DNA of 64,000 nt, from assembly GCF_014858005.1 (NCBI RefSeq), contig NZ_JACYOT010000005.1, forward strand, positions 124,001 to 188,000. The letters run 5' to 3'. The notes beneath the pieces were generated by a model. The model was not told the origin of the DNA. It was given only the letters and a program-made list of their open reading frames with translations, and did no database searches. Shown one piece after another: positions 1 to 64,000 of the stretch (the stretch's first letter is position 1; each line of letters starts with the position of its first letter). The stretch is from Propioniciclava soli. GTDB taxonomy: Bacteria; Actinomycetota; Actinomycetes; Propionibacteriales; Propionibacteriaceae. The translations under genes were made by a program, and so were the position numbers.

Positions 1-134
1 AAGGCTTCGGCCGCCTCGACCTCGTCCTCGTCGACCTTGCCGGAGTTCTTGTCGTTGCGCCGGCTCTTCAGTTCTTCAATGCTGTCTTCGCTCTCCTCAT
101 CGGTCTTGCGAGGAGCGTCGTAGTCGGTGGCCAT
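1..134 (-). CDS. DUF4193 family protein (partial, C-terminus outside window)
   Basis: The visible N-terminus reads MATDYDAPRKTDEESEDSIE and continues as a very acidic, lysine/arginine-spiked stretch, which is typical of the small DUF4193 proteins of Actinobacteria (usually about 100 residues). Function is unknown; members are often found near sepH and dut in actinobacterial chromosomes. An AGGAA Shine-Dalgarno-like stretch lies a few bases before the ATG. The gene runs off the left edge, so its C-terminal half, including any conserved cysteines, cannot be seen. It is divergent from the sepH gene. Confidence 0.8.
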   Translation of the reverse strand, partial: MATDYDAPRKTDEESEDSIEELKSRRNDKNSGKVDEDEVEAAEA

Positions 135-320
135 GGGTTCCTTTTCTGTCCGGTCGATCGTGGACGGATGCGGCGGTGTGTCGCACGCACATATATCACA
201 CTGGTCAAACCCGGGCCCACCCGGGCGGGCCCGTCGGCGGCCCCGGGGTGTTGGGAACCAGTGCTGCGGAGTGCAGGGTAGGTTACGGGTGCAACCTTCT
301 CCCACGGAAGAACGAGAGAC

Positions 321-1499
321 ATGGACAGTGCCCTGCGCCCCCGCGACATCCAGGCGCGCATTCGCGCGGGAGAGTCGCCCGACGAGGTCGCCGCGGCAGC
401 CGGCGTCCCCGTCGAACAGATCGCCGGCTTCGCACTGCCGGTGGTCGCCGAGCGCGAGCACGTGGCCGGCCTGGCCCGCACCCACCCGGTGCGGCGTCGC
501 GGCGAGACGACCTCCCACCGCACGTTGGCCGTGGCCGTGTCCGATGCCCTCGCCCAGCGCGGCATCGACGCCGACACCGCTACGTGGGACGCGTGGAAGC
601 TCGAGGACCGGCGCTGGCGCGTCCGCGCCGTGTTCGACGCCGACGCCGGAACGGCCGCCGACTTCACCTACGACCAGGGCGGCCGCTTCGCCGTGGCCGC
701 GAACGACGAGGCCCGGGCACTGATCGGTGACGCGGTGGCTGCTCCGGCCGCCGTTGCACCGCTCGATGACGAGCTGGCCCTGGTGCGGGCGGTCCAGGAG
801 CCGGCAGCGCCCTCGGAGCCGTCGGCGACCGGCACGGGTGCCGTGGCCACTGTCACCGAGCTCGCGCCGCCCGTCGCCCAGGACGCCGTCGCCGACATCG
901 CCACCCCGTCGGTCGCCGACACCCCGCCCCCGGCGCCGGACGCCACCGACGACACCCCCACCGACGTGGTCGACACGACCGAGTCGGCGGACGGGGAGGC
1001 CGAGGAGGATCCGACCCGCGACGCGTACTTCGAGGCCGAGCTGACCGAGGTGGATGGCGTCGCCGACATCGTCGTGGCCCTCGACACCGACATGGACGTG
1101 CTCTACGACATGCTCTCCAGCTTCGATGAGGACTCGGTGAAGATCTACGCCGGCCTCGTGCAGCCCATCCAGGAGAGCCTGCCCGTGGTGGACGATGCTC
1201 CCGTCCCCTCCGCCGACGCCGACGACCGCCCCGGCAACGAGGCGGAGACGGAGTCCGACGACGATCCCGAACCGCCGGTTGATGTGGCGGCCGAGGACGT
1301 GGGCGCCGAGGACGTCTGGGCGTCCACCGAGTTGCCGGCGCCGGCTGCGTCGTCGGAGGAACCGGAGCAGCTGTCCCTGATCGACGACATCGACCCCGCG
1401 CCCGTGCTGCCCAAGCCGCGCCCGCGCAAGAAGCGGGCCTCGGTGCCCAGTTGGGACGAGATCGTCTTCGGCGGCCCCACCCCGCGCCAGCAGGACTGA
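321..1499 (+). CDS. sepH: SepH-type septation protein (DUF3071), N-terminus short
   Basis: SepH is an actinobacterial FtsZ-binding protein that stimulates Z-ring assembly. Seen here: a helix-turn-helix segment at residues 6-35 (LRPRDIQARIRAGESPDEVA), the conserved PVRRRGE patch, a WDAWKLEDRRW core near residue 95, a long acidic Pro/Ala-rich linker, and the family's C-terminal signature RASVPSWDEIVFGG in the last 25 residues. The family normally carries about 55 residues of beta-rich sequence before LRPRDIQ. Here the ATG sits four codons before that motif, and an in-frame TAG stops the frame 14 codons upstream, so that domain is absent. Length is 392 residues. GGAAG lies 11 bases before the start. 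Confidence 0.88.
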   Translation: MDSALRPRDIQARIRAGESPDEVAAAAGVPVEQIAGFALPVVAEREHVAGLARTHPVRRRGETTSHRTLAVAVSDALAQRGIDADTATWDAWKLEDRRWRVRAVFDADAGTAADFTYDQGGRFAVAANDEARALIGDAVAAPAAVAPLDDELALVRAVQEPAAPSEPSATGTGAVATVTELAPPVAQDAVADIATPSVADTPPPAPDATDDTPTDVVDTTESADGEAEEDPTRDAYFEAELTEVDGVADIVVALDTDMDVLYDMLSSFDEDSVKIYAGLVQPIQESLPVVDDAPVPSADADDRPGNEAETESDDDPEPPVDVAAEDVGAEDVWASTELPAPAASSEEPEQLSLIDDIDPAPVLPKPRPRKKRASVPSWDEIVFGGPTPRQQD

Positions 1500-1540
1500 A
1501 CCCCAGGACTGAGCCCCAGGACTGAGCCTCAAGACGGAGC

Positions 1541-2188
1541 TCAGCCCCCCTCGAAGGGGAGCGGTTCGGGCTGCGCGACCCCGCTGCGGGCTCGCGGCAG
1601 CCGCAGGCGGTGGTGACGCCGGCACAGCACCTCGTAGGTGACCCGCCCCGGCGCGACGGTGTCGGTGTCACCGACGGCGATCTGGGCGCCCTCCGTGACC
1701 ATGGCGCCGTCCACGAGCCGGGCGTTGTGCGTCGCGACGGCGCCGCACCAGCACCGCGGCCGCGCCGGCAGCATCTCGATCCGGTCCGCGAGTTCGACCA
1801 GCCGCGCAGAGCCCGGGAACAGGCAGGTGCGGAAGTCGGCCAGGATGCCGAAACACGACACGTCGATGCCGAACTCGTCGACGATGCGCGCAAGGTCGTC
1901 CACCTGCGCGGCGGTGTAGAACTGCGCCTCGTCGCAGACCAGGTAGTCGATGCGGCGCCCCGCGGTCAGCTCGGCGGCCACGTGGGCCCACAGGTCGAGG
2001 CCGGGCGTGACCTCCACCGCCGGCGCCGCCAGGCCGATGCGGGAGGAGATCACGGCCTCGCCGCCGCGGTCGCAGCAGGTGAACAGCAGGCCGCGGCGTC
2101 CGGCGGAGCGTTCGGTGTCGTCCACCTGGAGGGCCAGGGTCGACTTGCCGCAGTTCATCGGCCCGGTGAAGTAGATCAGGGCGGCCAC
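1541..2188 (-). CDS. tdk: thymidine kinase (type II)
   Basis: ATP-dependent phosphorylation of thymidine in the cytoplasmic pyrimidine salvage pathway. The 215-residue product has the P-loop FTGPMNCGKST near the N-terminus, the Walker B-like CDEAQFYT, the conserved GILADFRTCLFPGS loop, and a C-terminal lasso region. The zinc-binding cysteines are only partly like E. coli Tdk: CWCGAVATHNARL supplies one pair and VLCRRHHRL the other half. The GTG start was chosen because it directly precedes AALIYFTGPMNCGKS and lies one base after the TGA of the upstream phosphodiesterase gene, implying translational coupling. A longer in-frame ATG start would overlap that gene and adds no conserved sequence. 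Confidence 0.9.
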   Translation of the reverse strand: MAALIYFTGPMNCGKSTLALQVDDTERSAGRRGLLFTCCDRGGEAVISSRIGLAAPAVEVTPGLDLWAHVAAELTAGRRIDYLVCDEAQFYTAAQVDDLARIVDEFGIDVSCFGILADFRTCLFPGSARLVELADRIEMLPARPRCWCGAVATHNARLVDGAMVTEGAQIAVGDTDTVAPGRVTYEVLCRRHHRLRLPRARSGVAQPEPLPFEGG

Positions 2189-2189
2189 G

Positions 2190-3332
2190 TCACCCCACCA
2201 GCAGCGGGACGCGCATTTCGGCGTCGGTGAGGGAGCCATGCATGCCGACGAGTCCGAACTCGTTGGGCTGGCGGCGCGTCATGACGGCGGTGTCGTCGCG
2301 CACGCCGACGAGCACGTCGCCGATCCGGGATGCCAGGCGGGGCTGCACCGGGCCGAACCAGCCGGCGTCGATCGCCTCGTCCCGGGTCACGACCCAGGCC
2401 CGCTCGCCCAGGACGGACGACCACCGCCGCGCGACGCCGACCACGTGGCCCGGCTCCGCGTAGACCTGCCGGAAGCGTCCCTCGCCGGCGAACAGGGTGA
2501 CGTCGTCGAGCAGGCCGGGCACGTCCTCGGCCACCACCCACCGGTCGCGGGGGCAGTCCACCATGCCGTGGTCCCCCGTCACCAGCAGCGCGACGTCGTC
2601 GGGCAGCGCCTCGCGCAGCCGCCGCGCCAAGGTGTCCACGCGGCGCAGCGCGTGGCGCCACGCGCTGGACTGCCAGCCCTCACCGTGCCCGGTGTGGTCG
2701 AGCTCGCGTTCGTAGAAGTAGACCAGGGACGCGTCCCCGGACGCCGCGGCGTCGGCCACCCACCCGATGCGGGACGCGTGGTCACCCTCGTCGGGCACCG
2801 GCACGAACCGGGCCCCGCGCAGGGCGCACTCGGTCAGCCCCGTGCCCGCGAACCGGGCGAGGGCGACATTGGTGAGGTCGACCCCCGAACGGGCCAGGCG
2901 TTCGAAGCCCGTCAGGCGCGGCTGCACGTCCAGCGCGGAGAGCCCCCGCTGCCAGGACAGGGCGTTCAGCACCCCACCGGAGACGGGGTTGCGGAACGAA
3001 TAGCCGACGATGCCGTGCTCCCCGGGGGTCAGCCCCGTGCCGAGGCTGGTGATGCTCGTCGCGGTGGTGCTCGGCGCGCCGCTGGTGAGGGTGCGACCCT
3101 GCGCCTCGCGCAGCCCCGCCAGGTAGGGCGCGCAGTCGGCCGCGGCGGCCAGGTTGGCGTCCCCCAGGCCGTCCACGAGCAGGATCACCCAGCGTGCGGA
3201 CCGCGGCAGGCCCAAGGCGTCGGGCCACCCGCTCACCCCCAGGGACGTGGCGACGCTGCCGAAGACGTCGGCGAGGGTCGAGCGCCCGTAGTCGGGCACG
3301 CAGGGCTGCTCGTTCGGCTCGGGTTCGGCCAC
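2190..3332 (-). CDS. alkaline phosphatase superfamily protein (type I phosphodiesterase/nucleotide pyrophosphatase-like)
   Basis: This 380-residue protein shows the alkaline-phosphatase superfamily metal motifs: ILLVDGLGD near residue 50, the Thr-containing segment TTATSITSLGTGLTPGEHG as the likely nucleophile region, and the late LLVTGDHGMVDCP and FGLVGMHGSL motifs that provide Asp/His ligands. The family hydrolyses phosphodiesters or phosphomonoesters on two divalent metals; the substrate here cannot be told. No signal peptide is visible, so it is probably cytoplasmic. It starts with GTG one base after the DUF5998 stop and ends one base before the thymidine kinase start, so the three genes form a tight operon. 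Confidence 0.85.
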   Translation of the reverse strand: MAEPEPNEQPCVPDYGRSTLADVFGSVATSLGVSGWPDALGLPRSARWVILLVDGLGDANLAAAADCAPYLAGLREAQGRTLTSGAPSTTATSITSLGTGLTPGEHGIVGYSFRNPVSGGVLNALSWQRGLSALDVQPRLTGFERLARSGVDLTNVALARFAGTGLTECALRGARFVPVPDEGDHASRIGWVADAAASGDASLVYFYERELDHTGHGEGWQSSAWRHALRRVDTLARRLREALPDDVALLVTGDHGMVDCPRDRWVVAEDVPGLLDDVTLFAGEGRFRQVYAEPGHVVGVARRWSSVLGERAWVVTRDEAIDAGWFGPVQPRLASRIGDVLVGVRDDTAVMTRRQPNEFGLVGMHGSLTDAEMRVPLLVG

Positions 3333-3333
3333 G

Positions 3334-3915
3334 TCAGACGCACCTGCGTTGCAGGAGCGAGCCCAGGCGCACGAGGCCGGCCAGCGCGGCGTCCCCGTCG
3401 GCGGCGGCGCTCATCCGCACGCTCAGGTCGTCGGTCAGGTCCTGGGCGGTGTAGCCGTGGTCGGCGTCACAGGTCGGGTCGGCGCAGGCGGCCGGCTCGA
3501 TCTCGACGCGGCGCACCGCCCCCCAGTTCACGACGAGCCACGCCTCGGCGATGCCGCCGCGGCCGCGTCCGAACTTCTCGGGCTGCGCCGCCACCTGCGT
3601 GAGGGCCACCGACCGGACGCGGGAGAGTCCGACGACCTCCGTGGTCGTCAACGCCTGGCCCGGCGTGCCGGGGACCCCGTCGCCGTCGTCGGTGTGGGCA
3701 ACGATGAACCGGGCCGGGGTCACGACGAGGACGGTGACGTGGCGGTGCACCTCGCTGGCGGTGAACGTGGCCTCGTGGTGCACCAGGGAGTCGACCACCT
3801 GTTCGTCGCCCACCGCCTGGAGCACCGTGGCCGCCACGAACTCCGGGAAGTAGCCCGAGGCGACGATGGCCTCGTGCAGGTCGCGGGGCAGTTGTGGCGT
3901 CGTCATGGCGTGCAT
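3334..3915 (-). CDS. DUF5998 family protein
   Basis: A 193-residue protein matching the actinobacterial DUF5998 pattern: LHEAIVASGYFPEFVAATV at the start, a central VHRHVTVLVVTPARFIVAHTD strand-rich core, the LSRVRSVALTQVA segment, and a Cys-containing AACADPTCDADHGYT loop followed by an amphipathic C-terminal helix. Function is unknown. In many actinobacteria it sits next to the same phosphodiesterase and thymidine kinase genes, as here, where it is first in the operon and its TGA is one base before the next GTG. An alternative ATG three codons downstream is possible; the upstream ATG has a GGGGTG stretch before it. Confidence 0.75.
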   Translation of the reverse strand: MHAMTTPQLPRDLHEAIVASGYFPEFVAATVLQAVGDEQVVDSLVHHEATFTASEVHRHVTVLVVTPARFIVAHTDDGDGVPGTPGQALTTTEVVGLSRVRSVALTQVAAQPEKFGRGRGGIAEAWLVVNWGAVRRVEIEPAACADPTCDADHGYTAQDLTDDLSVRMSAAADGDAALAGLVRLGSLLQRRCV

Positions 3916-3979
3916 TCTCGCACCCCGCGCGGTGGCGACGAAACGGACGCGGCGGCGTCCGGGGGGTGACGGCGTCCGT

Positions 3980-3985
3980 TACGGT
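3980..3985 (+). promoter_or_regulatory. -10 box of a probable leaderless promoter (App1-like gene)
   Basis: TACGGT lies 8 bases before the ATG of the downstream gene. Transcription would start at or next to the start codon; no Shine-Dalgarno sequence is needed. The same TANNNT spacing recurs across the window. Confidence 0.5.
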
Positions 3986-3993
3986 GGGGTCCC

Positions 3994-5022
3994 ATGAGCA
4001 ATCGCCCGTTCTTCGCCGCCCGCGTCGAGATGTTCATCGACCGCCGTGCCGAACAGTTCTTCCGCTCGCTGGGGTGGACCGAACAGGTGATCCCCTACAC
4101 GGCGTACGGCGACGACGGGTTCGCTCGGGTCCTGGCACGGGTGGTGCTCAGCCCGACGTTCAGCGAGACGCAACTCGGCAAGGTCGCCGAGGAGTTCCTG
4201 GCCAGGCGGGGCTGGCGCAACTTCCTCAACGCCGCCTGCGTCCACGCCCGGTACACGATCCGGCTCGGCGACGCCGAGGTGCACGGCACGACCGACCGGG
4301 GCGGCTACGTCGACCACCGGGTTCGCAACCACGGGTCCGAACCCGGATGGGTGATGGCCACCGTGGAGTCCGGTGACTCGTCGGCGCAGGTGCCGGTGCT
4401 CGTCGTCAACCCCGACGCGACCGTGGGGATGGTGAGCGACATCGACGACACGATCCTGACGACCATGCTGCCCCGCCCCTTCATCGCGGCGTGGAACTCG
4501 TTCATCCGCACCGAATCGGCCCGCCAGGCGGTGGCCGGCATGGCGCTGTTCTATGACGCCTTCCTCACCCGTCACCCGGGCGCGCCGGTGCTCTACCTCT
4601 CCACCGGCGCGTGGAACACGCACGGCTTCCTGCGCCGCTTCATGCGCCGCCACCGCTACCCCGAGGGTCCGATGCTGCTGACCGACTGGGGGCCCACCAA
4701 CACGGGCTGGTTCCGGTCCGGTCAGGAGCACAAGCGCATGTCGCTGCTGCAGCTCAGCGTCGACTTCCCCCACCTGCGCTGGCTCCTGGTCGGCGACGAC
4801 GGCCAGCACGACCCGGACATCTACAGCGAGTTCGCCTCCGCGAACCCCCATCGCGTGCTGGGCATCGCGCTGCGCCAGCTGTCGCCCGCCGAGCACGTCC
4901 TCGCCCACGGCACGACCGAGCCGCTGCTGGAGGACGAGGGCCCCACCCCGGTCCCCGTCGTGCGCGCCCCCGATGGGCGCGGCCTGCTGCAGATGGCGCG
5001 CGAACGCTTCGGGCTGCTCTGA
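3994..5022 (+). CDS. App1-like phosphatase domain protein (DUF2183)
   Basis: A 342-residue protein with the haloacid-dehalogenase-type motif MVSDIDDTIL (Asp149-Asp151-Asp152-Thr153) that defines the DUF2183 / App1 phosphatidate phosphatase catalytic domain. Later family motifs are PVLYLSTGAWNTHGFLRRF and the Lys-containing GQEHKRM, then LRWLLVGDDGQHDPDIYSEF, which carries the second acidic metal site. The N-terminal 140 residues are a beta-rich domain often called the App1 N-terminal region. In fungi App1 dephosphorylates phosphatidate; bacterial substrates are not established. No signal peptide or membrane segment is seen. It precedes the topoisomerase IV subunit A gene in the same orientation. 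Confidence 0.85.
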   Translation: MSNRPFFAARVEMFIDRRAEQFFRSLGWTEQVIPYTAYGDDGFARVLARVVLSPTFSETQLGKVAEEFLARRGWRNFLNAACVHARYTIRLGDAEVHGTTDRGGYVDHRVRNHGSEPGWVMATVESGDSSAQVPVLVVNPDATVGMVSDIDDTILTTMLPRPFIAAWNSFIRTESARQAVAGMALFYDAFLTRHPGAPVLYLSTGAWNTHGFLRRFMRRHRYPEGPMLLTDWGPTNTGWFRSGQEHKRMSLLQLSVDFPHLRWLLVGDDGQHDPDIYSEFASANPHRVLGIALRQLSPAEHVLAHGTTEPLLEDEGPTPVPVVRAPDGRGLLQMARERFGLL

Positions 5023-5137
5023 GGCACCCCGGCGCCCGGTGCGGCGTCCGGACGCCGGCGTCCGGGCCCCCTACCATGGTTCGCGCGCCCGCCCGGGCGC
5101 GGTCGAGGGCGCCGAACGGGCGCCGGGAAGGGGTCAC

Positions 5138-7597
5138 GTGGTCACCCGAGGGCCGAGCGAGGACGAGCTGGTCGAGAAGATCATCGACATCGACGTCACC
5201 TCCGAGATGGAGACGAGCTTCCTCGAGTACGCGTACTCCGTCATCTACGCCCGCGCCCTGCCCGACGCCCGCGACGGGCTGAAGCCGGTGCAGCGCCGCA
5301 TCCTGTACTCGATGGACGACATGGGGGTGCGGCCCGACCGCCCGCACGTGAAGTGCGCCCGCGTCGTCGGCGAGGTGATGGGCAAGCTGCACCCCCACGG
5401 CGACTCGGCGATCTACGACGCGCTCGTGCGCATGGGGCAGTCGTGGGCGATGCGGCTGCCGGTCGTCGACGGCCACGGCAACTTCGGTTCGCTGGACGCC
5501 GGCCCCGCGGCGATGCGCTACACCGAGTGCCGGATGGCGACGGCGGCGTCCGCCATGGTGGCCGACATCGGCGCCGACACCGTCGACTTCAAGACCAACT
5601 ACGACGGCCGCGGCACCGAGCCCGTCGTCCTGCCCGCGGCGTTCCCCAACCTGCTCGTGAACGGCTCGACCGGCATCGCGGTCGGCATGGCCACCAACAT
5701 CCCGCCACACAACCTCGTCGAGGTCGTCCAGGCGCTCAAGCACCTGTTGAAGCACCCCGACGCCACGGTGGAGGACCTGATGCGGTTCGTACCCGGCCCC
5801 GATCTGCCCACCGGCGGCAAGATCGTCGGTCTGGAGGGCATCGCGGACGCCTACGCCAGCGGCCGCGGCGTCTTCCGCATCCGCGCCACAGCCCGCATCG
5901 AGCAGACCTCCCCGCGCCGCCGCGGCATCGTCGTGACCGAGCTGCCGTACATGATCGGCCCCGAGCGGATCATCGAGCAGATCAAGACGCTGCACCAGAA
6001 CAAGAAGATCACCGGCGTCGCCGACATCAAGGACCTCACCGACCTCGTCAACGGCACCCGCCTGGTCATCGAGGTCAAGAACGGCATCAATCCCGACGCG
6101 CTGCTCGAGCAGCTCTACAAGCTGACCAAGCTGGAGGACAGCTTCGGCATCAACATGGTGGCCCTCGTCGAGGGCCAGCCGCAGACGCTGTCGCTGCGCG
6201 ACGCCCTGGTCGTCTACGCCAACCACCGCCTCGACGTGACGCTGCGGCGGACGCGGTACCTGCGGCAGCAGGCCGCCGACCGGCTCCACCTCGTCGAGGG
6301 TCTGTTGCTGGCGATCGTCGACATCGACGACGTGATCGCGATCATCCGGGGTTCGGACGACGCCGAGGCGGCCCGCACCCGGCTCATGGAGGTGTTCGAC
6401 CTCACCGAGCTGCAGGCCACCTACATCCTCGACCTCCGGCTGCGTCGCCTCACGAAGTTCAGCCGCATCGAGCTGGAGACCGAACGCGACGAGCTGCTGG
6501 CCCGGCTCGCGGAGCTGGACGAGATCATCGGCAGCGACGAGGCGCTGCGGGCGCTCGTCGCCGCCGAGCTCGACGCGATGGCGCGCACCCACGGCACTCC
6601 GCGTCGGACGGTGCTGCTCGCCGGCGGCGGCACCACCGTCACCGCCGCCGCCACGCCGCTGGAGGTGGCCGACGACCCCTGCACCGTCATGCTCAGCTCG
6701 GCGGGCCTGCTGGCGCGCGTCGACAGCCCGGAGGCGCTGCCGAGCGGCGGACGCCGCGCCCAGCACGACGTGATCGTCTCGGCGATCCGCACCACGGCGC
6801 GGGGCGAGTACGGCGTCCTGACCTCGGCGGGGCGGGTGCTGCGCGCCCATGCCATCGAGCTGCCGAGCGTGGCGCTGACCGCCGACGCCCCCAATCTGCA
6901 GGGCGGCACGCTGGCGTCCGAACTGCTCGACCTCGCCGCCGGGGAGCGACCGTTGGCGCTCACACGGCTCGGGGCGGACGCCACCTGGGCGCTGGGCACC
7001 GAGCGCGGCGTCGTGAAGCGCGTCAACCCCGAGGTGCTGACCAACAAGGACGCCTGGGAGGTCATCCGCCTCGAGGAGGGCGACGCCGTGATCGGCGCGG
7101 TCGAGCTGACCGACGAGACCGCCGAGCTCACGTTCGTCAGCTCCGACGCCCAGCTCCTGCACTTCCCGGCCGCGGCCGTGCGCGCCCAGGGCCGCGCCGG
7201 TGCCGGCATGGCGGGCATCAAGCTCGCGGCCGGTCAGAAGGCGGTGTTCTTCGGCGCGGTCGGCGACGACGCGGTCGTGGTGACGGTGTCGGGTTCGGCC
7301 TCGGCGCTGCCCGGTACGGAATCGGGTTCGGTGAAGGTCACCCCGTTCTCGGAGTACCCGCCCAAGGGCCGGGCGACCGGCGGCGTCCGCTGCCACCGCT
7401 TCCTGAAGGGCGAGGACGCGATCGTGCTGGCCCACGTGGGGGCGATTCCGGTGATCGCGGCGGCGGCGTCCGGTGCGCCGGTCGACCTGCCGCCCGCCAC
7501 GGGCCGGCGCGACGGCTCGGGCACGCCGGCGGTCCAGCCCATCGCCGGCGTCGCGTCCCGGCGCCACCCCGAGGCGGACGCCCCCGCCGCCGGCTGA
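5138..7597 (+). CDS. parC: DNA topoisomerase IV subunit A (GyrA/ParC family)
   Basis: This is the DNA breakage-reunion subunit of a type IIA topoisomerase. The 819-residue product has the winged-helix core with KPVQRRILYSM, the quinolone-region-like GKLHPHGDSAIYDALVRM, and the catalytic tyrosine Tyr128 in AAMRYTECRMA. The C-terminal third carries degenerate beta-pinwheel repeats, and the GyrA-box QRRGGRG is not evident. It is called ParC-type rather than GyrA because its partner lies nearby and the locus adjoins sigA, as parC/parE and hrdB do in Streptomyces. The GTG start follows GGAAGGGG by five bases; upstream in-frame sequence is low-complexity and not conserved. A second gyrase pair is expected elsewhere. 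Confidence 0.88.
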   Translation: MVTRGPSEDELVEKIIDIDVTSEMETSFLEYAYSVIYARALPDARDGLKPVQRRILYSMDDMGVRPDRPHVKCARVVGEVMGKLHPHGDSAIYDALVRMGQSWAMRLPVVDGHGNFGSLDAGPAAMRYTECRMATAASAMVADIGADTVDFKTNYDGRGTEPVVLPAAFPNLLVNGSTGIAVGMATNIPPHNLVEVVQALKHLLKHPDATVEDLMRFVPGPDLPTGGKIVGLEGIADAYASGRGVFRIRATARIEQTSPRRRGIVVTELPYMIGPERIIEQIKTLHQNKKITGVADIKDLTDLVNGTRLVIEVKNGINPDALLEQLYKLTKLEDSFGINMVALVEGQPQTLSLRDALVVYANHRLDVTLRRTRYLRQQAADRLHLVEGLLLAIVDIDDVIAIIRGSDDAEAARTRLMEVFDLTELQATYILDLRLRRLTKFSRIELETERDELLARLAELDEIIGSDEALRALVAAELDAMARTHGTPRRTVLLAGGGTTVTAAATPLEVADDPCTVMLSSAGLLARVDSPEALPSGGRRAQHDVIVSAIRTTARGEYGVLTSAGRVLRAHAIELPSVALTADAPNLQGGTLASELLDLAAGERPLALTRLGADATWALGTERGVVKRVNPEVLTNKDAWEVIRLEEGDAVIGAVELTDETAELTFVSSDAQLLHFPAAAVRAQGRAGAGMAGIKLAAGQKAVFFGAVGDDAVVVTVSGSASALPGTESGSVKVTPFSEYPPKGRATGGVRCHRFLKGEDAIVLAHVGAIPVIAAAASGAPVDLPPATGRRDGSGTPAVQPIAGVASRRHPEADAPAAG

Positions 7598-7598
7598 G

Positions 7599-8096
7599 TC
7601 AGACCCGCTGCTCCAGCAGGCCGGTGTCCACGTCGTACAGGAAGCCGCCCACCTCGGCGCGGCCCGCCACCAGGGGGTGCTCGCGCAGCAGGGCGACGTC
7701 GGCCGTGAGCCGGCCCTCCTGGTCGGGGTCGGTGCCGAAGTCGAAGTCTCCGGCGTCCAGGCCGGACACCTGGAGGATGCGTTCCCGGATGCCGGCACTG
7801 TCGGCCGCTGCGGCAGCGCACTTGGTGTGGTGGACGACCAGGATGCGGTCGACCCTCAGCAGGTGCACCCCGAGCACGCAGCCCACCAGCGCATCGGGCG
7901 TGACCCGGGCCCCGGGGGTGCGCAGGAACTTCGCCTCGCCGAGCATCAGCCCCACCATCTCCAGGGGTTGGAGGCGTGAGTCCATGCACGTGATCATCAA
8001 GACGCCCGCGTGCGCGATGCCGTCGAAGCCGCGGGGTGCGCTGTTGGCGTAGCGCCGGTTGGCGGCGAGGAGATCTGCGAACGGCTCGGCTTCCAT
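7599..8096 (-). CDS. beta-class carbonic anhydrase
   Basis: Reversible hydration of CO2 to bicarbonate by a zinc enzyme. The 165-residue protein has ITCMDSRLQPLEMVG, where Cys37, Asp39 and Arg41 form the first zinc site and catalytic dyad, and LVVHHTKCAA, where His90 and Cys93 complete the zinc ligands. Its length and the AKFLRTPGARVT segment fit the short clade of beta-carbonic anhydrases common in Actinobacteria. The stop codon lies one base from the convergent topoisomerase stop. A TACGAT -10 box is seven bases before the ATG, so the mRNA is probably leaderless and the gene is its own unit. Confidence 0.92.
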   Translation of the reverse strand: MEAEPFADLLAANRRYANSAPRGFDGIAHAGVLMITCMDSRLQPLEMVGLMLGEAKFLRTPGARVTPDALVGCVLGVHLLRVDRILVVHHTKCAAAAADSAGIRERILQVSGLDAGDFDFGTDPDQEGRLTADVALLREHPLVAGRAEVGGFLYDVDTGLLEQRV

Positions 8097-8103
8097 GGGC
8101 TGG

Positions 8104-8109
8104 ATCGTA
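8104..8109 (-). promoter_or_regulatory. -10 box of a probable leaderless promoter (carbonic anhydrase)
   Basis: TACGAT on the minus strand, seven bases before the ATG, with no ribosome-binding sequence between. Confidence 0.5.
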
Positions 8110-8176
8110 GCGACGCGGCGGGCGGCTGCGGTCCGCCGTCCACCCCGGGGCGGCCGTCGCTGGGACGCCTGCTGCC

Positions 8177-10270
8177 TCAGGCGTCGATGCGTTCCGCGTC
8201 GAGGGCGTAGGCACCCTCGATGATGAACTCCTTGCGGGGGGCCACCTCGTTGCCCATGAGCTTCTCGAAGGTCGCGACGGCCTGCTGCAGCGATTCCCCC
8301 TCCTCCACGGTGATGCGGCGCAGCGTCCGGAACCGCGGGTCCATCGTGGTCTCCTTGAGCTGCTCGGCGTCCATCTCCCCCAGACCCTTATAGCGCTGCG
8401 GCTCCTTGAACCCGGTGCCCCTCTTGGTGAGCTCGGCGAGCTTTCGCTGGTACTCGGCCTCGGTGTAGGTGTAGGTGTACTTCTCCTGGCCCTTGCGCGG
8501 GTTCGTCAGCTCGAACCGGTGCAGCGGCGGCACGGCGGTGTAGACCTTGCCCGCCTCGAGCAGCGGGCGCATGTAGGTGAAGAACAGGGTCGTCAGCAGC
8601 GTTCGGATGTGCGCGCCGTCGGAGTCGGCGTCCGCCATGAAGATCACCTTGCCGTAGCGGGCGGCGTCCAGGTCGAACGAGCGGCCCGACCCGGCCCCCA
8701 CCACCTGGATGATGGCGGCGCACTCGGCGTTCTTCAGCATGTCGCCGACCGACGCCTTCTGCACGTTGAGGATCTTGCCCCGAATCGGGAGCAGCGCCTG
8801 GAACTCGGAGTTCCGCGCCATCTTGGCCGTCCCCATCGCCGAGTCACCCTCGACGATGAAGAGCTCCGTGCGGTCCCCGTCGTTGCTGCGGCAGTCGGCC
8901 AGCTTGGGCGGCAGGCTGCTCGACTCCAGCGCGTTCTTGCGCCGCTGGTTCTCCTTGTGCGCCCGGGCGGCCACGCGGGTTCGGGCCGCCCCCACCGCCT
9001 TCTCGAGCACGGCGCGGGACTGCCCTCGCTGCGTCGGCTTGGTGGAGGTGAGGAGGGTCAGCAGCTCCTGCTCCACGATGCGGGTGACGAGCCGGGCCAC
9101 CGGAGGCGTGCCGAGCACCTCCTTGGTCTGCCCCTCGAACTGGGGCTCGGCGAGCCGGACGGTGACCACGGCCGTCAGCCCCTCGAGAATGTCCTCCTTG
9201 ACGACCTCCTCGCCGGCCTTCAACAGCCGGGTGCCATCCAGCGCCTTGCCGACGGCGCGCACCAGCCCGCGTTCGAAGCCGAGCACGTGCGTGCCCCCCT
9301 TGGGGGTGGCGATGATGTTCACGAAGGAGACCACCTTCGTGTCGTAGGTGTCGCTCCAGCGCAGCGCGACGTCGACCTCCAGGTCACGCTCGACATCGGT
9401 GGGGGTCATCGCCCCGGCATCGTCCAGCATCGGGACGGTCTCGGTGAAGCGGTCCGCGCCGCCCAGCCGCCAGACGTCCGTGACGGGCGTCCCCTCGGCG
9501 AGGAAGTCCGCGAACTCCGAGATGCCCCCGGTGTGGAGGTGCGTGTCGACGCGCTCGGCGCCGGCGACGCGCCGGTCGTCGACCGCGATCTCGAGGCCCG
9601 GCACCAAGAAGGCCGTCTGGCGGGCCCGCTGGGCGAGCTGGGTGCCGGAGAGCTCGGCGTCGGCCAAGAAGATCTGCCGGTCGGGCCAGTAGCGGATGCG
9701 GGTGCCGGTGCGTCCCTTGGCCACGCGCTTGCCCTTGTGCAGGGTGTTGTCGGGGGTGAACGCGGCGTTCGGGCCCTCGCCGTCGAACACGCCGGGGACG
9801 CCGCGCCTGAACGACATCAGCCAGGTCGCCCCGTTGCGGTCGACCTCCACGTCCAGCCGCGCGCTCAGCGCGTTCACGACGGACGCCCCCACCCCGTGCA
9901 GACCGCCGGTCGCGTTGTACGAGCCGCCGCCGAACTTGCCGCCGGCGTGCAGCTTGGTGAAGATCACCTCGACGCCCGACAGGCCCGTCCGCGGCTCGAT
10001 GTCCACCGGCATGCCGCGGGCCTCGTCGTCCACCTGCACCGACCCGTCGGCGTGCAGCGTGACCCGGATGCGCTGCCCGAACCCGGCCAGCGCCTCGTCC
10101 ACCGCGTTGTCGATGATCTCCCACATGCAGTGCATGAGGCCGCGGGTGTCGGTGGAGCCGATGTACATGGCCGGCCGCTTGCGCACCGCCTCGAGGCCCT
10201 CCAGCACCAACAGGTGCCGGGCCTCGTACTCGCGGCTCTCGGCCTTCGGCTTCGTCTGGGTCGTCGTCAC
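8177..10270 (-). CDS. parE: DNA topoisomerase IV subunit B (GyrB/ParE family)
   Basis: ATPase subunit that pairs with the ParC-type protein encoded downstream and convergently. The 697-residue product has the GHKL ATP-binding motifs EIIDNAVDEAL, DDEARGMPVD and GGLHGVGASVVNALS, a transducer domain, then the TOPRIM motif IVEGDSAMGTA with PIRGKILNV and MADADSDGAHI, ending in RYKGLGEMDAEQL and the DPRFRTLRRI tail. The GTG start was preferred over an upstream ATG because it directly precedes TTTQTKPKAESREYEA and ARHLLVLEGLEAVRKRPAMY, and because TACGCT lies seven bases before it. ParC and ParE genes converge around the carbonic anhydrase gene. Confidence 0.9.
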   Translation of the reverse strand: MTTTQTKPKAESREYEARHLLVLEGLEAVRKRPAMYIGSTDTRGLMHCMWEIIDNAVDEALAGFGQRIRVTLHADGSVQVDDEARGMPVDIEPRTGLSGVEVIFTKLHAGGKFGGGSYNATGGLHGVGASVVNALSARLDVEVDRNGATWLMSFRRGVPGVFDGEGPNAAFTPDNTLHKGKRVAKGRTGTRIRYWPDRQIFLADAELSGTQLAQRARQTAFLVPGLEIAVDDRRVAGAERVDTHLHTGGISEFADFLAEGTPVTDVWRLGGADRFTETVPMLDDAGAMTPTDVERDLEVDVALRWSDTYDTKVVSFVNIIATPKGGTHVLGFERGLVRAVGKALDGTRLLKAGEEVVKEDILEGLTAVVTVRLAEPQFEGQTKEVLGTPPVARLVTRIVEQELLTLLTSTKPTQRGQSRAVLEKAVGAARTRVAARAHKENQRRKNALESSSLPPKLADCRSNDGDRTELFIVEGDSAMGTAKMARNSEFQALLPIRGKILNVQKASVGDMLKNAECAAIIQVVGAGSGRSFDLDAARYGKVIFMADADSDGAHIRTLLTTLFFTYMRPLLEAGKVYTAVPPLHRFELTNPRKGQEKYTYTYTEAEYQRKLAELTKRGTGFKEPQRYKGLGEMDAEQLKETTMDPRFRTLRRITVEEGESLQQAVATFEKLMGNEVAPRKEFIIEGAYALDAERIDA

Positions 10271-10277
10271 GCCCCGC

Positions 10278-10283
10278 AGCGTA
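10278..10283 (-). promoter_or_regulatory. -10 box of a probable leaderless promoter (parE)
   Basis: TACGCT on the minus strand seven bases before the GTG chosen as the parE start; the spacing supports that start. Confidence 0.45.
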
Positions 10284-10494
10284 CCGGGGCTCTCCGACAA
10301 CCTTGGTGACCCACTCCGCGACCGTCCGGGGGTCGCGGGGCGGCCTCCGCCAGGACACGAACGTGTGACGATCGTGCGTCGTCGCCGGGAATGTTGTGCG
10401 CAGCGAGTACCGTCAGGGGCGTCGGGAACAATCCTCCGCACGGCGGCGTTGAACCCGGTGTCACCGACTTGGACCGCCGATGAAAGGAAGGCCG

Positions 10495-10686
10495 ATGACC
10501 ACGACCGTTCTGGACGGGCTCACCGCCGCCGACCGCTGCGATCGCTGCGGCGCTCAGGCCTACGTCCGCGTCACCCTCCCCTCCGGCGGCGAGCTGCTGT
10601 TCTGCGGCCACCACGGACGGGCGCACTCCGACAAGCTCAAGCAGGTCGCGCTCAACATCCACGACGAGACCAGCAAGCTGTCCTGA
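10495..10686 (+). CDS. DUF7455 family small zinc-ribbon protein
   Basis: A 63-residue protein beginning MTTTVLDGLTAADRCDRCG. It has CDRCGAQAY and LLFCGHHGRAH, together a Cys-x2-Cys...Cys-x2-His pattern suited to one zinc ion. This is the pattern of the DUF7455 proteins found beside sigma factor and topoisomerase genes across Actinobacteria; its function is unknown. The ATG was chosen because AGGAAGG lies six bases upstream; an earlier ATG only five codons away lacks a site. A strong hairpin follows the stop codon. It is divergent from parE. Confidence 0.85.
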   Translation: MTTTVLDGLTAADRCDRCGAQAYVRVTLPSGGELLFCGHHGRAHSDKLKQVALNIHDETSKLS

Positions 10687-10704
10687 CGAGTCCCCCGAAC
10701 CGGA

Positions 10705-10738
10705 CAGGGCCCGGCACCGCACGCGGTGCCGGGCCCTG
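10705..10738. terminator. bidirectional hairpin terminator
   Basis: A perfect 15-bp stem closes a four-base loop (CACG), between the convergent DUF7455 and flavin monooxygenase genes. There is no T-run, which is common for GC-rich actinobacterial terminators. Confidence 0.75.
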
Positions 10739-10769
10739 CTGCATGCAGGCCGACGTCGGGGGCCCGGGA

Positions 10770-11753
10770 TCAGGCCGCCAGCGACTCCAGCATGGCCACC
10801 CGGGTGGCGACGTCGTGCGCGGTGGCGGTGACCATCAGCTCGGCCAGGCCTGCGTCGGCGACCAGCTCGGCCAGGCCCTCCCGGACGGCGTCCGGGGTGC
10901 CGACGTACTTGGTGGCCACCAGGGATGCGGCGTCGTGGGCGGCGAGCCGGTGGGCGGCCTCCTCGGGCGTGACGATCGGCTCCAGGCGTCCGGTGCGCAA
11001 GCCCAGCCACATGACCTTCGCCGGGCCGGCGAGCCAGTCCGCCTCCTCGGGCGTCGGCGCGGTGATGACCGACGTGCAGACCATCGGGTACGGCTCGGCC
11101 AGGTCGGCCGACGGGACGAACGCGTCGCGGTAGAGGGCGATCACGGCCGCCGGGTCGAGTTGCCCGAAGTGCCCGGCGTAGCAGTAGCGCAGGCCGAGGC
11201 GTCCGGCCAGGCGGGCGGAGTAGTCCGAGGAGCCGAGCAGCCAGAGATCGGGGTAGCTGGACGCCGCAGGCGTCGCGGTCAGCGTGGTGCCCAGGCCGGT
11301 GCGGACGCCGGACGGGCTGAGCCACGCGCGCACTAGGCGCAGGTGTTCGTCGAACTCCTCGTGGCCCAGGCCCTCCTGGGTGCGGCGCAGCGCCCAGGCG
11401 GTGATCTGGTCGGCGCCCGGCGCGCGACCGATCCCGAGGTCGATGCGGCCGGGGTGCATGGCCTCGAGCGCGGCGAACTGCTCGGCGATCACGTAGGGGC
11501 TGTGGTTGGGCAGCATCACCCCGCCCGAGCCCACGCGGATCCGCTCGGTGCGGGCAGCCACCGCGGCGATGAGCACCGGGGGCGTCGTGGCGGCCACGGA
11601 CGGCATGTTGTGGTGCTCGGCCACCCAGAACCGCTCCAGACCGAGCCGGTCGGCGGCTTGCGCGAGGGTGAAGGTGTCGGCGAGGGCGTCCGCAGACGTG
11701 CCGCCGGCGCGCACCGTGGAGAGGTCGAGGACCGAGAGCGGAACAGGGAACAT
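10770..11753 (-). CDS. LLM class flavin-dependent oxidoreductase (luciferase-like monooxygenase)
   Basis: A 327-residue TIM-barrel flavoprotein of the bacterial luciferase family, MsnO8-like group. Seen motifs are [12 protein letters not shown] at the N-terminus, [14 protein letters not shown] with the conserved His pair, [22 protein letters not shown] for the flavin phosphate site, [11 protein letters not shown], and [18 protein letters not shown]. These enzymes use reduced FMN and oxygen; the substrate cannot be inferred. GGAAGG six bases before the ATG supports the start. No partner reductase is adjacent, so it is probably monocistronic. Confidence 0.88.
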
Positions 11754-11815
11754 GCCTTCCGCAACGTCGTCACCGACGGGCGCATTCCCACCGCGACAAC
11801 GACGAAGGGGGCAGG

Positions 11816-12340
11816 ATGGGCGTCATGCGGAGCATCACCTGCCACCTCGGCGACATCACCACCGAACGGGTCGACGCTGTCGTCAACGCGGCCAATTCCT
11901 CCCTGCTGGGCGGCGGCGGGGTCGACGGGGCGATTCACCGCGCCGCCGGGCCGGGGTTGCTCGCGGCGTGCCGGGAGCTGCGGCGCACCTCGCTGCGGGA
12001 CGGCCTGCCCGTGGGCGACGCGGTGGCGACCGACGCCTTCGACCTGCCCGCCCGCTGGGTGATCCACACCGTCGGCCCCAACCATCACGCGGGCCAGACC
12101 GATCCCGCGTTGCTCGCGTCGGCCTTCCGTCGGTCGCTGGAGGTCGCGGCCGGTCTGGGGGCGGCGTCGGTGGCCTTCCCAGCGATCAGCGCCGGGGTGT
12201 ACGGCTGGGACGCCGACGAGGTCGCCCGCATTGCGGTGGACGCGGCGCGCCACACCGTGGCAGCAGGGGTCGATGACGTCCGCTTCGTGCTGTTCTCCGA
12301 GGAGGCCCTGGCGACGTTCCGCCGGCATGCGGCCGGGTGA
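11816..12340 (+). CDS. macrodomain protein (O-acetyl-ADP-ribose deacetylase-like)
   Basis: A 174-residue single macrodomain. Conserved ligand-binding segments are present: [34 protein letters not shown] (split here as [19 protein letters not shown] then [15 protein letters not shown]) and [14 protein letters not shown]. The catalytic Asn-Asn and Asp of the MacroD/YmdB group are retained. Such proteins hydrolyse O-acetyl-ADP-ribose or remove ADP-ribose from proteins. The first ATG, three codons before a second one, follows a GGGGGCAGG stretch. It is divergent from the flavin monooxygenase and lies 56 bases before the aztD-like gene in the same orientation, but that gene has its own promoter. 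Confidence 0.9.
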
Positions 12341-12359
12341 TCCTGTCGCGTCCTCTCAC

Positions 12360-12389
12360 TTGATAACGATTCTCATATGCAGCTACGGT
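12360..12389 (+). promoter_or_regulatory. putative promoter of the aztD-like gene
   Basis: TTGATA, an 18-base spacer, then TACGGT, seven bases before the ATG. The -35 overlaps the Zur-like palindrome, an arrangement suited to repression. Confidence 0.5.
12361..12375. promoter_or_regulatory. Zur-box-like operator
   Basis: TGATAACGATTCTCA is a near-palindrome with TGA...TCA ends and an A/T-rich core in an otherwise GC-rich region. It resembles Fur-family (Zur) operators such as TGAAAATGATTTTCA. It begins 36 bases before the start of a gene for an AztD-like zinc protein, so repression by Zur in zinc-replete cells is the best reading. No zur gene is in the window. Confidence 0.65.
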
Positions 12390-12396
12390 GGGGCGC

Positions 12397-13737
12397 ATGC
12401 CACGCCTCTCCACGTCGTCCGCGACCATCCACACCCGTCCCCTGACCATGACAACGCCGCTGCGCCTGCTCGCCACTGGGGTGGCGACGACGGGCCTGTT
12501 GGGGCTCGCCGCCTGCGCGACCACACCGCCGACCGCGATCGCACCCACCGCCGCCTCATCCCCCACGACGGCGGAGGAGACACCTCGACCCCAGAAGGAG
12601 GTGTCCTCGATCGGCCCGCGTCTCGTGATCGCCCACGACGGCGGGTTGCTCACCCTGGATGCCACCACCGGAGAGATCGTGGCCGACGTGGCGCACCCCG
12701 GGTTCCTGCGGCTCAACAACGCCGGTGACGGCCGGCACGTGCTCGTCAGCGACGGCGACGTCTTCCGCCTGTTCGACGCCGGCATCCAGGCCCGGGCCCA
12801 CGGCGATCACCACCACTTCTACACCTCCGAGATCGGCCTGACCCGTACCACCTTCCTCGCGCCCCACGCCGGCTACGTCGTCACCCACGCCGGCCGCACG
12901 ACGCTGTTCGCGGATGGAACGGGCTCCATCCAGGTGATGGATGCGCGCTTCGTGGGCGATCCGCTGCGACATGTCGAGCACCACGCCACCGACGCCCCGC
13001 ACCACGGCGTCGCGATGGTGCTGGCCGACGGCAGCCTGCTCACCACGCAGGGCACCGAGGACGAGCGGCGCACCGTCCAGGTGCTGCGCGACGGCGCGGT
13101 CGTCGCGGAGACCACCGACTGCCCCGGCGTGCACGGCGAGGCCGCTGCCGCGCCGACGGCGTCCGGCGACGTTGTCGCGCTCGGCTGCACCAACGGCCCG
13201 GTGGTGCTGCGGGACGGGGCGTGGCACAAGGTGGCCGTGCCGGACGCCTACGCCCGCTCGGGCAACCTGTTCGGCCACGAGGCCTCGTCGGTCGTGCTGG
13301 GCGACTACAAGGTGGATCCGGACGCCGACCCGGTCGAACGCCCCACCCGGATCGCCCTCATCGACACGCGGACCAACGAACTCGATCTCGTGGATCTCGG
13401 GTCGCCCTACTGGTTCCGCTCGTTCGCCCGCGGGTCGCAGGGCGAGGCGCTGGTGCTCACCTATGACGGGGAGCTCAAGGTCTTGGACGAGCAGGGCTCA
13501 GTGCGGCACGAGGTGCCCGTGATCGCCCCGTGGGAGGAGAAGGCCAGGTGGCAGGATCCCGGCCCGCTGGTCAAGGCAGCCGACGGCTTGGCCTACGTCA
13601 CGGACGCCGCCGCCCACACGGTGAGCGTCGTCGACCTGAGTTCCGGAACCGTGACCGCGACCCACCAGCTGCCCGTGACGCCGGTCGAAATGGTCGTGGT
13701 GACCGGCCATCCGGAGACCGAGCGCCCCGCCGGGTGA
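12397..13737 (+). CDS. aztD: AztD-like zinc metallochaperone lipoprotein
   Basis: A 446-residue secreted beta-propeller protein. The N-terminus has a hydrophobic stretch ending in LLGLAACATT, a lipobox with Cys40. Two His-rich loops, AHGDHHHFY near residues 134-142 and HVEHHATDAPHHG near 192-204, match the zinc-binding features of AztD, the periplasmic chaperone that hands zinc to the AztABC importer. The importer genes are not adjacent, so AztD would act with a distant transporter. The ATG was chosen because it lies seven bases after a TACGGT -10 box; a later ATG would give a more usual 23-residue signal peptide. A Zur-like box in the promoter supports zinc regulation. Confidence 0.82.
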   Translation: MPRLSTSSATIHTRPLTMTTPLRLLATGVATTGLLGLAACATTPPTAIAPTAASSPTTAEETPRPQKEVSSIGPRLVIAHDGGLLTLDATTGEIVADVAHPGFLRLNNAGDGRHVLVSDGDVFRLFDAGIQARAHGDHHHFYTSEIGLTRTTFLAPHAGYVVTHAGRTTLFADGTGSIQVMDARFVGDPLRHVEHHATDAPHHGVAMVLADGSLLTTQGTEDERRTVQVLRDGAVVAETTDCPGVHGEAAAAPTASGDVVALGCTNGPVVLRDGAWHKVAVPDAYARSGNLFGHEASSVVLGDYKVDPDADPVERPTRIALIDTRTNELDLVDLGSPYWFRSFARGSQGEALVLTYDGELKVLDEQGSVRHEVPVIAPWEEKARWQDPGPLVKAADGLAYVTDAAAHTVSVVDLSSGTVTATHQLPVTPVEMVVVTGHPETERPAG

Positions 13738-13854
13738 CGCGCTCAGCGACGGGTGTCGGATCTGTGGGCCGGGACGCGGTGAGGTGGGTTGGTCCCGGCG
13801 AGGTCACGCACCCTACGATGCGGTGTCACCGTCGAACACTGGGGGAAGTTCACC

Positions 13855-14495
13855 ATGAAACGCATCCTTGCGGCCGCCTGCTGATGGCCCTGGCAGCATG
13901 CTCGTCAGCCACGCCGGCGCCGGAAGAAGCACCCATGACGACCCGTCCGCCGGCATCGACTGGGCAGACCCCGATGCCCACCGGCTCACTGACGCCAGCG
14001 CCCACCGTCGCAACGACGCCAACGCCCGCCGATACATCCTCCGCGTCAAGCACCCGAGGGGACGTGGTGAAGGAGATCGGGCAGCGGGCGGACGTCACGG
14101 ACGAGGCGGGGAACCTCCTCCTCGACTTCACGGTGACCCAGATCGAGGTGAACCCGCAGTGCACGTCCCCGTTCGAGCAGGCACCGGAGCACGGCAACTA
14201 CCTGGCGCTTTCGCTGGACGTGACGACGGCCAGTGATTGGGACCCAGCCGAGTCTCCGGTGTTCTTCGATTCCAGCTCGTGGACCGTCATCGGGCCGGAC
14301 GGCACGACGGAGAACAGCTCGATCGGCAACGGGTGGAGCTGTCTGGGCGAAGCGGTGTCCCTGCCCGGGCAGATCGACCCAGGACAGCACCTCGAGGGCA
14401 AGGTCGTCCTCGACACGGCCTACACATCGGGGGCCGTGATCCTCCGACTTCCGGGGCAGACCTCGGGCGGATGGGAGTGGACGTACTCCAGCTGA
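13855..14495 (+). CDS. putative lipoprotein with DUF4352-like domain, signal peptide frame disrupted
   Basis: A clear start (GGGGGAAG, six bases, ATG) encodes MKRILAAAC and then hits TGA. The next frame reads LLMALAACSSATPAP, a lipobox, and continues open for 200 codons. Joined by one added base in the GC-rich run, the protein would begin MKRILAA, one residue, then LLMALAACSS, a standard lipoprotein signal. The mature part has a Thr/Pro-rich linker and a beta-sandwich-like domain with GDVVKEIGQRADVTDEAGN, LDFTVTQIEV and GNYLALSLDV, resembling DUF4352/telokin-like domains. Either a sequencing or real one-base deletion broke the gene, or translation restarts at the ATG overlapping the TGA. Function is unknown. 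Confidence 0.6.
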
Positions 14496-14790
14496 GCAGG
14501 CAGCCACGGAGTTCATTGCGTCTCTGTCGAGGCACCGGGGAAATGGTCTCACCTCCGAACGACCTTGCTCCGGGCGCGGCGATCCGTTGCCCAATCGGGC
14601 TGCAAATCGGCAGTCCATTGCCGACGAGGCCGTGCCCGGGCGTGCCGCCGAGGGGCGCGATCCCGGATCGAGTCCGATGGGGGTGCTGGCGACCTGGGCC
14701 CCACCCCATGATCGGTGGGGATCGGCTCTTCCATCGTCCGCGGCCTGGGAAACCCGGCATCGTGGGGAACGGGCGTCCCCCAAGGGAGGC

Positions 14791-14859
14791 TGCCACCCTG
14801 CCGAAGCCGTCGCCACCCTGCCAAAACCGTCGCCACCCTGCCAAGTCCGTCGCCACCCC
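14791..14859 (-). repeat. 3.5 copies of a 20-nt tandem repeat (array 1)
   Basis: Read on the minus strand, the units are GGCAGGGTGGCGACGG plus four variable bases, with an exact period of 20. The third unit differs at a few positions. Units of the same design occur 50 bases further on in the opposite orientation. Confidence 0.85.
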
Positions 14860-14907
14860 ATCCCAGTTCCACGACCCTGTTGTTGCAACGCTAGGGGGGT
14901 CGGCTTA

Positions 14908-14978
14908 GGGCAGGGAGGCGACCGCTCGGGTAGGGAGGCAGCCGCTTGGGCAGGGACGCGACCACGCGGGCAGGGAGC
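14908..14978 (+). repeat. 3.5 copies of a 20-nt tandem repeat (array 2, inverted relative to array 1)
   Basis: Units GGGCAGGGAGGCGACCGCTC, GGGTAGGGAGGCAGCCGCTT and GGGCAGGGACGCGACCACGC, then a partial unit. Period and core match array 1 on the other strand, so the two arrays could pair into a long imperfect hairpin around a 48-base centre. Confidence 0.85.
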
Positions 14979-15079
14979 TGAGGTGCGCGGAGCATCGCGG
15001 GGCGGCGTCGGTCCCCGCCGACGACCTCGCCGCGCTGACCGGCGGCCTTGATTGCCGCTCAGACCCGTGGGTGGGCTTG

Positions 15080-15580
15080 TCAATCGGCCTCAGCGCCGGC
15101 CCGCCGCACCATGCGGATCTCGCGGATCCCGGGCAGGCCGCGCACGTCCTGGATGCCCCCGTCGGGCACGAACCCCTCGCGGCGGTAGAACGCGATCGCC
15201 CGCTCGTTGCCCTCGAGCACCCAGAGGTAGGCGTCGGCGTCCCCGATGGTGGTGTGAAGGAGGGCTTGGCCGAGCCCGGTGCCCTTGACCCGGTCGAGGA
15301 GGTACAGCATCTCGAGCTCCAGGGCGATGCCGGCCTCGGCGTCGCGCGCCGCGCCCGCGTGGGAGAGCCCCGCGATGCCGGCGGCGTCCTCGGCGACCCA
15401 GAAGTAGCCGCCGTCGAGCATCCGGCTCTCCCAGTGTGCGACGACCCCGGGGCGTCGGGACGACAGGCCCGCCAGGACGTCGGCGGGCAGCAGGTCGGCG
15501 TAGCTCTCGCACCACGCCGCGTCCTTCATCACCGCCATGGCGTGCAGGTCGAGCGGGGTCGCCTGCCGGATGTGGGGCAC
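15080..15580 (-). CDS. GNAT family N-acetyltransferase
   Basis: A 166-residue GCN5-related acetyltransferase. The start MPHIRQATPLDLHAMAVM is the usual first strand and helix, and the acetyl-CoA-binding motif A appears as LEMLYLLDRVKGTGLGQAL followed by AYLWVLEGNERAIAFYRREGF, the typical motif B with the conserved Asn/Tyr. The substrate is unknown. Its ATG lies one base after the stop codon of sigA, so it is probably read through from sigA, either as a second gene of that unit or by chance proximity. Confidence 0.85.
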   Translation of the reverse strand: MPHIRQATPLDLHAMAVMKDAAWCESYADLLPADVLAGLSSRRPGVVAHWESRMLDGGYFWVAEDAAGIAGLSHAGAARDAEAGIALELEMLYLLDRVKGTGLGQALLHTTIGDADAYLWVLEGNERAIAFYRREGFVPDGGIQDVRGLPGIREIRMVRRAGAEAD

Positions 15581-15581
15581 G

Positions 15582-17015
<1,434 letters not shown>

Positions 17016-17135
17016 CTAGGCCCCTCCCCCGGGATGTAGCTGCTAGGGCGTGCGTCGGCCGGGTCTTGTCAACGGCTGGCGCACTCGCCATTGTGTCACG
17101 CCGAGCTACCCCACCCAAATGTCGGAGGCGGCCAC

Positions 17136-17141
17136 TAGCCT
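17136..17141 (+). promoter_or_regulatory. -10 box of a probable leaderless promoter (S9 peptidase)
   Basis: TAGCCT lies six bases before the GTG start with no Shine-Dalgarno sequence. Confidence 0.45.
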
Positions 17142-17147
17142 GTCCGG

Positions 17148-19301
17148 GTGTCTTCGAACTTGCCTGTCCCACCACGCGCCCCCCAGCGGCCGTTCACCCG
17201 ACTCGTGCACGGCGACGCGGTGGAGGACCCCTATCACTGGATGGCCGACAAGACCGACCCCGCCTTCACCACCCACCTCGAGGCGGAGAACGCGTACGCG
17301 GACGCCCTCACGGCCCACCTGAGCGACCTGCGCGAGGAGCTGTACGAGGACATCAGCGCACGCACGAAGCAGACCGACCTGTCGGTGCCGCTGCACGTCG
17401 CCCACAGCGACGGCACGGCCTATTGGTACTACAGCCGCACCGTGGAGGGGCTGGACTACCCGTTGTCGTGCCGGCTGCCGGCCACCTCGCGCGACGCCAT
17501 CCCCGACGTCACCGAGCCCCACCCCGACGAGGTGGTCATCCTCGATGGCAACGCGCTGGCGCAGGGCCACGACTTCTCGGCGCTCGGCTGGTCGGAGGTC
17601 TCTCCGGACGGACGCCGGCTCGCCTACGCCGTCGACCACACCGGCGACGAGCGCTACGACCTCGTCGTGCTCGACCTCGCCACCGGCGCCGTCCTCGACG
17701 ACACCGTCACCGGCATCGGCGCCGGGGGCGCCTGGGCCGGCGACGACTGGATCTTCCACACCCGCGTGGACGCGGCCTGGCGCCCCCACGAGGTGTGGCG
17801 CCACCGCATCGGCTGTCTCGACGACGACGCCCTCGTGCTGGCCGAGCCCGATGCCATGTTCTGGCTGGGCGTCGGCTCCAGCCGTGACGACGCCTGGGTG
17901 CTGGTGGAAGCTGCGAGCCGCACCACGTCGGAGACCCATCTCGTGCCCGCCGCCGACCCCACCGCGTCGCCGCGCTGCGTGGCCCCCCGGCGCCCCGGGG
18001 TGGAGTACGCGGTGGAGGTCGGGCCCGACGCGCTCTGGATCCTCCACAACCACGACGCGCCGCAGTTCAGCCTCGCCCGCGTCCCCCTCGCGACCCCGGA
18101 CGCCCCGTGGGAGACCGTGCTGGCCCACGACCCCGACACCCGGCTGGTGGACGTGGCCGTCTACGACGCCGCCCTCGTCGTCAGCCACCGCACGGCCGGG
18201 CTGCCCGGCATCCGCGTGTGCGACCGGCTGCCCGGCGGGTTGCTCGGCCCGGCGCGCGAGCTGGAGTTCGACGAGCCGCTCTACGACGTGGGTGCCGAGG
18301 ACGCCCCGGACGCCGACACCGACCGCATCCGGTTCGGCTACGAATCGCTGACCAGCCCGCCGTCGGTGTGGGAGTACCACTTCGCCACCGGGGAGCGTCG
18401 ACTCCTCAAGGAGTCCGAGGTGCGCGACCACCCGGTGCACGGGCCCTACGACCGGACGCGGTACGTCGCCGAGCGCCTGTGGGCCACCGCAGAGGACGGC
18501 ATCGCGGTGCCGATCTCACTCGTCCGCCACGTCGACACCCCGGTCAACGGCACCGCGCCCGGGTTGCTCACCGGGTACGGCAGCTACGAGATCCCCAACG
18601 ACCCGCACTTCGCCACCAGCCGCATCAGCCTGCTCGACCGGGGGTTCGTCGTGGCGATCGCCCACGTCCGCGGCGGTGGAGAGCTGGGGCGGCCGTGGTA
18701 CGAGGGCGGCAAGGAGCTGGCCAAGACCACCACGTTCACCGACTTCGTCGCGTGCGCGCGCCTCCTCGTCGATGCCGGTCACGTCGCGCCCGACCGGCTG
18801 GCGATCGAGGGAGGTTCGGCCGGCGGGCTGCTGATCGGTGCGGCGGTCAACCTCGCTCCCGACCTGTTCCGTGCCGCGCACGCCATCGTGCCGTTCGTGG
18901 ATCCCCTCACCACCATCCTCAACCCCGAGCTGCCATTGACGGTCATGGAGTGGGAGGAATGGGGCGACCCGCTGCACGACCCGCAGGTGTACACCTACAT
19001 GAAGGACTACTCCCCCTACGAGAATGTCGACGCCGGGCCGTACCCCGCGATCCTGGCGTCCACGAGCTACCACGACACCCGGGTCGAGGTGACCGAGCCC
19101 GCCAAGTGGGTGGCGCGCCTGCGTGACCGGGCCACCAACCCGCCCGAGCGGCCCATCCTGCTGCGCACCGAGATGGCGGGTGGACACGGCGGGGTGTCGG
19201 GTCGGTACAAGGCCTGGCGGGAGCGCGCGTGGCAGCTGGCGTGGCTCATCGACCAGGTGGGGCGTGGGGCGTCCGCGCCGCAGGTCACCCGCGCGGGGTG
19301 A
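17148..19301 (+). CDS. ptrB: S9A family peptidase, oligopeptidase B-like
   Basis: Cytoplasmic serine peptidase that cuts short peptides, usually after basic residues in the oligopeptidase B group. The 717-residue protein starts with the family pattern RLVHGDAVEDPYHWM, followed by a seven-bladed propeller and a C-terminal hydrolase domain. Catalytic elements are Ser557 in IEGGSAGGLLIG, the Asp of STSYHDTRVEV and the His of EMAGGHGGVSGRY. RGGGELGRPWYEGGK is the usual loop before the nucleophile. The GTG start is set by TAGCCT six bases upstream. It is divergent from sigA and precedes sigB in the same direction. Confidence 0.92.
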   Translation: MSSNLPVPPRAPQRPFTRLVHGDAVEDPYHWMADKTDPAFTTHLEAENAYADALTAHLSDLREELYEDISARTKQTDLSVPLHVAHSDGTAYWYYSRTVEGLDYPLSCRLPATSRDAIPDVTEPHPDEVVILDGNALAQGHDFSALGWSEVSPDGRRLAYAVDHTGDERYDLVVLDLATGAVLDDTVTGIGAGGAWAGDDWIFHTRVDAAWRPHEVWRHRIGCLDDDALVLAEPDAMFWLGVGSSRDDAWVLVEAASRTTSETHLVPAADPTASPRCVAPRRPGVEYAVEVGPDALWILHNHDAPQFSLARVPLATPDAPWETVLAHDPDTRLVDVAVYDAALVVSHRTAGLPGIRVCDRLPGGLLGPARELEFDEPLYDVGAEDAPDADTDRIRFGYESLTSPPSVWEYHFATGERRLLKESEVRDHPVHGPYDRTRYVAERLWATAEDGIAVPISLVRHVDTPVNGTAPGLLTGYGSYEIPNDPHFATSRISLLDRGFVVAIAHVRGGGELGRPWYEGGKELAKTTTFTDFVACARLLVDAGHVAPDRLAIEGGSAGGLLIGAAVNLAPDLFRAAHAIVPFVDPLTTILNPELPLTVMEWEEWGDPLHDPQVYTYMKDYSPYENVDAGPYPAILASTSYHDTRVEVTEPAKWVARLRDRATNPPERPILLRTEMAGGHGGVSGRYKAWRERAWQLAWLIDQVGRGASAPQVTRAG

Positions 19302-19440
19302 CCCCAGGACAGATCTGCGTGTACGACCACGGTCTACGATCGCACCCCCGGCTCCCTTCCTAGGGGTGGTTCAGGGGGTCGACCGAACAAATCCGACGCG
19401 TTTGGCGTTGTACTGGTTGTCGAAGGGAAAGGACCACCAC

Positions 19441-20394
19441 ATGATCTCGAGCTCCCACCGCACCCGCACCAACGACGGGATCGACGGCAAGGACTCCGTC
19501 GGGTTGTACCTGGACGGCATCGCCAAGACGCCGCTGCTGACCGCTGAGGAGGAGGTGCGGCTCGCCCGCGAGATCGAGGCCGGCCTGTACGCCGACGCCA
19601 TTCTCGCGAAGACGGTCACCTCCAAGGAGCGTGGCGGCCGGTCGGCCGTCAAGGCGTCCGCCGAGGAGCTGCAGGCGATCTCGGAGCGCGGCCAGCAGGC
19701 GATGCGCCAGTTCGTGACCGCGAACCTGCGGCTCGTCGTGTCGGTCGCCCGCAAGTACGGCCGTTCGCAGATGCCGCTGCTCGACCTGGTGCAGGAGGGC
19801 AACACCGGCCTGATCCGTGCGGTCGAGAAGTTCGACTACACCAAGGGCTTCAAGTTCTCCACCTACGCCACGTGGTGGGTGCGCCAGTCGATCAGCCGCG
19901 GCATCGCGCAGCAGGGCCGCATCGTCCGCCTCCCGGTGCACGTCGCCGAGCAGATCAACCAGGTGTCCGCCACGCGGCGCGACCTGGAGCGTCAACTCGG
20001 CCGCGAGCCCGAGGTGGAGGAGATCGCGGCGCAGCTTGACCTCGAGGTCGAGCGCGTCGTGGAGCTGCTCCGCCTGGCCCGCGAGCACGTGTCGCTGGAC
20101 GCGCCGGTGGAGGAGGACGGCGACACCGCGCTGGGCGACCTGCTCGCCCGCGATACTGCCCCCGGCCCGGACGAGATGGTGCTGGACGCCGAGGAGCGTG
20201 GCCGCCTGGACGCGCTGCTCGCCAGCCTCGACGAGCGCTCCGCCGACGTGGTCCGCCGCCGGTACGGCCTGCTCGACGGACGCCAGGCCAAGCTCGCCGA
20301 CATCGCCCAGGTCTGGGGCATCACCGCCGAGCGGGTCCGCCAGATCGAGCGTCAGGCGATCGCGAAGTTGAAGAACCACACGCTGGCGGCCTGA
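19441..20394 (+). CDS. sigB: group 2 sigma factor (SigB/HrdA type)
   Basis: Non-essential sigma-70 relative, usually active in stress or stationary phase in Actinobacteria. The 317-residue protein lacks region 1.1 and begins with SVGLYLDGIAKTPLLTAEEE (region 1.2), then [55 protein letters not shown] and region 4.2 LADIAQVWGITAERVRQIER. Regions 2.4 and 4.2 are almost the same as SigA, so promoter specificity should overlap. The ATG follows AAAGGA by seven bases; upstream in-frame sequence overlaps the peptidase gene in another frame and is not conserved. Confidence 0.93.
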   Translation: MISSSHRTRTNDGIDGKDSVGLYLDGIAKTPLLTAEEEVRLAREIEAGLYADAILAKTVTSKERGGRSAVKASAEELQAISERGQQAMRQFVTANLRLVVSVARKYGRSQMPLLDLVQEGNTGLIRAVEKFDYTKGFKFSTYATWWVRQSISRGIAQQGRIVRLPVHVAEQINQVSATRRDLERQLGREPEVEEIAAQLDLEVERVVELLRLAREHVSLDAPVEEDGDTALGDLLARDTAPGPDEMVLDAEERGRLDALLASLDERSADVVRRRYGLLDGRQAKLADIAQVWGITAERVRQIERQAIAKLKNHTLAA

Positions 20395-20451
20395 CCCCCA
20401 GCAGGCACCGACGGGCACCCCATCACCCCACACCACCCCGCACGACCGCGC

Positions 20452-20481
20452 GAGCCGCTCCACCTTCGGGTGAGGCGGCTC
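20452..20481. terminator. hairpin terminator between convergent genes
   Basis: GAGCCGC...GCGGCTC and CACC...GGTG arms (11 of 13 pairs) with a stable TTCG loop, between the sigB and ABC permease stops. Confidence 0.7.
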
Positions 20482-20490
20482 GTTCGTGGT

Positions 20491-21573
20491 TCAGGGCACG
20501 CGCAGTTCGGTGGCCGGATCCCGTCGGCTGGCGAGGATCGCCGGGGCCAGCGAGGCGATCAACGCGAACGTCAGGGTCCAGATCGTGACGGCCAGGGAGA
20601 ACCGCACCCCGGGTTGAGGTGCTCCGGTCACGGCAAGGACGACGCCGGACGCCATCACCCCGGCCGCCGCCCCCACCAGCACGAGCAGGGCCGTCTGGGT
20701 GAGCTGCAGCGCCACGATGAACCCGCGGGAGGCGCCGAGGGCGCGACGGCGTCCGAAATCCTTGCGCCGCATGAGGACGAGCGCCGTCTGCAACGCGGCG
20801 ACCAGCACGGCCGCCACGCCCACCAACCCCACGATGAGGGAGCGGGACAGCGCGGACATCTGCGCCTCCACCAGGGAGCGCAGCTCAGCGAGGTCACTGC
20901 TGGTCGACACGGTCGCCATCCTCGGGTCGTCGAGTGCCAGCAGGGATGTCACCACGGGGGTGAGGGGAGCCACCATGTCCGGACTGGCCGCGATCACCAC
21001 GACCACGGCCAGCGGCTCATCACCGTGCGGCGTGGCGGGCACGAGCACGAGCGGTTCGAACTCCAGCAGCGCGGGGGCCGGCCCCACGGCAGGCGCGACG
21101 CCGAGCGTGTCGCCGTTGGTCAGGGAGAGTTCGCCGACGCCGTACGGCATGCCGAGCGCGTCCAGCGCGGTGGCCGAGGCATAGGCCGTGTGGCTGACCG
21201 GCTGGGCGGGCATGCCCGCCGCCCGGAGATCGTCCGAGTAGAGCTGGCGCACCGGAACGCCGGCGGCGTCCGGCACACCGGCGTTGCGCCCGTCGACGAT
21301 CGGGGAGAGCCCGCCCAGCCAGGCGATCTGGTCGACCGCGCGGAGCCGCTGGAGAAAGCCGGTGGTGAGGCCCGAGTCGGTATCCGCCCGGACGACGATG
21401 GCCCGGGTACCGACGCTGTCGATGCTCCTCAGCACCTCCTGCTGCGCCGCGACCGTGCGTCCCGACGTCAGCGTGATGGCCACCACCACCGCCGCCACGA
21501 GCAGGCACGTCAGGCTTGAGGCGACCCCCTGCGAGCGGGCCGCGGCCCACGCCTCGCGCACGAGGGCGGTCAC
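20491..21573 (-). CDS. MacB/FtsX-like ABC transporter permease
   Basis: Membrane subunit of a putative exporter. The 360-residue protein has one N-terminal membrane segment (VASSLTCLLVAAVVVAITL, about residues 16-34), a roughly 190-residue extracytoplasmic domain, and three C-terminal membrane segments (ALSRSLIVGLVGVAAVLVAA, FIVALQLTQTALLVLVGAAA and TIWTLTFALIASLAPAI). This is the MacB/LolC topology. RRKDFGRRRALGASRG is the usual cytoplasmic coupling segment after the second helix. The GTG start shares a GTGA overlap with the ATPase stop codon; the longer upstream frame runs inside the ATPase gene. Confidence 0.83.
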   Translation of the reverse strand: MTALVREAWAAARSQGVASSLTCLLVAAVVVAITLTSGRTVAAQQEVLRSIDSVGTRAIVVRADTDSGLTTGFLQRLRAVDQIAWLGGLSPIVDGRNAGVPDAAGVPVRQLYSDDLRAAGMPAQPVSHTAYASATALDALGMPYGVGELSLTNGDTLGVAPAVGPAPALLEFEPLVLVPATPHGDEPLAVVVVIAASPDMVAPLTPVVTSLLALDDPRMATVSTSSDLAELRSLVEAQMSALSRSLIVGLVGVAAVLVAALQTALVLMRRKDFGRRRALGASRGFIVALQLTQTALLVLVGAAAGVMASGVVLAVTGAPQPGVRFSLAVTIWTLTFALIASLAPAILASRRDPATELRVP

Positions 21574-22220
21574 AGGCGAATTTCCTGGTCGCAGCTGGCG
21601 GCGACGGCGTCCGAGTGGGTCACGATGGCCACCACACCCCCGTCGCGTGCGTGCTGGCGCAGCGCGCCCAGCACGACGGCGCTGGACTCGGGATCGAGGT
21701 TGCCGGTGGGCTCGTCGGCCAACACGATGCTCGGCTCCCCGATGAGTGCACGACACAGGGCGATGCGCTGGGCCTGGCCGCCGGAGACCTGGCCGGGGCG
21801 CCGATCGACGGGCACGTCGACACCGAAGGCCGCGAGCAGGGCGGGGACCCGTCCGCTGGCAGCCTTCCGGTCGCCGCGGCGGTAGAGCACGGGTTCGGTG
21901 ACGTTGTCCGCGACGGTTCGGGTGGCGTCCAGGGCGGCGTCCTGGAACACGAAACCGAACAGCTCGCTGCGCAGGGCCGCGCGTTGGGTGTCGCCCAGCG
22001 TGTCCACCCGCTCCCCGTCGATGAGGACGCTGCCGCTCCCGGGCGTCAGCATCAGGCCGAGCAGGTACAGCAGGGTCGACTTGCCCGAACCGGACGCGCC
22101 GGTGATCGCCGTGACCTGTCCCGGGGCGAGCACCGCCGACCAGTCGACGATGGTCGTGCGCCGTCCGTCGTAGGAGAAACAGAGGTCGCGTGCCACGAGC
22201 CCCTGCGTCAGCGGTTTCAT
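21570..22220 (-). CDS. ABC transporter ATP-binding protein (MacB/LolD family)
   Basis: Energy subunit of the same exporter, 216 residues. It has Walker [18 protein letters not shown]-loop FGFVFQDAALD, signature VSGGQAQRIALCRALIGEP, Walker B IVLADEPTGNLDPES and the H-loop IVTHSD. The TGNLD after Walker B is characteristic of the LolD/MacB subfamily. Its ATG overlaps the adaptor stop codon (ATGA), and its own stop overlaps the permease start, so translation of the four genes is coupled. Confidence 0.92.
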   Translation of the reverse strand: MKPLTQGLVARDLCFSYDGRRTTIVDWSAVLAPGQVTAITGASGSGKSTLLYLLGLMLTPGSGSVLIDGERVDTLGDTQRAALRSELFGFVFQDAALDATRTVADNVTEPVLYRRGDRKAASGRVPALLAAFGVDVPVDRRPGQVSGGQAQRIALCRALIGEPSIVLADEPTGNLDPESSAVVLGALRQHARDGGVVAIVTHSDAVAASCDQEIRL

Positions 22221-23290
22221 GGCCGCCGAACCTGCACCGGGGTGCCGAGCGGAACGCCCTCGATGAGCGACATGCCGCGTGCGGACGCGATGACCTGCAC
22301 CGATCGCAGCCCGCCCTGGTAGTCCAGGACGGCGGGGCTGCCGTCGGCTCCGGTCACGATGGCAGCGGTGGGCACCACCAGGCCGGACTGCTGGGCGACG
22401 GTGACCACGGTGGCGGCCAGGCGGCTCTCCCCGGCCACCGGCACCGACGCGCAGGCGTCAGCACACACCGGTCCGCCCGCCTCGCCGGTCAGCGCGATGG
22501 AGAACACATCGGGGGATTCACCGGGTCTGGCCGCCTCGGCGGTCGCCGGCCAGGAGGACCCGTCCGGAGCCGTCACCTGCACCTGCGTCCCGGGAGGAAT
22601 CAGCACGGCCTGGGACGCCGCGACCGGCAGGGTGAAGGCCGGGGCGTCCTCCAGGACTGAGATGGCGGCCTCCCCTCCGGCGAGCCGATGACCGACCTGG
22701 ACGACCGCCGGGTCGAACCGCACCCGGGCCGGCAGCGTGGGCAGGAACACGACGTCACCCGGCGCCACCGCGCCGGTGACCGGCACCCCCAGCGACCGCT
22801 GCCACGCGCGGATCGCGCGGGTGGTGCGCGCGTCCACGCGACCGTCGGCAGCTCCCTCCAGGAAGCCGAGCTCGCCCAGCATGGTCTGCACCTGGGCGAC
22901 GTCATCTCCGCGGACGCCCTCTTCGATCGCGCGGAAGGCAGGCACCACGCCGCGCGCCGCGACGATGGGGCGCAGGTCGACCCGGTACAGGGTGTGGCCT
23001 TGGTCGACCGGGCTCGTCCCGTCCGTGTCGACGGCGGTCACCATGCCCGCCGCGGCGTTCTCGACCGTGTGGGTGGCGGGCCAGGTGACCACCGTGTTCA
23101 GGTGGATCGACGCGCCCACCTCCCCCTCGGTGACTTCGACGAGGACGTGATCGGCGCTTCCCACGGCGTCCGCCGACGGACGGAACAACTCGGCCCCCGC
23201 CCAGCCGGTCGCCACGCCCAGCGCGAGCGCACCTGTCACGAGGAGGGGCACCTGACGCCGATGACCGCCTCGTGAGGGGCGTGCCCTCAC
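22217..23290 (-). CDS. exporter periplasmic-adaptor-like protein with peptidoglycan-binding domain
   Basis: A 357-residue protein with an N-terminal signal/anchor (VPLLVTGALALGVATGWAGA). A peptidoglycan-binding domain 1 follows near residues 120-180, with VRGDDVAQVQTMLGELGFLE, DGRVDARTTRAIRAWQRSLG and VPVTGAVAPGDVVFLP. The C-terminal half has barrel-like strands ending with GLVVPTAAIVTGADGSPAV and ASARGMSLIEGVPLGTPVQV, like MacA/HlyD adaptors. It probably docks the exporter to the cell wall. It starts with GTG overlapping the lipoprotein stop (GTGA). Confidence 0.8.
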   Translation of the reverse strand: MRARPSRGGHRRQVPLLVTGALALGVATGWAGAELFRPSADAVGSADHVLVEVTEGEVGASIHLNTVVTWPATHTVENAAAGMVTAVDTDGTSPVDQGHTLYRVDLRPIVAARGVVPAFRAIEEGVRGDDVAQVQTMLGELGFLEGAADGRVDARTTRAIRAWQRSLGVPVTGAVAPGDVVFLPTLPARVRFDPAVVQVGHRLAGGEAAISVLEDAPAFTLPVAASQAVLIPPGTQVQVTAPDGSSWPATAEAARPGESPDVFSIALTGEAGGPVCADACASVPVAGESRLAATVVTVAQQSGLVVPTAAIVTGADGSPAVLDYQGGLRSVQVIASARGMSLIEGVPLGTPVQVRRP

Positions 23291-23868
23291 GGGTACGCAA
23301 CCGGGCAGTCGCGCTCAAGTGCGAGCACCTGCTGGTTGCCCATGTCCGGCGGCAGATCGCTGGACGGGTTCCACTGCCCCTTGATCTCCGTCCAGGCTTC
23401 GTACGATGGCGCGGCAGGAAGCGCGGCTCCGTGCTCGAGCTGGCAGGCCCGGGTGCTCACGAACGCGTCGTAGACCTGGCGGCGGTACTCCTCGGGGGAT
23501 TCGTCGAACGTGGGCTGTGCGGGGGCGGACGCCCAGCACTCATTGGAGTCGGCCTCGTACTGGAGCTCTTGCCCTGTCGGCGCAAAACCGTCAACGGATC
23601 CGTCCTCGGAGACGGTGACTTCCCAGCCTCGCTCCAACAGGCATTGCTGCACGATGGCACCCGCGTCGGCGGGCCGGGACACCTGCGTCGGTGGAGGCGT
23701 TGGCTCTGCTCCGGTACAGCCAGCGACCGCCACGACGCCCAGGAGTGCCAGGGCGCTGAATCGTCGTACCCCATTCACCGAAGCGAACCGGCAACCCCCC
23801 AGACGTCGGCTCTGATGGCGGCTGTCACGCGCGTCATCACGCGGCCACCGAACCGACGTCCCACTCAT
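23287..23868 (-). CDS. putative lipoprotein, first gene of the exporter operon
   Basis: A 193-residue protein of unknown function. A hydrophobic stretch ends in ALLGVVAVAGC, a lipobox (Cys51 from the chosen start), followed by a PTPPPTQ linker and a compact domain with three Cys (VQQCLLERGWEV, SNECWASAP, STRACQLEHG). The ATG has GAAGGAAGGG nine bases upstream, but gives an unusually long positively charged region before the membrane segment. An internal GTG at 23776-23778 would give a standard 20-residue signal with no visible ribosome site. The stop overlaps the adaptor start, so it probably works with the ABC system. Confidence 0.65.
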   Translation of the reverse strand: MSGTSVRWPRDDARDSRHQSRRLGGCRFASVNGVRRFSALALLGVVAVAGCTGAEPTPPPTQVSRPADAGAIVQQCLLERGWEVTVSEDGSVDGFAPTGQELQYEADSNECWASAPAQPTFDESPEEYRRQVYDAFVSTRACQLEHGAALPAAPSYEAWTEIKGQWNPSSDLPPDMGNQQVLALERDCPVAYP

Positions 23869-24009
23869 GTTGAGCCCTTCCTTCGCCGTGCCTTCGCGGA
23901 GGCACCACCATAAGCGGGGAGCGACCCTGGGCGCCATGGCACCAAAGTGCCAATCCCGAGGGCTCGACCGCGCGTCGTCCGGCCCTCGTGGCGTCCGGCC
24001 TGGTGGGCT

Positions 24010-24867
24010 TCAGCCCGCCTCGCCGTCCACCAGGCGGATCAGACCCTCCTGTGAGGTGGACGCCCCCAGCACGCCGGCCTGGTCGTAGAGCTGACCGCGG
24101 GCGAACCCGAGCCCGTTGGCGGCGTTCGGGGAGCTCTGGTCGTACAACACCCAGCCGTCGGCGCGGATGTGCCGGTGGAACCACATCGAGTGGTCGACGG
24201 TGGCCATCTGCAGTCGCGGTGAGCCGAACGCCTCGGGGTGCGGCAGCGTCGTGACGCCGAGCAGTGTCATGTCGCTGGCGTAGGCGAGCACCATCTGGTG
24301 CAGCCGCGGATCGTCGGGCATCTCCCCCACCGTGCGCAGCCACACCTGCAACCGGGGGCCCTGGCTCAGCTCGCGGTAGGAGGACCCCACGTGGCGGGTG
24401 TCGAGGGCCGCCCACTCGCGCTCCCACATCTCGGCGGTGCGGGGCGACCGCGTCCCCAGTACCTGCGACAACCGGGGGCACTCCTCCGGGGGGATCGGTG
24501 GCTTGCTCGGCATCGCGGCGTGGTCCAGCCCGTCCTCGGCCACCTTGAAGGAGGCGGACATGACGAAGATGTCCCTCCCCGACTGGGACGCCGTGACGCG
24601 ACGCGTGGTGAAGGACCCCCCGTCACGGGTGCGCGCCACCGTGTAGTGGATGTCGGACGCCGTCGAGCCCGGCCGCAGGAAGTAGCCCTTGAGCGAGTGG
24701 CACAGCCGGTCGTCCGGCACGGTGCGGTACAGCGCCGCCAGCGCCTGGGCCATCACCTGGCCGCCGAAGGTTCTCTGCTGCTCGGTCTCCGGGTGGCGTC
24801 CGGCAAAGAGATCGGTGTCGAGGCGCTGCAGATCCAGAAGGTCCAGGACCTCACTGATGTGGTCCAT
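24010..24867 (-). CDS. tesB: acyl-CoA thioesterase II (TesB)
   Basis: Hydrolyses acyl-CoA to free fatty acid and CoA in the cytoplasm. The 285-residue protein has the double hot-dog layout: first domain with RTFGGQVMAQALAALYRTV and SLKGYFLRPG, second with LQMATVDHSMWFHRHIRAD, which contains the Asp-His of the catalytic site, and LYDQSSPNAANGLGFARGQLYDQAG near the C-terminus. The ATG follows GGGAGGG by six bases. The reading frame stays open for 1.9 kb further upstream, antisense to other genes; that extension is not protein-like. Confidence 0.92.
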   Translation of the reverse strand: MDHISEVLDLLDLQRLDTDLFAGRHPETEQQRTFGGQVMAQALAALYRTVPDDRLCHSLKGYFLRPGSTASDIHYTVARTRDGGSFTTRRVTASQSGRDIFVMSASFKVAEDGLDHAAMPSKPPIPPEECPRLSQVLGTRSPRTAEMWEREWAALDTRHVGSSYRELSQGPRLQVWLRTVGEMPDDPRLHQMVLAYASDMTLLGVTTLPHPEAFGSPRLQMATVDHSMWFHRHIRADGWVLYDQSSPNAANGLGFARGQLYDQAGVLGASTSQEGLIRLVDGEAG

Positions 24868-24954
24868 GGGGGACCCTCCCCTCTCGTCGCCTTCGTGTGC
24901 GCAGGGTGCGCCCACCCCGTGATGATGGTCCTGCCACAGTACGGGCATGCTCGC

Positions 24955-24960
24955 TACCGT
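24955..24960 (+). promoter_or_regulatory. -10 box of a probable leaderless promoter
   Basis: TACCGT six bases before the ATG of the uncharacterised gene that follows; this sets its start codon. Confidence 0.45.
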
Positions 24961-24966
24961 GGAGCA

Positions 24967-26133
24967 ATGCCCACACAGACACTCTCCGTCGGAACGGAAA
25001 TGCAGTTGCTCCTGCTGGCCGATCCCGCCTGGATGCGCCGCTGTGCGGAGGCGGGGCTGGACACCGACATCGTCCTCGATCCGTCCTTCTACCCGGCGCT
25101 CCTCGAGTCGGGAGAGGTCGTCGTGTTCAACACCGGTGAGGACAACCTCTTCACCGTCGTCATCACCGATGACCCGGACGGGCGAAGCCGCCACGCGTGT
25201 GCGGACCCTGCCGAGTTCGTGCTCCAGTCCAGCGGGCGGATGCTCTTCATGGGCAACGGGGAGTTCGACCAGCTTGGTGAGGGTCGCGGTGTCGGCGACG
25301 GCAACTACTCGGGGTGGGTGGACCTGCCCACCGGGACGTTGGCCGTCAGCGTGCACGCCGTGACACGGCACGACGACCCCGACGGCCCGGACTTCGTGGT
25401 GTTCGCCCGGCCGGCACCGGTGGACTTCCGCCCCACTGAGCGTTTCGGCATGCCCACCATCACCGCCGACGGGGTCGAGGAGGCTGACCCGGAGCCCATC
25501 GACGACTGGTACGCGCGGACGCGCACCGAGGGGGACAGGGACACCGACCGCAAGGCGTCCGGGAAACTGCAGTTGCCCGTGCGGTTGTTCCCCGAGGTGA
25601 TCATCGGCCCCGATTCGTCCGTGACGCAGAGCCGGTCCGACAGTTCTTGGGACATGTCCGGTCACGGGGGCCTGCGGCCCTTCATCGCGGTGGCCACGGA
25701 GGGCGAGGGCGCGCCGGGGTGCGTCATGGAGTGCCAGAGCCAGCGCCGACGCGGCGCCACGGAGAAGGACGTGACCTGGCGGGTCCAGGGGTTCGGCCGG
25801 GTCGAGACGAAGGGCTCCACGACGGGCCGGACCGCCGCGCTCGTCGCCTGCCCCCCGCCGGTGCCGACGGAGCCGCCGCTCGATGTGGAGAGCATGCGGG
25901 CCCAGCTCATCAGCTGGCTGCGCGCGCATCCTCCGCAGCCGCCCACCCGCCGCATGCGCTCCGAGGCCGTGCTGCTCAGTCACGCGACCGCGATGCGGAC
26001 GGCCACGGGACTCCTGGAATGGGCCTTCCGCGCCCTGCCGCTGCCCCTGGCGGTGGTGCTCCCCATGGCCGTGGCCGATGATGCCCAGCGCTGGCAGCTG
26101 CTGACGGACTTCTACGGTCGGCTGGAGCAGTGA
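24967..26133 (+). CDS. uncharacterised 388-residue protein
   Basis: I do not recognise this family. The protein begins MPTQTLSVGTEMQLLLLADP and is acidic, without a signal peptide. Its first 150 residues look like a beta-rich domain (VVVFNTGEDNLFTVVITDDP, GRMLFMGNGEFDQLGEGRGV, GWVDLPTGTLAVSVHAV). A middle part has repeated charged loops. The C-terminal 110 residues are helical (AQLISWLRAHPPQPPTRRM) and end in a hydrophobic LLEWAFRALPLPLAVVLPMA that might be a membrane segment. Start is set by TACCGT six bases upstream. It is divergent from tesB and convergent with the PAC2 gene. Codon use is normal, so it is a real gene. Confidence 0.75.
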   Translation: MPTQTLSVGTEMQLLLLADPAWMRRCAEAGLDTDIVLDPSFYPALLESGEVVVFNTGEDNLFTVVITDDPDGRSRHACADPAEFVLQSSGRMLFMGNGEFDQLGEGRGVGDGNYSGWVDLPTGTLAVSVHAVTRHDDPDGPDFVVFARPAPVDFRPTERFGMPTITADGVEEADPEPIDDWYARTRTEGDRDTDRKASGKLQLPVRLFPEVIIGPDSSVTQSRSDSSWDMSGHGGLRPFIAVATEGEGAPGCVMECQSQRRRGATEKDVTWRVQGFGRVETKGSTTGRTAALVACPPPVPTEPPLDVESMRAQLISWLRAHPPQPPTRRMRSEAVLLSHATAMRTATGLLEWAFRALPLPLAVVLPMAVADDAQRWQLLTDFYGRLEQ

Positions 26134-26188
26134 CCCAGGGCACGCCCGCCGCTGCCCCTTGAGACTCGCGCGGGGCGGGGCGCGCGGG

Positions 26189-27103
26189 TCATCGCTGCGG
26201 CCCCCGCGGCTCCCCCTGCTCGTCGCCATCCTGCTCGGCGAGGAACTGCTCCACCGCCGCACCGATCTCGTCCACCGACGGCACGGATGGGCGCTCGGAG
26301 GCCTCCATCTCGTCGTACTGGCGCTCCAACTGGGCGACCAGCGGGCCCAGCTCGCCGTCGCCGGCCACCTCCTCCTCCAGCGCCGCGAGCGACTGCGTGG
26401 CGATCGAGGCGAGGTTGCCGGGCGGCAGGTCGAGCCCGGTGGCGTCCCGCACCCGGTCGAGCGCGGCCAGCGCCGCCGGGGCGTAGGTGCCGGGCGCGAG
26501 GTAGTGCGGCACGTGGGCGACGAACCCGCGCCCGAGCAGCCCGCGCTCCCCCGCGCGGAATTCCAGCATGGAGGCGAAGCTGCCGGGGACCGTGACCCGG
26601 TCGATCCAGACCGGGTTGTCCGGGGCGAGTTGGGGATCGGTGGCGTGGGCGGTGACGAGGGTGGGGCGGGTGTGCGGCACGCCCATCGGGACGCCCTGCG
26701 CGGTGACGAGCTGGGCCACGGCGAGCTCCCCGGCCAGGCCGAGGATCGCCGCGCAGGCACGGTTCCACTGCGTGTCGGGCTCCGGGCCGGTCAGCAGCAG
26801 GAAGACCCGGCCCGAGGCGTCCTCCACCTTGTGCAGCACCAGCGCCACGTCGTCGAGCGAGGTCCAGGTGTTCGTGTCGAACACCATGGCGGGACGCCGC
26901 GAGCGGTAGTCGTGCAGCTGGTCGTGATCGAAGACGGCCAGCTCGGTGGCCGTGAAGTCCTCGCGGAGGTGCTCGCCGAGCTGGCGGGCCACCTGGCCGG
27001 CGTCCACATAGCCCTCGAGCAGGTGAATCAGCACCGGCTGCTCTCCGGCCAGGCTCTCCTTCACCTCGGGGCGGACGGTGTACAGCTCCCTCGGATCCAG
27101 CAT
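26189..27103 (-). CDS. PAC2 family protein (proteasome assembly chaperone-like)
   Basis: A 304-residue PAC2-fold protein, related to archaeal/eukaryotic proteasome assembly chaperones. In Actinobacteria these are conserved soluble proteins with no settled function. Seen features are VLIHLLEGYVDAGQVARQLG near the start, AVFDHDQLHDYRSRRPAMVF, VFLLLTGPEPDTQWNRACAA, and RGFVAHVPHYLAPGTYAPAA in the second half, then a helical Glu-rich tail. An ATG was chosen because TAGAGT lies seven bases upstream; a GTG three codons earlier is the alternative. It is transcribed in the same direction as hrpA, which lies upstream, 50 bases away. Confidence 0.85.
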   Translation of the reverse strand: MLDPRELYTVRPEVKESLAGEQPVLIHLLEGYVDAGQVARQLGEHLREDFTATELAVFDHDQLHDYRSRRPAMVFDTNTWTSLDDVALVLHKVEDASGRVFLLLTGPEPDTQWNRACAAILGLAGELAVAQLVTAQGVPMGVPHTRPTLVTAHATDPQLAPDNPVWIDRVTVPGSFASMLEFRAGERGLLGRGFVAHVPHYLAPGTYAPAALAALDRVRDATGLDLPPGNLASIATQSLAALEEEVAGDGELGPLVAQLERQYDEMEASERPSVPSVDEIGAAVEQFLAEQDGDEQGEPRGPQR

Positions 27104-27110
27104 GCGGGCC

Positions 27111-27116
27111 ACTCTA
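27111..27116 (-). promoter_or_regulatory. -10 box of a probable leaderless promoter (PAC2 gene)
   Basis: TAGAGT on the minus strand, seven bases before the chosen ATG. Confidence 0.4.
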
Positions 27117-27152
27117 GTGGGCCGCCGCAGCCCGCAGGTCAGCCCGACGCGT

Positions 27153-30100
27153 TCAGCTCAGCGCGGCCAGGGCCGAGCGGACGCGCTTGGCCGAGACCGG
27201 GGCGGCGGTGCCGAGCGACTGGGCGAAGAGGCTGACGCGCAACTCCTCCAGCAGCCAACCGGCGTCAGCCACGGCGGGCGGCAACTGACCGACCGGATGG
27301 CGCTCCAGCACCCGGCCGTAGGCGTCCTCGAGCTCGGTGATGACGTCCAGGCCCTGCTGTTCTCGCGCCGGATGGGTCGCGCGGCTGCCGAGGCGCACGA
27401 CCACGGCGTGTAGGTAGCGCTCGAGGCGTCCGAAGTGGGGCTCGGGGGTGGCGGCGATGAACCCGTCGAACACCAGGTTGTCGAGCTGGGCGGTGACGTC
27501 GGCGCGCGTGTCGCCGTCCGGCAGCGCGTCGACGAGGCGGCGCGCCTCGGCGTGACGGGTGAGGACGCGGGCGGCGGTGGTGACCACCGCCTGCATGCGG
27601 TCGGCCACGTCGGCGCGCACGGCGTCCTTGAGCTGGGTGAAGGCGGCCTCGTCACGGACTGCCGTGGGGTCGGCGATGCGCGCGGCGATGAGGTCGCCGG
27701 TCGCCTTGAGGCGGGCGTCGGCCAGCGCCGCGTTGAGGTGGGCGTACGGGCCGGAGGCCAGCGCCACCTTGTCGGCGTTGGCGAGGCGGGCGAACACCGA
27801 GCGCGCCGGGTCGGGCGTCACGAGCGTGACGAGCCGCCGCAGGCCGAGCGGATGCCACTTCTGGGCGCGCGCGGCGGTGTTGGCGATGCGGACGCCGACG
27901 CTGGCGCCCTGGTCGACGAGCGCCGGATAGCCCACCAGCGGGGTGGGCTCGCGGGCGATGGTGGTGTCGAGCGGCAGGGTGCCGAACTGCCAGCTGGTCG
28001 CGCCCGGGTGGGCCAGGTCGGACGCCGCCGCGTTGAGCCGCTTGGCCAGACGCGGCGCGAACTGGTCGCGCAGCGAGGCGAAGTCCTTGCCGGCGCCGAG
28101 GGTGCGGCGACCATCGGTGATGACGTAGCGGACGCTGAGGTGCTCCGGCAGCGCGGCATGGTTGAACTGGGCGGGGTCGACGACGTCACCGGTGAGCTGG
28201 GTGAGCGCCCGGGCCAACGCCCCGGGGAACGAGCCGTCGGTCGGGTGGTCCTCCAGCCAGCTGAGCGCGCGGCGTCCCCAGTCGGGAGCCGGCACGAACC
28301 GCGTCCGCACGGCCTTGGGCAGCGAGCGGATCAACTCGGTGGCCAGCTCGTCCCGCAGGCCCGGCACCTGCCAGGTGAAGGGGGCGGCGTCCACCTGGTT
28401 GAGGACGCCGACGTCGATGTCGACGCTGACGCCGTCGGTGCCCGAGCCGGGGTCGAAGGTGTAGGAGACCGGCAGGTCAGCGGGGCCGACCGTCCAGCTG
28501 TCGGGGAAGGCGTCGGTGTCGACGGCGGCATCGCCGACGAGGTCGCCGAGGCGCAGGTCGAGGAAGGCGTCGTCGGCGCGGCGCTGGTCGCGCCACCAGC
28601 GGTCGAACGCGGCGACTGAGGTGATGTCGGCCGGCACCCGGGCGTCGTAGAAGGCGTAGATGGCCTCGTCGTCCACGACGATGTCACGGCGGCGGGTGCG
28701 CTCCTCCAGCTCGGCCGCCTCGGCGCGCACCTTCTCGTTGCGGGCGAAGAAATGGTGGCGGGTGCGCCAGCCGCCCTCGACGAGCGCCGAGCGGAGAAAC
28801 ACCGCCCGGGCCACCTCCGGATTGATCTTCGCGTAGCTCACGGTGCGGTCGGCGATGATCGGGACGCCGAGCAGCATCACCTTCTCGGTGGCCACGCACT
28901 GCCCGCCGCGCGCCGACCAGCGGGGCTCGGAGTACGTGCGCTTCACCAGGTGCTCGCCGACGTCCTCGACCCACTCGGCCCGGATCGGCGCCACCGTGCG
29001 CGCCCACAGCCGCGTGGTCTCCACGAGTTCGACGGCCATCACCAGCGGTGGTGTCGCCTTCGCCGCCGCTGAGCCGGGCTGGATCGCGAACCGCGTGCCG
29101 CGGGCGCCGCCGTACTCCGCCAGTGGACGCCGCCCGCGCGGGGTCGGCTGCTGCCGGGCGCGCTCGTCGAGCAGCCCGACGTGGCTGAGCAGGCCGGAGA
29201 GGACGGCGATGTGCACGGCGTCCCAGTCGGGCGCCGTGCCCTGCTGGTCGTCGTCGCCCAGCCGGTTCGGCTGGCTGCGCGGGCCGTCGGCGTCCCGCGG
29301 GCCGGATGCGCGCGACGACCGGCCGCGGCCGGCGCGCCGCTTCACGTCCTCGTGGCTCTGGGGGCCGCTGCGATCGAGGTTGAGCTCGCCGGCGATCTCG
29401 CGGAGCTGGCTCACCAGGTCCTGCCACTCGCGGATGCGGAGGAAGTTGAGATACTCGTCGCGGCACATCCTGCGGAAGGCGTTGCCGGACAGCTCGGCGC
29501 GCTGGTTGCGCAGGTACTCCCAGAGCCGCCACAGGGCGGCGATGTCGGAGGCGTCGCGGTCGGAGTCCGACTCCCCCGACGCCCAGAACCGGCGGTGCAG
29601 GGCGTCCGCCTCGGCCTGCTTCTCGGCCGGACGCTCCCGCACGTCGGGGATGGCCAGGGCGGCGACGATCGGCAGGACGTCCCAGGTGACGCCGCGGCGT
29701 CCGGCCTCGACGAGCATGCGGCCGAGCCGCGGGTCGACGGGCAGGCGGGCCAGGAGGCGTCCGGTGCGGGTGAGTTGGGTGGCGCCCGCCGCGTCGTCAC
29801 CGGCGAGGGCACCCAACTCGCGCAGCAGGCGGACGCCGTCGCGCACCTGGCCGCGGTCGGGCGGCTCGACGAAGCCGAAGTCCTCGATGGCGCCGAGCCG
29901 GGCGTCGGCCATCTGCAGGATGACGCTGGCGAGGTTGGTGCGCAGGATCTCGGGCTCGGTGAACTCCGGGCGGGCGAGGAAGTTCTCCCCGGAATACAGG
30001 CGTATCGCGATGCCGGGCCCGAGGCGTCCGCACCGGCCGGCGCGCTGGTTGGCACTGGCCTGGCTGATCTCCTCGATCGGCAGGCGTTGCACCTTCGTGC

Positions 30101-31013
30101 GCGCCGAGTACCGCGAGATACGGGCGTATCCCGGGTCGACGACGTAGCGGATGCCGGGAACGGTGAGCGAGGTCTCGGCGACATTGGTGGCCAGGACGAT
30201 GCGCATGCCGCTGTGGCGGGTGAACACGCGCGACTGTTCGGCCGCGGAGAGGCGGGCGTACAGCGGCAGGATCTCGGTGTTGCGCAGTTTGAGCCCGGCG
30301 ATGGCCTCGGCGGCGTCGCGGATCTCGCGCTCCCCGGAGCAGAAGACGAGCGCGTCGCCCTCGCCGAGGGCATGCAGCTGGGCGACGGCGCGGGTGATGC
30401 CGTCCACGAGCTCTTCGCCCTCGGCCAGCGGCTCGTGGACGATCTCGACGGGGAACGTGCGCCCGGAAACCTCGACGACCGGGGCGTCGTCGAAGTGGGC
30501 GGCGAAGCGGGCGGTGTCGATGGTGGCCGAGGTGATGATCACCTTGAGGTCCGGGCGGCGCGGCAGGAGTTGCTTGAGGTAGCCGAGCAGGAAGTCGATG
30601 TTGAGCGAGCGCTCGTGGGCCTCGTCGATGATGATCGTGTCGTAGGCGCGCAGGTCGCGGTCGTGGCTGATCTCGGCGAGCAGGATGCCGTCGGTCATGA
30701 GCTTGACCTTGGTCTGGCGCGACGCCTGCCGGGTGAAGCGCACCTGGTAACCGACGACGTCACCGAGCGGGGTGCCCATCTCCTCCGCGATGCGCTCGGC
30801 GACGCTGCGGGCGGCGATCCGGCGGGGCTGGGTGTGGCCGATGCGCTCGCGGCCGGCCAGCAGGGCGATCTTGGGCAACTGGGTCGTCTTGCCCGAGCCG
30901 GTGGCGCCGGCGACGACGACGACCTGGTGGGCGTCGACGAGGTCACGGATCTCGTCGACGGCGGCCGAGATCGGCAGCGCGTCGTCGAAGGTGAGCGTGA
31001 GAGGGGTCGCCAT
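27153..31013 (-). CDS. hrpA: ATP-dependent RNA helicase HrpA
   Basis: A 1286-residue DEAH-box helicase of the bacterial HrpA type, implicated in mRNA processing and ribosome rescue in E. coli. Motif I is GATGSGKT at residues 36-43; DEAH lies in TIIIDEAHERSLN, motif III is SATIDT, and motif VI is QRAGRCGRLGPG. Winged-helix and ratchet segments follow (ARLPVDPRLGRMLVEAG), an OB-fold, and the long C-terminal DUF3418 region with SWLEDHPTDGSFPGALA typical of full-length HrpA. A basic RRAGRGRSSRASGPRD insertion sits about residue 570. The ATG lies nine bases after TAGGCT. Confidence 0.94.
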   Translation of the reverse strand: MATPLTLTFDDALPISAAVDEIRDLVDAHQVVVVAGATGSGKTTQLPKIALLAGRERIGHTQPRRIAARSVAERIAEEMGTPLGDVVGYQVRFTRQASRQTKVKLMTDGILLAEISHDRDLRAYDTIIIDEAHERSLNIDFLLGYLKQLLPRRPDLKVIITSATIDTARFAAHFDDAPVVEVSGRTFPVEIVHEPLAEGEELVDGITRAVAQLHALGEGDALVFCSGEREIRDAAEAIAGLKLRNTEILPLYARLSAAEQSRVFTRHSGMRIVLATNVAETSLTVPGIRYVVDPGYARISRYSARTKVQRLPIEEISQASANQRAGRCGRLGPGIAIRLYSGENFLARPEFTEPEILRTNLASVILQMADARLGAIEDFGFVEPPDRGQVRDGVRLLRELGALAGDDAAGATQLTRTGRLLARLPVDPRLGRMLVEAGRRGVTWDVLPIVAALAIPDVRERPAEKQAEADALHRRFWASGESDSDRDASDIAALWRLWEYLRNQRAELSGNAFRRMCRDEYLNFLRIREWQDLVSQLREIAGELNLDRSGPQSHEDVKRRAGRGRSSRASGPRDADGPRSQPNRLGDDDQQGTAPDWDAVHIAVLSGLLSHVGLLDERARQQPTPRGRRPLAEYGGARGTRFAIQPGSAAAKATPPLVMAVELVETTRLWARTVAPIRAEWVEDVGEHLVKRTYSEPRWSARGGQCVATEKVMLLGVPIIADRTVSYAKINPEVARAVFLRSALVEGGWRTRHHFFARNEKVRAEAAELEERTRRRDIVVDDEAIYAFYDARVPADITSVAAFDRWWRDQRRADDAFLDLRLGDLVGDAAVDTDAFPDSWTVGPADLPVSYTFDPGSGTDGVSVDIDVGVLNQVDAAPFTWQVPGLRDELATELIRSLPKAVRTRFVPAPDWGRRALSWLEDHPTDGSFPGALARALTQLTGDVVDPAQFNHAALPEHLSVRYVITDGRRTLGAGKDFASLRDQFAPRLAKRLNAAASDLAHPGATSWQFGTLPLDTTIAREPTPLVGYPALVDQGASVGVRIANTAARAQKWHPLGLRRLVTLVTPDPARSVFARLANADKVALASGPYAHLNAALADARLKATGDLIAARIADPTAVRDEAAFTQLKDAVRADVADRMQAVVTTAARVLTRHAEARRLVDALPDGDTRADVTAQLDNLVFDGFIAATPEPHFGRLERYLHAVVVRLGSRATHPAREQQGLDVITELEDAYGRVLERHPVGQLPPAVADAGWLLEELRVSLFAQSLGTAAPVSAKRVRSALAALS

Positions 31014-31081
31014 GGCCCACCCAGCCTACCGACCCTCCCCCGCGCCCGGCTCCGCCGTTCCTGCGCCGTTCCTGCGCCGAC

Positions 31082-31148
31082 ACGCTCACTCCGGGCTCGA
31101 ACTCCGGTTCCGGAGTCGGAGTTTGATGCCGAAACCGGAGTGTGAGCG
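31082..31148. repeat. imperfect palindrome, related to the one at 31813
   Basis: Outer arms CGCTCAC and GTGAGCG enclose a perfect inner palindrome ACTCCGGTTCCGGAGT and a further CGGAGTTTG. It lies between divergent hrpA and the DUF1707 gene. It shares the motif GGCTCRAACTCC with the terminator hairpin on the other side of that gene. Confidence 0.65.
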
Positions 31149-31183
31149 GGCCCGGGGCAGGTTCCGTGGCGCCCGGTGCACCC

Positions 31184-31189
31184 TACGAT
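31184..31189 (+). promoter_or_regulatory. -10 box of a probable leaderless promoter (DUF1707 gene)
   Basis: TACGAT six bases before the ATG. Confidence 0.45.
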
Positions 31190-31195
31190 GGGGCC

Positions 31196-31798
31196 ATGAC
31201 CGAGGTCCCCGCCCCGCGCTACCGCGCCGGCGACGCCGACCGCGACGCCGCGCTCGAAATCCTGCAGCGTGCCTACGAGGCCGGCCGTCTCACCTTCACC
31301 GACATGCAGGAGCGCCAGGACCGCGCCTTGAGCTGCGTCTACACCGACGAACTGCGCCCGCTCGTCGCGGACCTTCCGGAGGGTGACGAGCTGGGCGAGC
31401 GACCCGGCGCAACCGTGCTGGTGCCTCGGCGTTCGGTCGTGCCCGAGACCGCGCCTGCCCACGGCGGAGCCAGCCTCACCGTGATGTCCGGACGCGACGT
31501 GATGGTGGAATCGGGCACGCGCGATCTCTCCGACTTCGCCTGGTGGGGCGGAAACAACTACGACCTGAGCGAAGCGATGGGCCCCGGCCGGGTCGTGACG
31601 CTGCACCTCCATGCGGTCATGGCCGGCCACAACCTGTATGTCCCAGAAGGCGTCCGCGTCATCGACCAGAGCGTCGCGATCATGGCGGGCAACGACATCG
31701 ACCGCTTCGCCCAAGGAGACGGTTCGAACGGCACCCTGATTCTCAAAGGCGTCCTGTTCTGGGCCGGCAGCGACGTCAAGCTCGCCGGCGACCGCTGA
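31196..31798 (+). CDS. DUF1707 domain protein with LiaF-like C-terminal domain
   Basis: A 200-residue actinobacterial protein. The N-terminal DUF1707 domain (residues 8-60) is seen in YRAGDADRDAALEILQRAYE and AGRLTFTDMQERQDRALSC. The C-terminal half, with GRDVMVESGTRDLSDFAWWG and a parallel beta-helix-like run through VVTLHLHAVMAGHNLYVPEG to IMAGNDIDR, resembles the toast-rack / LiaF-type C-terminal domain that responds to envelope stress. There is no membrane segment. The ATG is set by TACGAT six bases upstream; a GTG 18 codons earlier is not supported. The gene is flanked by two related palindromes. Confidence 0.85.
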   Translation: MTEVPAPRYRAGDADRDAALEILQRAYEAGRLTFTDMQERQDRALSCVYTDELRPLVADLPEGDELGERPGATVLVPRRSVVPETAPAHGGASLTVMSGRDVMVESGTRDLSDFAWWGGNNYDLSEAMGPGRVVTLHLHAVMAGHNLYVPEGVRVIDQSVAIMAGNDIDRFAQGDGSNGTLILKGVLFWAGSDVKLAGDR

Positions 31799-31812
31799 GG
31801 CCGTCCCGGGCT

Positions 31813-31878
31813 GACACGCACGCACAGGGCTCAAACTCCAGCTTCCAAGCTGGAGTTTGAGCCCTGAGTGTGCGTGTC
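31813..31878. terminator. long perfect-like hairpin, bidirectional terminator or repeat element
   Basis: Two 32-base arms pair with only two mismatches around a two-base loop, between the convergent DUF1707 and S9 peptidase stops. The middle of each arm is GGCTCAAACTCCAGCTT. It is stronger than needed for termination and its core resembles the palindrome at 31082, so it may be a member of a dispersed family. Confidence 0.75.
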
Positions 31879-31885
31879 GTCGCCC

Positions 31886-33982
31886 CTACGGGCCCGCCGG
31901 GGGAACCACCAGGCCCGTGTGGTGAGCGGCGAAGGCCAGCAGATCCGCCCACTCGGACGCCACCATCTGCAGCGACTTCCCCGCGCCGTGCCCCGCCGAG
32001 GTCTCGATGCGCAGCACCACGGGGGCGTCCCCGCCTTGGGCCGCCTGCAGCGCGGCCCCGAACTTGAAGCTGTGCAGCGGCACGACCCGGTCGTCGTGGT
32101 CCGCAGTCGACACCAGCGTCGCCGGATAGGACACCCCGGGACGCACCTTGTGCAGCGGCGAGTACGCCCACGCCGCCTCGAAGCCCTCGGCGGAGTCGGG
32201 GTCGCCGTAGTCGCTCATCCACGCCGCCCCGATGGTGAAGCGGTGGAACCGCAGCAGATCGAGGACACCCACCGTCGGCAGCGCCGCCGCGAACAGCTCC
32301 GGCCGCTGGGTGAGCAGCGCCCCCACGAGGAGGCCCCCGTTGGAGCGGCCGTGGACGGCGAGCCGCGAGGCGTCCGTCACCCCGGTCGCGATCAGGTGCT
32401 CGGCCACGCCGATGGCGTCGTCGAACACGTTCTGCTTGCTCCCCAGCCTGCCTGCCTCGTACCACGGCGTCCCGTACTCGCCGCCGCCGCGCAGGTTCGC
32501 GATCGCCAGCGCTCCCCCGGCCGCCAGCCACGCGGACCAGCCGGGCCGGTAGTCGGCCAACACCGGAATCTTGAAGCCGCCGTAGCCGTACAGCAGCGTC
32601 GGACGCGGACCCTCGGCCAGGTCGTCGGGCATCACCAAGAAGTACGGCACCTCCGTCCCGTCCGCGCTGGGTGCCCGCTCCCGCAGGACGCGGTACGCCG
32701 GCGCCAGTGACGTCGACTCCCCCGCCAACCCGAGCCGCTCCACCCGCGGATCCACGTCACGGCTCTCGGGCAGGTCGACCCGGAACGCCGCGGTCGGCCA
32801 GTCGAGCGTGCTGATGCCCACGAAGGCGCTCTGCCGCAGCGGGGAGCCGTCCAGACCCACCAGCGCCCCAGCCGGCAGCGCCAGCTCGACCTCGTCGGTG
32901 CCCTCCAACGAGCACCAGGTGACCACCGGCTGGGCGTCGTCGAGGTGGGCCAGCAGCAGCCCGTCCCCGGCCGCCTCGGCACCGATCAGGGTGGCGCGGC
33001 GCTCCGGCACCACCTCGGCGAAGGCCACGTCACCGCGCGCGGCCCAGTCGAGATCCACCCGCACCACGCGGCCCATGGGTGCGTCCTTGTCGGTGGTCAG
33101 GTAGAGCTGCGGGCCGTCGACGCGCACGAAGCCGTACTCGGCGTCCGCCACGTCGATCACCTTGACCGGTTCACCGATCTCGGTGCGGCCGGCCACCGTC
33201 GTCAACGGGTAGGCCCACAGCCGGTTGACGTGCTCGGTGCCACGCCCGATCGTCACCACCAGCCACGCGTCGTCGTGGGAGACCTCGCCGGACGCCATCG
33301 TGTGCGGCTCGTCGGGGAAGCTCAGCAACAACTCGTCCTCGCCGTCGAGGCGGTGCACCATGAGCCTCGCCACCCCGAGCCCCGCCGTCGCCGTGCCGCG
33401 GGCGTCCGCCGCTTGGTCGAACGTCGTGTACAGGAAGGAACGGTGATCGGGCAGCCAGGCCGGCGAGGAGAACTTCGCCACCACCTCGTCGGACGTGTCC
33501 TCCAGCGTGGCCAGATCCTTGACGCGGATCTTCTGCCAGTCCGAGCCGCCCTCGCTCACGGCGTAGGCCATCGCGCTGCCGTCGCGGGCCACCGAGAACG
33601 TGCTCAGCGACGCGGTGCCGTCGTCCGACCACGTGTTGGGGTCGAGGACGACCGAACCGCCACGCTCCAGCTCCTCCAGCGAGCCTGCGGTGTACCAGAC
33701 ATCCTGGGCCATGGTGCCGTCGTTGCGGCTGAGGAAGAAGCGGCCGCCACGCACGACCGGGATGCCAGCGCGGGGCCGGGCGACGATGCGCGCCATCAGG
33801 TCGGCGAACCAGGCGCGCCCCGGCAGGGCGCCCAGCACGGACTCCGCGAAGGACCGCTGCTCGGCCACCCAGTCGGCGACCTCCGGCGCGTCGGCGTCCT
33901 CCAGCCAGCGATAGGGATCGGCGACCTCACGGCCGTGGAGCGTCTCGACCGTCGCGTCGCGGCGGGTCTTCGGAGAAGGCAT
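31886..33982 (-). CDS. S9A prolyl oligopeptidase family peptidase
   Basis: A second, distinct S9A peptidase, 698 residues, only about 35 percent like the first by eye. The N-terminus has the family pattern VADPYRWLEDADAPEVADWV. The catalytic domain has RGGGEYGTPWYEAGRLGSKQ, the nucleophile motif AVHGRSNGGLLVGALLTQRP, ADHDDRVVPLHSFKFGA with the Asp, and IETSAGHGAGKSLQM with the His. No secretion signal is seen. It would cleave proline-containing peptides in the cytoplasm. The ATG is set by TAGACT seven bases upstream; a GTG 16 codons earlier is unlikely. Confidence 0.92.
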   Translation of the reverse strand: MPSPKTRRDATVETLHGREVADPYRWLEDADAPEVADWVAEQRSFAESVLGALPGRAWFADLMARIVARPRAGIPVVRGGRFFLSRNDGTMAQDVWYTAGSLEELERGGSVVLDPNTWSDDGTASLSTFSVARDGSAMAYAVSEGGSDWQKIRVKDLATLEDTSDEVVAKFSSPAWLPDHRSFLYTTFDQAADARGTATAGLGVARLMVHRLDGEDELLLSFPDEPHTMASGEVSHDDAWLVVTIGRGTEHVNRLWAYPLTTVAGRTEIGEPVKVIDVADAEYGFVRVDGPQLYLTTDKDAPMGRVVRVDLDWAARGDVAFAEVVPERRATLIGAEAAGDGLLLAHLDDAQPVVTWCSLEGTDEVELALPAGALVGLDGSPLRQSAFVGISTLDWPTAAFRVDLPESRDVDPRVERLGLAGESTSLAPAYRVLRERAPSADGTEVPYFLVMPDDLAEGPRPTLLYGYGGFKIPVLADYRPGWSAWLAAGGALAIANLRGGGEYGTPWYEAGRLGSKQNVFDDAIGVAEHLIATGVTDASRLAVHGRSNGGLLVGALLTQRPELFAAALPTVGVLDLLRFHRFTIGAAWMSDYGDPDSAEGFEAAWAYSPLHKVRPGVSYPATLVSTADHDDRVVPLHSFKFGAALQAAQGGDAPVVLRIETSAGHGAGKSLQMVASEWADLLAFAAHHTGLVVPPAGP

Positions 33983-33989
33983 GGCCGCC

Positions 33990-33995
33990 AGTCTA
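33990..33995 (-). promoter_or_regulatory. -10 box of a probable leaderless promoter (S9A peptidase)
   Basis: TAGACT on the minus strand, seven bases before the ATG. Confidence 0.45.
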
Positions 33996-34054
33996 GGGCC
34001 GGTGCGCGACGCATCCGGACGCCGCGACACCCGCCCGCGGCGGCGGACGCCGCG

Positions 34055-34444
34055 TCAGGCCGCGGAGACGGACCGGCCGCTCATGGAGTGGATCTCGACG
34101 ACGATGAGGAGCTCGCGTTCCCCCGGCGCCCAGGGCTGCGGCGCCCGGTCGGGGGCCTCGGTGGGGACGCCGGCGCGGCCCTGCACCAGCACCGTCCACC
34201 CGTTGCTCATGGTCTCGTCGACGTCCTCGATCTCGACGGCCACGTCGCGGCCGTCGGCGAGCTCGGCCAGCACCGAGCCGCGGTCGACCCTGAACCAGAG
34301 GGCGTCCCCGTCGAACCGGTAGTTGAGCGGCAGGATGAGCAGCCCCTGCGAGGACTGCCACGCCACCCGTGCCACGACGCGCTCGGCCAGCAGTTGGCGG
34401 CACTCCTGCGGAGCAATCGGTTGCAGATGACCAGGGCCTGTCAC
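34055..34444 (-). CDS. pyridoxamine 5'-phosphate oxidase family, flavin-nucleotide-binding protein
   Basis: A 129-residue split-barrel protein. The pattern LAERVVARVAWQSSQGLLIL followed by PLNYRFDGDALWFRVDRGS, then VAVEIEDVDETMSNGWTVLVQGRA, is that of the small PPOX/Nim-related flavin-binding proteins common in Actinobacteria. Catalysis is not known; F420 or FMN binding is possible. The GTG start was chosen because TATACA (34454-34459) lies just upstream; a GTG two codons earlier is equally possible. The frame is open further upstream but that part is arginine-rich shadow sequence. Confidence 0.75.
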   Translation of the reverse strand: MTGPGHLQPIAPQECRQLLAERVVARVAWQSSQGLLILPLNYRFDGDALWFRVDRGSVLAELADGRDVAVEIEDVDETMSNGWTVLVQGRAGVPTEAPDRAPQPWAPGERELLIVVEIHSMSGRSVSAA

Positions 34445-34521
34445 AGGCACGACTGTATACGAACCCGGCCCCCGCCCCCATGCGGCGTGCACCGGGGCCC
34501 GACGACGCGGCCGCCCCTGAC

Positions 34522-35454
34522 TCACCCGAACAGGGCCGCTGCCGCCAGCAGGGTGCCCACCGAGAGGATCGTCGTCCAGAACACGGCGTCGCGGGCCAAC
34601 AATTCGGCCGCGCGGTACCGCGTGGCGACGACGTAGACGTTCTGCGCGGCCGGGAGTGCGCCGAGCACCACGACGGCGTACAGCGCCGGGCCGGTCAACC
34701 CGAACACGAGGTGTCCGATCACCCAGGCCAGCAACGGGTGGACGAGCACCTTCAACACCACCGTGAACCACACGTGCGCCCGGTGCGGGCCCGAGCCGGG
34801 CAGCGGGTCCAGCCGCAGGGACGCCCCGAACGCCAGCAGCATCAGGGGCACCGCCACGTTGCCGATCAGCGCCACCGGTTCACTCACCAGCGCGGGAACC
34901 GTGACGGGCAACACGTTGGCGGCCAGTCCGAGCAGGATGCCCACGGTGATCGGGTTCTTGAACGGGATCGCGACGTAGTGCCAGGGGCTGGGCCGGTGGG
35001 CGGCGGAACGGGCGTTGCGCGCATCCAGGATGACCAGGGCGAGCGGTTGCAGCAGCCCCACCTGCAGCAGCAGGATCGGCGCGATCCGCGTCCCGTCCCC
35101 GAGCAGCGCCAGTGCCACGGGCAACCCGAAGTTGTTGGCGTTGGTGTAGGCCGAGGCCAACGCGCCAATGACCAGTCCACGGACGCCGGGGCGGAACACC
35201 CAGGGCGCGACGGCGAAGTACACCGCCATCGTGGCCGCAACGGCCAGCACCGAGACCAGCGCCGTGGTCGAGAACAAGTGGTCGAGTGAGGCCGTCGACA
35301 GCAGGGCAAACATCAGCATGGGCGTCCCGACGTTGAACGCGAGCAGCGACATGAGCCGGCGTCCGCCGTGGTCCACCAGGCCGAGGTGGGCGGTGAGCCA
35401 GCCCACGGCGATCACGATCCAGATCGTCGCGATCCCGGTGATGGCGTCCTGCAC
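34522..35454 (-). CDS. AEC family transporter (auxin efflux carrier-like)
   Basis: A 310-residue integral membrane protein with eight to ten hydrophobic segments, for example IATIWIVIAVGWLTAHLGLV, ALVSVLAVAATMAVYFAVA and HPLLAWVIGHLVFG. The conserved ALASAYTNANNFGLPVALALLG motif of AEC transporters is clear, as is the late PAAQNVYVVATRY. These are secondary transporters for malate, malonate or other organic acids in bacteria; the substrate here is unknown. Start: TAGGGT directly precedes a GTG, and a second GTG two codons later sits at the usual six-base leaderless distance, so the second is preferred. Confidence 0.88.
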   Translation of the reverse strand: MQDAITGIATIWIVIAVGWLTAHLGLVDHGGRRLMSLLAFNVGTPMLMFALLSTASLDHLFSTTALVSVLAVAATMAVYFAVAPWVFRPGVRGLVIGALASAYTNANNFGLPVALALLGDGTRIAPILLLQVGLLQPLALVILDARNARSAAHRPSPWHYVAIPFKNPITVGILLGLAANVLPVTVPALVSEPVALIGNVAVPLMLLAFGASLRLDPLPGSGPHRAHVWFTVVLKVLVHPLLAWVIGHLVFGLTGPALYAVVVLGALPAAQNVYVVATRYRAAELLARDAVFWTTILSVGTLLAAAALFG

Positions 35455-35460
35455 CCCCAC

Positions 35461-35466
35461 ACCCTA
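35461..35466 (-). promoter_or_regulatory. -10 box of a probable leaderless promoter (AEC transporter)
   Basis: TAGGGT on the minus strand, six bases before the chosen GTG. Confidence 0.4.
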
Positions 35467-35556
35467 GGACGTCCGGCACCCTCCTTCCACCGGCGGACGC
35501 CCCCGCAGCACGGGGCTGCCCCGGCGGGTCCGCGCCCGGCCCCGCCGGTGCGGGTC

Positions 35557-35562
35557 TACGCT
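35557..35562 (+). promoter_or_regulatory. -10 box of a probable leaderless promoter (acyltransferase)
   Basis: TACGCT seven bases before the ATG. Confidence 0.45.
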
Positions 35563-35569
35563 GAGCCCG

Positions 35570-36853
35570 ATGGCCGGGGAGCGCAACCACGTGATCGATG
35601 TGGCGCGCGCGGCGTCCGTCGCCGTGGTCGTCGTGTTCCACGGCCTGCTCTACCAGGTGCGTCTGGCCGGCGACATCCCCGAGGTCGTCCCCTGGGCCGC
35701 GCCGCGCTGGCTCTACCCGCTCACCTGGGTTCTCATGATCATGCCGCTGTTCTTCGTGGCGGGTGGGTTCGGGCACGCCCTGACCGTGGACCGGATGCGC
35801 CGCGAGGGCGCGAGCTACGCGCACTTCCTGGCCAGCCGCGGCCGCCGGCTGGTGGGCCCGCTGGTGCTGTTCGTGACGTTCTGCACGCTCATCGCCACCG
35901 TCGCGGCGTGGGCCGGCCTGCCCGGCCCGGCCGTGACCCTCTCCCGGGCCCTGATGCAGCTGCTGTGGTTCATCTCGGTGTACCTGGTGATCGTCGCGGT
36001 GGCGCCGGCGATGGTCACCTGGCACGACCGGCAGGGTGTGGTGCCCATGCTCGTTCTGGCCCTGCTCGCCGGTGTCGTCGACGCCGTCTCGTTCACCCAC
36101 GGTGAGCCGGCGTGGCGCAACCTCAACCTGTTGTTCGTCTGGCCGCTGGTGCACCAGTTCGGCATCGCCTACGAGCGCGGCTGGTTCCGCCGCGGCCGCG
36201 CTGCCACGCCGTGGCTCGCCCTCCTCGCGGGCAGCGCGGGGGTCGCCCTCTTGGTGTTCGGCGCGGGCTACCCGCCCTCGTCGGTGGGCTTCGCCGACCT
36301 GCCGATCGCCAACATCCAGCCGCCGACCCTGGCGATGGCCAGCCTCGCGCTCGCCCAGTGCGGGGCCCTCGCCCTCGTGGAACGCTCTGGCGTGCTGGCC
36401 CACGTGTCCGCCCGCACCGAACGCGCCCTCGCGGTCGTCAACGCCCTCATGGTGACGACCTATCTCTGGCACATCTTCTGCATCCTGCTCGCCGGCACCG
36501 CGTTGGTGCTGCTCGCACTGCTGCTGCCACCGCTGGACGGCCTGCTGCTCAACCAACTCGTCGTGGCAGGCGTGGGGCTGGTCTTCGTGGCCGCGCTCGT
36601 CGGCCCCATCGGACGCCTCGAGCTGCGGCTCATCCCCCGCCTCGGTGAGGTGCAGGACGCCCGCGCCGTCATCGGGGCGTACGTGCTCCTGACGGCCGGC
36701 ACCATCGGGGTGTGGCAGAGCGGCACCGTGCTGCACCCCGCCGCCCCCTGGTCCGTCGTCTCCGTCGCCTTGGTGTGGGTCGGTTCGTGGCTGATGGGGC
36801 GTGCCGCGGACGCGGAGCCGCGTCGGCACCGCGTGGCACAATGGGGCCGATGA
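35570..36853 (+). CDS. membrane acyltransferase 3 family protein
   Basis: A 427-residue protein with about ten membrane segments and the acyltransferase-3 opening RNHVIDVARAASVAVVVVFH, in which Arg and His are conserved for acyl transfer, followed by MIMPLFFVAGGFGHALTVDR and FLASRGRRLVGPLVLF. Such proteins O-acetylate or acylate extracellular glycans, lipids or antibiotics. The cytoplasmic C-terminus is short. No glycan biosynthesis genes are adjacent, so the acceptor cannot be guessed. ATG is set by TACGCT seven bases upstream. The gene is divergent from the AEC transporter. Confidence 0.85.
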   Translation: MAGERNHVIDVARAASVAVVVVFHGLLYQVRLAGDIPEVVPWAAPRWLYPLTWVLMIMPLFFVAGGFGHALTVDRMRREGASYAHFLASRGRRLVGPLVLFVTFCTLIATVAAWAGLPGPAVTLSRALMQLLWFISVYLVIVAVAPAMVTWHDRQGVVPMLVLALLAGVVDAVSFTHGEPAWRNLNLLFVWPLVHQFGIAYERGWFRRGRAATPWLALLAGSAGVALLVFGAGYPPSSVGFADLPIANIQPPTLAMASLALAQCGALALVERSGVLAHVSARTERALAVVNALMVTTYLWHIFCILLAGTALVLLALLLPPLDGLLLNQLVVAGVGLVFVAALVGPIGRLELRLIPRLGEVQDARAVIGAYVLLTAGTIGVWQSGTVLHPAAPWSVVSVALVWVGSWLMGRAADAEPRRHRVAQWGR

Positions 36854-36934
36854 GCGCGCGCTGACCTGGGGAGGTGCCCACGGGCATCCACGGGTGTGCG
36901 CCACCCCGCGATGGTGGACGAGAGGGAAGCGTCG

Positions 36935-37471
36935 GTGGATCCGAGGACCTGGGACGCCCCGTGGGCGGTGATCTTCGGCGCGCTGTGGGTGATCGTCATG
37001 CTGCGCGCGAACGCCACCTACTGGCTTGGGCGCCTCGCCGCCCGCGGTGCCGAGTCGACCCGTGCCCGCCGGGTGATGGCCTCGCCGGGCTACCGAACCG
37101 CCGCCGACCGGCTCAACCGCTGGGGGGCTCCGGTGGTCACCCTCTCGTTCCTCACCGTCGGGGTGCAGACCGTCGTCAACGTGGCGGCCGGTGCCACGCG
37201 CATGCCGCTGCGACGTTACCTGCCCGCCGTGGCTCTCGGGTGCGTGGCGTGGGCCGCGATCTACGGCACGGTGGGGTTCTTCAGCGTCGAGGCGCTGGTG
37301 GTGGTGTGGGAGCGAGCCCCCGTGCTCGCCGTGGCGCTCGGGGTCAGCCTGGTCGGCGCCTTCGCCGCCTTCGTGGTGTGGCGCGTCAAGGATGCCCGGG
37401 CCGGACGCGTCCGACCGCCCGTCCCCGCCGACGACGTGCCGGCCGGCTCGCGGGGAACCGACCGGCACTGA
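36935..37471 (+). CDS. DedA-like (VTT domain) membrane protein
   Basis: A 178-residue protein with about four to five hydrophobic segments. The stretch RWGAPVVTLSFLTVGVQTVV, NVAAGATRMPLRRYLPAVAL and GCVAWAAIYGTVGFFSVEAL follows the DedA/VTT pattern of re-entrant loops around a G..R..AG core, although it is short and lacks some acidic residues of the family. DedA proteins support membrane potential and lipid carrier recycling. The GTG start follows AGGGAAG by six bases, which decides it over an earlier ATG and GTG. It lies 80 bases after the acyltransferase and may share its transcript. Confidence 0.7.
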   Translation: MDPRTWDAPWAVIFGALWVIVMLRANATYWLGRLAARGAESTRARRVMASPGYRTAADRLNRWGAPVVTLSFLTVGVQTVVNVAAGATRMPLRRYLPAVALGCVAWAAIYGTVGFFSVEALVVVWERAPVLAVALGVSLVGAFAAFVVWRVKDARAGRVRPPVPADDVPAGSRGTDRH

Positions 37472-37510
37472 CGTCGCTCCGCGGCATCGCAGCCCCGGGG
37501 CCAGCCGGGC

Positions 37511-38044
37511 TCAGGGAAGGTCGACGACCTTCGCTGCGTCGGAGGTCTCGTCGGAGTTGCCGGTGACGCTGCGCAGCACCTTCACCAACATGCCGACCCG
37601 CGACTCCCCGCCCCACACCTGGGCGGTGTCGCCGTGCACCTTGAGCACGACGTTGTCGGGGTTCTCCGGGCCGCCTTCCATGAAGAAGGACGCCCCGGCA
37701 CTCCACAGCTCCTCGATCAGCGCGCGGTCCTCGATCACCTCGGCGGTGCCGGACAGCGAGACCCAGGCCGACTTCGACGTGTAGCCCACGTTGACCTGGG
37801 GATGGGCGCGGATGTCACGGACGACATGGCTGCTGCTGCGCACGAGGAACAACACGTCGCCGTCCTCCTCGGCGAGCTGGGTCGACAGCGGGCGGCTCGT
37901 CAGGCGCCCGTCGTCGGCGCCGGCGTCCACCGTCGTCAGCATCGCGACGTCGATGTCGGCCATGAGCGAGCGGACGCGCTCGACCTCGGCGGGGTCGGAG
38001 GTGACGACAATGTCGTTGGCGGGACTGTTCTCGTTCTGGCTCAT
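37511..38044 (-). CDS. pyridoxamine 5'-phosphate oxidase family (general stress protein 26-like)
   Basis: A 177-residue FMN-binding split-barrel protein. It has VRSLMADIDVAMLTTVDAGA, then GRLTSRPLSTQLAEEDGDVL and FLVRSSSHVVRDIRAHPQVN, with VGYTSKSAWVSLSGTAEV and the late VWGGESRVGMLVKVLRS. This matches general stress protein 26 homologues that bind FMN and FAD. It probably has a stress-related role. GAAGGAGC lies six bases before the ATG, so it has a conventional leader. It is convergent with the DedA-like gene. Confidence 0.85.
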   Translation of the reverse strand: MSQNENSPANDIVVTSDPAEVERVRSLMADIDVAMLTTVDAGADDGRLTSRPLSTQLAEEDGDVLFLVRSSSHVVRDIRAHPQVNVGYTSKSAWVSLSGTAEVIEDRALIEELWSAGASFFMEGGPENPDNVVLKVHGDTAQVWGGESRVGMLVKVLRSVTGNSDETSDAAKVVDLP

Positions 38045-38086
38045 CGTGCTCCTTCGCTTCGGCCCTCGGTCGAGGACGCCCCCACC

Positions 38087-38923
38087 CTAGCCCGCTGCCG
38101 GCGGCTGCGACCGGTCGCCTCCGCCCGCCTGGGGCGCCGGCGACGCGTGGGTGGGGTCGAGCACCCGCTGCAGGAACGTGCGCGTCCGCTCCTCGCGCGG
38201 GCTGCCGATCACCTGGTCGGGGTGGCCCTCCTCCACGATGACGCCGCCGTCCATGAAGATCACCCGGTCGGCCACCTCGCGCGCGAACGCCATCTCGTGG
38301 GTGACCACCATCATGGTCATGCCCTCATCGGCCAGGTCGCGCATCACGCCGAGAACGTCGCCGACCAGCTCGGGGTCCAGCGCCGAGGTGGGCTCGTCGA
38401 AGAGGATCATCTCGACATCCATGCTCAACGCGCGGGCGATCGCCACCCGCTGCTGCTGCCCCCCGGAGAGCTGGGCCGGGTAGGACGCCGTCCGGTCGGC
38501 CAGCCCGACCTTGGCGAGGTTCGCGCGGGCATTCTCCTCCGCAACCGACCGGGGGATCTTCTTCACCTGCGTCTGCCCGATCGTGCAGTTCTCGAGCACG
38601 GTCAGGTGCGGGAACAGGTTGAACTGCTGGAACACCATGCCCATCTGGGTGCGGATGAAGTCGACGTCGGCGTCCGGATCGGTGATCTCCTCGTTGAGGA
38701 TGAAGATGCGGCCGCTGGTCGGCTCCTCCAGCAGGTTGACGCAGCGCAGCAGCGTCGACTTGCCCGAACCTGAGGGGCCGATGACGCACACCACCTCACC
38801 GCGGCGCACCACCGTGGAGATGCCCTTGAGCACCGCGAGGTCGCCGAAGTTCTTGTGGAGGTCGTAGATCTGGATCTCGTCGGCGCGGTTGCCGGTGGGG
38901 ACGACGTCGGGTGTGGTGGTCAC
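38087..38923 (-). CDS. polar amino acid ABC transporter ATP-binding protein
   Basis: ATPase of a glutamine/glutamate-type importer, 278 residues. Walker [22 protein letters not shown]-loop [20 protein letters not shown], signature [15 protein letters not shown], Walker [21 protein letters not shown] and switch VVTHEM are all clear. The Asn-Leu-Leu-Glu run after Walker A is typical of the GlnQ/HisP group. A C-terminal Pro/Ala-rich tail is short. It is the last gene of the permease/binding protein operon, with four bases between the permease stop and the GTG start. Confidence 0.93.
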
Positions 38924-38927
38924 GGGG

Positions 38928-39755
38928 TCACCGGGCCTTCTGCTGACGGGCCTCCATGCGCCGGACGAGGAACGTCAGCGGGAGGGTGATGATCAGGTAG
39001 CAGAACCCGGCCACGACCAGCGGGGTCAGGTTCACATTGCTGTTGGACAGCTCGCGCCCGAACTTCGTCAGCTCGAACGCGGCGGTCGTCAGGCCCAGGA
39101 CGTAGACCAGCGAGGAGTCCTTCGTCAACAGGATCAACTCGTTGGTCAGCGGCGGGGTGATGATGCGGAACGCCTGGGGCAGGACGATCTTGCGCGTCGC
39201 CATGCCGGCCGGCATCCCCAGCGACCGCGCCGCCTCGACCTGGCCCTTCGGCACGGCCTGGATGCCGGCGCGGATCGTCTCGGCCATGTAGGCCGCGCTC
39301 ACCATGCCCAACGCGGCCCACACCGTCCCGTACGGATCGAAGGGGAATCGGAGCCCCGGGAAGGCGACCGACAGCAGACCGAACGACAGCAGCACGATCA
39401 GCGCCGGCACCCCGCGGAAGAACTCGATGTAGATGCTCGCCAGCCACCGGTAGGGCGCGACCTGGGAGAGGCGCATCAACGCGAGGATCGTGCCCAGCAC
39501 CAGCCCCACCACGAACGCCCCGAGCGTGTAGGCGAGCGTGTTGAACAGCGCGTGCGGAACCCCCTGCAGCGTCAGGACGATCAGGTCGGGGCGGAAGAAC
39601 ACCGACTGCACCTGGCGGCCGTCCACCGTCGCGATCATGAGCACGACGAGGGCGATCAACACGGCGTACTGGACGAGGCGGATGCGTCGGGCCCGCTTGC
39701 GGGGAGAGATCTTGGCGCGGGTGACGCGCGGGGCGACGGTGGCGGTCGAGCTCAT
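38928..39755 (-). CDS. polar amino acid ABC transporter permease
   Basis: A 275-residue membrane protein of the HisM/GlnP family. Five or more hydrophobic segments are seen, starting with [19 protein letters not shown]; the family loop is [20 protein letters not shown], followed by the EAA-type coupling loop [20 protein letters not shown] then [20 protein letters not shown]. There is only one permease gene, so it is likely a homodimer. The ATG follows AGGAG by six bases; the longer upstream frame overlaps nothing conserved and is Ser/Arg-rich. It lies 85 bases after the binding protein gene. Confidence 0.92.
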
Positions 39756-39840
39756 GGCACTCCTGGCAGATGACGGTGGCGCGCCGACGAGAGCGCGGTG
39801 AGGAACCCGCGGCGTCCGGGCCGGACGCCGCGGGCGCGGA

Positions 39841-40692
39841 TCAGCTGGCAGGGGCGTCCACGCCGAACCAGCTGCGGTAGATGTCGTTGAAGCGTCCGTC
39901 CTCACGGGCCTCGGTGAGCACCTGGTCGATCACCTCGCCCAGCGCCTCGTTGTCCAGCGCGTAGTTGAACCCGTAGTCCTCCCCCGTCTGGAACTCGGTG
40001 GCCACCTTGGTGGTCGGGTTCTCCCGAGCGAAGTCGTAGAAGACGCCGTTGTCGTTCACCGCGGCGGCCACGGTGCCGGCGAGCACCGCGTTCGCACTGG
40101 TCGGCATGTCCTCGAAGATGCGCACCTCGTAGCCGAACTCGGCCGCGTGCTCCTCCACGTAGGACTTGCCCGTGGTGTCGGTCTGGGCGCCGACCACCTG
40201 GCCGCGCAGGTCCTCTAACCCCGTCACCGACGAGTCGGCGGACACCAGCAGCGCCTGGGTGGCGCTGAAGTACCCCTCGGAGAAGCCCGTCGCTGCGGCC
40301 CGCTCATCGTTGATCGTGATCGCGGCCGCGCCGACGTCGCAGCGCTGGGCGGTGAAGACCGCCCCCGACGTGATCTGGCCGAAGTCGATGTCGATCACCT
40401 CGCGGGTCACGCCCAGCTCCTCGGCCACCAGATCCATCAGGTCCATGTCGAAGCCGACCACCTCGTTGCCCTCGGTGAACTCGAAGGGCTTGTACGACAG
40501 GTGGGTGCAGACCGTGAGGTGGCCCGGGCTGACCAGCTGGACGCCGGCGTCCGCCCCGGCGGTCTCCGTGGCGCCCCCGGCAGCGGTCGTGGTGGGCGCG
40601 CTCGCGTAGTTGGCGCACGCGGTGAGGCTGAGCGCCGCGGTGCCGGCCACGAGGGCGGCGGCGAGCCGCGTGCGGCGGCGGTGGTTGTTCAC
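39841..40692 (-). CDS. polar amino acid ABC transporter substrate-binding lipoprotein
   Basis: A 283-residue extracytoplasmic binding protein of the family 3 (SBP_bac_3) fold. The signal ends TAALSLTACANY with lipobox Cys26. The domain contains GHLTVCTHLSYKPFEFTEGN, EVVGFDMDLMDLVAEELGVT, VIDIDFGQITSGAVFTAQRC and DVGAAAITINDERAAATGFS; the Arg and Asp of the ligand pocket are retained. Ligand probably glutamate, glutamine or a similar polar amino acid. The GTG is preceded by GGGAGG seven bases upstream; the longer frame is not signal-like. It is the first gene of the importer operon. Confidence 0.92.
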   Translation of the reverse strand: MNNHRRRTRLAAALVAGTAALSLTACANYASAPTTTAAGGATETAGADAGVQLVSPGHLTVCTHLSYKPFEFTEGNEVVGFDMDLMDLVAEELGVTREVIDIDFGQITSGAVFTAQRCDVGAAAITINDERAAATGFSEGYFSATQALLVSADSSVTGLEDLRGQVVGAQTDTTGKSYVEEHAAEFGYEVRIFEDMPTSANAVLAGTVAAAVNDNGVFYDFARENPTTKVATEFQTGEDYGFNYALDNEALGEVIDQVLTEAREDGRFNDIYRSWFGVDAPAS

Positions 40693-40806
40693 AGGGATCC
40701 TCCCGGTCGATGGTGTTCGCCGGAATCTTTGCACCCGCGGCCGACAATTCCCGTCCGTGTCCACACGATTTAACGAAGCCGTGACCATTCCTGACAGGCG
40801 GGGGGC

Positions 40807-41006
40807 GTGGAGACGTTGCCCGTGGAGGCAGAACTGGACGCCCTGCTCACCGTCGCCGCCCACGTCGCACGCGCCTGTGGGCGGCCGATCGTCGACGAGC
40901 GGCCCCGCGTGCTCGACGTGGCGGCGACCAAGTCGAGCGTCACCGACGTGGCGCAGCGCTCGCCGAGGTCGCCCCCGACGCGGAGACCCCCACCTTGCTG
41001 AGGTGA
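40807..41006 (+). pseudogene. remnant of an inositol monophosphatase family gene
   Basis: A GTG after a G-run begins METLPVEAELDALLTVAAHV, then LDVAATKSSVTDV, the N-terminal pattern of inositol monophosphatases (VATKSSPTDVVTE). The family's metal-binding motifs (EE, DPLDGT, WD) are all missing. Just after TDV the frame loses resemblance and stops, while the +1 frame reads AALAEVAPDAETPTLLR and a stop, which looks like a protein C-terminus. The simplest reading is a large internal deletion that joined the N- and C-terminal ends out of frame. It lies between two transporter operons. Confidence 0.5.
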
Positions 41007-41125
41007 ACCCGGCCTCGAAACGCCCCGGGGAACGGGCCCGGACGCCGTTGACCGGGCCCGCCCTGGGGTGCTTTCCGCCGAGATGACCGCCTCGGGGGCG
41101 GCTCGGCTGACTCACCGTGCAGGGA

Positions 41126-42418
41126 TCAGCCCAGCGCGCCCCGCACCTCGGTGACGAACCCCTCGGCCGCCGGCTCGGGCGCCTGGGTGCCGAACATGAC
41201 GGCCTGCGCGTAGCGGAGCTGGATGGACGGGCTCTGCCCGCCCCCCATCGGCGGCACGAGGGAGGGCGCGCCCAACTCGTCGTTGATGGAGTCCAGGTAC
41301 TCAACCACCTTGCGATCGGACTCGCCGAGGTCGCCGGCGATGGCCTCGCGGACGGTCAGGTTGGCCGGCACCCCCCGGTCGGTGCCCAGCAGCGTGCCCG
41401 CCTCGACGTTGTTGGCGAGGTAGTCGATGAAGATCTTGGCCTCCTCGGGGTGCGCCGAGCGGGCCGAGGCAGACCAGTACATCGACGCCTTGTACCAGAG
41501 CTCGGCGTCCCGGCCGGTGCCCTCGGCGCGGGGCAGCCGCAACGGCAGGAGCGACTCCCCGGTGGCGCGGTCGAGCGCCGGGTACTGGTTCGACCACAAC
41601 GACCCGAGCGCGACCCGGTTGGTGCCGAGCAGCGACTGGTCGATCGGCTGCCCCTCGTCCTCCCCCGTCACGGACGCCGGGGGGATCGAGCCGTCCTCCT
41701 GCAGCGTCAGGAAGTAGCTCCAGTAGTCGGCCACATCGGACGCCTCGTAGGCGATGCCGTCGGCCGTCCACTGCTCCTTGCCGTGCTGACGCAGCCACGC
41801 CTTGAGGACGGCGTCGGTGCTCATCATGTTCATGGCCCCCCAGGACTCACCGCCACCGGCGGCCGAGATCTCCTGGGCGATGCGGTGGAAGTCGTCCCAC
41901 GTCCACGTGGTGTCGTCGGGCAGCTCAACCCCCGCCTGTTCGAACAGGGTCGGGTTGGCCGCCATGGACGGTGCGTTGATGCCTGCGTTGATGCCGACGA
42001 GGGTGCCGTCGACCTCGCCGAGCTCCACGGTGCCCGGGGCGAAGTCGCCCGTGTCGACATCCGCCAGGTCGAGCAACAGCCCACGACTGCCGTACTCGAC
42101 GATGTACTTCTCATCCATCTGGATCACGTCGGGGGTGTCGTTCGCGGCGGACTGGGTGGCCAGCCTGTCCCAGTATCCGCTCCAGTCACCGGGCTCCGGC
42201 TGGATGCGGATGTTCGGGTGCTCGGCCTCGAACGCCTCGATGACGCGGCTCGTGGTCTGCAGGCGATTGTCGTTGCCCCACCAGGTGAAGCGGAGGGTCA
42301 AGGGGGCGTCGCCCCCCGCCGTGGTGGTGGCCGGCTCACCTGCGCCACAGGCGCTCAGCAGCACCAGCCCGCTGACGGCAGCGGCCAAGACGGGGGCGAG
42401 GGTGCGGCGACGAGTCAT
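41126..42418 (-). CDS. sugar ABC transporter substrate-binding lipoprotein (orphan)
   Basis: A 430-residue family 1 extracellular solute-binding protein. The lipobox is LLSACGAG with Cys24, then a Thr/Gly linker and LTLRFTWWGNDNRLQTTSRV, IEAFEAEHPNIRIQPE, TPDVIQMDEKYIVEYGSRGL and TWTWDDFHRIAQEIS, all usual for this carbohydrate-binding group. No permease or ATPase gene is nearby, so it must use a distant transporter, typically with a shared MsiK-type ATPase. The ATG follows GGGAGG; the longer in-frame start is not signal-like. Divergent from a FadR-type repressor gene, with a strong promoter under a palindrome. Confidence 0.9.
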   Translation of the reverse strand: MTRRRTLAPVLAAAVSGLVLLSACGAGEPATTTAGGDAPLTLRFTWWGNDNRLQTTSRVIEAFEAEHPNIRIQPEPGDWSGYWDRLATQSAANDTPDVIQMDEKYIVEYGSRGLLLDLADVDTGDFAPGTVELGEVDGTLVGINAGINAPSMAANPTLFEQAGVELPDDTTWTWDDFHRIAQEISAAGGGESWGAMNMMSTDAVLKAWLRQHGKEQWTADGIAYEASDVADYWSYFLTLQEDGSIPPASVTGEDEGQPIDQSLLGTNRVALGSLWSNQYPALDRATGESLLPLRLPRAEGTGRDAELWYKASMYWSASARSAHPEEAKIFIDYLANNVEAGTLLGTDRGVPANLTVREAIAGDLGESDRKVVEYLDSINDELGAPSLVPPMGGGQSPSIQLRYAQAVMFGTQAPEPAAEGFVTEVRGALG

Positions 42419-42472
42419 GTGGACGAGACCTCCCAGTGCGCGTGCGGCGGCACCGCTGCCGTCGATGAGGCG

Positions 42473-42501
42473 AGAGTAACAGCCGTCATCGTACAAGTCA
42501 A
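42473..42501 (-). promoter_or_regulatory. promoter of the sugar-binding lipoprotein gene
   Basis: On the minus strand: TTGACT, a 17-base spacer, TACTCT. This is one of the best consensus promoters in the window, and its -35 lies inside the palindrome listed next. Confidence 0.7.
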
Positions 42502-42515
42502 CGACTCGTATGATG
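42487..42515. promoter_or_regulatory. putative FadR/GntR operator
   Basis: A 29-base imperfect palindrome: CATC, TAC, AGTC on the left mirror GACT, GTA, GATG on the right (22 of 29 symmetric positions). It covers the -35 of the lipoprotein gene and ends 46 bases before the regulator start, so one dimer or tetramer could control both. Confidence 0.65.
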
Positions 42516-42561
42516 CCTTGGGTACGTTGTCAGACACGTCTCCAGCTGGTACGACAGGGCC

Positions 42562-43278
42562 ATGTCTGACACCGCTGCCCTCGCCCGCGGCTCCCGCGCG
42601 CTGGCCCACGAACTCTCGGCACGTCTGCGGGCGCAGATCTTGGCGGGCGAGCTCGCAGCCGGCGCCAAGCTCCCCACCGAGAGTGAACTCAGCAGTACCT
42701 TCGAGGTGAGCCGCACGGTGGTGCGTGAGGCGCTGCAGCACCTCCAGGCGTCCGGGCTGGTGGAGACCTTCCAGGGCCGCGGGTCCTTCGTCCTGGCCGT
42801 GCCCGTCGAGCCGGTGGGCGGCCCGCTCGCCGCGGTCCGGACGCGGGACGATCTTGCCGCGCTGCTGGACTTCCGCATCGGCGTGGAGTCGGAGGCGGCG
42901 GCGTTGGCGGCCCAGCGCCGCTCCGCCGCCCACCTCACCTCCCTGCGGCGTGCCCTGGAGCATTTCGGGCGCGCCGAGCGGTCGCCGGAACGGGGCGTGC
43001 AGGCCGACTTCGAACTGCACCTCACCGTGGCCCGGGCGAGCCAGAACGCCTTCATGGTCTCCACGCTGGAGTCGTTCGGGCCGCGCATGGTGCTGCTCCA
43101 GCGCACGGGGCTGGACGAGTCCGCCGCGCTCACCGACAGTGCCCACTTCGCGCAGATCCTGACCGAGCACACCGCCTTCGTGGACGCCATCGAGGCCGGG
43201 GACGCCGCCGGCGCGGGCGCGGCCATGCGCGTCCACCTGGCCGCGTCGCGTCGACGTCTGCAGGCGCGGAAGGGCTGA
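42562..43278 (+). CDS. FadR/GntR family transcriptional regulator (FCD subfamily)
   Basis: A 238-residue regulator. The N-terminal winged helix-turn-helix (residues 10-75) has LSARLRAQILAGELAAGAKL, PTESELSSTFEVSRTVVREA and LQHLQASGLVETFQGRGSFV, the GntR signature. The C-terminal FCD domain follows, with FRIGVESEAAALAAQRRSAA, the His-containing DFELHLTVARASQNA and DSAHFAQILTEHTAF, giving the metal/effector-binding His and Asp residues. The effector is probably a sugar acid or similar metabolite. TACGAC six bases before the ATG suggests a leaderless transcript. It is the likely controller of the divergent binding protein. Confidence 0.9.
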   Translation: MSDTAALARGSRALAHELSARLRAQILAGELAAGAKLPTESELSSTFEVSRTVVREALQHLQASGLVETFQGRGSFVLAVPVEPVGGPLAAVRTRDDLAALLDFRIGVESEAAALAAQRRSAAHLTSLRRALEHFGRAERSPERGVQADFELHLTVARASQNAFMVSTLESFGPRMVLLQRTGLDESAALTDSAHFAQILTEHTAFVDAIEAGDAAGAGAAMRVHLAASRRRLQARKG

Positions 43279-43321
43279 AACGGGGGGCTTCCGGCCCCGT
43301 TCGGCCACCCCGGGGGCGACG

Positions 43322-43813
43322 TCACTGTTCGGGGGCACGCCAGGTGCGACGGCTGCGGACGGCGTGGGCCACCGCTCCGACCAGCAGTGCCGCCACGAGC
43401 ATCCACAGGACGGCCGGATGGGACGGACGCCCCAGCGCCACGCGGCCGAGCATCCAGACGGCGTATCCGACCAGCACGAGCGTGGCGGCTCCGAGCCACC
43501 CCGTCTCGTCGGCGAGCCGCCGACGGGTCGTGGCCAGGTTCTCGGCACGCAGCCAGTACTCGGCGTCCGGGAGGTTCACCAGTTCGGCCGGCAGCCGGCC
43601 CGTCAACCACGGGACGGCCCAGAAGACTCCCACCACGGAAATGCCCATGACGACGGCGAACGCGAGGTGCCCCCCGAGCGTGCCCCACCGCGTCGGGTCT
43701 CCACCGGCGTCGACGTGGACCGGCACGGTGGCCGGCAGACTCACCGCCTGCCAGCCGAGCAGGACGCCGTACGCCGCGCCCACCGCGAGCAGTGCAACAC
43801 GTCCCGGAGCCAC
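43322..43813 (-). CDS. DUF1648/SdpI-like membrane protein
   Basis: A 163-residue protein with four hydrophobic segments. The opening VALLAVGAAYGVLLGWQAVS followed by LPATVPVHVDAGGDPTRWGT is the DUF1648 pattern, where an extracytoplasmic PxHxxxxGxPxxWG motif follows the first membrane helix. Relatives include the immunity protein SdpI and membrane proteins of unknown role. There is no killing-factor gene next to it, so an immunity role is not supported. The GTG start is set by TAGGGT six bases upstream. It is convergent with the FadR gene and downstream of nrdJ. Confidence 0.8.
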   Translation of the reverse strand: MAPGRVALLAVGAAYGVLLGWQAVSLPATVPVHVDAGGDPTRWGTLGGHLAFAVVMGISVVGVFWAVPWLTGRLPAELVNLPDAEYWLRAENLATTRRRLADETGWLGAATLVLVGYAVWMLGRVALGRPSHPAVLWMLVAALLVGAVAHAVRSRRTWRAPEQ

Positions 43814-43819
43814 GCGTTC

Positions 43820-43825
43820 ACCCTA
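43820..43825 (-). promoter_or_regulatory. -10 box of a probable leaderless promoter (DUF1648 gene)
   Basis: TAGGGT on the minus strand, six bases before the GTG; sited between it and the nrdJ terminator hairpin. Confidence 0.45.
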
Positions 43826-43828
43826 CGC

Positions 43829-43863
43829 CGACGGGCCCCCGGGAACATCCCGGGGGCCCGTCG
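43829..43863 (-). terminator. hairpin terminator of nrdJ
   Basis: A perfect 16-bp GC-rich stem around a three-base loop (ACA), 37 bases after the nrdJ stop codon. Confidence 0.8.
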
Positions 43864-43899
43864 CCGCGACCGCACCGCGTGGGGAGCGGCCAGTGGTTC

Positions 43900-46758
43900 T
43901 CAGCTGCAGCCGCTGGTCGAGCCGCAGCCCTCGCAGACGTAGCAGCTGCCCGATGGCCGCATCTTCGTGCCGCAGGTGAAGCACAGGGGCGCGTCGACGG
44001 CGTGACCGGTGACCCGCTCCATGAGTTCGGCGGTGGTGTGCGCACCGGTGAGGTCCGGGCTCGCGGAGACCAGGCTCGGCTGGTTCGGGCCCGACTCGTC
44101 GAAGCGCATGTCGTCGATCGCGTCGTTCTTGAGCGACTCCGACTCGATGAGCTGGGCCTCGTCCTCCTCGGAGAGGTAGGAACCGGTCTCGACGTACCGG
44201 GCCCGCTCGCTGGCGGTGTAGATGCCCAGCTCGCCGCGTTCGTCGAAGCTCAGGTAGTCCAGCGCCAGCCGCTTGAAGACGTAGTCGATCACCGACTGCG
44301 CCATCCGCAGGTCGACGTCGTCGGTCATGCCGGCGGGCTCGAACTTGAGGTTCGTGAACTTCTGGACGTACGTCTCCAGCGGCACGCCGTACTGCAGCGC
44401 GATCGAGATCGCGATGGAGAAGGCGTCCATGACACCGGCCAGCGTCGAGCCCTGCTTGCCGAGCTTGAGGAACAGCTCGCCCAGACGGCCGTCCTCGTAC
44501 TCCGAGCTCGTCATGTAACCCTCGGCGCCACCCACGGTGAACGACGTCGTCCGCGACATGCGCTGCTTGGGCAACCGCTGCCGACGCGGGCGGTACTCGA
44601 CGCGCACCGCCGGCTCGGCCTTCACCTCGACGACCGGCTCGACCTTCTTCTTGGCATCGCTGAGCGGCTGGCCCACCTTGCAGTTGTCGCGGTAGACGGC
44701 CAGGGCCTTGAGCCCGAGCTGCCAGCCCTGCATGTACACGTCGGCGATGTCCTCGACCGTGGCCGACTCGGGCAGGTTCACCGTCTTGGAGATCGCGCCG
44801 GACAGGAAGGGCTGCACGGCCGCCATCATCCGCACGTGGCCCATCGGCTTGATGGCCCGCTCACCCATCGCGGTGTCGAACACCTCGTAGTGCTCCGTCT
44901 TCAGCCCGGGCGCCCCCACGACGTGGCCGTGCTCGGCGATGTAGGCGACGATCGCCTCCACAACCTCGGCGGAGTACCCGAGCCTGCCCAGGGCGCGCGG
45001 GATCGTCTGGTTGACGATCTGCATCGACCCGCCGCCAACCAGCTTCTTGAACTTCACCAGCGAGAAGTCCGGCTCGATGCCGGTAGTGTCGCAGTCCATC
45101 ATGAAGCCGATCGTGCCGGTCGGCGCGAGCAGGGACGCCTGCGCGTTGCGGAAGCCCTGCTTCGCGCCCAGTTCGACGACATGGGCCCATTCGGCGCTGG
45201 CGGCGTCGTGAACCGGGCGGTCCGCCGCCTCCACGATACGCAGGTCGTCGTTCGCGGCCTGGTGCTTGCGCATGACCTTCTGGTGCGCCGACGCGTTGCG
45301 CGCGTAACCGGCGTAGGGGCCGACGACGCCGGCCAGTTCGGCCGAGCGACGGTAGGCCGCCGCGGTCATGAGCGACGTGATCGCCGCAGCGAGGCTGCGC
45401 CCACCCGGGGAGTCGTAGCCCCGGCCCATGGCCATCAGCAGCGCGCCCAGGTTGGCGTAGCCGATGCCGAGCTGGCGGTAGTCACGCGTCGTCTGCGTGA
45501 TCGCCTCGGTCGGGAAGTCGGCGAAGCAGATCGAGATGTCCATGGCCGTGATGATGAGCTCGCAGGCCTTCACGAACGTCTCCACCTCGAAGGTGTCGTC
45601 GTCGCGCAGGAACTTCAGCAGGTTGAGGCTGGCCAGGTTGCAGGAGCTGTTGTCGAGGCTCATGTACTCCGAGCACGGGTTGGACGCCGTGATGCGGCCC
45701 GTCTCGGGGTTGGTGTGCCACGCGTTGATCGTGTCGTCGTACTGGATGCCGGGGTCGGCGCACTGCCACGCGGCCTCGGCGATCTTGCGGAACAGGACGC
45801 GGGCGTCCACCTCCTCGATCACCTCCCCCGTCATCCGACCGCGCAGCCCGAACTCGGTGCCCTCCTCGACAGCCTTCATGAACGTGTCGTTGACGCGCAC
45901 CGAGTTGTTGGCGTTCTGGTATTGGACGCTGACGATGTCCTTGCCGCCGAGATCCATGTCGAAGCCGGCGTCGCGCAGCGCGCGGATCTTGTCCTCCTCA
46001 CGCGCCTTCGTCTCGACGAACTCCTCGATGTCGGGGTGATCGACGTCGAGCACGACCATCTTCGCCGCGCGGCGGGTGGCGCCGCCCGACTTGATCGTGC
46101 CGGCCGAGGCGTCCGCCCCCCGCATGAAGGAGACCGGCCCGGACGCGGTGCCACCGGAGGACAGCAGCTCCTTGCTCGAGCGGATGCGGGACAGGTTCAG
46201 GCCGGCACCGGAGCCGCCCTTGAAGATGAAGCCCTCCTCCTTGTACCAGTTGAGGATCGAGTCCATCGAGTCATCGACGCTGAGGATGAAGCATGCGCTG
46301 ACCTGCTGGGGGCTCTGCGTGCCGACGTTGAACCAGACCGGGCTGTTGAAGCTGAACACCTGGTGGAGGAGCATCCAGGTCAGCTCGTGGTCGAAGATCT
46401 CGGCATCCTCGGGCGTCGCGAAGTATCCGTTCTCCTCGCCCGCGGTGCGGTATTTGCCGACGACCCGGTCGATCAGCTGGCGCAGGCTGCGCTCGCGCTG
46501 GGGCGTCCCCACGGCGCCGCGGAAGTACTTGGTGGTGACGATGGTGGAGGCGTTGAGACTCCAGAAGTCCGGGAACTCCACGTCGCGCTGCTCGAAGACC
46601 GTTTCGCCGGTCTTCCAGTTCGTCTGGACGACGTCGCGCGACTCCCAGGTCACCTCGTCATAGGGGTGGGCGCCCTCGGTGGTGAACACGCGCTCGATGG
46701 TCAGGCCGGCGCCGCCCTTCGTCGCGCCCTTGCGGGGTGCCTGCTTCGTCTCGGTCAT
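43900..46758 (-). CDS. nrdJ: vitamin B12-dependent ribonucleotide reductase (class II)
   Basis: Adenosylcobalamin-dependent reduction of ribonucleotides to deoxyribonucleotides, usable with or without oxygen. The 952-residue protein has the barrel segments FNSPVWFNVGTQSPQQVSAC, GGSGAGLNLSRIRSS, the NPCSEYMSLDNSSCNLASL loop and the finger loop region with LLAPTGTIGFMMDCDTTGIE. The C-terminus has a redox/zinc module: CFTCGTKMRPSGSCYVCEGC and GSTSGCS. GGAGGAGAAGGG precedes the ATG. It follows nrdR in the same direction with 56 bases between, and a hairpin ends the unit. The organism likely depends on cobalamin for DNA precursors. Confidence 0.97.
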   Translation of the reverse strand: MTETKQAPRKGATKGGAGLTIERVFTTEGAHPYDEVTWESRDVVQTNWKTGETVFEQRDVEFPDFWSLNASTIVTTKYFRGAVGTPQRERSLRQLIDRVVGKYRTAGEENGYFATPEDAEIFDHELTWMLLHQVFSFNSPVWFNVGTQSPQQVSACFILSVDDSMDSILNWYKEEGFIFKGGSGAGLNLSRIRSSKELLSSGGTASGPVSFMRGADASAGTIKSGGATRRAAKMVVLDVDHPDIEEFVETKAREEDKIRALRDAGFDMDLGGKDIVSVQYQNANNSVRVNDTFMKAVEEGTEFGLRGRMTGEVIEEVDARVLFRKIAEAAWQCADPGIQYDDTINAWHTNPETGRITASNPCSEYMSLDNSSCNLASLNLLKFLRDDDTFEVETFVKACELIITAMDISICFADFPTEAITQTTRDYRQLGIGYANLGALLMAMGRGYDSPGGRSLAAAITSLMTAAAYRRSAELAGVVGPYAGYARNASAHQKVMRKHQAANDDLRIVEAADRPVHDAASAEWAHVVELGAKQGFRNAQASLLAPTGTIGFMMDCDTTGIEPDFSLVKFKKLVGGGSMQIVNQTIPRALGRLGYSAEVVEAIVAYIAEHGHVVGAPGLKTEHYEVFDTAMGERAIKPMGHVRMMAAVQPFLSGAISKTVNLPESATVEDIADVYMQGWQLGLKALAVYRDNCKVGQPLSDAKKKVEPVVEVKAEPAVRVEYRPRRQRLPKQRMSRTTSFTVGGAEGYMTSSEYEDGRLGELFLKLGKQGSTLAGVMDAFSIAISIALQYGVPLETYVQKFTNLKFEPAGMTDDVDLRMAQSVIDYVFKRLALDYLSFDERGELGIYTASERARYVETGSYLSEEDEAQLIESESLKNDAIDDMRFDESGPNQPSLVSASPDLTGAHTTAELMERVTGHAVDAPLCFTCGTKMRPSGSCYVCEGCGSTSGCS

Positions 46759-46814
46759 GGAATACCCTTCTCCTCCTGGGTTGTTCGGCGCCCGCGGGGC
46801 GCCGGTGGGTGGTT

Positions 46815-47315
46815 TCAGAACAGCTGCTGCTCAGTGGGTTCGGGCACGTCCGACGACGCACCCACGGACGACAGCTCCCCCCGGAGACGGTCGATCTCCG
46901 CCTCGAAGTCCTCCACGGACTGGTAGTGGCGGTACACGGACGCGAACCTCAGGTACGCCACCGCGTCGAGTTCTCGCAGGGGGCCCAGAATGGCCACCCC
47001 GACCTCGTCCGCCGGGATCTCCGCCTGGCCCGCGGCGCGCAGCGCCTCCTCGACCTGCTGGCCGAGGCGAGCCAGCTCGCCCTCCGACACCGGACGGCCC
47101 TTGCAGGCCTTCCGCACGCCGCTGACGACCTTCTCGCGCGAGAAGGGCTCAACCACGCCGGAGCGCTTCACGACGACGAGCTGCATCTGCTCAAGGGTGG
47201 TGAAACGCCGCTGGCACGACCGGCACTCCCGCCGCCGCCGGATTGAGGTGCCGTCCTCCGCCACGCGCGAGTCGAGGACGCGGGAATCGGTGAATCGGCA
47301 GTACGGACAGTGCAC
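46815..47315 (-). CDS. nrdR: transcriptional repressor NrdR
   Basis: Zinc-ribbon and ATP-cone regulator that represses ribonucleotide reductase genes when dATP is high. The 166-residue protein starts [18 protein letters not shown]; Cys3, Cys6, Cys31 and Cys34 bind zinc. The ATP-cone follows from residue 49 ([38 protein letters not shown]), then [18 protein letters not shown] and [19 protein letters not shown]. The GTG start lies six bases after a GGAGGAGGGAG run and directly before CPYC. The longer in-frame start is not conserved. Tandem NrdR boxes upstream indicate autoregulation of nrdRJ. Confidence 0.96.
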
Positions 47316-47392
47316 GGCTCTCCCTCCTCCCGCGACAGCCTCGCCCTGTGGACGAAGGTGTGGATCTCCCGTGGACACCCTGTGCGCCACGA

Positions 47393-47408
47393 CCACAATC
47401 TGTGGATG
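47393..47408 (-). promoter_or_regulatory. NrdR box 1 (start-proximal)
   Basis: CCACAATCTGTGGATG matches the NrdR-box pattern ACACWATATATWGTGT at the core C, A, A, T, T, T, G positions. Its centre is 32 bases from that of box 2, the usual three-turn spacing of NrdR-box pairs. Confidence 0.55.
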
Positions 47409-47424
47409 AACGACACCGGTGTAA

Positions 47425-47440
47425 CTACTACATGTAGAGG
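47425..47440 (-). promoter_or_regulatory. NrdR box 2 (start-distal)
   Basis: CTACTACATGTAGAGG contains the perfect palindrome CTACATGTAG, a close match to the NrdR-box core. A 16-base linker separates it from box 1. Confidence 0.65.
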
Positions 47441-47508
47441 TTAGGAGCAGAGGTGGGCACGATGCAAGCTCGTCGGCGCGTCGCGCCGGTGCGGCGCGCC
47501 GACGTCGG

Positions 47509-47997
47509 TCAACGCCCCGGCTGAGGAGCCACGAACGCCGCCGTCAGGGCCGTTTCGGCCACCGGCTCATTGCTCACGGCGAGGAAGGCCCCGACCAACG
47601 TCGTGGCCATGACCCCCACCACGACGGCAACCAGCATCACCATCACCGCCACACCCCGGGGCGTCCAGTACAGCCGGCCGGACGCCGACGGGGCAGCGGC
47701 CGGCCGCGCAACCGACGTCACCGACCGCACCTCCGCACACGCCCTCGCGCCGGACGCCGTCCAGGCGCGCCCGCGTCGATCGGCTCCCACACCCCGCACG
47801 GCGCCACGCGCCGCGGCGACCCGCCCTGCGTCAGGCCGCGCCCGGTCCGGGCCCGTCGCGTCCGAGCGTGACGCCGGCCCCCGCGTGCCAAGCTGGCGAG
47901 GGGCGCGGGCCGGCGCGGTGCGGGCGGGTTCCGCCGCCATCGGGTCACGCGGGGTGGCAGACCGGACCGCCGGGCGATCCATCAGAACTGCACTCAT
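47509..47997 (-). CDS. putative SOS-controlled membrane protein at the divS/chiZ position
   Basis: A 162-residue protein with a 110-residue basic, Ala/Arg/Pro-rich cytoplasmic N-terminus, one membrane segment (about residues 115-141, [20 protein letters not shown]) and a short external tail. Between lexA and nrdR this place is held by ChiZ (Rv2719c) in Mycobacterium and DivS in Corynebacterium, which arrest cell division during the SOS response. ChiZ and relatives end in a LysM domain; here the tail after the membrane is only some 20 residues and has none. AGGAGAGG before the ATG supports the start. LexA boxes in its promoter fit an SOS role. Confidence 0.6.
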
Positions 47998-48023
47998 GGT
48001 GGCTTCCTCTCCTGGTGCACCGG

Positions 48024-48039
48024 TCGAACATCTGTTCGA
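48024..48039. promoter_or_regulatory. LexA (SOS) box, perfect palindrome
   Basis: TCGAACATCTGTTCGA is an exact actinobacterial SOS box (TCGAAC-N4-GTTCGA). It lies just after the -10 of the divergent membrane protein gene. Confidence 0.9.
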
Positions 48040-48041
48040 TC

Positions 48042-48071
48042 AGTATGAACCGAACGGGCGAGCGATTGCAA
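48042..48071 (-). promoter_or_regulatory. promoter of the divS-position gene
   Basis: On the minus strand: TTGCAA, an 18-base spacer, CATACT. It is flanked on both sides by LexA boxes. Confidence 0.5.
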
Positions 48072-48078
48072 GCACCCA

Positions 48079-48094
48079 TCGCACATCTGTTCGA
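48079..48094. promoter_or_regulatory. LexA (SOS) box, one mismatch
   Basis: TCGCACATCTGTTCGA, one base from the palindromic consensus, 39 bases from the first box. Confidence 0.85.
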
Positions 48095-48164
48095 GCGTGC
48101 TGCTCACCTGGGGACGAGTCCATCAGCCGCCTCCGACAGTTTTCGAACCGAGTCGCGCGACACG

Positions 48165-48180
48165 TCGAACAGATGTTTGA
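48165..48180. promoter_or_regulatory. LexA (SOS) box in front of lexA
   Basis: TCGAACAGATGTTTGA, one mismatch in the right arm, 24 bases before the lexA start. It should mediate autorepression. Confidence 0.85.
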
Positions 48181-48204
48181 ATGCCCCCCGTGCGGAGCGC
48201 TAGC

Positions 48205-49026
48205 GTGACCTCCATGGCGACCACCACGACACCGAACCCGAACCCGTCGCGCCGCGGGCGGCCCCGCAAGCAGATTCCCAAGCAGTCCCACCGCGGCCGG
48301 CCCAGCGACGCCGATCTCGAGAAGCTCAGCAAGATTCGCCCCCTGCCCGACGGCCCTGCCGGGGAGGACGGGCTGACGATCCGGCAGCGCATGATCCTGC
48401 ACCACATCCGCGAGATGGTCGAGGCGCGGGGCTTCCCCCCCACCATCCGTGAGATGGGCGACGCGGTCGGTCTGGCCTCGCCCAGCAGCGTGACCCACCA
48501 GCTCAAGGTGCTGGAGAAGAAGGGCTTCCTGCTTCGGGATCCCAAGCGTCCGCGCGCCCTCATGGTGCGGCTGCCCGGTGAGGCCACCGGGGCCGTCGCG
48601 CACGAGGAGGAGGCGGACGAGGTCGTGCCGGACGCCGATGTCCACGTGAGCGCCTCGGTGCAGGTTCCCCTGGTGGGCCGCATCGCGGCGGGTGGGCCGA
48701 TCCTCGCCGAGGAACACGTCGAGGAGGTGCTTCCCCTCCCCCGCGACCTGGTGGGTGAGGGGCGGCTGTTCCTGCTCCAGGTCAAGGGCGACTCGATGAT
48801 CGACGCGGCCATCTGCGACGGCGACTACGTCGTGGTCCGCCAACAGCCGGACGCGAACAATGGCGAGATCGTCGCGGCGCTCATCGACGGCGAGGCGACG
48901 GTCAAGACCTTCAAGCGGACGCCGGGGCAGGTGTGGCTGTTGCCCCACAACGACGCCTACTCCCCCATCGACGGCAACCAGGCCACCATCCTGGGCAAGG
49001 TCACCGCGGTGCTGCGGCGCGTCTGA
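48205..49026 (+). CDS. lexA: SOS transcriptional repressor LexA
   Basis: Repressor of DNA damage genes, inactivated by RecA-stimulated self-cleavage. The 273-residue protein has a winged helix-turn-helix in [20 protein letters not shown] and [20 protein letters not shown], a [14 protein letters not shown] recognition part, the cleavage site Ala162-Gly163 in [15 protein letters not shown], and the Ser197 ([15 protein letters not shown]) and Lys234 ([10 protein letters not shown]) catalytic dyad. A basic N-terminal extension holds RRGRPRKQ, an AT-hook-like motif. The GTG was chosen because GGAG lies seven bases upstream; an ATG three codons later is possible. Three LexA boxes lie upstream. Confidence 0.96.
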
Positions 49027-49068
49027 CTCGGCGTCACCCCCCGGGCGGACGTGGTGTCGCCCGGGGGC

Positions 49069-51165
49069 TCAGCCCGCCGCCTCGCTGGCCAGCCGACGCA
49101 GGCCAGCGATCGCGGTCTCCCGGTCCGTGGTCTGCCAGAAGTCGGGCATCGACGCCCGCAGGAACGAGCCATAGCGGGCCGTGCGCAGACGCGGGTCGAG
49201 CACCGCCACGACGCCCCGGTCGCTGACCCGGCGGATGAGGCGTCCGCTGCCCTGGGCCAGCAACAGGGCCGCGTGGTGGGCCGCGACCGTCATGAACCCC
49301 TTGCCCCCGGCCTGCTGGGCCGCCTGCTGGCGCGCGCGCATCAGCGGCTCGTCGGGCCGCGGGAAGGGAATCTTGTCGATGATGACGAGCTGGCACGTGT
49401 CCCCCGGCACGTCGACGCCCTGCCACAGGCTGAGCGTGCCGAACAGGCTCGTGGTGGGCTCGGCGACGAAGCGGCGCACCAGCTCCGGGAGCTGCGCGTC
49501 GCCCTGGCACAAGGTGGTGAACGATGGCAGTTCGGCGCGGCAGTGGCGCGCCGCCGCCTCGGCGTTGCGTTGCGAGGCGAACAGGCCGAGCGTGCGTCCG
49601 CCGGCCGCCCACACCAGCTCGGAGATCTCGGCCAGGGCCTCGGGGCCGATTCCGTCCCGCGAGGGTGCGGGCAGGTGTGCCGCCACGTACACGATGCCCT
49701 GTCGGGTGTAGTCGAACGGCGATCCCACATCCAGGCCGCGCCATGCCTGGGCCGACGCGGGAGCGCCGCTCCCGGCTCCCCCGGCGTCCGCTGCCCCCGA
49801 CTCCTGGCCGACCTCGTCGTGCCGCTTGCGCGGCGCGCCCACCGCGGTCGCCCCGTCGGCGAGCCGCTCGCTGCGCCACAGGCCCACGGTGCGGGCCACG
49901 CCCTCGAACTCACCGCCGAGCTTGAGCGTGGCCGAGGTCAGCACGGTCGGCGTCTGCGCGAACACCTTGTCGCGCATGAGCAGCGCGACGTCCAGCGGCG
50001 CGATGACGAGCCAGCGCCCCCCACGCTCCCGGTCGCTCAACCACAACACGTCCCCGTCACCGAGCACGGCCATGCGCTCGGCCACATCGAGGATCTCCTT
50101 GGCCGCCGCGCCGGCCTGCTTGTCGGTGGCGTCGTCGGACTTGGCCAACACCCCTGCGACCTCACGCGTCACCTCCCGCAGACGCGCCAGGACGCCGAAC
50201 ACCGGCGCCTCGGGGTCGGTGATGCGATCCGGCTCGATCGTCGTCAGCACACCGGTGAGCTCGTCGGCCAGCTCGAGGAACTGCACACCCAGGTCGTCGT
50301 CGACCGCCCCGAGGCAGCGACGCGCGACCCGCTCCACCTGGGCGGGGCCCAGCTCGGCGGACGCCGCGCCCGTGACGCGGCTGACCAGCTCGTGCGCCTC
50401 GTCGATGATCAACCGGTCGTGATCGGGCAACGCAGTGTGGCCGTGCATGGCGTCGATGGCGAGCAGGGCGTGGTTGGTCACGACCAGCTGGCTTGCCCGC
50501 GCGGTCTCCCGCGACTTCTCCACGAAGCACACGTCCCCGAACGGGCACGCGGTGGCGCCGAGGCACTCGCGCACCGGCACGGAGACCTGCGCCCAGGCTG
50601 CGGCGGTGTGCGTCGGGGCGTCGTCACGGTCGCCGGACGCCTCGGTGTCGAGCTGCTCCTTCGCCCACTCGCGCAGCGCCACGACCTCCGCGCCCACCAC
50701 GGTGGCGGCGTCCGCCCGCGCACCGCTGCGCAGACTCTCCGCGACATCGGCCCCGGCGAGAAGACTCCCCTGGTCGGCTCCCGCACCGTCGATCACCCGA
50801 TGGAGGCAGGCGTAGTTGGTGCGGCCCTTGAGGATCGCGTGCGACACCGATCGTCCCGTCACCGTGGCGGCCGCCGCCACCGCGGCCGGAATGTCGGTGT
50901 GGGCCAGCTGCGCCTGCAGCGCCAGCGTGGCGGTGGCGATGACGATGCGCTCGCGGGGGTGGGAGTGCAGCCGAGCGAGCGCCGGCGCCAGGTAGCCGAG
51001 CGACTTGCCGGTGCCCGTGCCGGCCTGCACGAGCAGGTGCTCCTCGCGCTCCATGGCCTGCTCGACGGCCTGCGCCATCCGCACCTGGCCGTCGCGCGGC
51101 GTCCCACCGATGCGGTCGACGGCCGCAGCCAAGATGGTGGTGGCCGTCGGCTGCGGGGTGCTCAT
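49069..51165 (-). CDS. dinG: DinG/YoaA-type ATP-dependent helicase
   Basis: An XPD-like superfamily 2 helicase, 698 residues, which in E. coli resolves R-loops and DNA structures. Motif I is QAGTGTGKSLGYLAPAL at residues 48-64, motif II is LIIDEAHELVS, motif IV-VI region ends QGSGRLIRRVSDRG. The four Cys expected of an iron-sulphur cluster are present: NYACLHR, then ECLGATACPFGDVCFVEK. A 30-residue Ala/Gly-rich insertion (ESGAADAGGAGSGAPASAQA) interrupts the second helicase domain. The ATG follows TACGGT by six bases. It is convergent with lexA; no LexA box is evident at its own start. Confidence 0.92.
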   Translation of the reverse strand: MSTPQPTATTILAAAVDRIGGTPRDGQVRMAQAVEQAMEREEHLLVQAGTGTGKSLGYLAPALARLHSHPRERIVIATATLALQAQLAHTDIPAAVAAAATVTGRSVSHAILKGRTNYACLHRVIDGAGADQGSLLAGADVAESLRSGARADAATVVGAEVVALREWAKEQLDTEASGDRDDAPTHTAAAWAQVSVPVRECLGATACPFGDVCFVEKSRETARASQLVVTNHALLAIDAMHGHTALPDHDRLIIDEAHELVSRVTGAASAELGPAQVERVARRCLGAVDDDLGVQFLELADELTGVLTTIEPDRITDPEAPVFGVLARLREVTREVAGVLAKSDDATDKQAGAAAKEILDVAERMAVLGDGDVLWLSDRERGGRWLVIAPLDVALLMRDKVFAQTPTVLTSATLKLGGEFEGVARTVGLWRSERLADGATAVGAPRKRHDEVGQESGAADAGGAGSGAPASAQAWRGLDVGSPFDYTRQGIVYVAAHLPAPSRDGIGPEALAEISELVWAAGGRTLGLFASQRNAEAAARHCRAELPSFTTLCQGDAQLPELVRRFVAEPTTSLFGTLSLWQGVDVPGDTCQLVIIDKIPFPRPDEPLMRARQQAAQQAGGKGFMTVAAHHAALLLAQGSGRLIRRVSDRGVVAVLDPRLRTARYGSFLRASMPDFWQTTDRETAIAGLRRLASEAAG

Positions 51166-51171
51166 CCGATC

Positions 51172-51177
51172 ACCGTA
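51172..51177 (-). promoter_or_regulatory. -10 box of a probable leaderless promoter (dinG)
   Basis: TACGGT on the minus strand, six bases before the ATG. Confidence 0.45.
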
Positions 51178-51243
51178 ACGGACGACGGCGCGCCGCCCCA
51201 GTTCGGGGCGCCGCGCCTGTGGACAGCGCGTCGGTGGAGCGGC

Positions 51244-52272
51244 TCAGACGAACCGCACCCAGTTGGGGCCCTCGCCGGTGGCCACCTGGTCCAGCTCGGT
51301 GAGCCGGCCGTCCAGGCTGATGCCGACCAGGCTGACCCGGCCCGACGCCTCACCCGCGACGAGCAGCTGGGCACCGTCCGGGGTGACGTTGAACCCGCGG
51401 GGCTGCGTCTGGGTCTCGGCCAGCGCGACGACCTCACCGAGGTGACCGTCGGCGTCCAGCCTCACCGCCGCCAGCGTGCTCTCGGTGCGCTCCGAGCAGA
51501 CGAGGTACGCCTCCTCACGCGCCAGGTGCAGATCGGCGCCCCAGACGAGGTGGCCCTCCTTCGGGTCCGCCCCCAGCTCGCTGTCGGACAGCCCCCGGTC
51601 AGTGGCGTGGGCGCGCACCGACTCGGCCCGGGTCAGCGTGCCGGTCTCGGTGTCGCGGTCGAACCGGATGGCCTCGCCGGTGAACTCGGTCATCAGGTAG
51701 GCCGACGTCTCGTCGAAGGACAAGATGAGGTGGCGCGGCCCGGCATCGGCGTCGAGGCCGACGGTCGGCGGCTCGAGCGGCGAGAGTGCCCCGTCGCGAG
51801 AGATCGCGCACTGGGCCACGAGATCGTCCCCGAGCGCCACGAAGTAGGCGTGCTGCCCCGCGGCGTCCGTCACGACGCAGTGGACGTTGCGGTGCTGCAC
51901 CGGCTTGGAACGCTCCCCGACCACCCCGTCGGTGACCGGCCACGTCGCCCCCCAGCCCCCGCCGTAGGACGCACCGAGCAGCAGTTCACCGCCCCGCGCC
52001 AGGGTGAGGTACGCCAACGCATCCGGCACCTCGGTGCGCGACAGCTCGCTCAGCGTGCCGGTGAGCCGGTCCAGCTCCAGCGTCACGATGCCCGGCGAGG
52101 GCTCCTTGACGGCGGTGTACACGCGGTTGCGGGCGGCGTCCACGGCGAAGGTGCTGCACCCGGCACCCACCTCGCTCGTGCCGACCACCTGCAGGTGGTC
52201 ATCGTCCACGGCGACCACGGAGATCGTGCCCGCCTTGGCGTTGCCGACAAGGGCCAACAGTGCGTCAGTCAT
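51244..52272 (-). CDS. lactonase family protein (seven-bladed beta-propeller)
   Basis: A 342-residue protein of the Pgl/6-phosphogluconolactonase propeller family. Repeated blades are visible: GNAKAGTISVVAVDDDHLQV, GCSTFAVDAARNRVYTAVKE, GPRHLILSFDETSAYLMTEF, and PRGFNVTPDGAQLLVAGEAS near the C-terminus. E. coli Pgl hydrolyses 6-phosphogluconolactone in the pentose phosphate pathway; many family members have other or unknown substrates, so this is not called pgl. No signal peptide is present. TACGAT six bases before the ATG suggests a separate leaderless transcript. Confidence 0.85.
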   Translation of the reverse strand: MTDALLALVGNAKAGTISVVAVDDDHLQVVGTSEVGAGCSTFAVDAARNRVYTAVKEPSPGIVTLELDRLTGTLSELSRTEVPDALAYLTLARGGELLLGASYGGGWGATWPVTDGVVGERSKPVQHRNVHCVVTDAAGQHAYFVALGDDLVAQCAISRDGALSPLEPPTVGLDADAGPRHLILSFDETSAYLMTEFTGEAIRFDRDTETGTLTRAESVRAHATDRGLSDSELGADPKEGHLVWGADLHLAREEAYLVCSERTESTLAAVRLDADGHLGEVVALAETQTQPRGFNVTPDGAQLLVAGEASGRVSLVGISLDGRLTELDQVATGEGPNWVRFV

Positions 52273-52278
52273 GGGTCC

Positions 52279-52284
52279 ATCGTA
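52279..52284 (-). promoter_or_regulatory. -10 box of a probable leaderless promoter (lactonase)
   Basis: TACGAT on the minus strand, six bases before the ATG. Confidence 0.45.
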
Positions 52285-52335
52285 GGCGGACGCCGCCCGC
52301 CCACGCAGGCGCCGCGGACGCCCGAGCGGACGCGT

Positions 52336-53751
52336 TCAGGCTGAACGTTCGCTGAACTCCGCCAACTCGCCGGCCAGATCGGCGTTCACCCGAGCGATGA
52401 CCCGGGTGCCGTCGCCGGTGTGCTCGGTGGTGAGGATCTCCCCCGCCTTGTGGATCCGATCCACCAGGTCGTGACGGGCGTACGGGATCATGGCGCGCAC
52501 CTCGACCGGCGGACGCGGGAGCCGCTCCTCGACGCGGGCGCGCAGCTCCTCGACCCCCGCGCCCGTGCGCGCCGAGACGAACAGCGCGTCCGGGGCCAGG
52601 GTGCGCAGCGGCACGAGTGCGTCCGGGTCGGCCAGGTCGATCTTGTTGAACACGATCTGCTCGGCGAGGTTGCCCGCGCCGATCTCGTTCAACACCGATC
52701 GGACGGCGCTGATCTGCCCGGCCGGGTCGGGATCGGAGGCGTCGACCACGTGGACGAGCAGGTCGGCGTCCGCCGATTCCTCCAGCGTGGAGCGGAACGC
52801 CTCGACCAGATCGTGGGGCAGGTGCCGGACGAAGCCGACCGTGTCGGTCAGGGTGAAGACGCGCCCGTCGGCGGTCTCGCTGCGCCGGGTGGTCGGGTCG
52901 AGCGTCGCGAACAGGGCATTTTCCACCAGGACGCCGGCGCCCGTGAGCCGGTTCAGCAGCGACGACTTGCCGGCGTTGGTGTAGCCGACGATGGCGACGG
53001 AGGGCACCTGGTTGCGCTTGCGCTCGGCGCGCTTGGTGTCGCGCACGGCGTCCATGTCACGCAACCGCTTGCGGAGCTGGGCGATGCGGCTGCCGATGCG
53101 CCGGCGGTCGGTCTCGATCTTGGTCTCACCGGGGCCGCGGCCGCCGATGCCCGCGCCGGCCGCCGCCCGGCCGCCGGCCTGGCGGGAGAGGTTGCCGCCC
53201 CAGCCGCGCAGCCGTTGCCGCAGGTACTGCAACTGGGCCAGCTCGACCTGGGCCTTGCCCTCGATGGACTTGGCGTGTGTCGCGAAGATGTCCAGGATCA
53301 GCGCCGTCCGGTCGATGACCTTGACGCCGATCCGGTCCTCCAGGTTGCGCAGCTGGGCGGGCTCCAGCTCCCCGTCACAGATGACCGTGTCGGCGCCGGT
53401 CGCGATCACCACCTCGCGCACCTCGTCGACCTTGCCGCGGCCGATGTAGGTGGCCGGGTCCGGGCTGGTGCGCCGCTGGACCAGCCCCTCGAGCACGTCG
53501 GAACCGGCCGTCTCGGCGAGCAGCTTGAGCTCGGCCATCGCGTTGTCGCTGTCGGCCTGCGTGCCGGACGTCCACACCCCGACGAGGACGACGCGCTCCA
53601 GCTGCAGCTCGCGGTACTCGACCTCGGTGATGTCGGCCAACTGCGTCGACATGCCCGCCACGCGCCGCAGCGAGATGCGCTCGGCGAGATCGAGCTGGTC
53701 ACCGTCGTAGTCGACGGATTCGGGATCGGCGCCATACGGCTCGTGCGTCAT
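52336..53751 (-). CDS. hflX: ribosome-splitting GTPase HflX
   Basis: A 471-residue GTPase that binds ribosomes and splits stalled 70S particles. The N-terminal HflX domain includes VLVGVWTSGTQADSDNAMAE, SPDPATYIGRGKVDEVREVV and CDGELEPAQLRNLEDRIGVK; the linker has the conserved GGRGPGETKIETDRR. The GTPase motifs are G1 GYTNAGKSSLLN, G3 LTDTVGFVRHLPH, G4 FNKID and G5 SARTGAG. The start overlaps the dapF stop (ATGA) and AGGAGGAAG lies before it, so it is translationally coupled to dapF. Confidence 0.95.
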   Translation of the reverse strand: MTHEPYGADPESVDYDGDQLDLAERISLRRVAGMSTQLADITEVEYRELQLERVVLVGVWTSGTQADSDNAMAELKLLAETAGSDVLEGLVQRRTSPDPATYIGRGKVDEVREVVIATGADTVICDGELEPAQLRNLEDRIGVKVIDRTALILDIFATHAKSIEGKAQVELAQLQYLRQRLRGWGGNLSRQAGGRAAAGAGIGGRGPGETKIETDRRRIGSRIAQLRKRLRDMDAVRDTKRAERKRNQVPSVAIVGYTNAGKSSLLNRLTGAGVLVENALFATLDPTTRRSETADGRVFTLTDTVGFVRHLPHDLVEAFRSTLEESADADLLVHVVDASDPDPAGQISAVRSVLNEIGAGNLAEQIVFNKIDLADPDALVPLRTLAPDALFVSARTGAGVEELRARVEERLPRPPVEVRAMIPYARHDLVDRIHKAGEILTTEHTGDGTRVIARVNADLAGELAEFSERSA

Positions 53752-54596
53752 GCTTCCTCCTGGGGCCACGCGACGTCGCCGCGGGCCACGATCTCGGCGG
53801 GTCCGGTCAGCCAGGCGTCCCCGTCGCGGAGGGTGACCTCCACGGAGCCGCCCGGCACGTCCACCCGCCAGGTGCTTTCACTCTGGTTCTCGCCACGGTC
53901 AGCCAGCGCTGCGGCCACGGCGACCGTGCCCGTGCCGCACGAGGCGGTCTCACCCACGCCGCGCTCGAACACGCGCATGCGAACGTGATGGTCCCCGACC
54001 GGGGCGACGAACTCGATGTTGACGCCGTCGGGGAAGGCCTCACGCGGCGTCCAGACCGGCGGACGCGTCAGGTCGAGCCCGTCGAGGTCGTCGCCCTCCA
54101 GCCAGACGACCGCGTGCGGGTTGCCGACGTCGACCGCGCGCGCCCGCCAGCGCTGTTCGGGAACGCCCGCGGCGAGGCTCACCTCGACCTCCGCGGCGGC
54201 CAGGCGGGGGCGTCCCATCGCGACGCGGATGCGGCCGTCGGGCAGCACCTCCGCTTCGCGCAGGCCCGCCCGGGTGCCGATGCCGACGGTGGTGGTGCCG
54301 GCCGGCACCAACCCCTCGGCCACGAGGTGCCGCGCGAACACGCGGACGCCGTTGCCGCACATCTCGGCGATCGAGCCATCGGCGTTGCGGTAGTCCATGA
54401 ACCACAGGTCGGGGTCGCCGCTCCACTCCGGAACATGGCGAGCGCGCACAGCCCGCAGGACGCCGTCACCGCCGATGCCGCCGCGCCGGTCACACAGGAA
54501 GCGCACGGCGGCGTCGGTGAGCAAGAGCTCGTCGTCGGGGTCGACGAGGAGGACGAAGTCGTTCTTCGTCCCGTGCCCCTTCGCAAAGCTCACCAC
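53748..54596 (-). CDS. dapF: diaminopimelate epimerase
   Basis: Interconverts LL- and meso-diaminopimelate for lysine and peptidoglycan synthesis. The 282-residue enzyme has the two-domain pattern with the catalytic Cys pair: IAEMCGNGVRVFARHL in the first half and GVGETASCGTGTVAVAAAL in the second. FAKGHGTKNDFVLLVDPD is the usual N-terminus and AVDVGNPHAVVWLEGDD the substrate loop. The GTG chosen lies nine bases after GGGAG; the next GTG codon or an ATG six codons earlier are alternatives. It overlaps hflX by four bases and follows miaA by about 26 bases, so these three are one unit. Confidence 0.95.
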   Translation of the reverse strand: MVSFAKGHGTKNDFVLLVDPDDELLLTDAAVRFLCDRRGGIGGDGVLRAVRARHVPEWSGDPDLWFMDYRNADGSIAEMCGNGVRVFARHLVAEGLVPAGTTTVGIGTRAGLREAEVLPDGRIRVAMGRPRLAAAEVEVSLAAGVPEQRWRARAVDVGNPHAVVWLEGDDLDGLDLTRPPVWTPREAFPDGVNIEFVAPVGDHHVRMRVFERGVGETASCGTGTVAVAAALADRGENQSESTWRVDVPGGSVEVTLRDGDAWLTGPAEIVARGDVAWPQEEA

Positions 54597-54621
54597 CGCG
54601 TCATTCTCCCACACGAGCAGA

Positions 54622-55653
54622 TCAACGCCGCTGGCCGTGGGCCTGTTCCCCGCCCCCGCAGCGCTGTTGCGGGGCGTCGGTGGTCAAGGCGTCGGGGCCC
54701 AAGGCGTCGTGGGCGATGGTGGCGGCGGCACCGGGATCCCCGGCCGCCAGCCAGGCGATGCGGTCGTCGCGCCGGAACCAGCCGAGTTGGCGGCGGGCGA
54801 ACCGCTTGGTGCGGCGGACGGTGTCGGCCCGCGCCTCGTCCTGCGTGATCTCCCCGGCGAGGAAGCGCAACACCTGGGCGTAGCCGATGGCGACCGCTGC
54901 CGTCCGGCCCCGCCGCAACCCGGCCGCCTCGAGCCGGCGCACCTCGTCGACGAATCCCGCCTCCCACATCGCGTCGACACGCTCGGCGATGCGGGCATCC
55001 ATGACGTCGCGCGGCAGTTCGAGCCCCCACGCGCGCACCCCGGGGATCGCGTACGTCCACGCGGGCAAGGTGGCGGCATGGCTGCCGGTGAGGTCGATCA
55101 CCTCCAGCGCCCGGACGAGGCGGCGACCGTTGCCCGGCAGGATCTCCGCGCCGGCCGCCGGGCTGCGCCGGGCCAACTCGGCGTGCAGCGCCTCGGGCCC
55201 CTCGTCCGCCAGGCGCGCCTCCCAACGGGCGCGCACCGCGGCGTCGGTGCCCGGGAACTCGAACACGTCCAGGATGGCCCGCTGGTAGAGCGCCGACCCA
55301 CCGACCAGCACGGGCACGACCCCGCGCCGCCGACAGTCCGCGATGGCCGTGCGGGCGCGATCCTGGAAGTCGGCCACGGTGGCGACCTCGGTGACGTCGA
55401 GAACGTCGACGAGATGGTGGCGGACGCCGCGCCGCTCGGCCTGCGTCGGCTTGGCCGTGCCGATGTCCATGCCCCGATAGACGAGCATCGAATCGGCGTT
55501 GACGATCTCGGCCGGCTGGCCGTGGGCGGCCAGGTGGAGGGCGACGTCGACGGCGAGGGTGGACTTGCCGCTCGCCGTGGGCCCGTTCAGGGCGATGACC
55601 GGCAGAGTCTCCTCGGGCGCGGGGTGGTGGGGCACCGGTCCATCTTGGCCCAT
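54622..55653 (-). CDS. miaA: tRNA dimethylallyltransferase
   Basis: Adds the dimethylallyl group to adenosine 37 of tRNAs that read U-starting codons. The 343-residue protein has P-loop LNGPTASGKSTLAVDVALHL, then EIVNADSMLVYRGMDIGTAK, HHLVDVLDVTEVATVADFQ, PVLVGGSALYQRAILDVFEF, and AIGYAQVLRFLAGEITQDEA with RRTKRFARRQLGWFRRDDRI, all standard MiaA segments. The start near MGQDGPV lies six codons inside the longest frame and just before the conserved core; the exact codon is uncertain. It begins the miaA-dapF-hflX unit. The partner methylthiotransferase miaB is 500 bases upstream. Confidence 0.95.
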   Translation of the reverse strand: MGQDGPVPHHPAPEETLPVIALNGPTASGKSTLAVDVALHLAAHGQPAEIVNADSMLVYRGMDIGTAKPTQAERRGVRHHLVDVLDVTEVATVADFQDRARTAIADCRRRGVVPVLVGGSALYQRAILDVFEFPGTDAAVRARWEARLADEGPEALHAELARRSPAAGAEILPGNGRRLVRALEVIDLTGSHAATLPAWTYAIPGVRAWGLELPRDVMDARIAERVDAMWEAGFVDEVRRLEAAGLRRGRTAAVAIGYAQVLRFLAGEITQDEARADTVRRTKRFARRQLGWFRRDDRIAWLAAGDPGAAATIAHDALGPDALTTDAPQQRCGGGEQAHGQRR

Positions 55654-55763
55654 CCGGGGCGTCCGGCTCACGGGCGGGGGGTTCCCTCGTCCGCATCGGC
55701 GGCGTACGGTGGGGCCTGCCGGGTGACAACAGGGCCGGCACTGGACGGGAGAGAGGAGGTCTC

Positions 55764-55976
55764 ATGGGCATCTTCGACGACATCAAGAACACCGCCGACG
55801 CCCACGAGGCGCAGGTGGAGGCCGGGATCGACAAGGCGGGCGACGCCGTGGACCGCAAGACCGGGTCCCGCTACGCCGAGCAGGTCGACCAGGCCCAGGA
55901 CTTCGCCAAGGACTGGGTCGGCGCCCCGGAGGGGACGACCGACCAGAACGCGAACGCTCCGCAGGAGCGCGCGTGA
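55764..55976 (+). CDS. MT0933-like small antitoxin-family protein
   Basis: A 70-residue, charged, helical protein with the pattern MGIFDDIKNTADAHEAQVEA, GIDKAGDAVDRKTGSRYAEQ and VDQAQDFAKDWVG. It matches the Rv0909/MT0933 antitoxin-like family of Actinobacteria. Rv0909 is paired with a toxin (Rv0910) in Mycobacterium, but most family members, including this one, have no toxin gene next to them, so a solo or other role is possible. Strong GGAGAGAGGAGG precedes the ATG. It is divergent from miaA and convergent with miaB, with a terminator hairpin after it. Confidence 0.8.
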   Translation: MGIFDDIKNTADAHEAQVEAGIDKAGDAVDRKTGSRYAEQVDQAQDFAKDWVGAPEGTTDQNANAPQERA

Positions 55977-56033
55977 CACAGCGGTGGCGGACGCCTGACG
56001 TTCGTTGATCCGTCCTGGACGCAAGCTATCTCG

Positions 56034-56068
56034 CTCAGGGCCGCACCCGATTCGGGTGCGGCCCTGAG
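56034..56068. terminator. hairpin terminator
   Basis: A perfect 15-bp stem with loop GATTC, between the MT0933-like gene and the miaB stop; likely works on both. Confidence 0.8.
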
Positions 56069-56124
56069 TGCGTCCTGACCCGGCCGGCCGATGAGCACCG
56101 GGGTCGCGGTCCGGGTCGGGGTCG

Positions 56125-57618
56125 TCAGTTTCGGGAGCAGCCGCCGGTGGCCGGGGCCATCGGCTCGGGGCGGCGCAGCGGCATCCCCAACCCGATCGAG
56201 GGGGCTGCGGGTGGCGCGCCACGCCAGCGCTCCCACGCGTCGCCACCCGCGGTCCGCCGCAGGTTGGTCACCGCGCCGTCGGCGTTGAGGTGGTGGGGGG
56301 CGGCGTGGGTGATCTCGACGTCGGCCAGATCGCCCGGACGCGGGGCGGGTGCGTCTGGGTCGACCGCCACGTGGACCAACCGGTTGTCGCGGGCCCGCCC
56401 TGACACGCGGTGCGTCTCGGCGTCCTTGCGGCCCTCGCCGTCGGCGAAGAGCACCTCGACCGTGCGACCCAGGAAGGTCTTGTTCTCCTCCCACGCCAGG
56501 TTTCCCACGAGTTCGACCAGGCGCTCATACCGCTCCTGGACGACCGGCTTGGGCACCTGGTCGGCCATCGTGGCGGCCGGCGTCCCGGGGCGGATGGAGT
56601 ACTGGAACGTGAACGCCGCCGAGAATCGGCTCGCGCGCACCACGTCCATCGTGGCCTCGAAGTCGGCGTCCGTCTCCCCGGGGAACCCCACGATGATGTC
56701 GGTGGTGATGGCGGCTTCGGGGATGGCGGCGCGAACGCGGTCGATGATGCCCAGGAAGCGCTCGCTGCGGTAGGAGCGGCGCATGGCGCGGAGCACGGCG
56801 TCGGAGCCGGACTGCAGGGGCATGTGCAGGCTCGGCATCACGTTGGGCGTCTCGGCCATCGCGGCGATGACGTCGTCGGTGAACGCCGCCGGGTGCGGCG
56901 AGGTGAAGCGGACGCGCTCGAGGCCTTCGATCTCGCCGCAGGCCCGCAACAGCTTGCCGAAGGCCAGCCGGTCGCCAAACTCGACGCCGTAGCTGTTCAC
57001 GTTCTGGCCGAGCAGGGTGATCTCCTGGACGCCCTCGGCGACGAGGGCCCGGATCTCGGCGAGGATGTCACCGGGACGCCGATCGGCCTCCTTGCCGCGC
57101 AGCTGCGGGACGATGCAGAAGGTGCAGGTGTTGTTGCAGCCCACGGAGATGCTCACCCACGCTGCGTACGGCGAGTCGCGCCGGGTGGGCAGCGTCGAGG
57201 GGAAGCGCGTCAGCGACTCCTCGATCTCGACCTGCGCCGCCTGCTCCACGCGCGCCCGCTCCAGCAGCACCGGCAGCGAGCCGATGTTGTGCGTGCCGAA
57301 CACGACGTCCACCCACGGCGCGCGGTTGACCACCGTGTCGCGGTCCTTCTGCGCCATGCAGCCACCCACCGCGATCTGCATCGCCGGGTTCTTCAGCTTC
57401 TCCGGGCGCAGGTGGCCGAGGTTGCCGTAGAGGCGGTTGTCGGCATTCTCGCGCACCGCGCAGGTGTTGAACACGACGATGTCACCGCGGGACGCCTCGG
57501 GCGCGCGGGTGTAGCCCGCTCCCTCGAGGAGACCGGAGATCCGCTCGGAGTCGTGGACGTTCATCTGGCAGCCGTAGGTGATGACCTCGTAGGTGCGCGG
57601 CAGGGCTTGGTTCGTCAT
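56125..57618 (-). CDS. miaB: tRNA-2-methylthio-N6-dimethylallyladenosine synthase
   Basis: Radical SAM enzyme that adds a methylthio group to the base made by MiaA. The 497-residue protein has the N-terminal MTTase domain with [20 protein letters not shown] and [20 protein letters not shown], then VGGCMAQKD, so the three cluster-binding Cys are present. The radical SAM motif is [20 protein letters not shown], and a TRAM domain ends the protein. The start [12 protein letters not shown] was chosen as it directly precedes the conserved domain; no good ribosome site is seen, but TAGAAT lies 11 bases upstream. A longer frame of about 50 codons is not conserved. Confidence 0.95.
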
Positions 57619-57712
57619 GACGAGGGCAGATTCTACCCCGTGGCCGACGCGGGTCATTAGGGTGGGAGGCCCATGCCCCGCCTCCCGGTGGCGGGCCGCG
57701 AAGGAGGTTTCC

Positions 57713-57958
57713 ATGAGCAACGACCAGATCGACCCGCGCGCCAAGCCCTCCCAAGAGCAGGCCGCCGACAATCCCTCGCTGCGTCACCCCGCACACATCG
57801 ACGATCCGACCACCCGTCAGGACGTGGCCGACGAGCAGCCCGACGGCCCGGAAGCCGGTGACGTCGGCGAGCGTCGCGAGCCCGTCGGCGACGAGGACGG
57901 CCAAGACACGACGGATCAGTCCGACAGCGACATCGTCGACAAGGTCACCAAACCCTGA
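57713..57958 (+). CDS. small acidic protein, unknown function
   Basis: An 81-residue, highly acidic hydrophilic protein ([20 protein letters not shown]) rich in Asp, Glu, Gln, Pro and Thr, with no Cys or hydrophobic segment; likely disordered. I do not recognise a family. The near-perfect Shine-Dalgarno GAAGGAGG six bases before the ATG and synonymous codon use argue that it is real. It is divergent from miaB and convergent with recX. Confidence 0.6.
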
Positions 57959-58038
57959 GTCGACCGCGCGAGTGGCTCGGGCTGGACGGTTCGGCAGGCA
58001 GCGCGGCCCGGCTCCGTCCGCTCGGCGGCCGGCCCCGC

Positions 58039-58500
58039 TCAGGGCTCCGGCTCGTCCAGGCCCTCGGTGACCTCGCCCACCACGCGGTGGGCCAAGCCGG
58101 GGCCGAAACCGCGCCGGGCCAATGCCCCCGCCAACCGGCGGTACCGGACGTGGGGTTCGAGGTTGGCCATGGAGCGGACCTTCTTCTCGGCCAGGGCCCG
58201 CGCCGCCGCGTAGTCCGCGTCGTCCGGGGTGTCGGACAGCGCGGTGTCGATGGTCTCGGCGTCGACCCCCTTGGTGCGCAATTCCTGGCGCAGGGCGCGC
58301 GCCGACTTCATGCGGCGCTGTTGCCCCTCCACCCACAAGCTGGCGAACTGCGCGTCGTCCACCAGCCCGACCTCCTCGAAACGGTCCAGCACGCGCGCGG
58401 CGACCTCGGCGGGCACACCTTTGCGGGCCATGGCCGTGGCCAGCTCGGCACGGGATCGGGCGCGCAGCTCGAGCAGCCGCAGCCCGATCTCCCGGGCCAC
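58039..58500 (-). CDS. recX: RecA regulatory protein RecX
   Basis: Modulates RecA filaments. The 153-residue protein has the three-helix repeats of RecX: LRLLELRARSRAELATAMAR, KGVPAEVAARVLDRFEEVGL, VDDAQFASLWVEGQQRRMK, then ARALRQELRTKGVDAETIDT and RRLAGALARRGFGPGLAHRV. The GTG is the only ATG/GTG/TTG in frame. Upstream, the same frame stays open for 35 codons to the recA end and reads like protein (GRRGRRRSSEEPTDLVGDQP); a CTG start overlapping the recA stop is conceivable. It follows recA by 104 bases in the same direction, as in most Actinobacteria. Confidence 0.88.
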   Translation of the reverse strand: MAREIGLRLLELRARSRAELATAMARKGVPAEVAARVLDRFEEVGLVDDAQFASLWVEGQQRRMKSARALRQELRTKGVDAETIDTALSDTPDDADYAAARALAEKKVRSMANLEPHVRYRRLAGALARRGFGPGLAHRVVGEVTEGLDEPEP

Positions 58501-58604
58501 GGCTTCCTGATCGGCCTCAGGCTGGTCACCGACCAGGTCGGTCGGTTCTTCGGAGGAGCGCCGACGCCCGCGACGGCCGCCCGCGCCCCCTCCCCTGCCC
58601 CCGC

Positions 58605-59678
58605 TCAGAACCTGACCTCGCCGGTCACCGGATCGATGTCCTCAGCAGCCTCCGCACCGGCGTCACCCGCGGCGTCCTCGCGCTTGACGCCCACGCCGAG
58701 CTTCGTCTTGATGCGGAGCTCGATCTCGTTCGCCATGTCGGGGTTGCGCTTCAGGTGGTTGCGGGCGTTCTCCTTGCCCTGCCCGAGCTGGTCGCCCTCG
58801 TAGGTGAACCAGGCACCCGCCTTGCGGATGATGCCCTCGTCGACGCCCAGATCGATGAGGCTGCCCTCGCGGCTGATGCCCTGCCCGTACAGGATGTCGA
58901 ACTCGGCCTGCTTGAAGGGCGGCGCCACCTTGTTCTTGACGACCTTCACTCGCGTGCGGTTGCCGACCATGTCGGTGCCGTCCTTGAGGGTCTCGATGCG
59001 GCGGACGTCGAGCCGGACCGAGGAGTAGAACTTGAGGGCGCGACCACCGGTCGTCGTCTCGGGCGACCCGAACATGACGCCGATCTTCTCGCGCAGCTGG
59101 TTGATGAAGATCGCCGTGGTGCCGGCCCCGGAGAGCGCACCGGTCATCTTGCGGAGCGCCTGGCTCATCAGACGGGCCTGCAGGCCGACGTGGCTGTCGC
59201 CCATCTCGCCCTCGATCTCGGCGCGCGGCGTCAACGCGGCCACCGAGTCGATGACGATGAGGGTCAACGCCCCCGAGCGCACGAGCATGTCCGCGATCTC
59301 CAGCGCCTGCTCACCGTTGTCCGGCTGGCTCACCAGCAGCGCGTCGGTGTCAACCCCGAGCTTCGCCGCGTACTCCGGATCCAGCGCGTGCTCGGCGTCG
59401 ATGAACGCGCAGATGCCGCCTGCCGCCTGGGCGTTGGCGATGGCGTGCAGCGCCACCGTCGTCTTGCCCGAGGACTCCGGGCCGTAGATCTCGACCACCC
59501 GGCCGCGGGGCAACCCGCCGATGCCGAGCGCCACGTCCAGTGTGATCGACCCGGTGGGGATCACCTCGATCGGCTGGCGGGTCTCCTCGCCCAGCCGCAT
59601 GACCGACCCCTTGCCGTGGGCCTTCTCAATCTGTGCGAGGGCCGCCTCGAGCGCCTTCTCGCGATCTGCTACCGCCAT
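58605..59678 (-). CDS. recA: recombinase RecA
   Basis: DNA recombination and SOS signal protein, 357 residues. Walker A is GPESSGKTT at residues 66-74, Walker [14 protein letters not shown], and ATP/DNA-binding loops L1 and L2 are seen as [20 protein letters not shown] and [18 protein letters not shown]. The C-terminal acidic tail ([17 protein letters not shown]) is typical. No intein is present. AAAGGTG lies six bases before the ATG. Two upstream promoter signals are described separately: a PafBC-type promoter and a LexA-box promoter. recX follows. Confidence 0.98.
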
Positions 59679-59743
59679 CGTTCACCTTTCCCGCCCACCG
59701 GGTGGGCCCTCGGGTGGGAGAGGTCTCTCCCGCTTCACCCAGC

Positions 59744-59766
59744 ACGTTAGGCCGTGCCTCCGACAT
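59744..59766 (-). promoter_or_regulatory. PafBC-type DNA-damage promoter of recA
   Basis: On the minus strand ATGTCGGAG, eight bases, TAACGT. This fits the RecA-independent mycobacterial damage promoter TTGTCRGTG-N8-TANNNT at seven of nine left positions, exact spacing and TANNNT. It lies about 65 bases before the recA start. Confidence 0.65.
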
Positions 59767-59824
59767 TCCGTCACCCCCGTGGCGGGCTGTGGAGAACGAG
59801 CTGCCGTCGTGCCCAACATCCACA

Positions 59825-59846
59825 ACTCTACCGAACAGGTGTTCGA
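59825..59846 (-). promoter_or_regulatory. LexA box and -10 of the distal recA promoter
   Basis: TCGAACACCTGTTCGG on the minus strand (one mismatch from the SOS consensus) is directly followed by TAGAGT as a possible -10. It sits between the DUF3046 gene and the PafBC-type promoter, the order found at mycobacterial recA. Confidence 0.75.
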
Positions 59847-59873
59847 AGGGGGCGCCGACACGCGCGGCGCGGT

Positions 59874-60068
59874 TCAGCGTTCCGAGGCCGGTAGTTCCAG
59901 GAAGGCCCACACGGCTCGCCAGACGCGCTGCGCGTTGACGCCCGAGGCCAGTGCCTCGATGACCGTGCGGCCCTCGAGATCGGCCAACACGGTCTGGTCC
60001 GCCCACACGCGGGCATACGGAGCGCCGAGGTGGTGCTCCAGGCGTCGCCAGAGTTCGGTCTCCCGCAC
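59874..60068 (-). CDS. DUF3046 family protein
   Basis: A 64-residue protein, MRETELWRRLEHHLGAPYAR with VWADQTVLADLEGRTVIEAL and RVWRAVWAFLELP, the standard DUF3046 pattern. It is found just before recA in most Actinobacteria; its function is unknown. It starts with GTG. The small ClgR-like regulator gene is upstream in the same direction, 22 bases away. Confidence 0.9.
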   Translation of the reverse strand: MRETELWRRLEHHLGAPYARVWADQTVLADLEGRTVIEALASGVNAQRVWRAVWAFLELPASER

Positions 60069-60090
60069 GCGTCGGCTGGCTCTCGACGCG

Positions 60091-60372
60091 TCAGGCCGCC
60101 GCGCGCGGCGTCCGCAGCGTCAGCGTCGTGACGGCGCCGTGGGCCTCGACCCGGTCGCTCACCCGGCGCAACAGGTCGGCCAGCGGCACGTCCAGCGCGC
60201 CGCAGATGGCGTTGAGCAGCTCGCTGGAGGCCTCCTTCTGGCCTCGCTCCACCTCGCTGAGATAGCCCAGCGACACGCGGGCCTCCCCGGAGACCTCACG
60301 GAGGGTCTTGGTGGATTCCAGCCGCAGTTCGCGCAGCGTCTGTCCGAGCATCTCGCGCATGAGAACAGCCAC
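60091..60372 (-). CDS. clgR: helix-turn-helix regulator, ClgR-like
   Basis: A 93-residue DNA-binding protein with one XRE-type helix-turn-helix. [20 protein letters not shown] is helix one, then [20 protein letters not shown] with the recognition helix and [20 protein letters not shown]. This matches ClgR, the activator of clp protease and DNA-damage genes in Actinobacteria, which also lies between cinA and recA in them. The GTG start is preferred because a GAGGAGGGGG run is a few bases upstream; the core begins 4 codons later at MREMLG. The gene is 77 bases after cinA. Confidence 0.85.
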
Positions 60373-60448
60373 GGTCCCCCTCCTCTCCTCAACGGGTGCC
60401 ACATCGACCGGTACCTCAACGCACCGGCGTCCAGCCGTGTTCCCGACC

Positions 60449-60940
60449 CTACACGGGCGCGACGACGCGCAGCAGCATCGCGAGGGCGGCGTCCACCGTC
60501 TGCGCCCGAATCGCGGCCCGGTCGCCGGTGAACGCGTAGTGCTCCACCAATTGCTGCTGCGGCAGGGAGGCGATGCGAGGGCCGACCACGCACACGTACA
60601 CCTCGCCGGGCTCGTGCCCGTCCTGACCGCTCGGCCCGGCCACCCCGGTGACGGCCACCGCCCAGTCGGCGTCCGTACGCTCCTGCAGACCGACGGCCAT
60701 GGCGAGCGCCACCTCCTGGCTGACGGCTGTGTGCGCCGCGAGCGCCTCTGCCGGGACGCCGAGCAGGTCCGTCTTCAGCCGGCTCGCGTACGCCACCGCT
60801 CCGCCGAGGTAGACCGCGGACGCCCCCGGCACCTGCGTGAGCGTCGCACCGATGAGCCCGCCGGTCAGGGACTCCGCGGTGGCCAGCGTCACGGTCCGCT
60901 CGGTGAAGGTGGCGATGACATTCGCCGCCAACTCGCTCAC
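60449..60940 (-). CDS. cinA: CinA family protein (C-terminal domain only, NMN amidohydrolase-like)
   Basis: A 163-residue protein equal to the CinA C-terminal domain, which in many bacteria is a nicotinamide-nucleotide amidase of pyridine nucleotide recycling (PncC). Motifs are [40 protein letters not shown] and [20 protein letters not shown], with the catalytic Ser in TAESLTGG. The MoeA-like N-terminal half of long CinA is absent, as usual in Actinobacteria. Its start overlaps the pgsA stop by four bases, so it is translated with pgsA. clgR and recA genes lie downstream in the same direction. Confidence 0.93.
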
Positions 60941-61539
60941 CGGGCCTCCTCCGGGTGCTCGGCCAGGTAGCGGGCCCGCAGTTTCGCGGCCTCACGCAGG
61001 TAGTCCAGCCCCGTCACCACGGTGAGCACCAACGCCAGGATCATCGCCGCCCACGCGAGCCACCCCCACCACACCGGCATCAGCGCCAGCCCGGGCAGGA
61101 ACAGGATGATCGCGACGGCCTGCAGGACGGTCTTGAGCTTGCCACCGCGGTTCGCCGCCATCACGCCGTACTTGATGATCGCCCACCGGAGCACGGTGAT
61201 GCCCCACTCGCGGACGAGGATGACCACGGTGATCCACCACGGCAGCTCGGCGAGGATGCTGAGGCCCACGAACGCCATGCCGGTGATGGCCTTGTCGGCG
61301 ATCGGATCCCACAGCTTCCCGAAGTCCGTCACCAGGTTGTGCTTGCGGGCGATGTGCCCGTCCACCGCGTCGGTGATGATCGCCAGGGTGAACACGGCGG
61401 TCGCCACCCAGCGCATCACGGGGTCGGCGGGGAAGGCCAGCAGCACCCAGCCGAGGAGCGGAACCATCACCAGCCGCAGGCCGGTGAGCACGTTGGGCAG
61501 GTTCCAGTTGCTGGGCGGTGTGGTGGGTGCTGCGCTCAT
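60937..61539 (-). CDS. pgsA: CDP-diacylglycerol-glycerol-3-phosphate 3-phosphatidyltransferase
   Basis: Makes phosphatidylglycerol phosphate, the first step to phosphatidylglycerol and cardiolipin, in the membrane. The 200-residue protein has the CDP-alcohol phosphotransferase motif in DAVDGHIARKHNLVTDFG and KLWDPIADK, with all four Asp, the Gly and the Ala-Arg of D-x2-DG-x2-AR-x8-G-x3-D-x3-D. Several membrane segments are visible, for example VVTGLDYL at the end and PLLGWVLLAFPADPVM at the start. Its start overlaps the rimO stop by four bases. The phosphatidylinositol-phosphate synthase paralogue would be distinct and is not here. Confidence 0.94.
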   Translation of the reverse strand: MSAAPTTPPSNWNLPNVLTGLRLVMVPLLGWVLLAFPADPVMRWVATAVFTLAIITDAVDGHIARKHNLVTDFGKLWDPIADKAITGMAFVGLSILAELPWWITVVILVREWGITVLRWAIIKYGVMAANRGGKLKTVLQAVAIILFLPGLALMPVWWGWLAWAAMILALVLTVVTGLDYLREAAKLRARYLAEHPEEAR

Positions 61540-62969
61540 CGCGAAGTCTCCTCCCGCACGATCAGGTCGACGCCGTCCGACGCCTCGACCCTACCCCACA
61601 CCAGGTCGCCCACCGCGCGGCGCGCGGCACCCCCCGGCACGAGGCAGACCCCATCGACCTCCGGGCCCTGGTGGGCCGCGCGACCCACCGCGTCCGGGCC
61701 GTCGGTCGACTCGACCAACACCCGGACGCGCTCGCCGACCCGCTCGGCCGCCCGCTGGTCGACCAGCTCGGTGGCGAGGTCGTTGACGCGTTCGAACCGC
61801 TCCGCCACGACGTCCGCGGCCACGTGATCGCCGAGACCGACGGCCTCGGTCCCCTCCTCGTCGGAGTAGGGGAAGACGCCGAGCGCGTCCAGCCGCGCCC
61901 GCTCGACGAAATCGACGAGCAGGTCGACGTCGGCCTCGGTCTCGCCGGGGAAGCCCACGATCACGTTGCTGCGGACGCCGGCGTCCGGCCGCAGCGCCCG
62001 AATGCGGTCCAGGAGGCCCAGGAACGACGCGGGATCCCCGAAGCGGCGCATGCGACGGAGCACCGCGGGCGCCGCGTGCTGGAAGCTGAGGTCGAAATAG
62101 GGCACGACCTTCTCCAGGCTGCACATCGTCTCGATCAGGCCCGGCCGGATCTCGGCCGGCTGCAGGTAGCTCACGCGGATCCACTCCAGGCCGTCGATGC
62201 GGTCGAGCTCGCCCAGGAGTCGTTCCAGCGCGCCCAGCTCACCGAGATCCTTGCCGTAGGACGATGTGTTCTCGCTCACCAGGAACGCCTCGCGCACCCC
62301 CTGCCCGACGAGCTGGCGCACCTCGGCCACCACGTCGTCCACGCCGCGGCTCAGGAACGAGCCGCGGAAGCCCGGGATGGCGCAGAACGCGCAGCGCCGG
62401 TCGCAGCCGGAGGCGATCTTCACCGCCGCGGACGGCCCGCCGGTCAGGCGTCGCCGCACCGGCCGCGGGCCGGACGCGGGCGCGAGGCCGTCCGGCAACG
62501 CGCCCAGCCCGGGCACGACCACCCCGGACGCGGCCGGGCGGCGCGCGGCCGGTGCCACCGGGAGGAGACGCCGCCGGTCCGACGGCGTGTGGGCCTCGAC
62601 GTGCGCCCCGGCCATCACGAGGCGGATCCGCTCGTCGATGTCGGCGTAGGCATCGAAGCCGAGGACGGCGTCCGCCTCGGGCAGCGCCTCGGCCAGCTCG
62701 CGTCCGTACCGTTCGGCCATGCATCCGACCGCGACGACGCGCTGCGTCGGGCCGGCACCCTTCAGGTCGGCGGCAGCCAGGAGGGTGTCGATCGAGTCCT
62801 TCTTGGCCGATTCGATGAAGCCGCACGTGTTGACGACGATGGCCTCGGCGTCGCCGGGCTCCTCGACCAGGGTGAACCCACCGGTCTCCAGCCGCCCGGC
62901 CAGCTCGTCGGAGTCGACCTCGTTGCGGGCGCAGCCGAGGGACACGATGTGGACGCGGGTGGAGGTCAC
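61536..62969 (-). CDS. rimO: ribosomal protein S12 methylthiotransferase RimO
   Basis: Radical SAM enzyme that methylthiolates Asp88 of ribosomal protein S12. The 477-residue protein starts with VHIVSLGCARNEVDSDELAG, the UPF0004 motif, followed by AIVVNTCGFIESAKKDSIDT and AVGCMAERYGRELAEALPEA. The radical SAM Cys motif is IASGCDRRCAFCAIPGFRGS, and QHAAPAVLRRMRRFG belongs to the core; a TRAM domain ends it. The S12-specific first motif fits RimO rather than MiaB, which is elsewhere. GTG start with TACCCT six bases upstream. It is first in the rimO-pgsA-cinA operon. Confidence 0.95.
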   Translation of the reverse strand: MTSTRVHIVSLGCARNEVDSDELAGRLETGGFTLVEEPGDAEAIVVNTCGFIESAKKDSIDTLLAAADLKGAGPTQRVVAVGCMAERYGRELAEALPEADAVLGFDAYADIDERIRLVMAGAHVEAHTPSDRRRLLPVAPAARRPAASGVVVPGLGALPDGLAPASGPRPVRRRLTGGPSAAVKIASGCDRRCAFCAIPGFRGSFLSRGVDDVVAEVRQLVGQGVREAFLVSENTSSYGKDLGELGALERLLGELDRIDGLEWIRVSYLQPAEIRPGLIETMCSLEKVVPYFDLSFQHAAPAVLRRMRRFGDPASFLGLLDRIRALRPDAGVRSNVIVGFPGETEADVDLLVDFVERARLDALGVFPYSDEEGTEAVGLGDHVAADVVAERFERVNDLATELVDQRAAERVGERVRVLVESTDGPDAVGRAAHQGPEVDGVCLVPGGAARRAVGDLVWGRVEASDGVDLIVREETSR

Positions 62970-62975
62970 GCCGCA

Positions 62976-62981
62976 AGGGTA
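62976..62981 (-). promoter_or_regulatory. -10 box of a probable leaderless promoter (rimO operon)
   Basis: TACCCT on the minus strand, six bases before the rimO GTG; no ribosome-binding sequence. Confidence 0.5.
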
Positions 62982-63034
62982 TCCGGGGTGAGGAGCAGGT
63001 CGTTGCGTGCCCGCTCCACCCCGAGCCGGACGCC

Positions 63035-63069
63035 GACGAGCGGGAAGCCCCCAGGGCCTCCCGCTCGTC
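63035..63069 (-). terminator. hairpin terminator of the SVSYG-repeat gene
   Basis: Stem GACGAGCGGGA / TCCCGCTCGTC (11 pairs), one mismatch, four more pairs, loop CCA. It begins 14 bases after the stop codon. Confidence 0.75.
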
Positions 63070-63082
63070 CGCGGCCAGTCAC

Positions 63083-63364
63083 TCAGTACGAGACCGACCC
63101 GTACGACACCGAGCTCGAGGGTGCGGCGCCGTAGGAGACCGAACCGTACGACACGGAACCATAGGAGACCGACCCGTAGGAGACCGACCCGTACGACACC
63201 GACCCATAGGACACCGAGCTGGAGGGGGCGGCGCCGTAGGAGACCGAGCCGTACGAGACCGAATCGGGGGCCGAGCCGCCCGGCAGGGCGTAGGACACAC
63301 TGCCCAGGGCCAGGGCTCCGGCGGCGAGGGTGCCGGTGGCGGCGAGCGCGAGACGCTTGATCAT
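63083..63364 (-). CDS. secreted SVSYG-pentapeptide-repeat protein
   Basis: A 93-residue protein with a signal peptide (MIKRLALAATGTLAAGALA, likely cleaved after Ala19 or at Ala26) and a mature part of about 70 residues built from 11 copies of SVSY, mostly as SVSYG, with two AAPSS spacers splitting them 3, 6 and 2. The DNA units differ only by synonymous third positions, so the peptide repeat is under selection. There is no Cys, few charges and no known domain. Low-complexity Ser/Tyr/Gly repeats suggest an exported structural or aggregating protein, but I know of no family. The ATG follows GGGGA by five bases; a terminator hairpin follows the stop. Confidence 0.8.
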   Translation of the reverse strand: MIKRLALAATGTLAAGALALGSVSYALPGGSAPDSVSYGSVSYGAAPSSSVSYGSVSYGSVSYGSVSYGSVSYGSVSYGAAPSSSVSYGSVSY

Positions 63365-63541
63365 TTTTTCCCCAATCACTCAGTGTTCTTTGCCCACACG
63401 ATCTGCGGCGGTCACCGGTGTGGGTGATTCACACCCTAGTCAACAGCGATCCGCGGCGTGAAGTTGAACACGGCGGGGGAGGAAGAAATTCACCCATGCG
63501 CCCCCCCTGGGCCCACCCATGGGGCCATCAGGGGGCGAAAC

Positions 63542-63568
63542 CGCCCCGGCTCGGCACGAGCCGGGGCG
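63542..63568 (-). terminator. hairpin terminator after the aldo/keto reductase gene
   Basis: Perfect 12-bp stem CGCCCCGGCTCG / CGAGCCGGGGCG with loop GCA, 16 bases after the stop codon. Confidence 0.75.
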
Positions 63569-63584
63569 TCCGAGAGGGGCTCGC

Positions 63585-64000
63585 TCAGCGCTGCAACACT
63601 GCGGCGCTGATGCGCTCCACCTCGTCCTGCGTCAGGTCCAGTTCCATGGCCAGGGCCGAGTCGGTGATCGAGGCCGGTCGGGACGCACCCGGGATCGGGA
63701 TGACGTGGTCACCCAAGGCCAGTTCCCAGGCGAGCGTGACCTGCTGCGGGCTGACGCCGTGGGCGTCCGCCACCTGGGCGATCGCGGCGAAACGCTCGCC
63801 GACCGCTGCCGCTCCCCCGCCGGTGCCACCCAGCGGCGACCAGGGCAGGAAGGCGATGCCGTGCTCACCGCAGTGCTCCAACTCCGACAACGAGGTGTGG
63901 TTGAACTTCGGGGAGAACTCGTTCTGCACCGCCGCGAGCCCACCCTCGCCAAGCACCTCGAGGGCGATGTCGATCTCCTCGACGTTCGCGTTGGAGATCC
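63585..64000 (-). CDS. aldo/keto reductase (partial, N-terminus outside window)
   Basis: The visible 138 residues are the C-terminal part of an NADPH-dependent (alpha/beta)8-barrel aldo/keto reductase. GISNANVEEIDIALEVLGE and AVQNEFSPKFNHTSLSELEH are the usual barrel strands 6-7, IAFLPWSPLGGTG the strand before the cofactor loop, and QVTLAWELALGDHVIPIPGA then SRPASITDSALAM the cofactor phosphate-binding site. The gene enters from the right edge; catalytic Tyr and Lys would be beyond it. The reaction is probably reduction of an aldehyde or ketone; the substrate is unknown. Confidence 0.9.
   Translation of the reverse strand, partial: ISNANVEEIDIALEVLGEGGLAAVQNEFSPKFNHTSLSELEHCGEHGIAFLPWSPLGGTGGGAAAVGERFAAIAQVADAHGVSPQQVTLAWELALGDHVIPIPGASRPASITDSALAMELDLTQDEVERISAAVLQR

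Follow-up and report, generated by a model that had tools for sequence, protein, structure and literature searches.

A lineage-restricted Propioniciclava soli gene encoding a probably exported peptide of tandem SVSYG units

The window analysed here, a 64,000-nucleotide stretch of the Propioniciclava soli genome (contig NZ_JACYOT010000005.1, positions 124,001 to 188,000), carries a minus-strand open reading frame (ORF), here named svsyg, that encodes a protein made largely of SVSYG repeats. From the translations we take the gene order to be ftsK, aldo/keto reductase, svsyg, rimO, pgsA, and cinA, followed after cinA by a helix-turn-helix gene, a DUF3046-like ORF, recA, and recX. The features of the locus, in window coordinates and in the direction of the gene, are as follows.

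63542-63568, minus strand: perfect 12-bp hairpin after the upstream aldo/keto reductase gene, parting that gene from svsyg
63417-63435, no strand: 19-nt dyad GGTGTG-N7-CACACC upstream of svsyg, beside a -10-like TAGGGT
63371-63375, minus strand: ribosome-binding-site-like GGGGA, 6 nt before the ATG, read from the sequence
63083-63364, minus strand: svsyg, ORF for a 93-aa repeat protein, probably exported (ATG start at 63364, TGA end at 63083)
63287-63364, minus strand: probable Sec signal peptide of 26 aa, MIKR-LALAATGTLAAGALAL-GSVSYA, with the first SVSY unit inside it (translation and hydropathy)
63233-63262, minus strand: repeat block 1, two SVSYG units
63218-63232, minus strand: spacer 1, AAPSS
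63128-63217, minus strand: repeat block 2, six SVSYG units
63113-63127, minus strand: spacer 2, AAPSS, differing from spacer 1 only synonymously
63083-63112, minus strand: repeat block 3, SVSYG, then SVSY and the stop codon
63028-63076, minus strand: terminator-like hairpin 3' of the stop codon (23-nt arms, 87% complementary, 3-nt loop)

The start codon, ribosome site, signal peptide, and stop codon of svsyg all lie in register. Downstream, a 106-nt region containing the 3' hairpin folds at -72.1 kcal/mol (z = -6.3) and has no T-run at the hairpin, and a terminator scan based on T-runs makes no call there; of the ribosome site and terminator described in an earlier, sequence-only reading of this DNA, the GGGGA and the strong hairpin are borne out, but the T-run is absent. 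The unit appears to be monocistronic, because one hairpin follows its stop codon and the 12-bp hairpin closes the upstream gene. A promoter scan found no consensus promoter, and Rfam gave no match above the gathering score. The GGTGTG-N7-CACACC dyad, lying between the presumed promoter and the ORF, is a possible operator; because the genome holds three such dyads (the others at C5:126602 and C45:313363) vs. two for the reversed control, it does not amount to a demonstrated regulon. Other short tandem arrays occur in the window, namely two 20-nt arrays that are roughly mutually inverted (14792-14858, GCCACCCTGCC..., and 14908-14977, GGGCAGGGAGGCGACC...) and a 13-nt array of 3.8 copies (CAGGACTGAGCCC, 1491-1540).

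The translated protein reads MIKRLALAATGTLAAGALALGSVSYALPGGSAPD-(SVSYG)2-AAPSS-(SVSYG)6-AAPSS-SVSYG-SVSY, and Tandem Repeats Finder places the array at 63086-63262 with 15-nt and 45-nt periods. A degenerate two-unit pattern occurs seven times in the window and not once in 100 shuffles. Over its whole length the ORF contains 11 SVSY units and two AAPSS spacers, as the sequence-only reading had reported for 63083-63364; its grouping of the units as 3, 6, and 2 stands for the last two groups, whereas the first group divides into one unit in the signal peptide and two in the mature chain. The mature chain thus holds 10 SVSY units, arranged as blocks of 2, 6, and 2, nine of the units being complete SVSYG, with the final unit ending as SVSY before the stop codon. 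By eye and by hydropathy, residues 1-26 show the n-, h-, and c-regions of a textbook Sec signal peptide, in keeping with the earlier description of the protein as secreted. The first SVSY (residues 22-25, in SVSYA, with an AGT serine codon) falls at the end of this peptide, in the cleavage region, and signal peptidase would likely cut at S-Y-A|L, after SVSYA. This would leave a mature chain of about 67 residues and 6.4 kDa with the composition S25 G11 V10 Y10 A5 P4 L1 D1, which contains no Lys, Arg, Cys, or Met and so has one acidic and no basic residue.

The SVSY within the signal peptide is encoded by AGT GTG TCC TAC, three of whose four codons match forms found in the array. Tandem duplication of this sequence may have given rise to the array, although chance or convergence is also possible because its first serine codon is of the AGY type vs. 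TCN in the array. Alignment of the region upstream of svsyg with the array gave nothing informative.

The repeats themselves bear on whether the peptide is made and maintained. Among the nine complete SVSYG units, pairwise differences number 0, 0, and 88 at codon positions 1, 2, and 3, and none of the 88 changes an amino acid in the svsyg frame, whereas each of the other five frames shows 58-90 pairwise amino-acid differences. This upholds the synonymous-only variation noted from the sequence and supports the argument drawn from it, that the pattern reflects selection acting on the peptide and not recent slippage. About 29% of random changes in the array codons would be synonymous, and the probability that all changes are synonymous is 6e-4 at the minimum of 6 events and 2e-9 at 16 star-tree events, these counts being approximate because the units share ancestry and the true number lies between the two. 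Codon choice in svsyg resembles that of four neighbouring genes except among serine codons, where TCG is favoured and AGC avoided. A plus-strand frame across the array that reads Y-[ED]-T-[DE]-P was considered and rejected, as it contains five stops and D/E changes. Since svsyg occurs in one genome, a between-species test of selection is precluded; within that genome, translation and constraint of the peptide are well supported, and because the repeats differ only at silent positions of the DNA the peptide is probably real and maintained by selection.

Searches of 199 genomes from the family and 393 from the order turned up no homologue of the svsyg protein; the best matches, on inspection, were unrelated low-complexity sequences. 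Protein-search matches in relatives, family, and order proved to be YGQ-rich regions of larger proteins, or antisense and other chance frames. In G187 a long sense-strand ORF, which we read as presumably PhnI, has an acidic C-terminal tail, YDTDPYDPE, and the best-looking match in the family (L064, SYGSVSYGWASY...) comes from the antisense strand of that tail. The pattern SYGSVSYGSVSY gave ten DNA matches in the genomes of 84,980 species, none of which encodes a secreted SVSYG protein and several of which are intergenic actinobacterial DNA motifs; in 395 genomes of the class it recovered the svsyg gene only. A related-locus search returned 201 pattern matches and no confirmed relative, with a tblastn step that may mask low-complexity sequence, and tblastn against plasmids and phages, a weak negative given its filtering of low complexity, gave no match. 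Searched at the DNA level within the genus, the whole unit matched short fragments only, and the signal-peptide part searched alone retrieved generic Ala/Leu signal peptides. The PDB search found no homologue (one chain at E 0.17 only), no profile in Pfam, NCBIfam, or PHROGs matches significantly, and the open literature searched holds no SVSYG repeat protein, so that the earlier statement that no named family fits holds across the profile, PDB, whole-genome, and literature searches. These results support svsyg being an orphan gene, lineage-restricted within the collections searched.

A separate DNA motif was noted in different actinobacteria, a direct repeat ACCTACGG-N4-GTAACCTACGG (or ...GTAAGTTAC) at L074:4870-4905, L079:6537-6572, and L082:2044-2079, with a similar site at L078:418-453. 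By eye, the genes just downstream are presumably those for an acyl-ACP desaturase (L074), a haemolysin-III-like membrane protein (L079), and a long-chain acyl-CoA ligase (L082); the motif looks like a candidate operator of a fatty-acid or membrane-lipid regulator.

At the corresponding site, svsyg is missing from the relatives of the same genus whose contigs extend far enough upstream of rimO. In L035, L037, and L038 rimO comes immediately after the aldo/keto reductase gene, and in L039 and L040 a different small ORF stands between the two genes; in L033, the closest relative by RimO (91%), ftsK directly adjoins rimO. The contigs of L034 and L036 end just upstream of rimO, and these genomes are covered by the whole-genome protein search of their assembled part. 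Within ~110 bases upstream of rimO, L035 carries a short tandem array of GGGGCTCTCGGCGCGCAACACC units, so the repeats lying between the aldo/keto reductase gene and rimO differ from species to species.

Chains with a tyrosine every five residues, Ser and Gly between, and almost no charge tend to self-associate. The reading that we prefer, held tentatively and at a little under even confidence, is that svsyg encodes a real, exported, low-complexity peptide specific to its lineage, and that regularly spaced tyrosines probably let this peptide self-associate at the cell surface. Cleavage of the Sec signal peptide near SVSYA|L would release ~67 residues of SVSYG units and AAPSS linkers. From this composition we infer that the peptide would be retained at or near the cell surface and would self-associate through tyrosines and valines set at regular intervals along a Ser/Gly backbone. 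It could plausibly function as a miniature structural peptide of the resilin, silk, or cuticle type; tyrosine crosslinks, as an optional reinforcement, are speculative. The sequence-only reading had likewise suggested that the protein could self-assemble in the manner of FUS-like or silk-like sequences, or be crosslinked through tyrosine. The SYGAAPSS junction and the tyrosine spacing, which resemble resilin consensus repeats, and the several multicopper-oxidase domains encoded in the genome speak for a structural role. Against it stand the shortness of the mature chain, the single-sequence AlphaFold2 prediction, which gives no fold (pLDDT 40, pTM 0.11), and the absence of a DyP peroxidase from the genome and of a dedicated crosslinking enzyme beside svsyg. 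The presence of multicopper-oxidase domains and the lack of DyP are both weak indicators; taken as structural evidence, the AlphaFold2 output and a Foldseek search that returned nothing favour neither assembly nor its absence.

The same features admit other readings. The exported peptide might instead be soluble and disordered, and act as a binding partner, decoy, or ligand (for example in multivalent binding to surface carbohydrates or cells) rather than as a structural material; its Ser/Gly-rich chain with no predicted fold and its small size vs. the long chains of most structural proteins fit such a role, which we judge rather unlikely in view of the high and regular Tyr/Val content, a property that in low-complexity proteins favours cohesion over solubility. 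It is also improbable, and more so, that the ORF is non-functional, an intergenic repeat array left open by chance: no homologue came out of the searches and relatives lack the gene at this site, but the restriction of variation to synonymous positions in one frame only, together with the in-frame signal peptide, ribosome site, and flanking hairpins, argues against an accident.

Two further possibilities take the repeat period or the identity of the units as their starting point. Fungal dikaritins combine a signal peptide with repeated Tyr-containing cores, and the svsyg layout, in which identical Tyr-containing units, their identity kept by selection, come after a signal peptide, might likewise mark a multi-core precursor from which each SVSYG is excised and modified. 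No modification enzyme adjoins svsyg among its neighbours (ftsK, aldo/keto reductase, rimO, pgsA, and cinA) and no basic cleavage sites separate the units; RimO is a housekeeping enzyme for a ribosomal protein, and rimO is also present in relatives that lack svsyg. The adjacent enzymes and processing sites of a multi-core RiPP are thus missing, making this origin very unlikely. Scarcely any more credit, and if anything slightly less, is due to a pentapeptide-type beta-solenoid. The five-residue period is shared with Pfam Pentapeptide_2 (PF01469), which matches svsyg weakly (13.7 bits, E 0.059) and under its gathering cut-off of 26.4 bits; the single-sequence AlphaFold2 prediction gave no structure, Foldseek returned no match, and the AAPSS breaks between the blocks of 2, 6, and 2 units, a point of difference from Pentapeptide_2, would interrupt a solenoid.

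Orphan genes are common in bacteria, and most are not provable as selected proteins from one genome; in svsyg such a test is built into the gene, whose nine complete units differ from one another at silent positions only. Should the peptide prove to assemble extracellularly, it would count among natural tyrosine-based materials as a very small one, its repeat simple and easy to synthesise, and it would illustrate how a new secreted gene can enlarge by tandem duplication.

Among known kinds of protein, that of svsyg is best rated as a secreted low-complexity repeat protein. FUS-type low-complexity domains share its Ser/Tyr/Gly composition, but are intracellular, irregular, of SYGQ/GYG type, and joined to RNA-binding domains. 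Actinobacterial (S/P/Q)YGQ-rich N-terminal regions (for example in L060, L090, L093, and L154) likewise have Tyr-Gly repeats with a period often of about five; unlike svsyg, they are rich in Q and P and joined to folded or membrane domains in frames of 350-600 aa, without the plan of a signal peptide followed by pure repeat.

Similar in overall plan are the secreted tyrosine-repeat cuticle proteins of animals, comprising nematode epicuticlins and insect GYR/YLP proteins (PF02756, PF02757; PMC9612446). Like svsyg, these have a signal peptide and then a disordered tandem-repeat chain with conserved tyrosines; they differ in being animal proteins with 51-residue repeats and GYR/YGD/YLP motifs, and the Pfam search matched neither motif family to svsyg. 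Resilin consensus repeats are GGRPSDSYGAPGGGN and AQTPSSQYGAP (PMC13052691), and the SYGAAPSS junction of svsyg is similar to SYGAP and PSSQYGAP within resilin. The two share secretion (for svsyg, from a signal peptide recognised by eye and hydropathy), low complexity, regular tyrosines beside Gly, and linkers containing Ser and Ala-Pro. Resilins come from insects, have longer units, and show no detectable homology to svsyg, and their dityrosine crosslinks have been demonstrated, whereas in svsyg such crosslinks are speculative; the likeness to resilin, as to the GYR/YLP proteins, is compositional only. The resemblance to resilin and cuticle proteins would be a convergence in composition, not homology. 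A bolder proposition, which we regard as doubtful, is that a bacterial lineage, with no homologous gene known, built up a secreted structural polymer based on tyrosine by multiplying a five-residue word in tandem, and so came independently to resemble the resilin and cuticle proteins of arthropods in this polymer.
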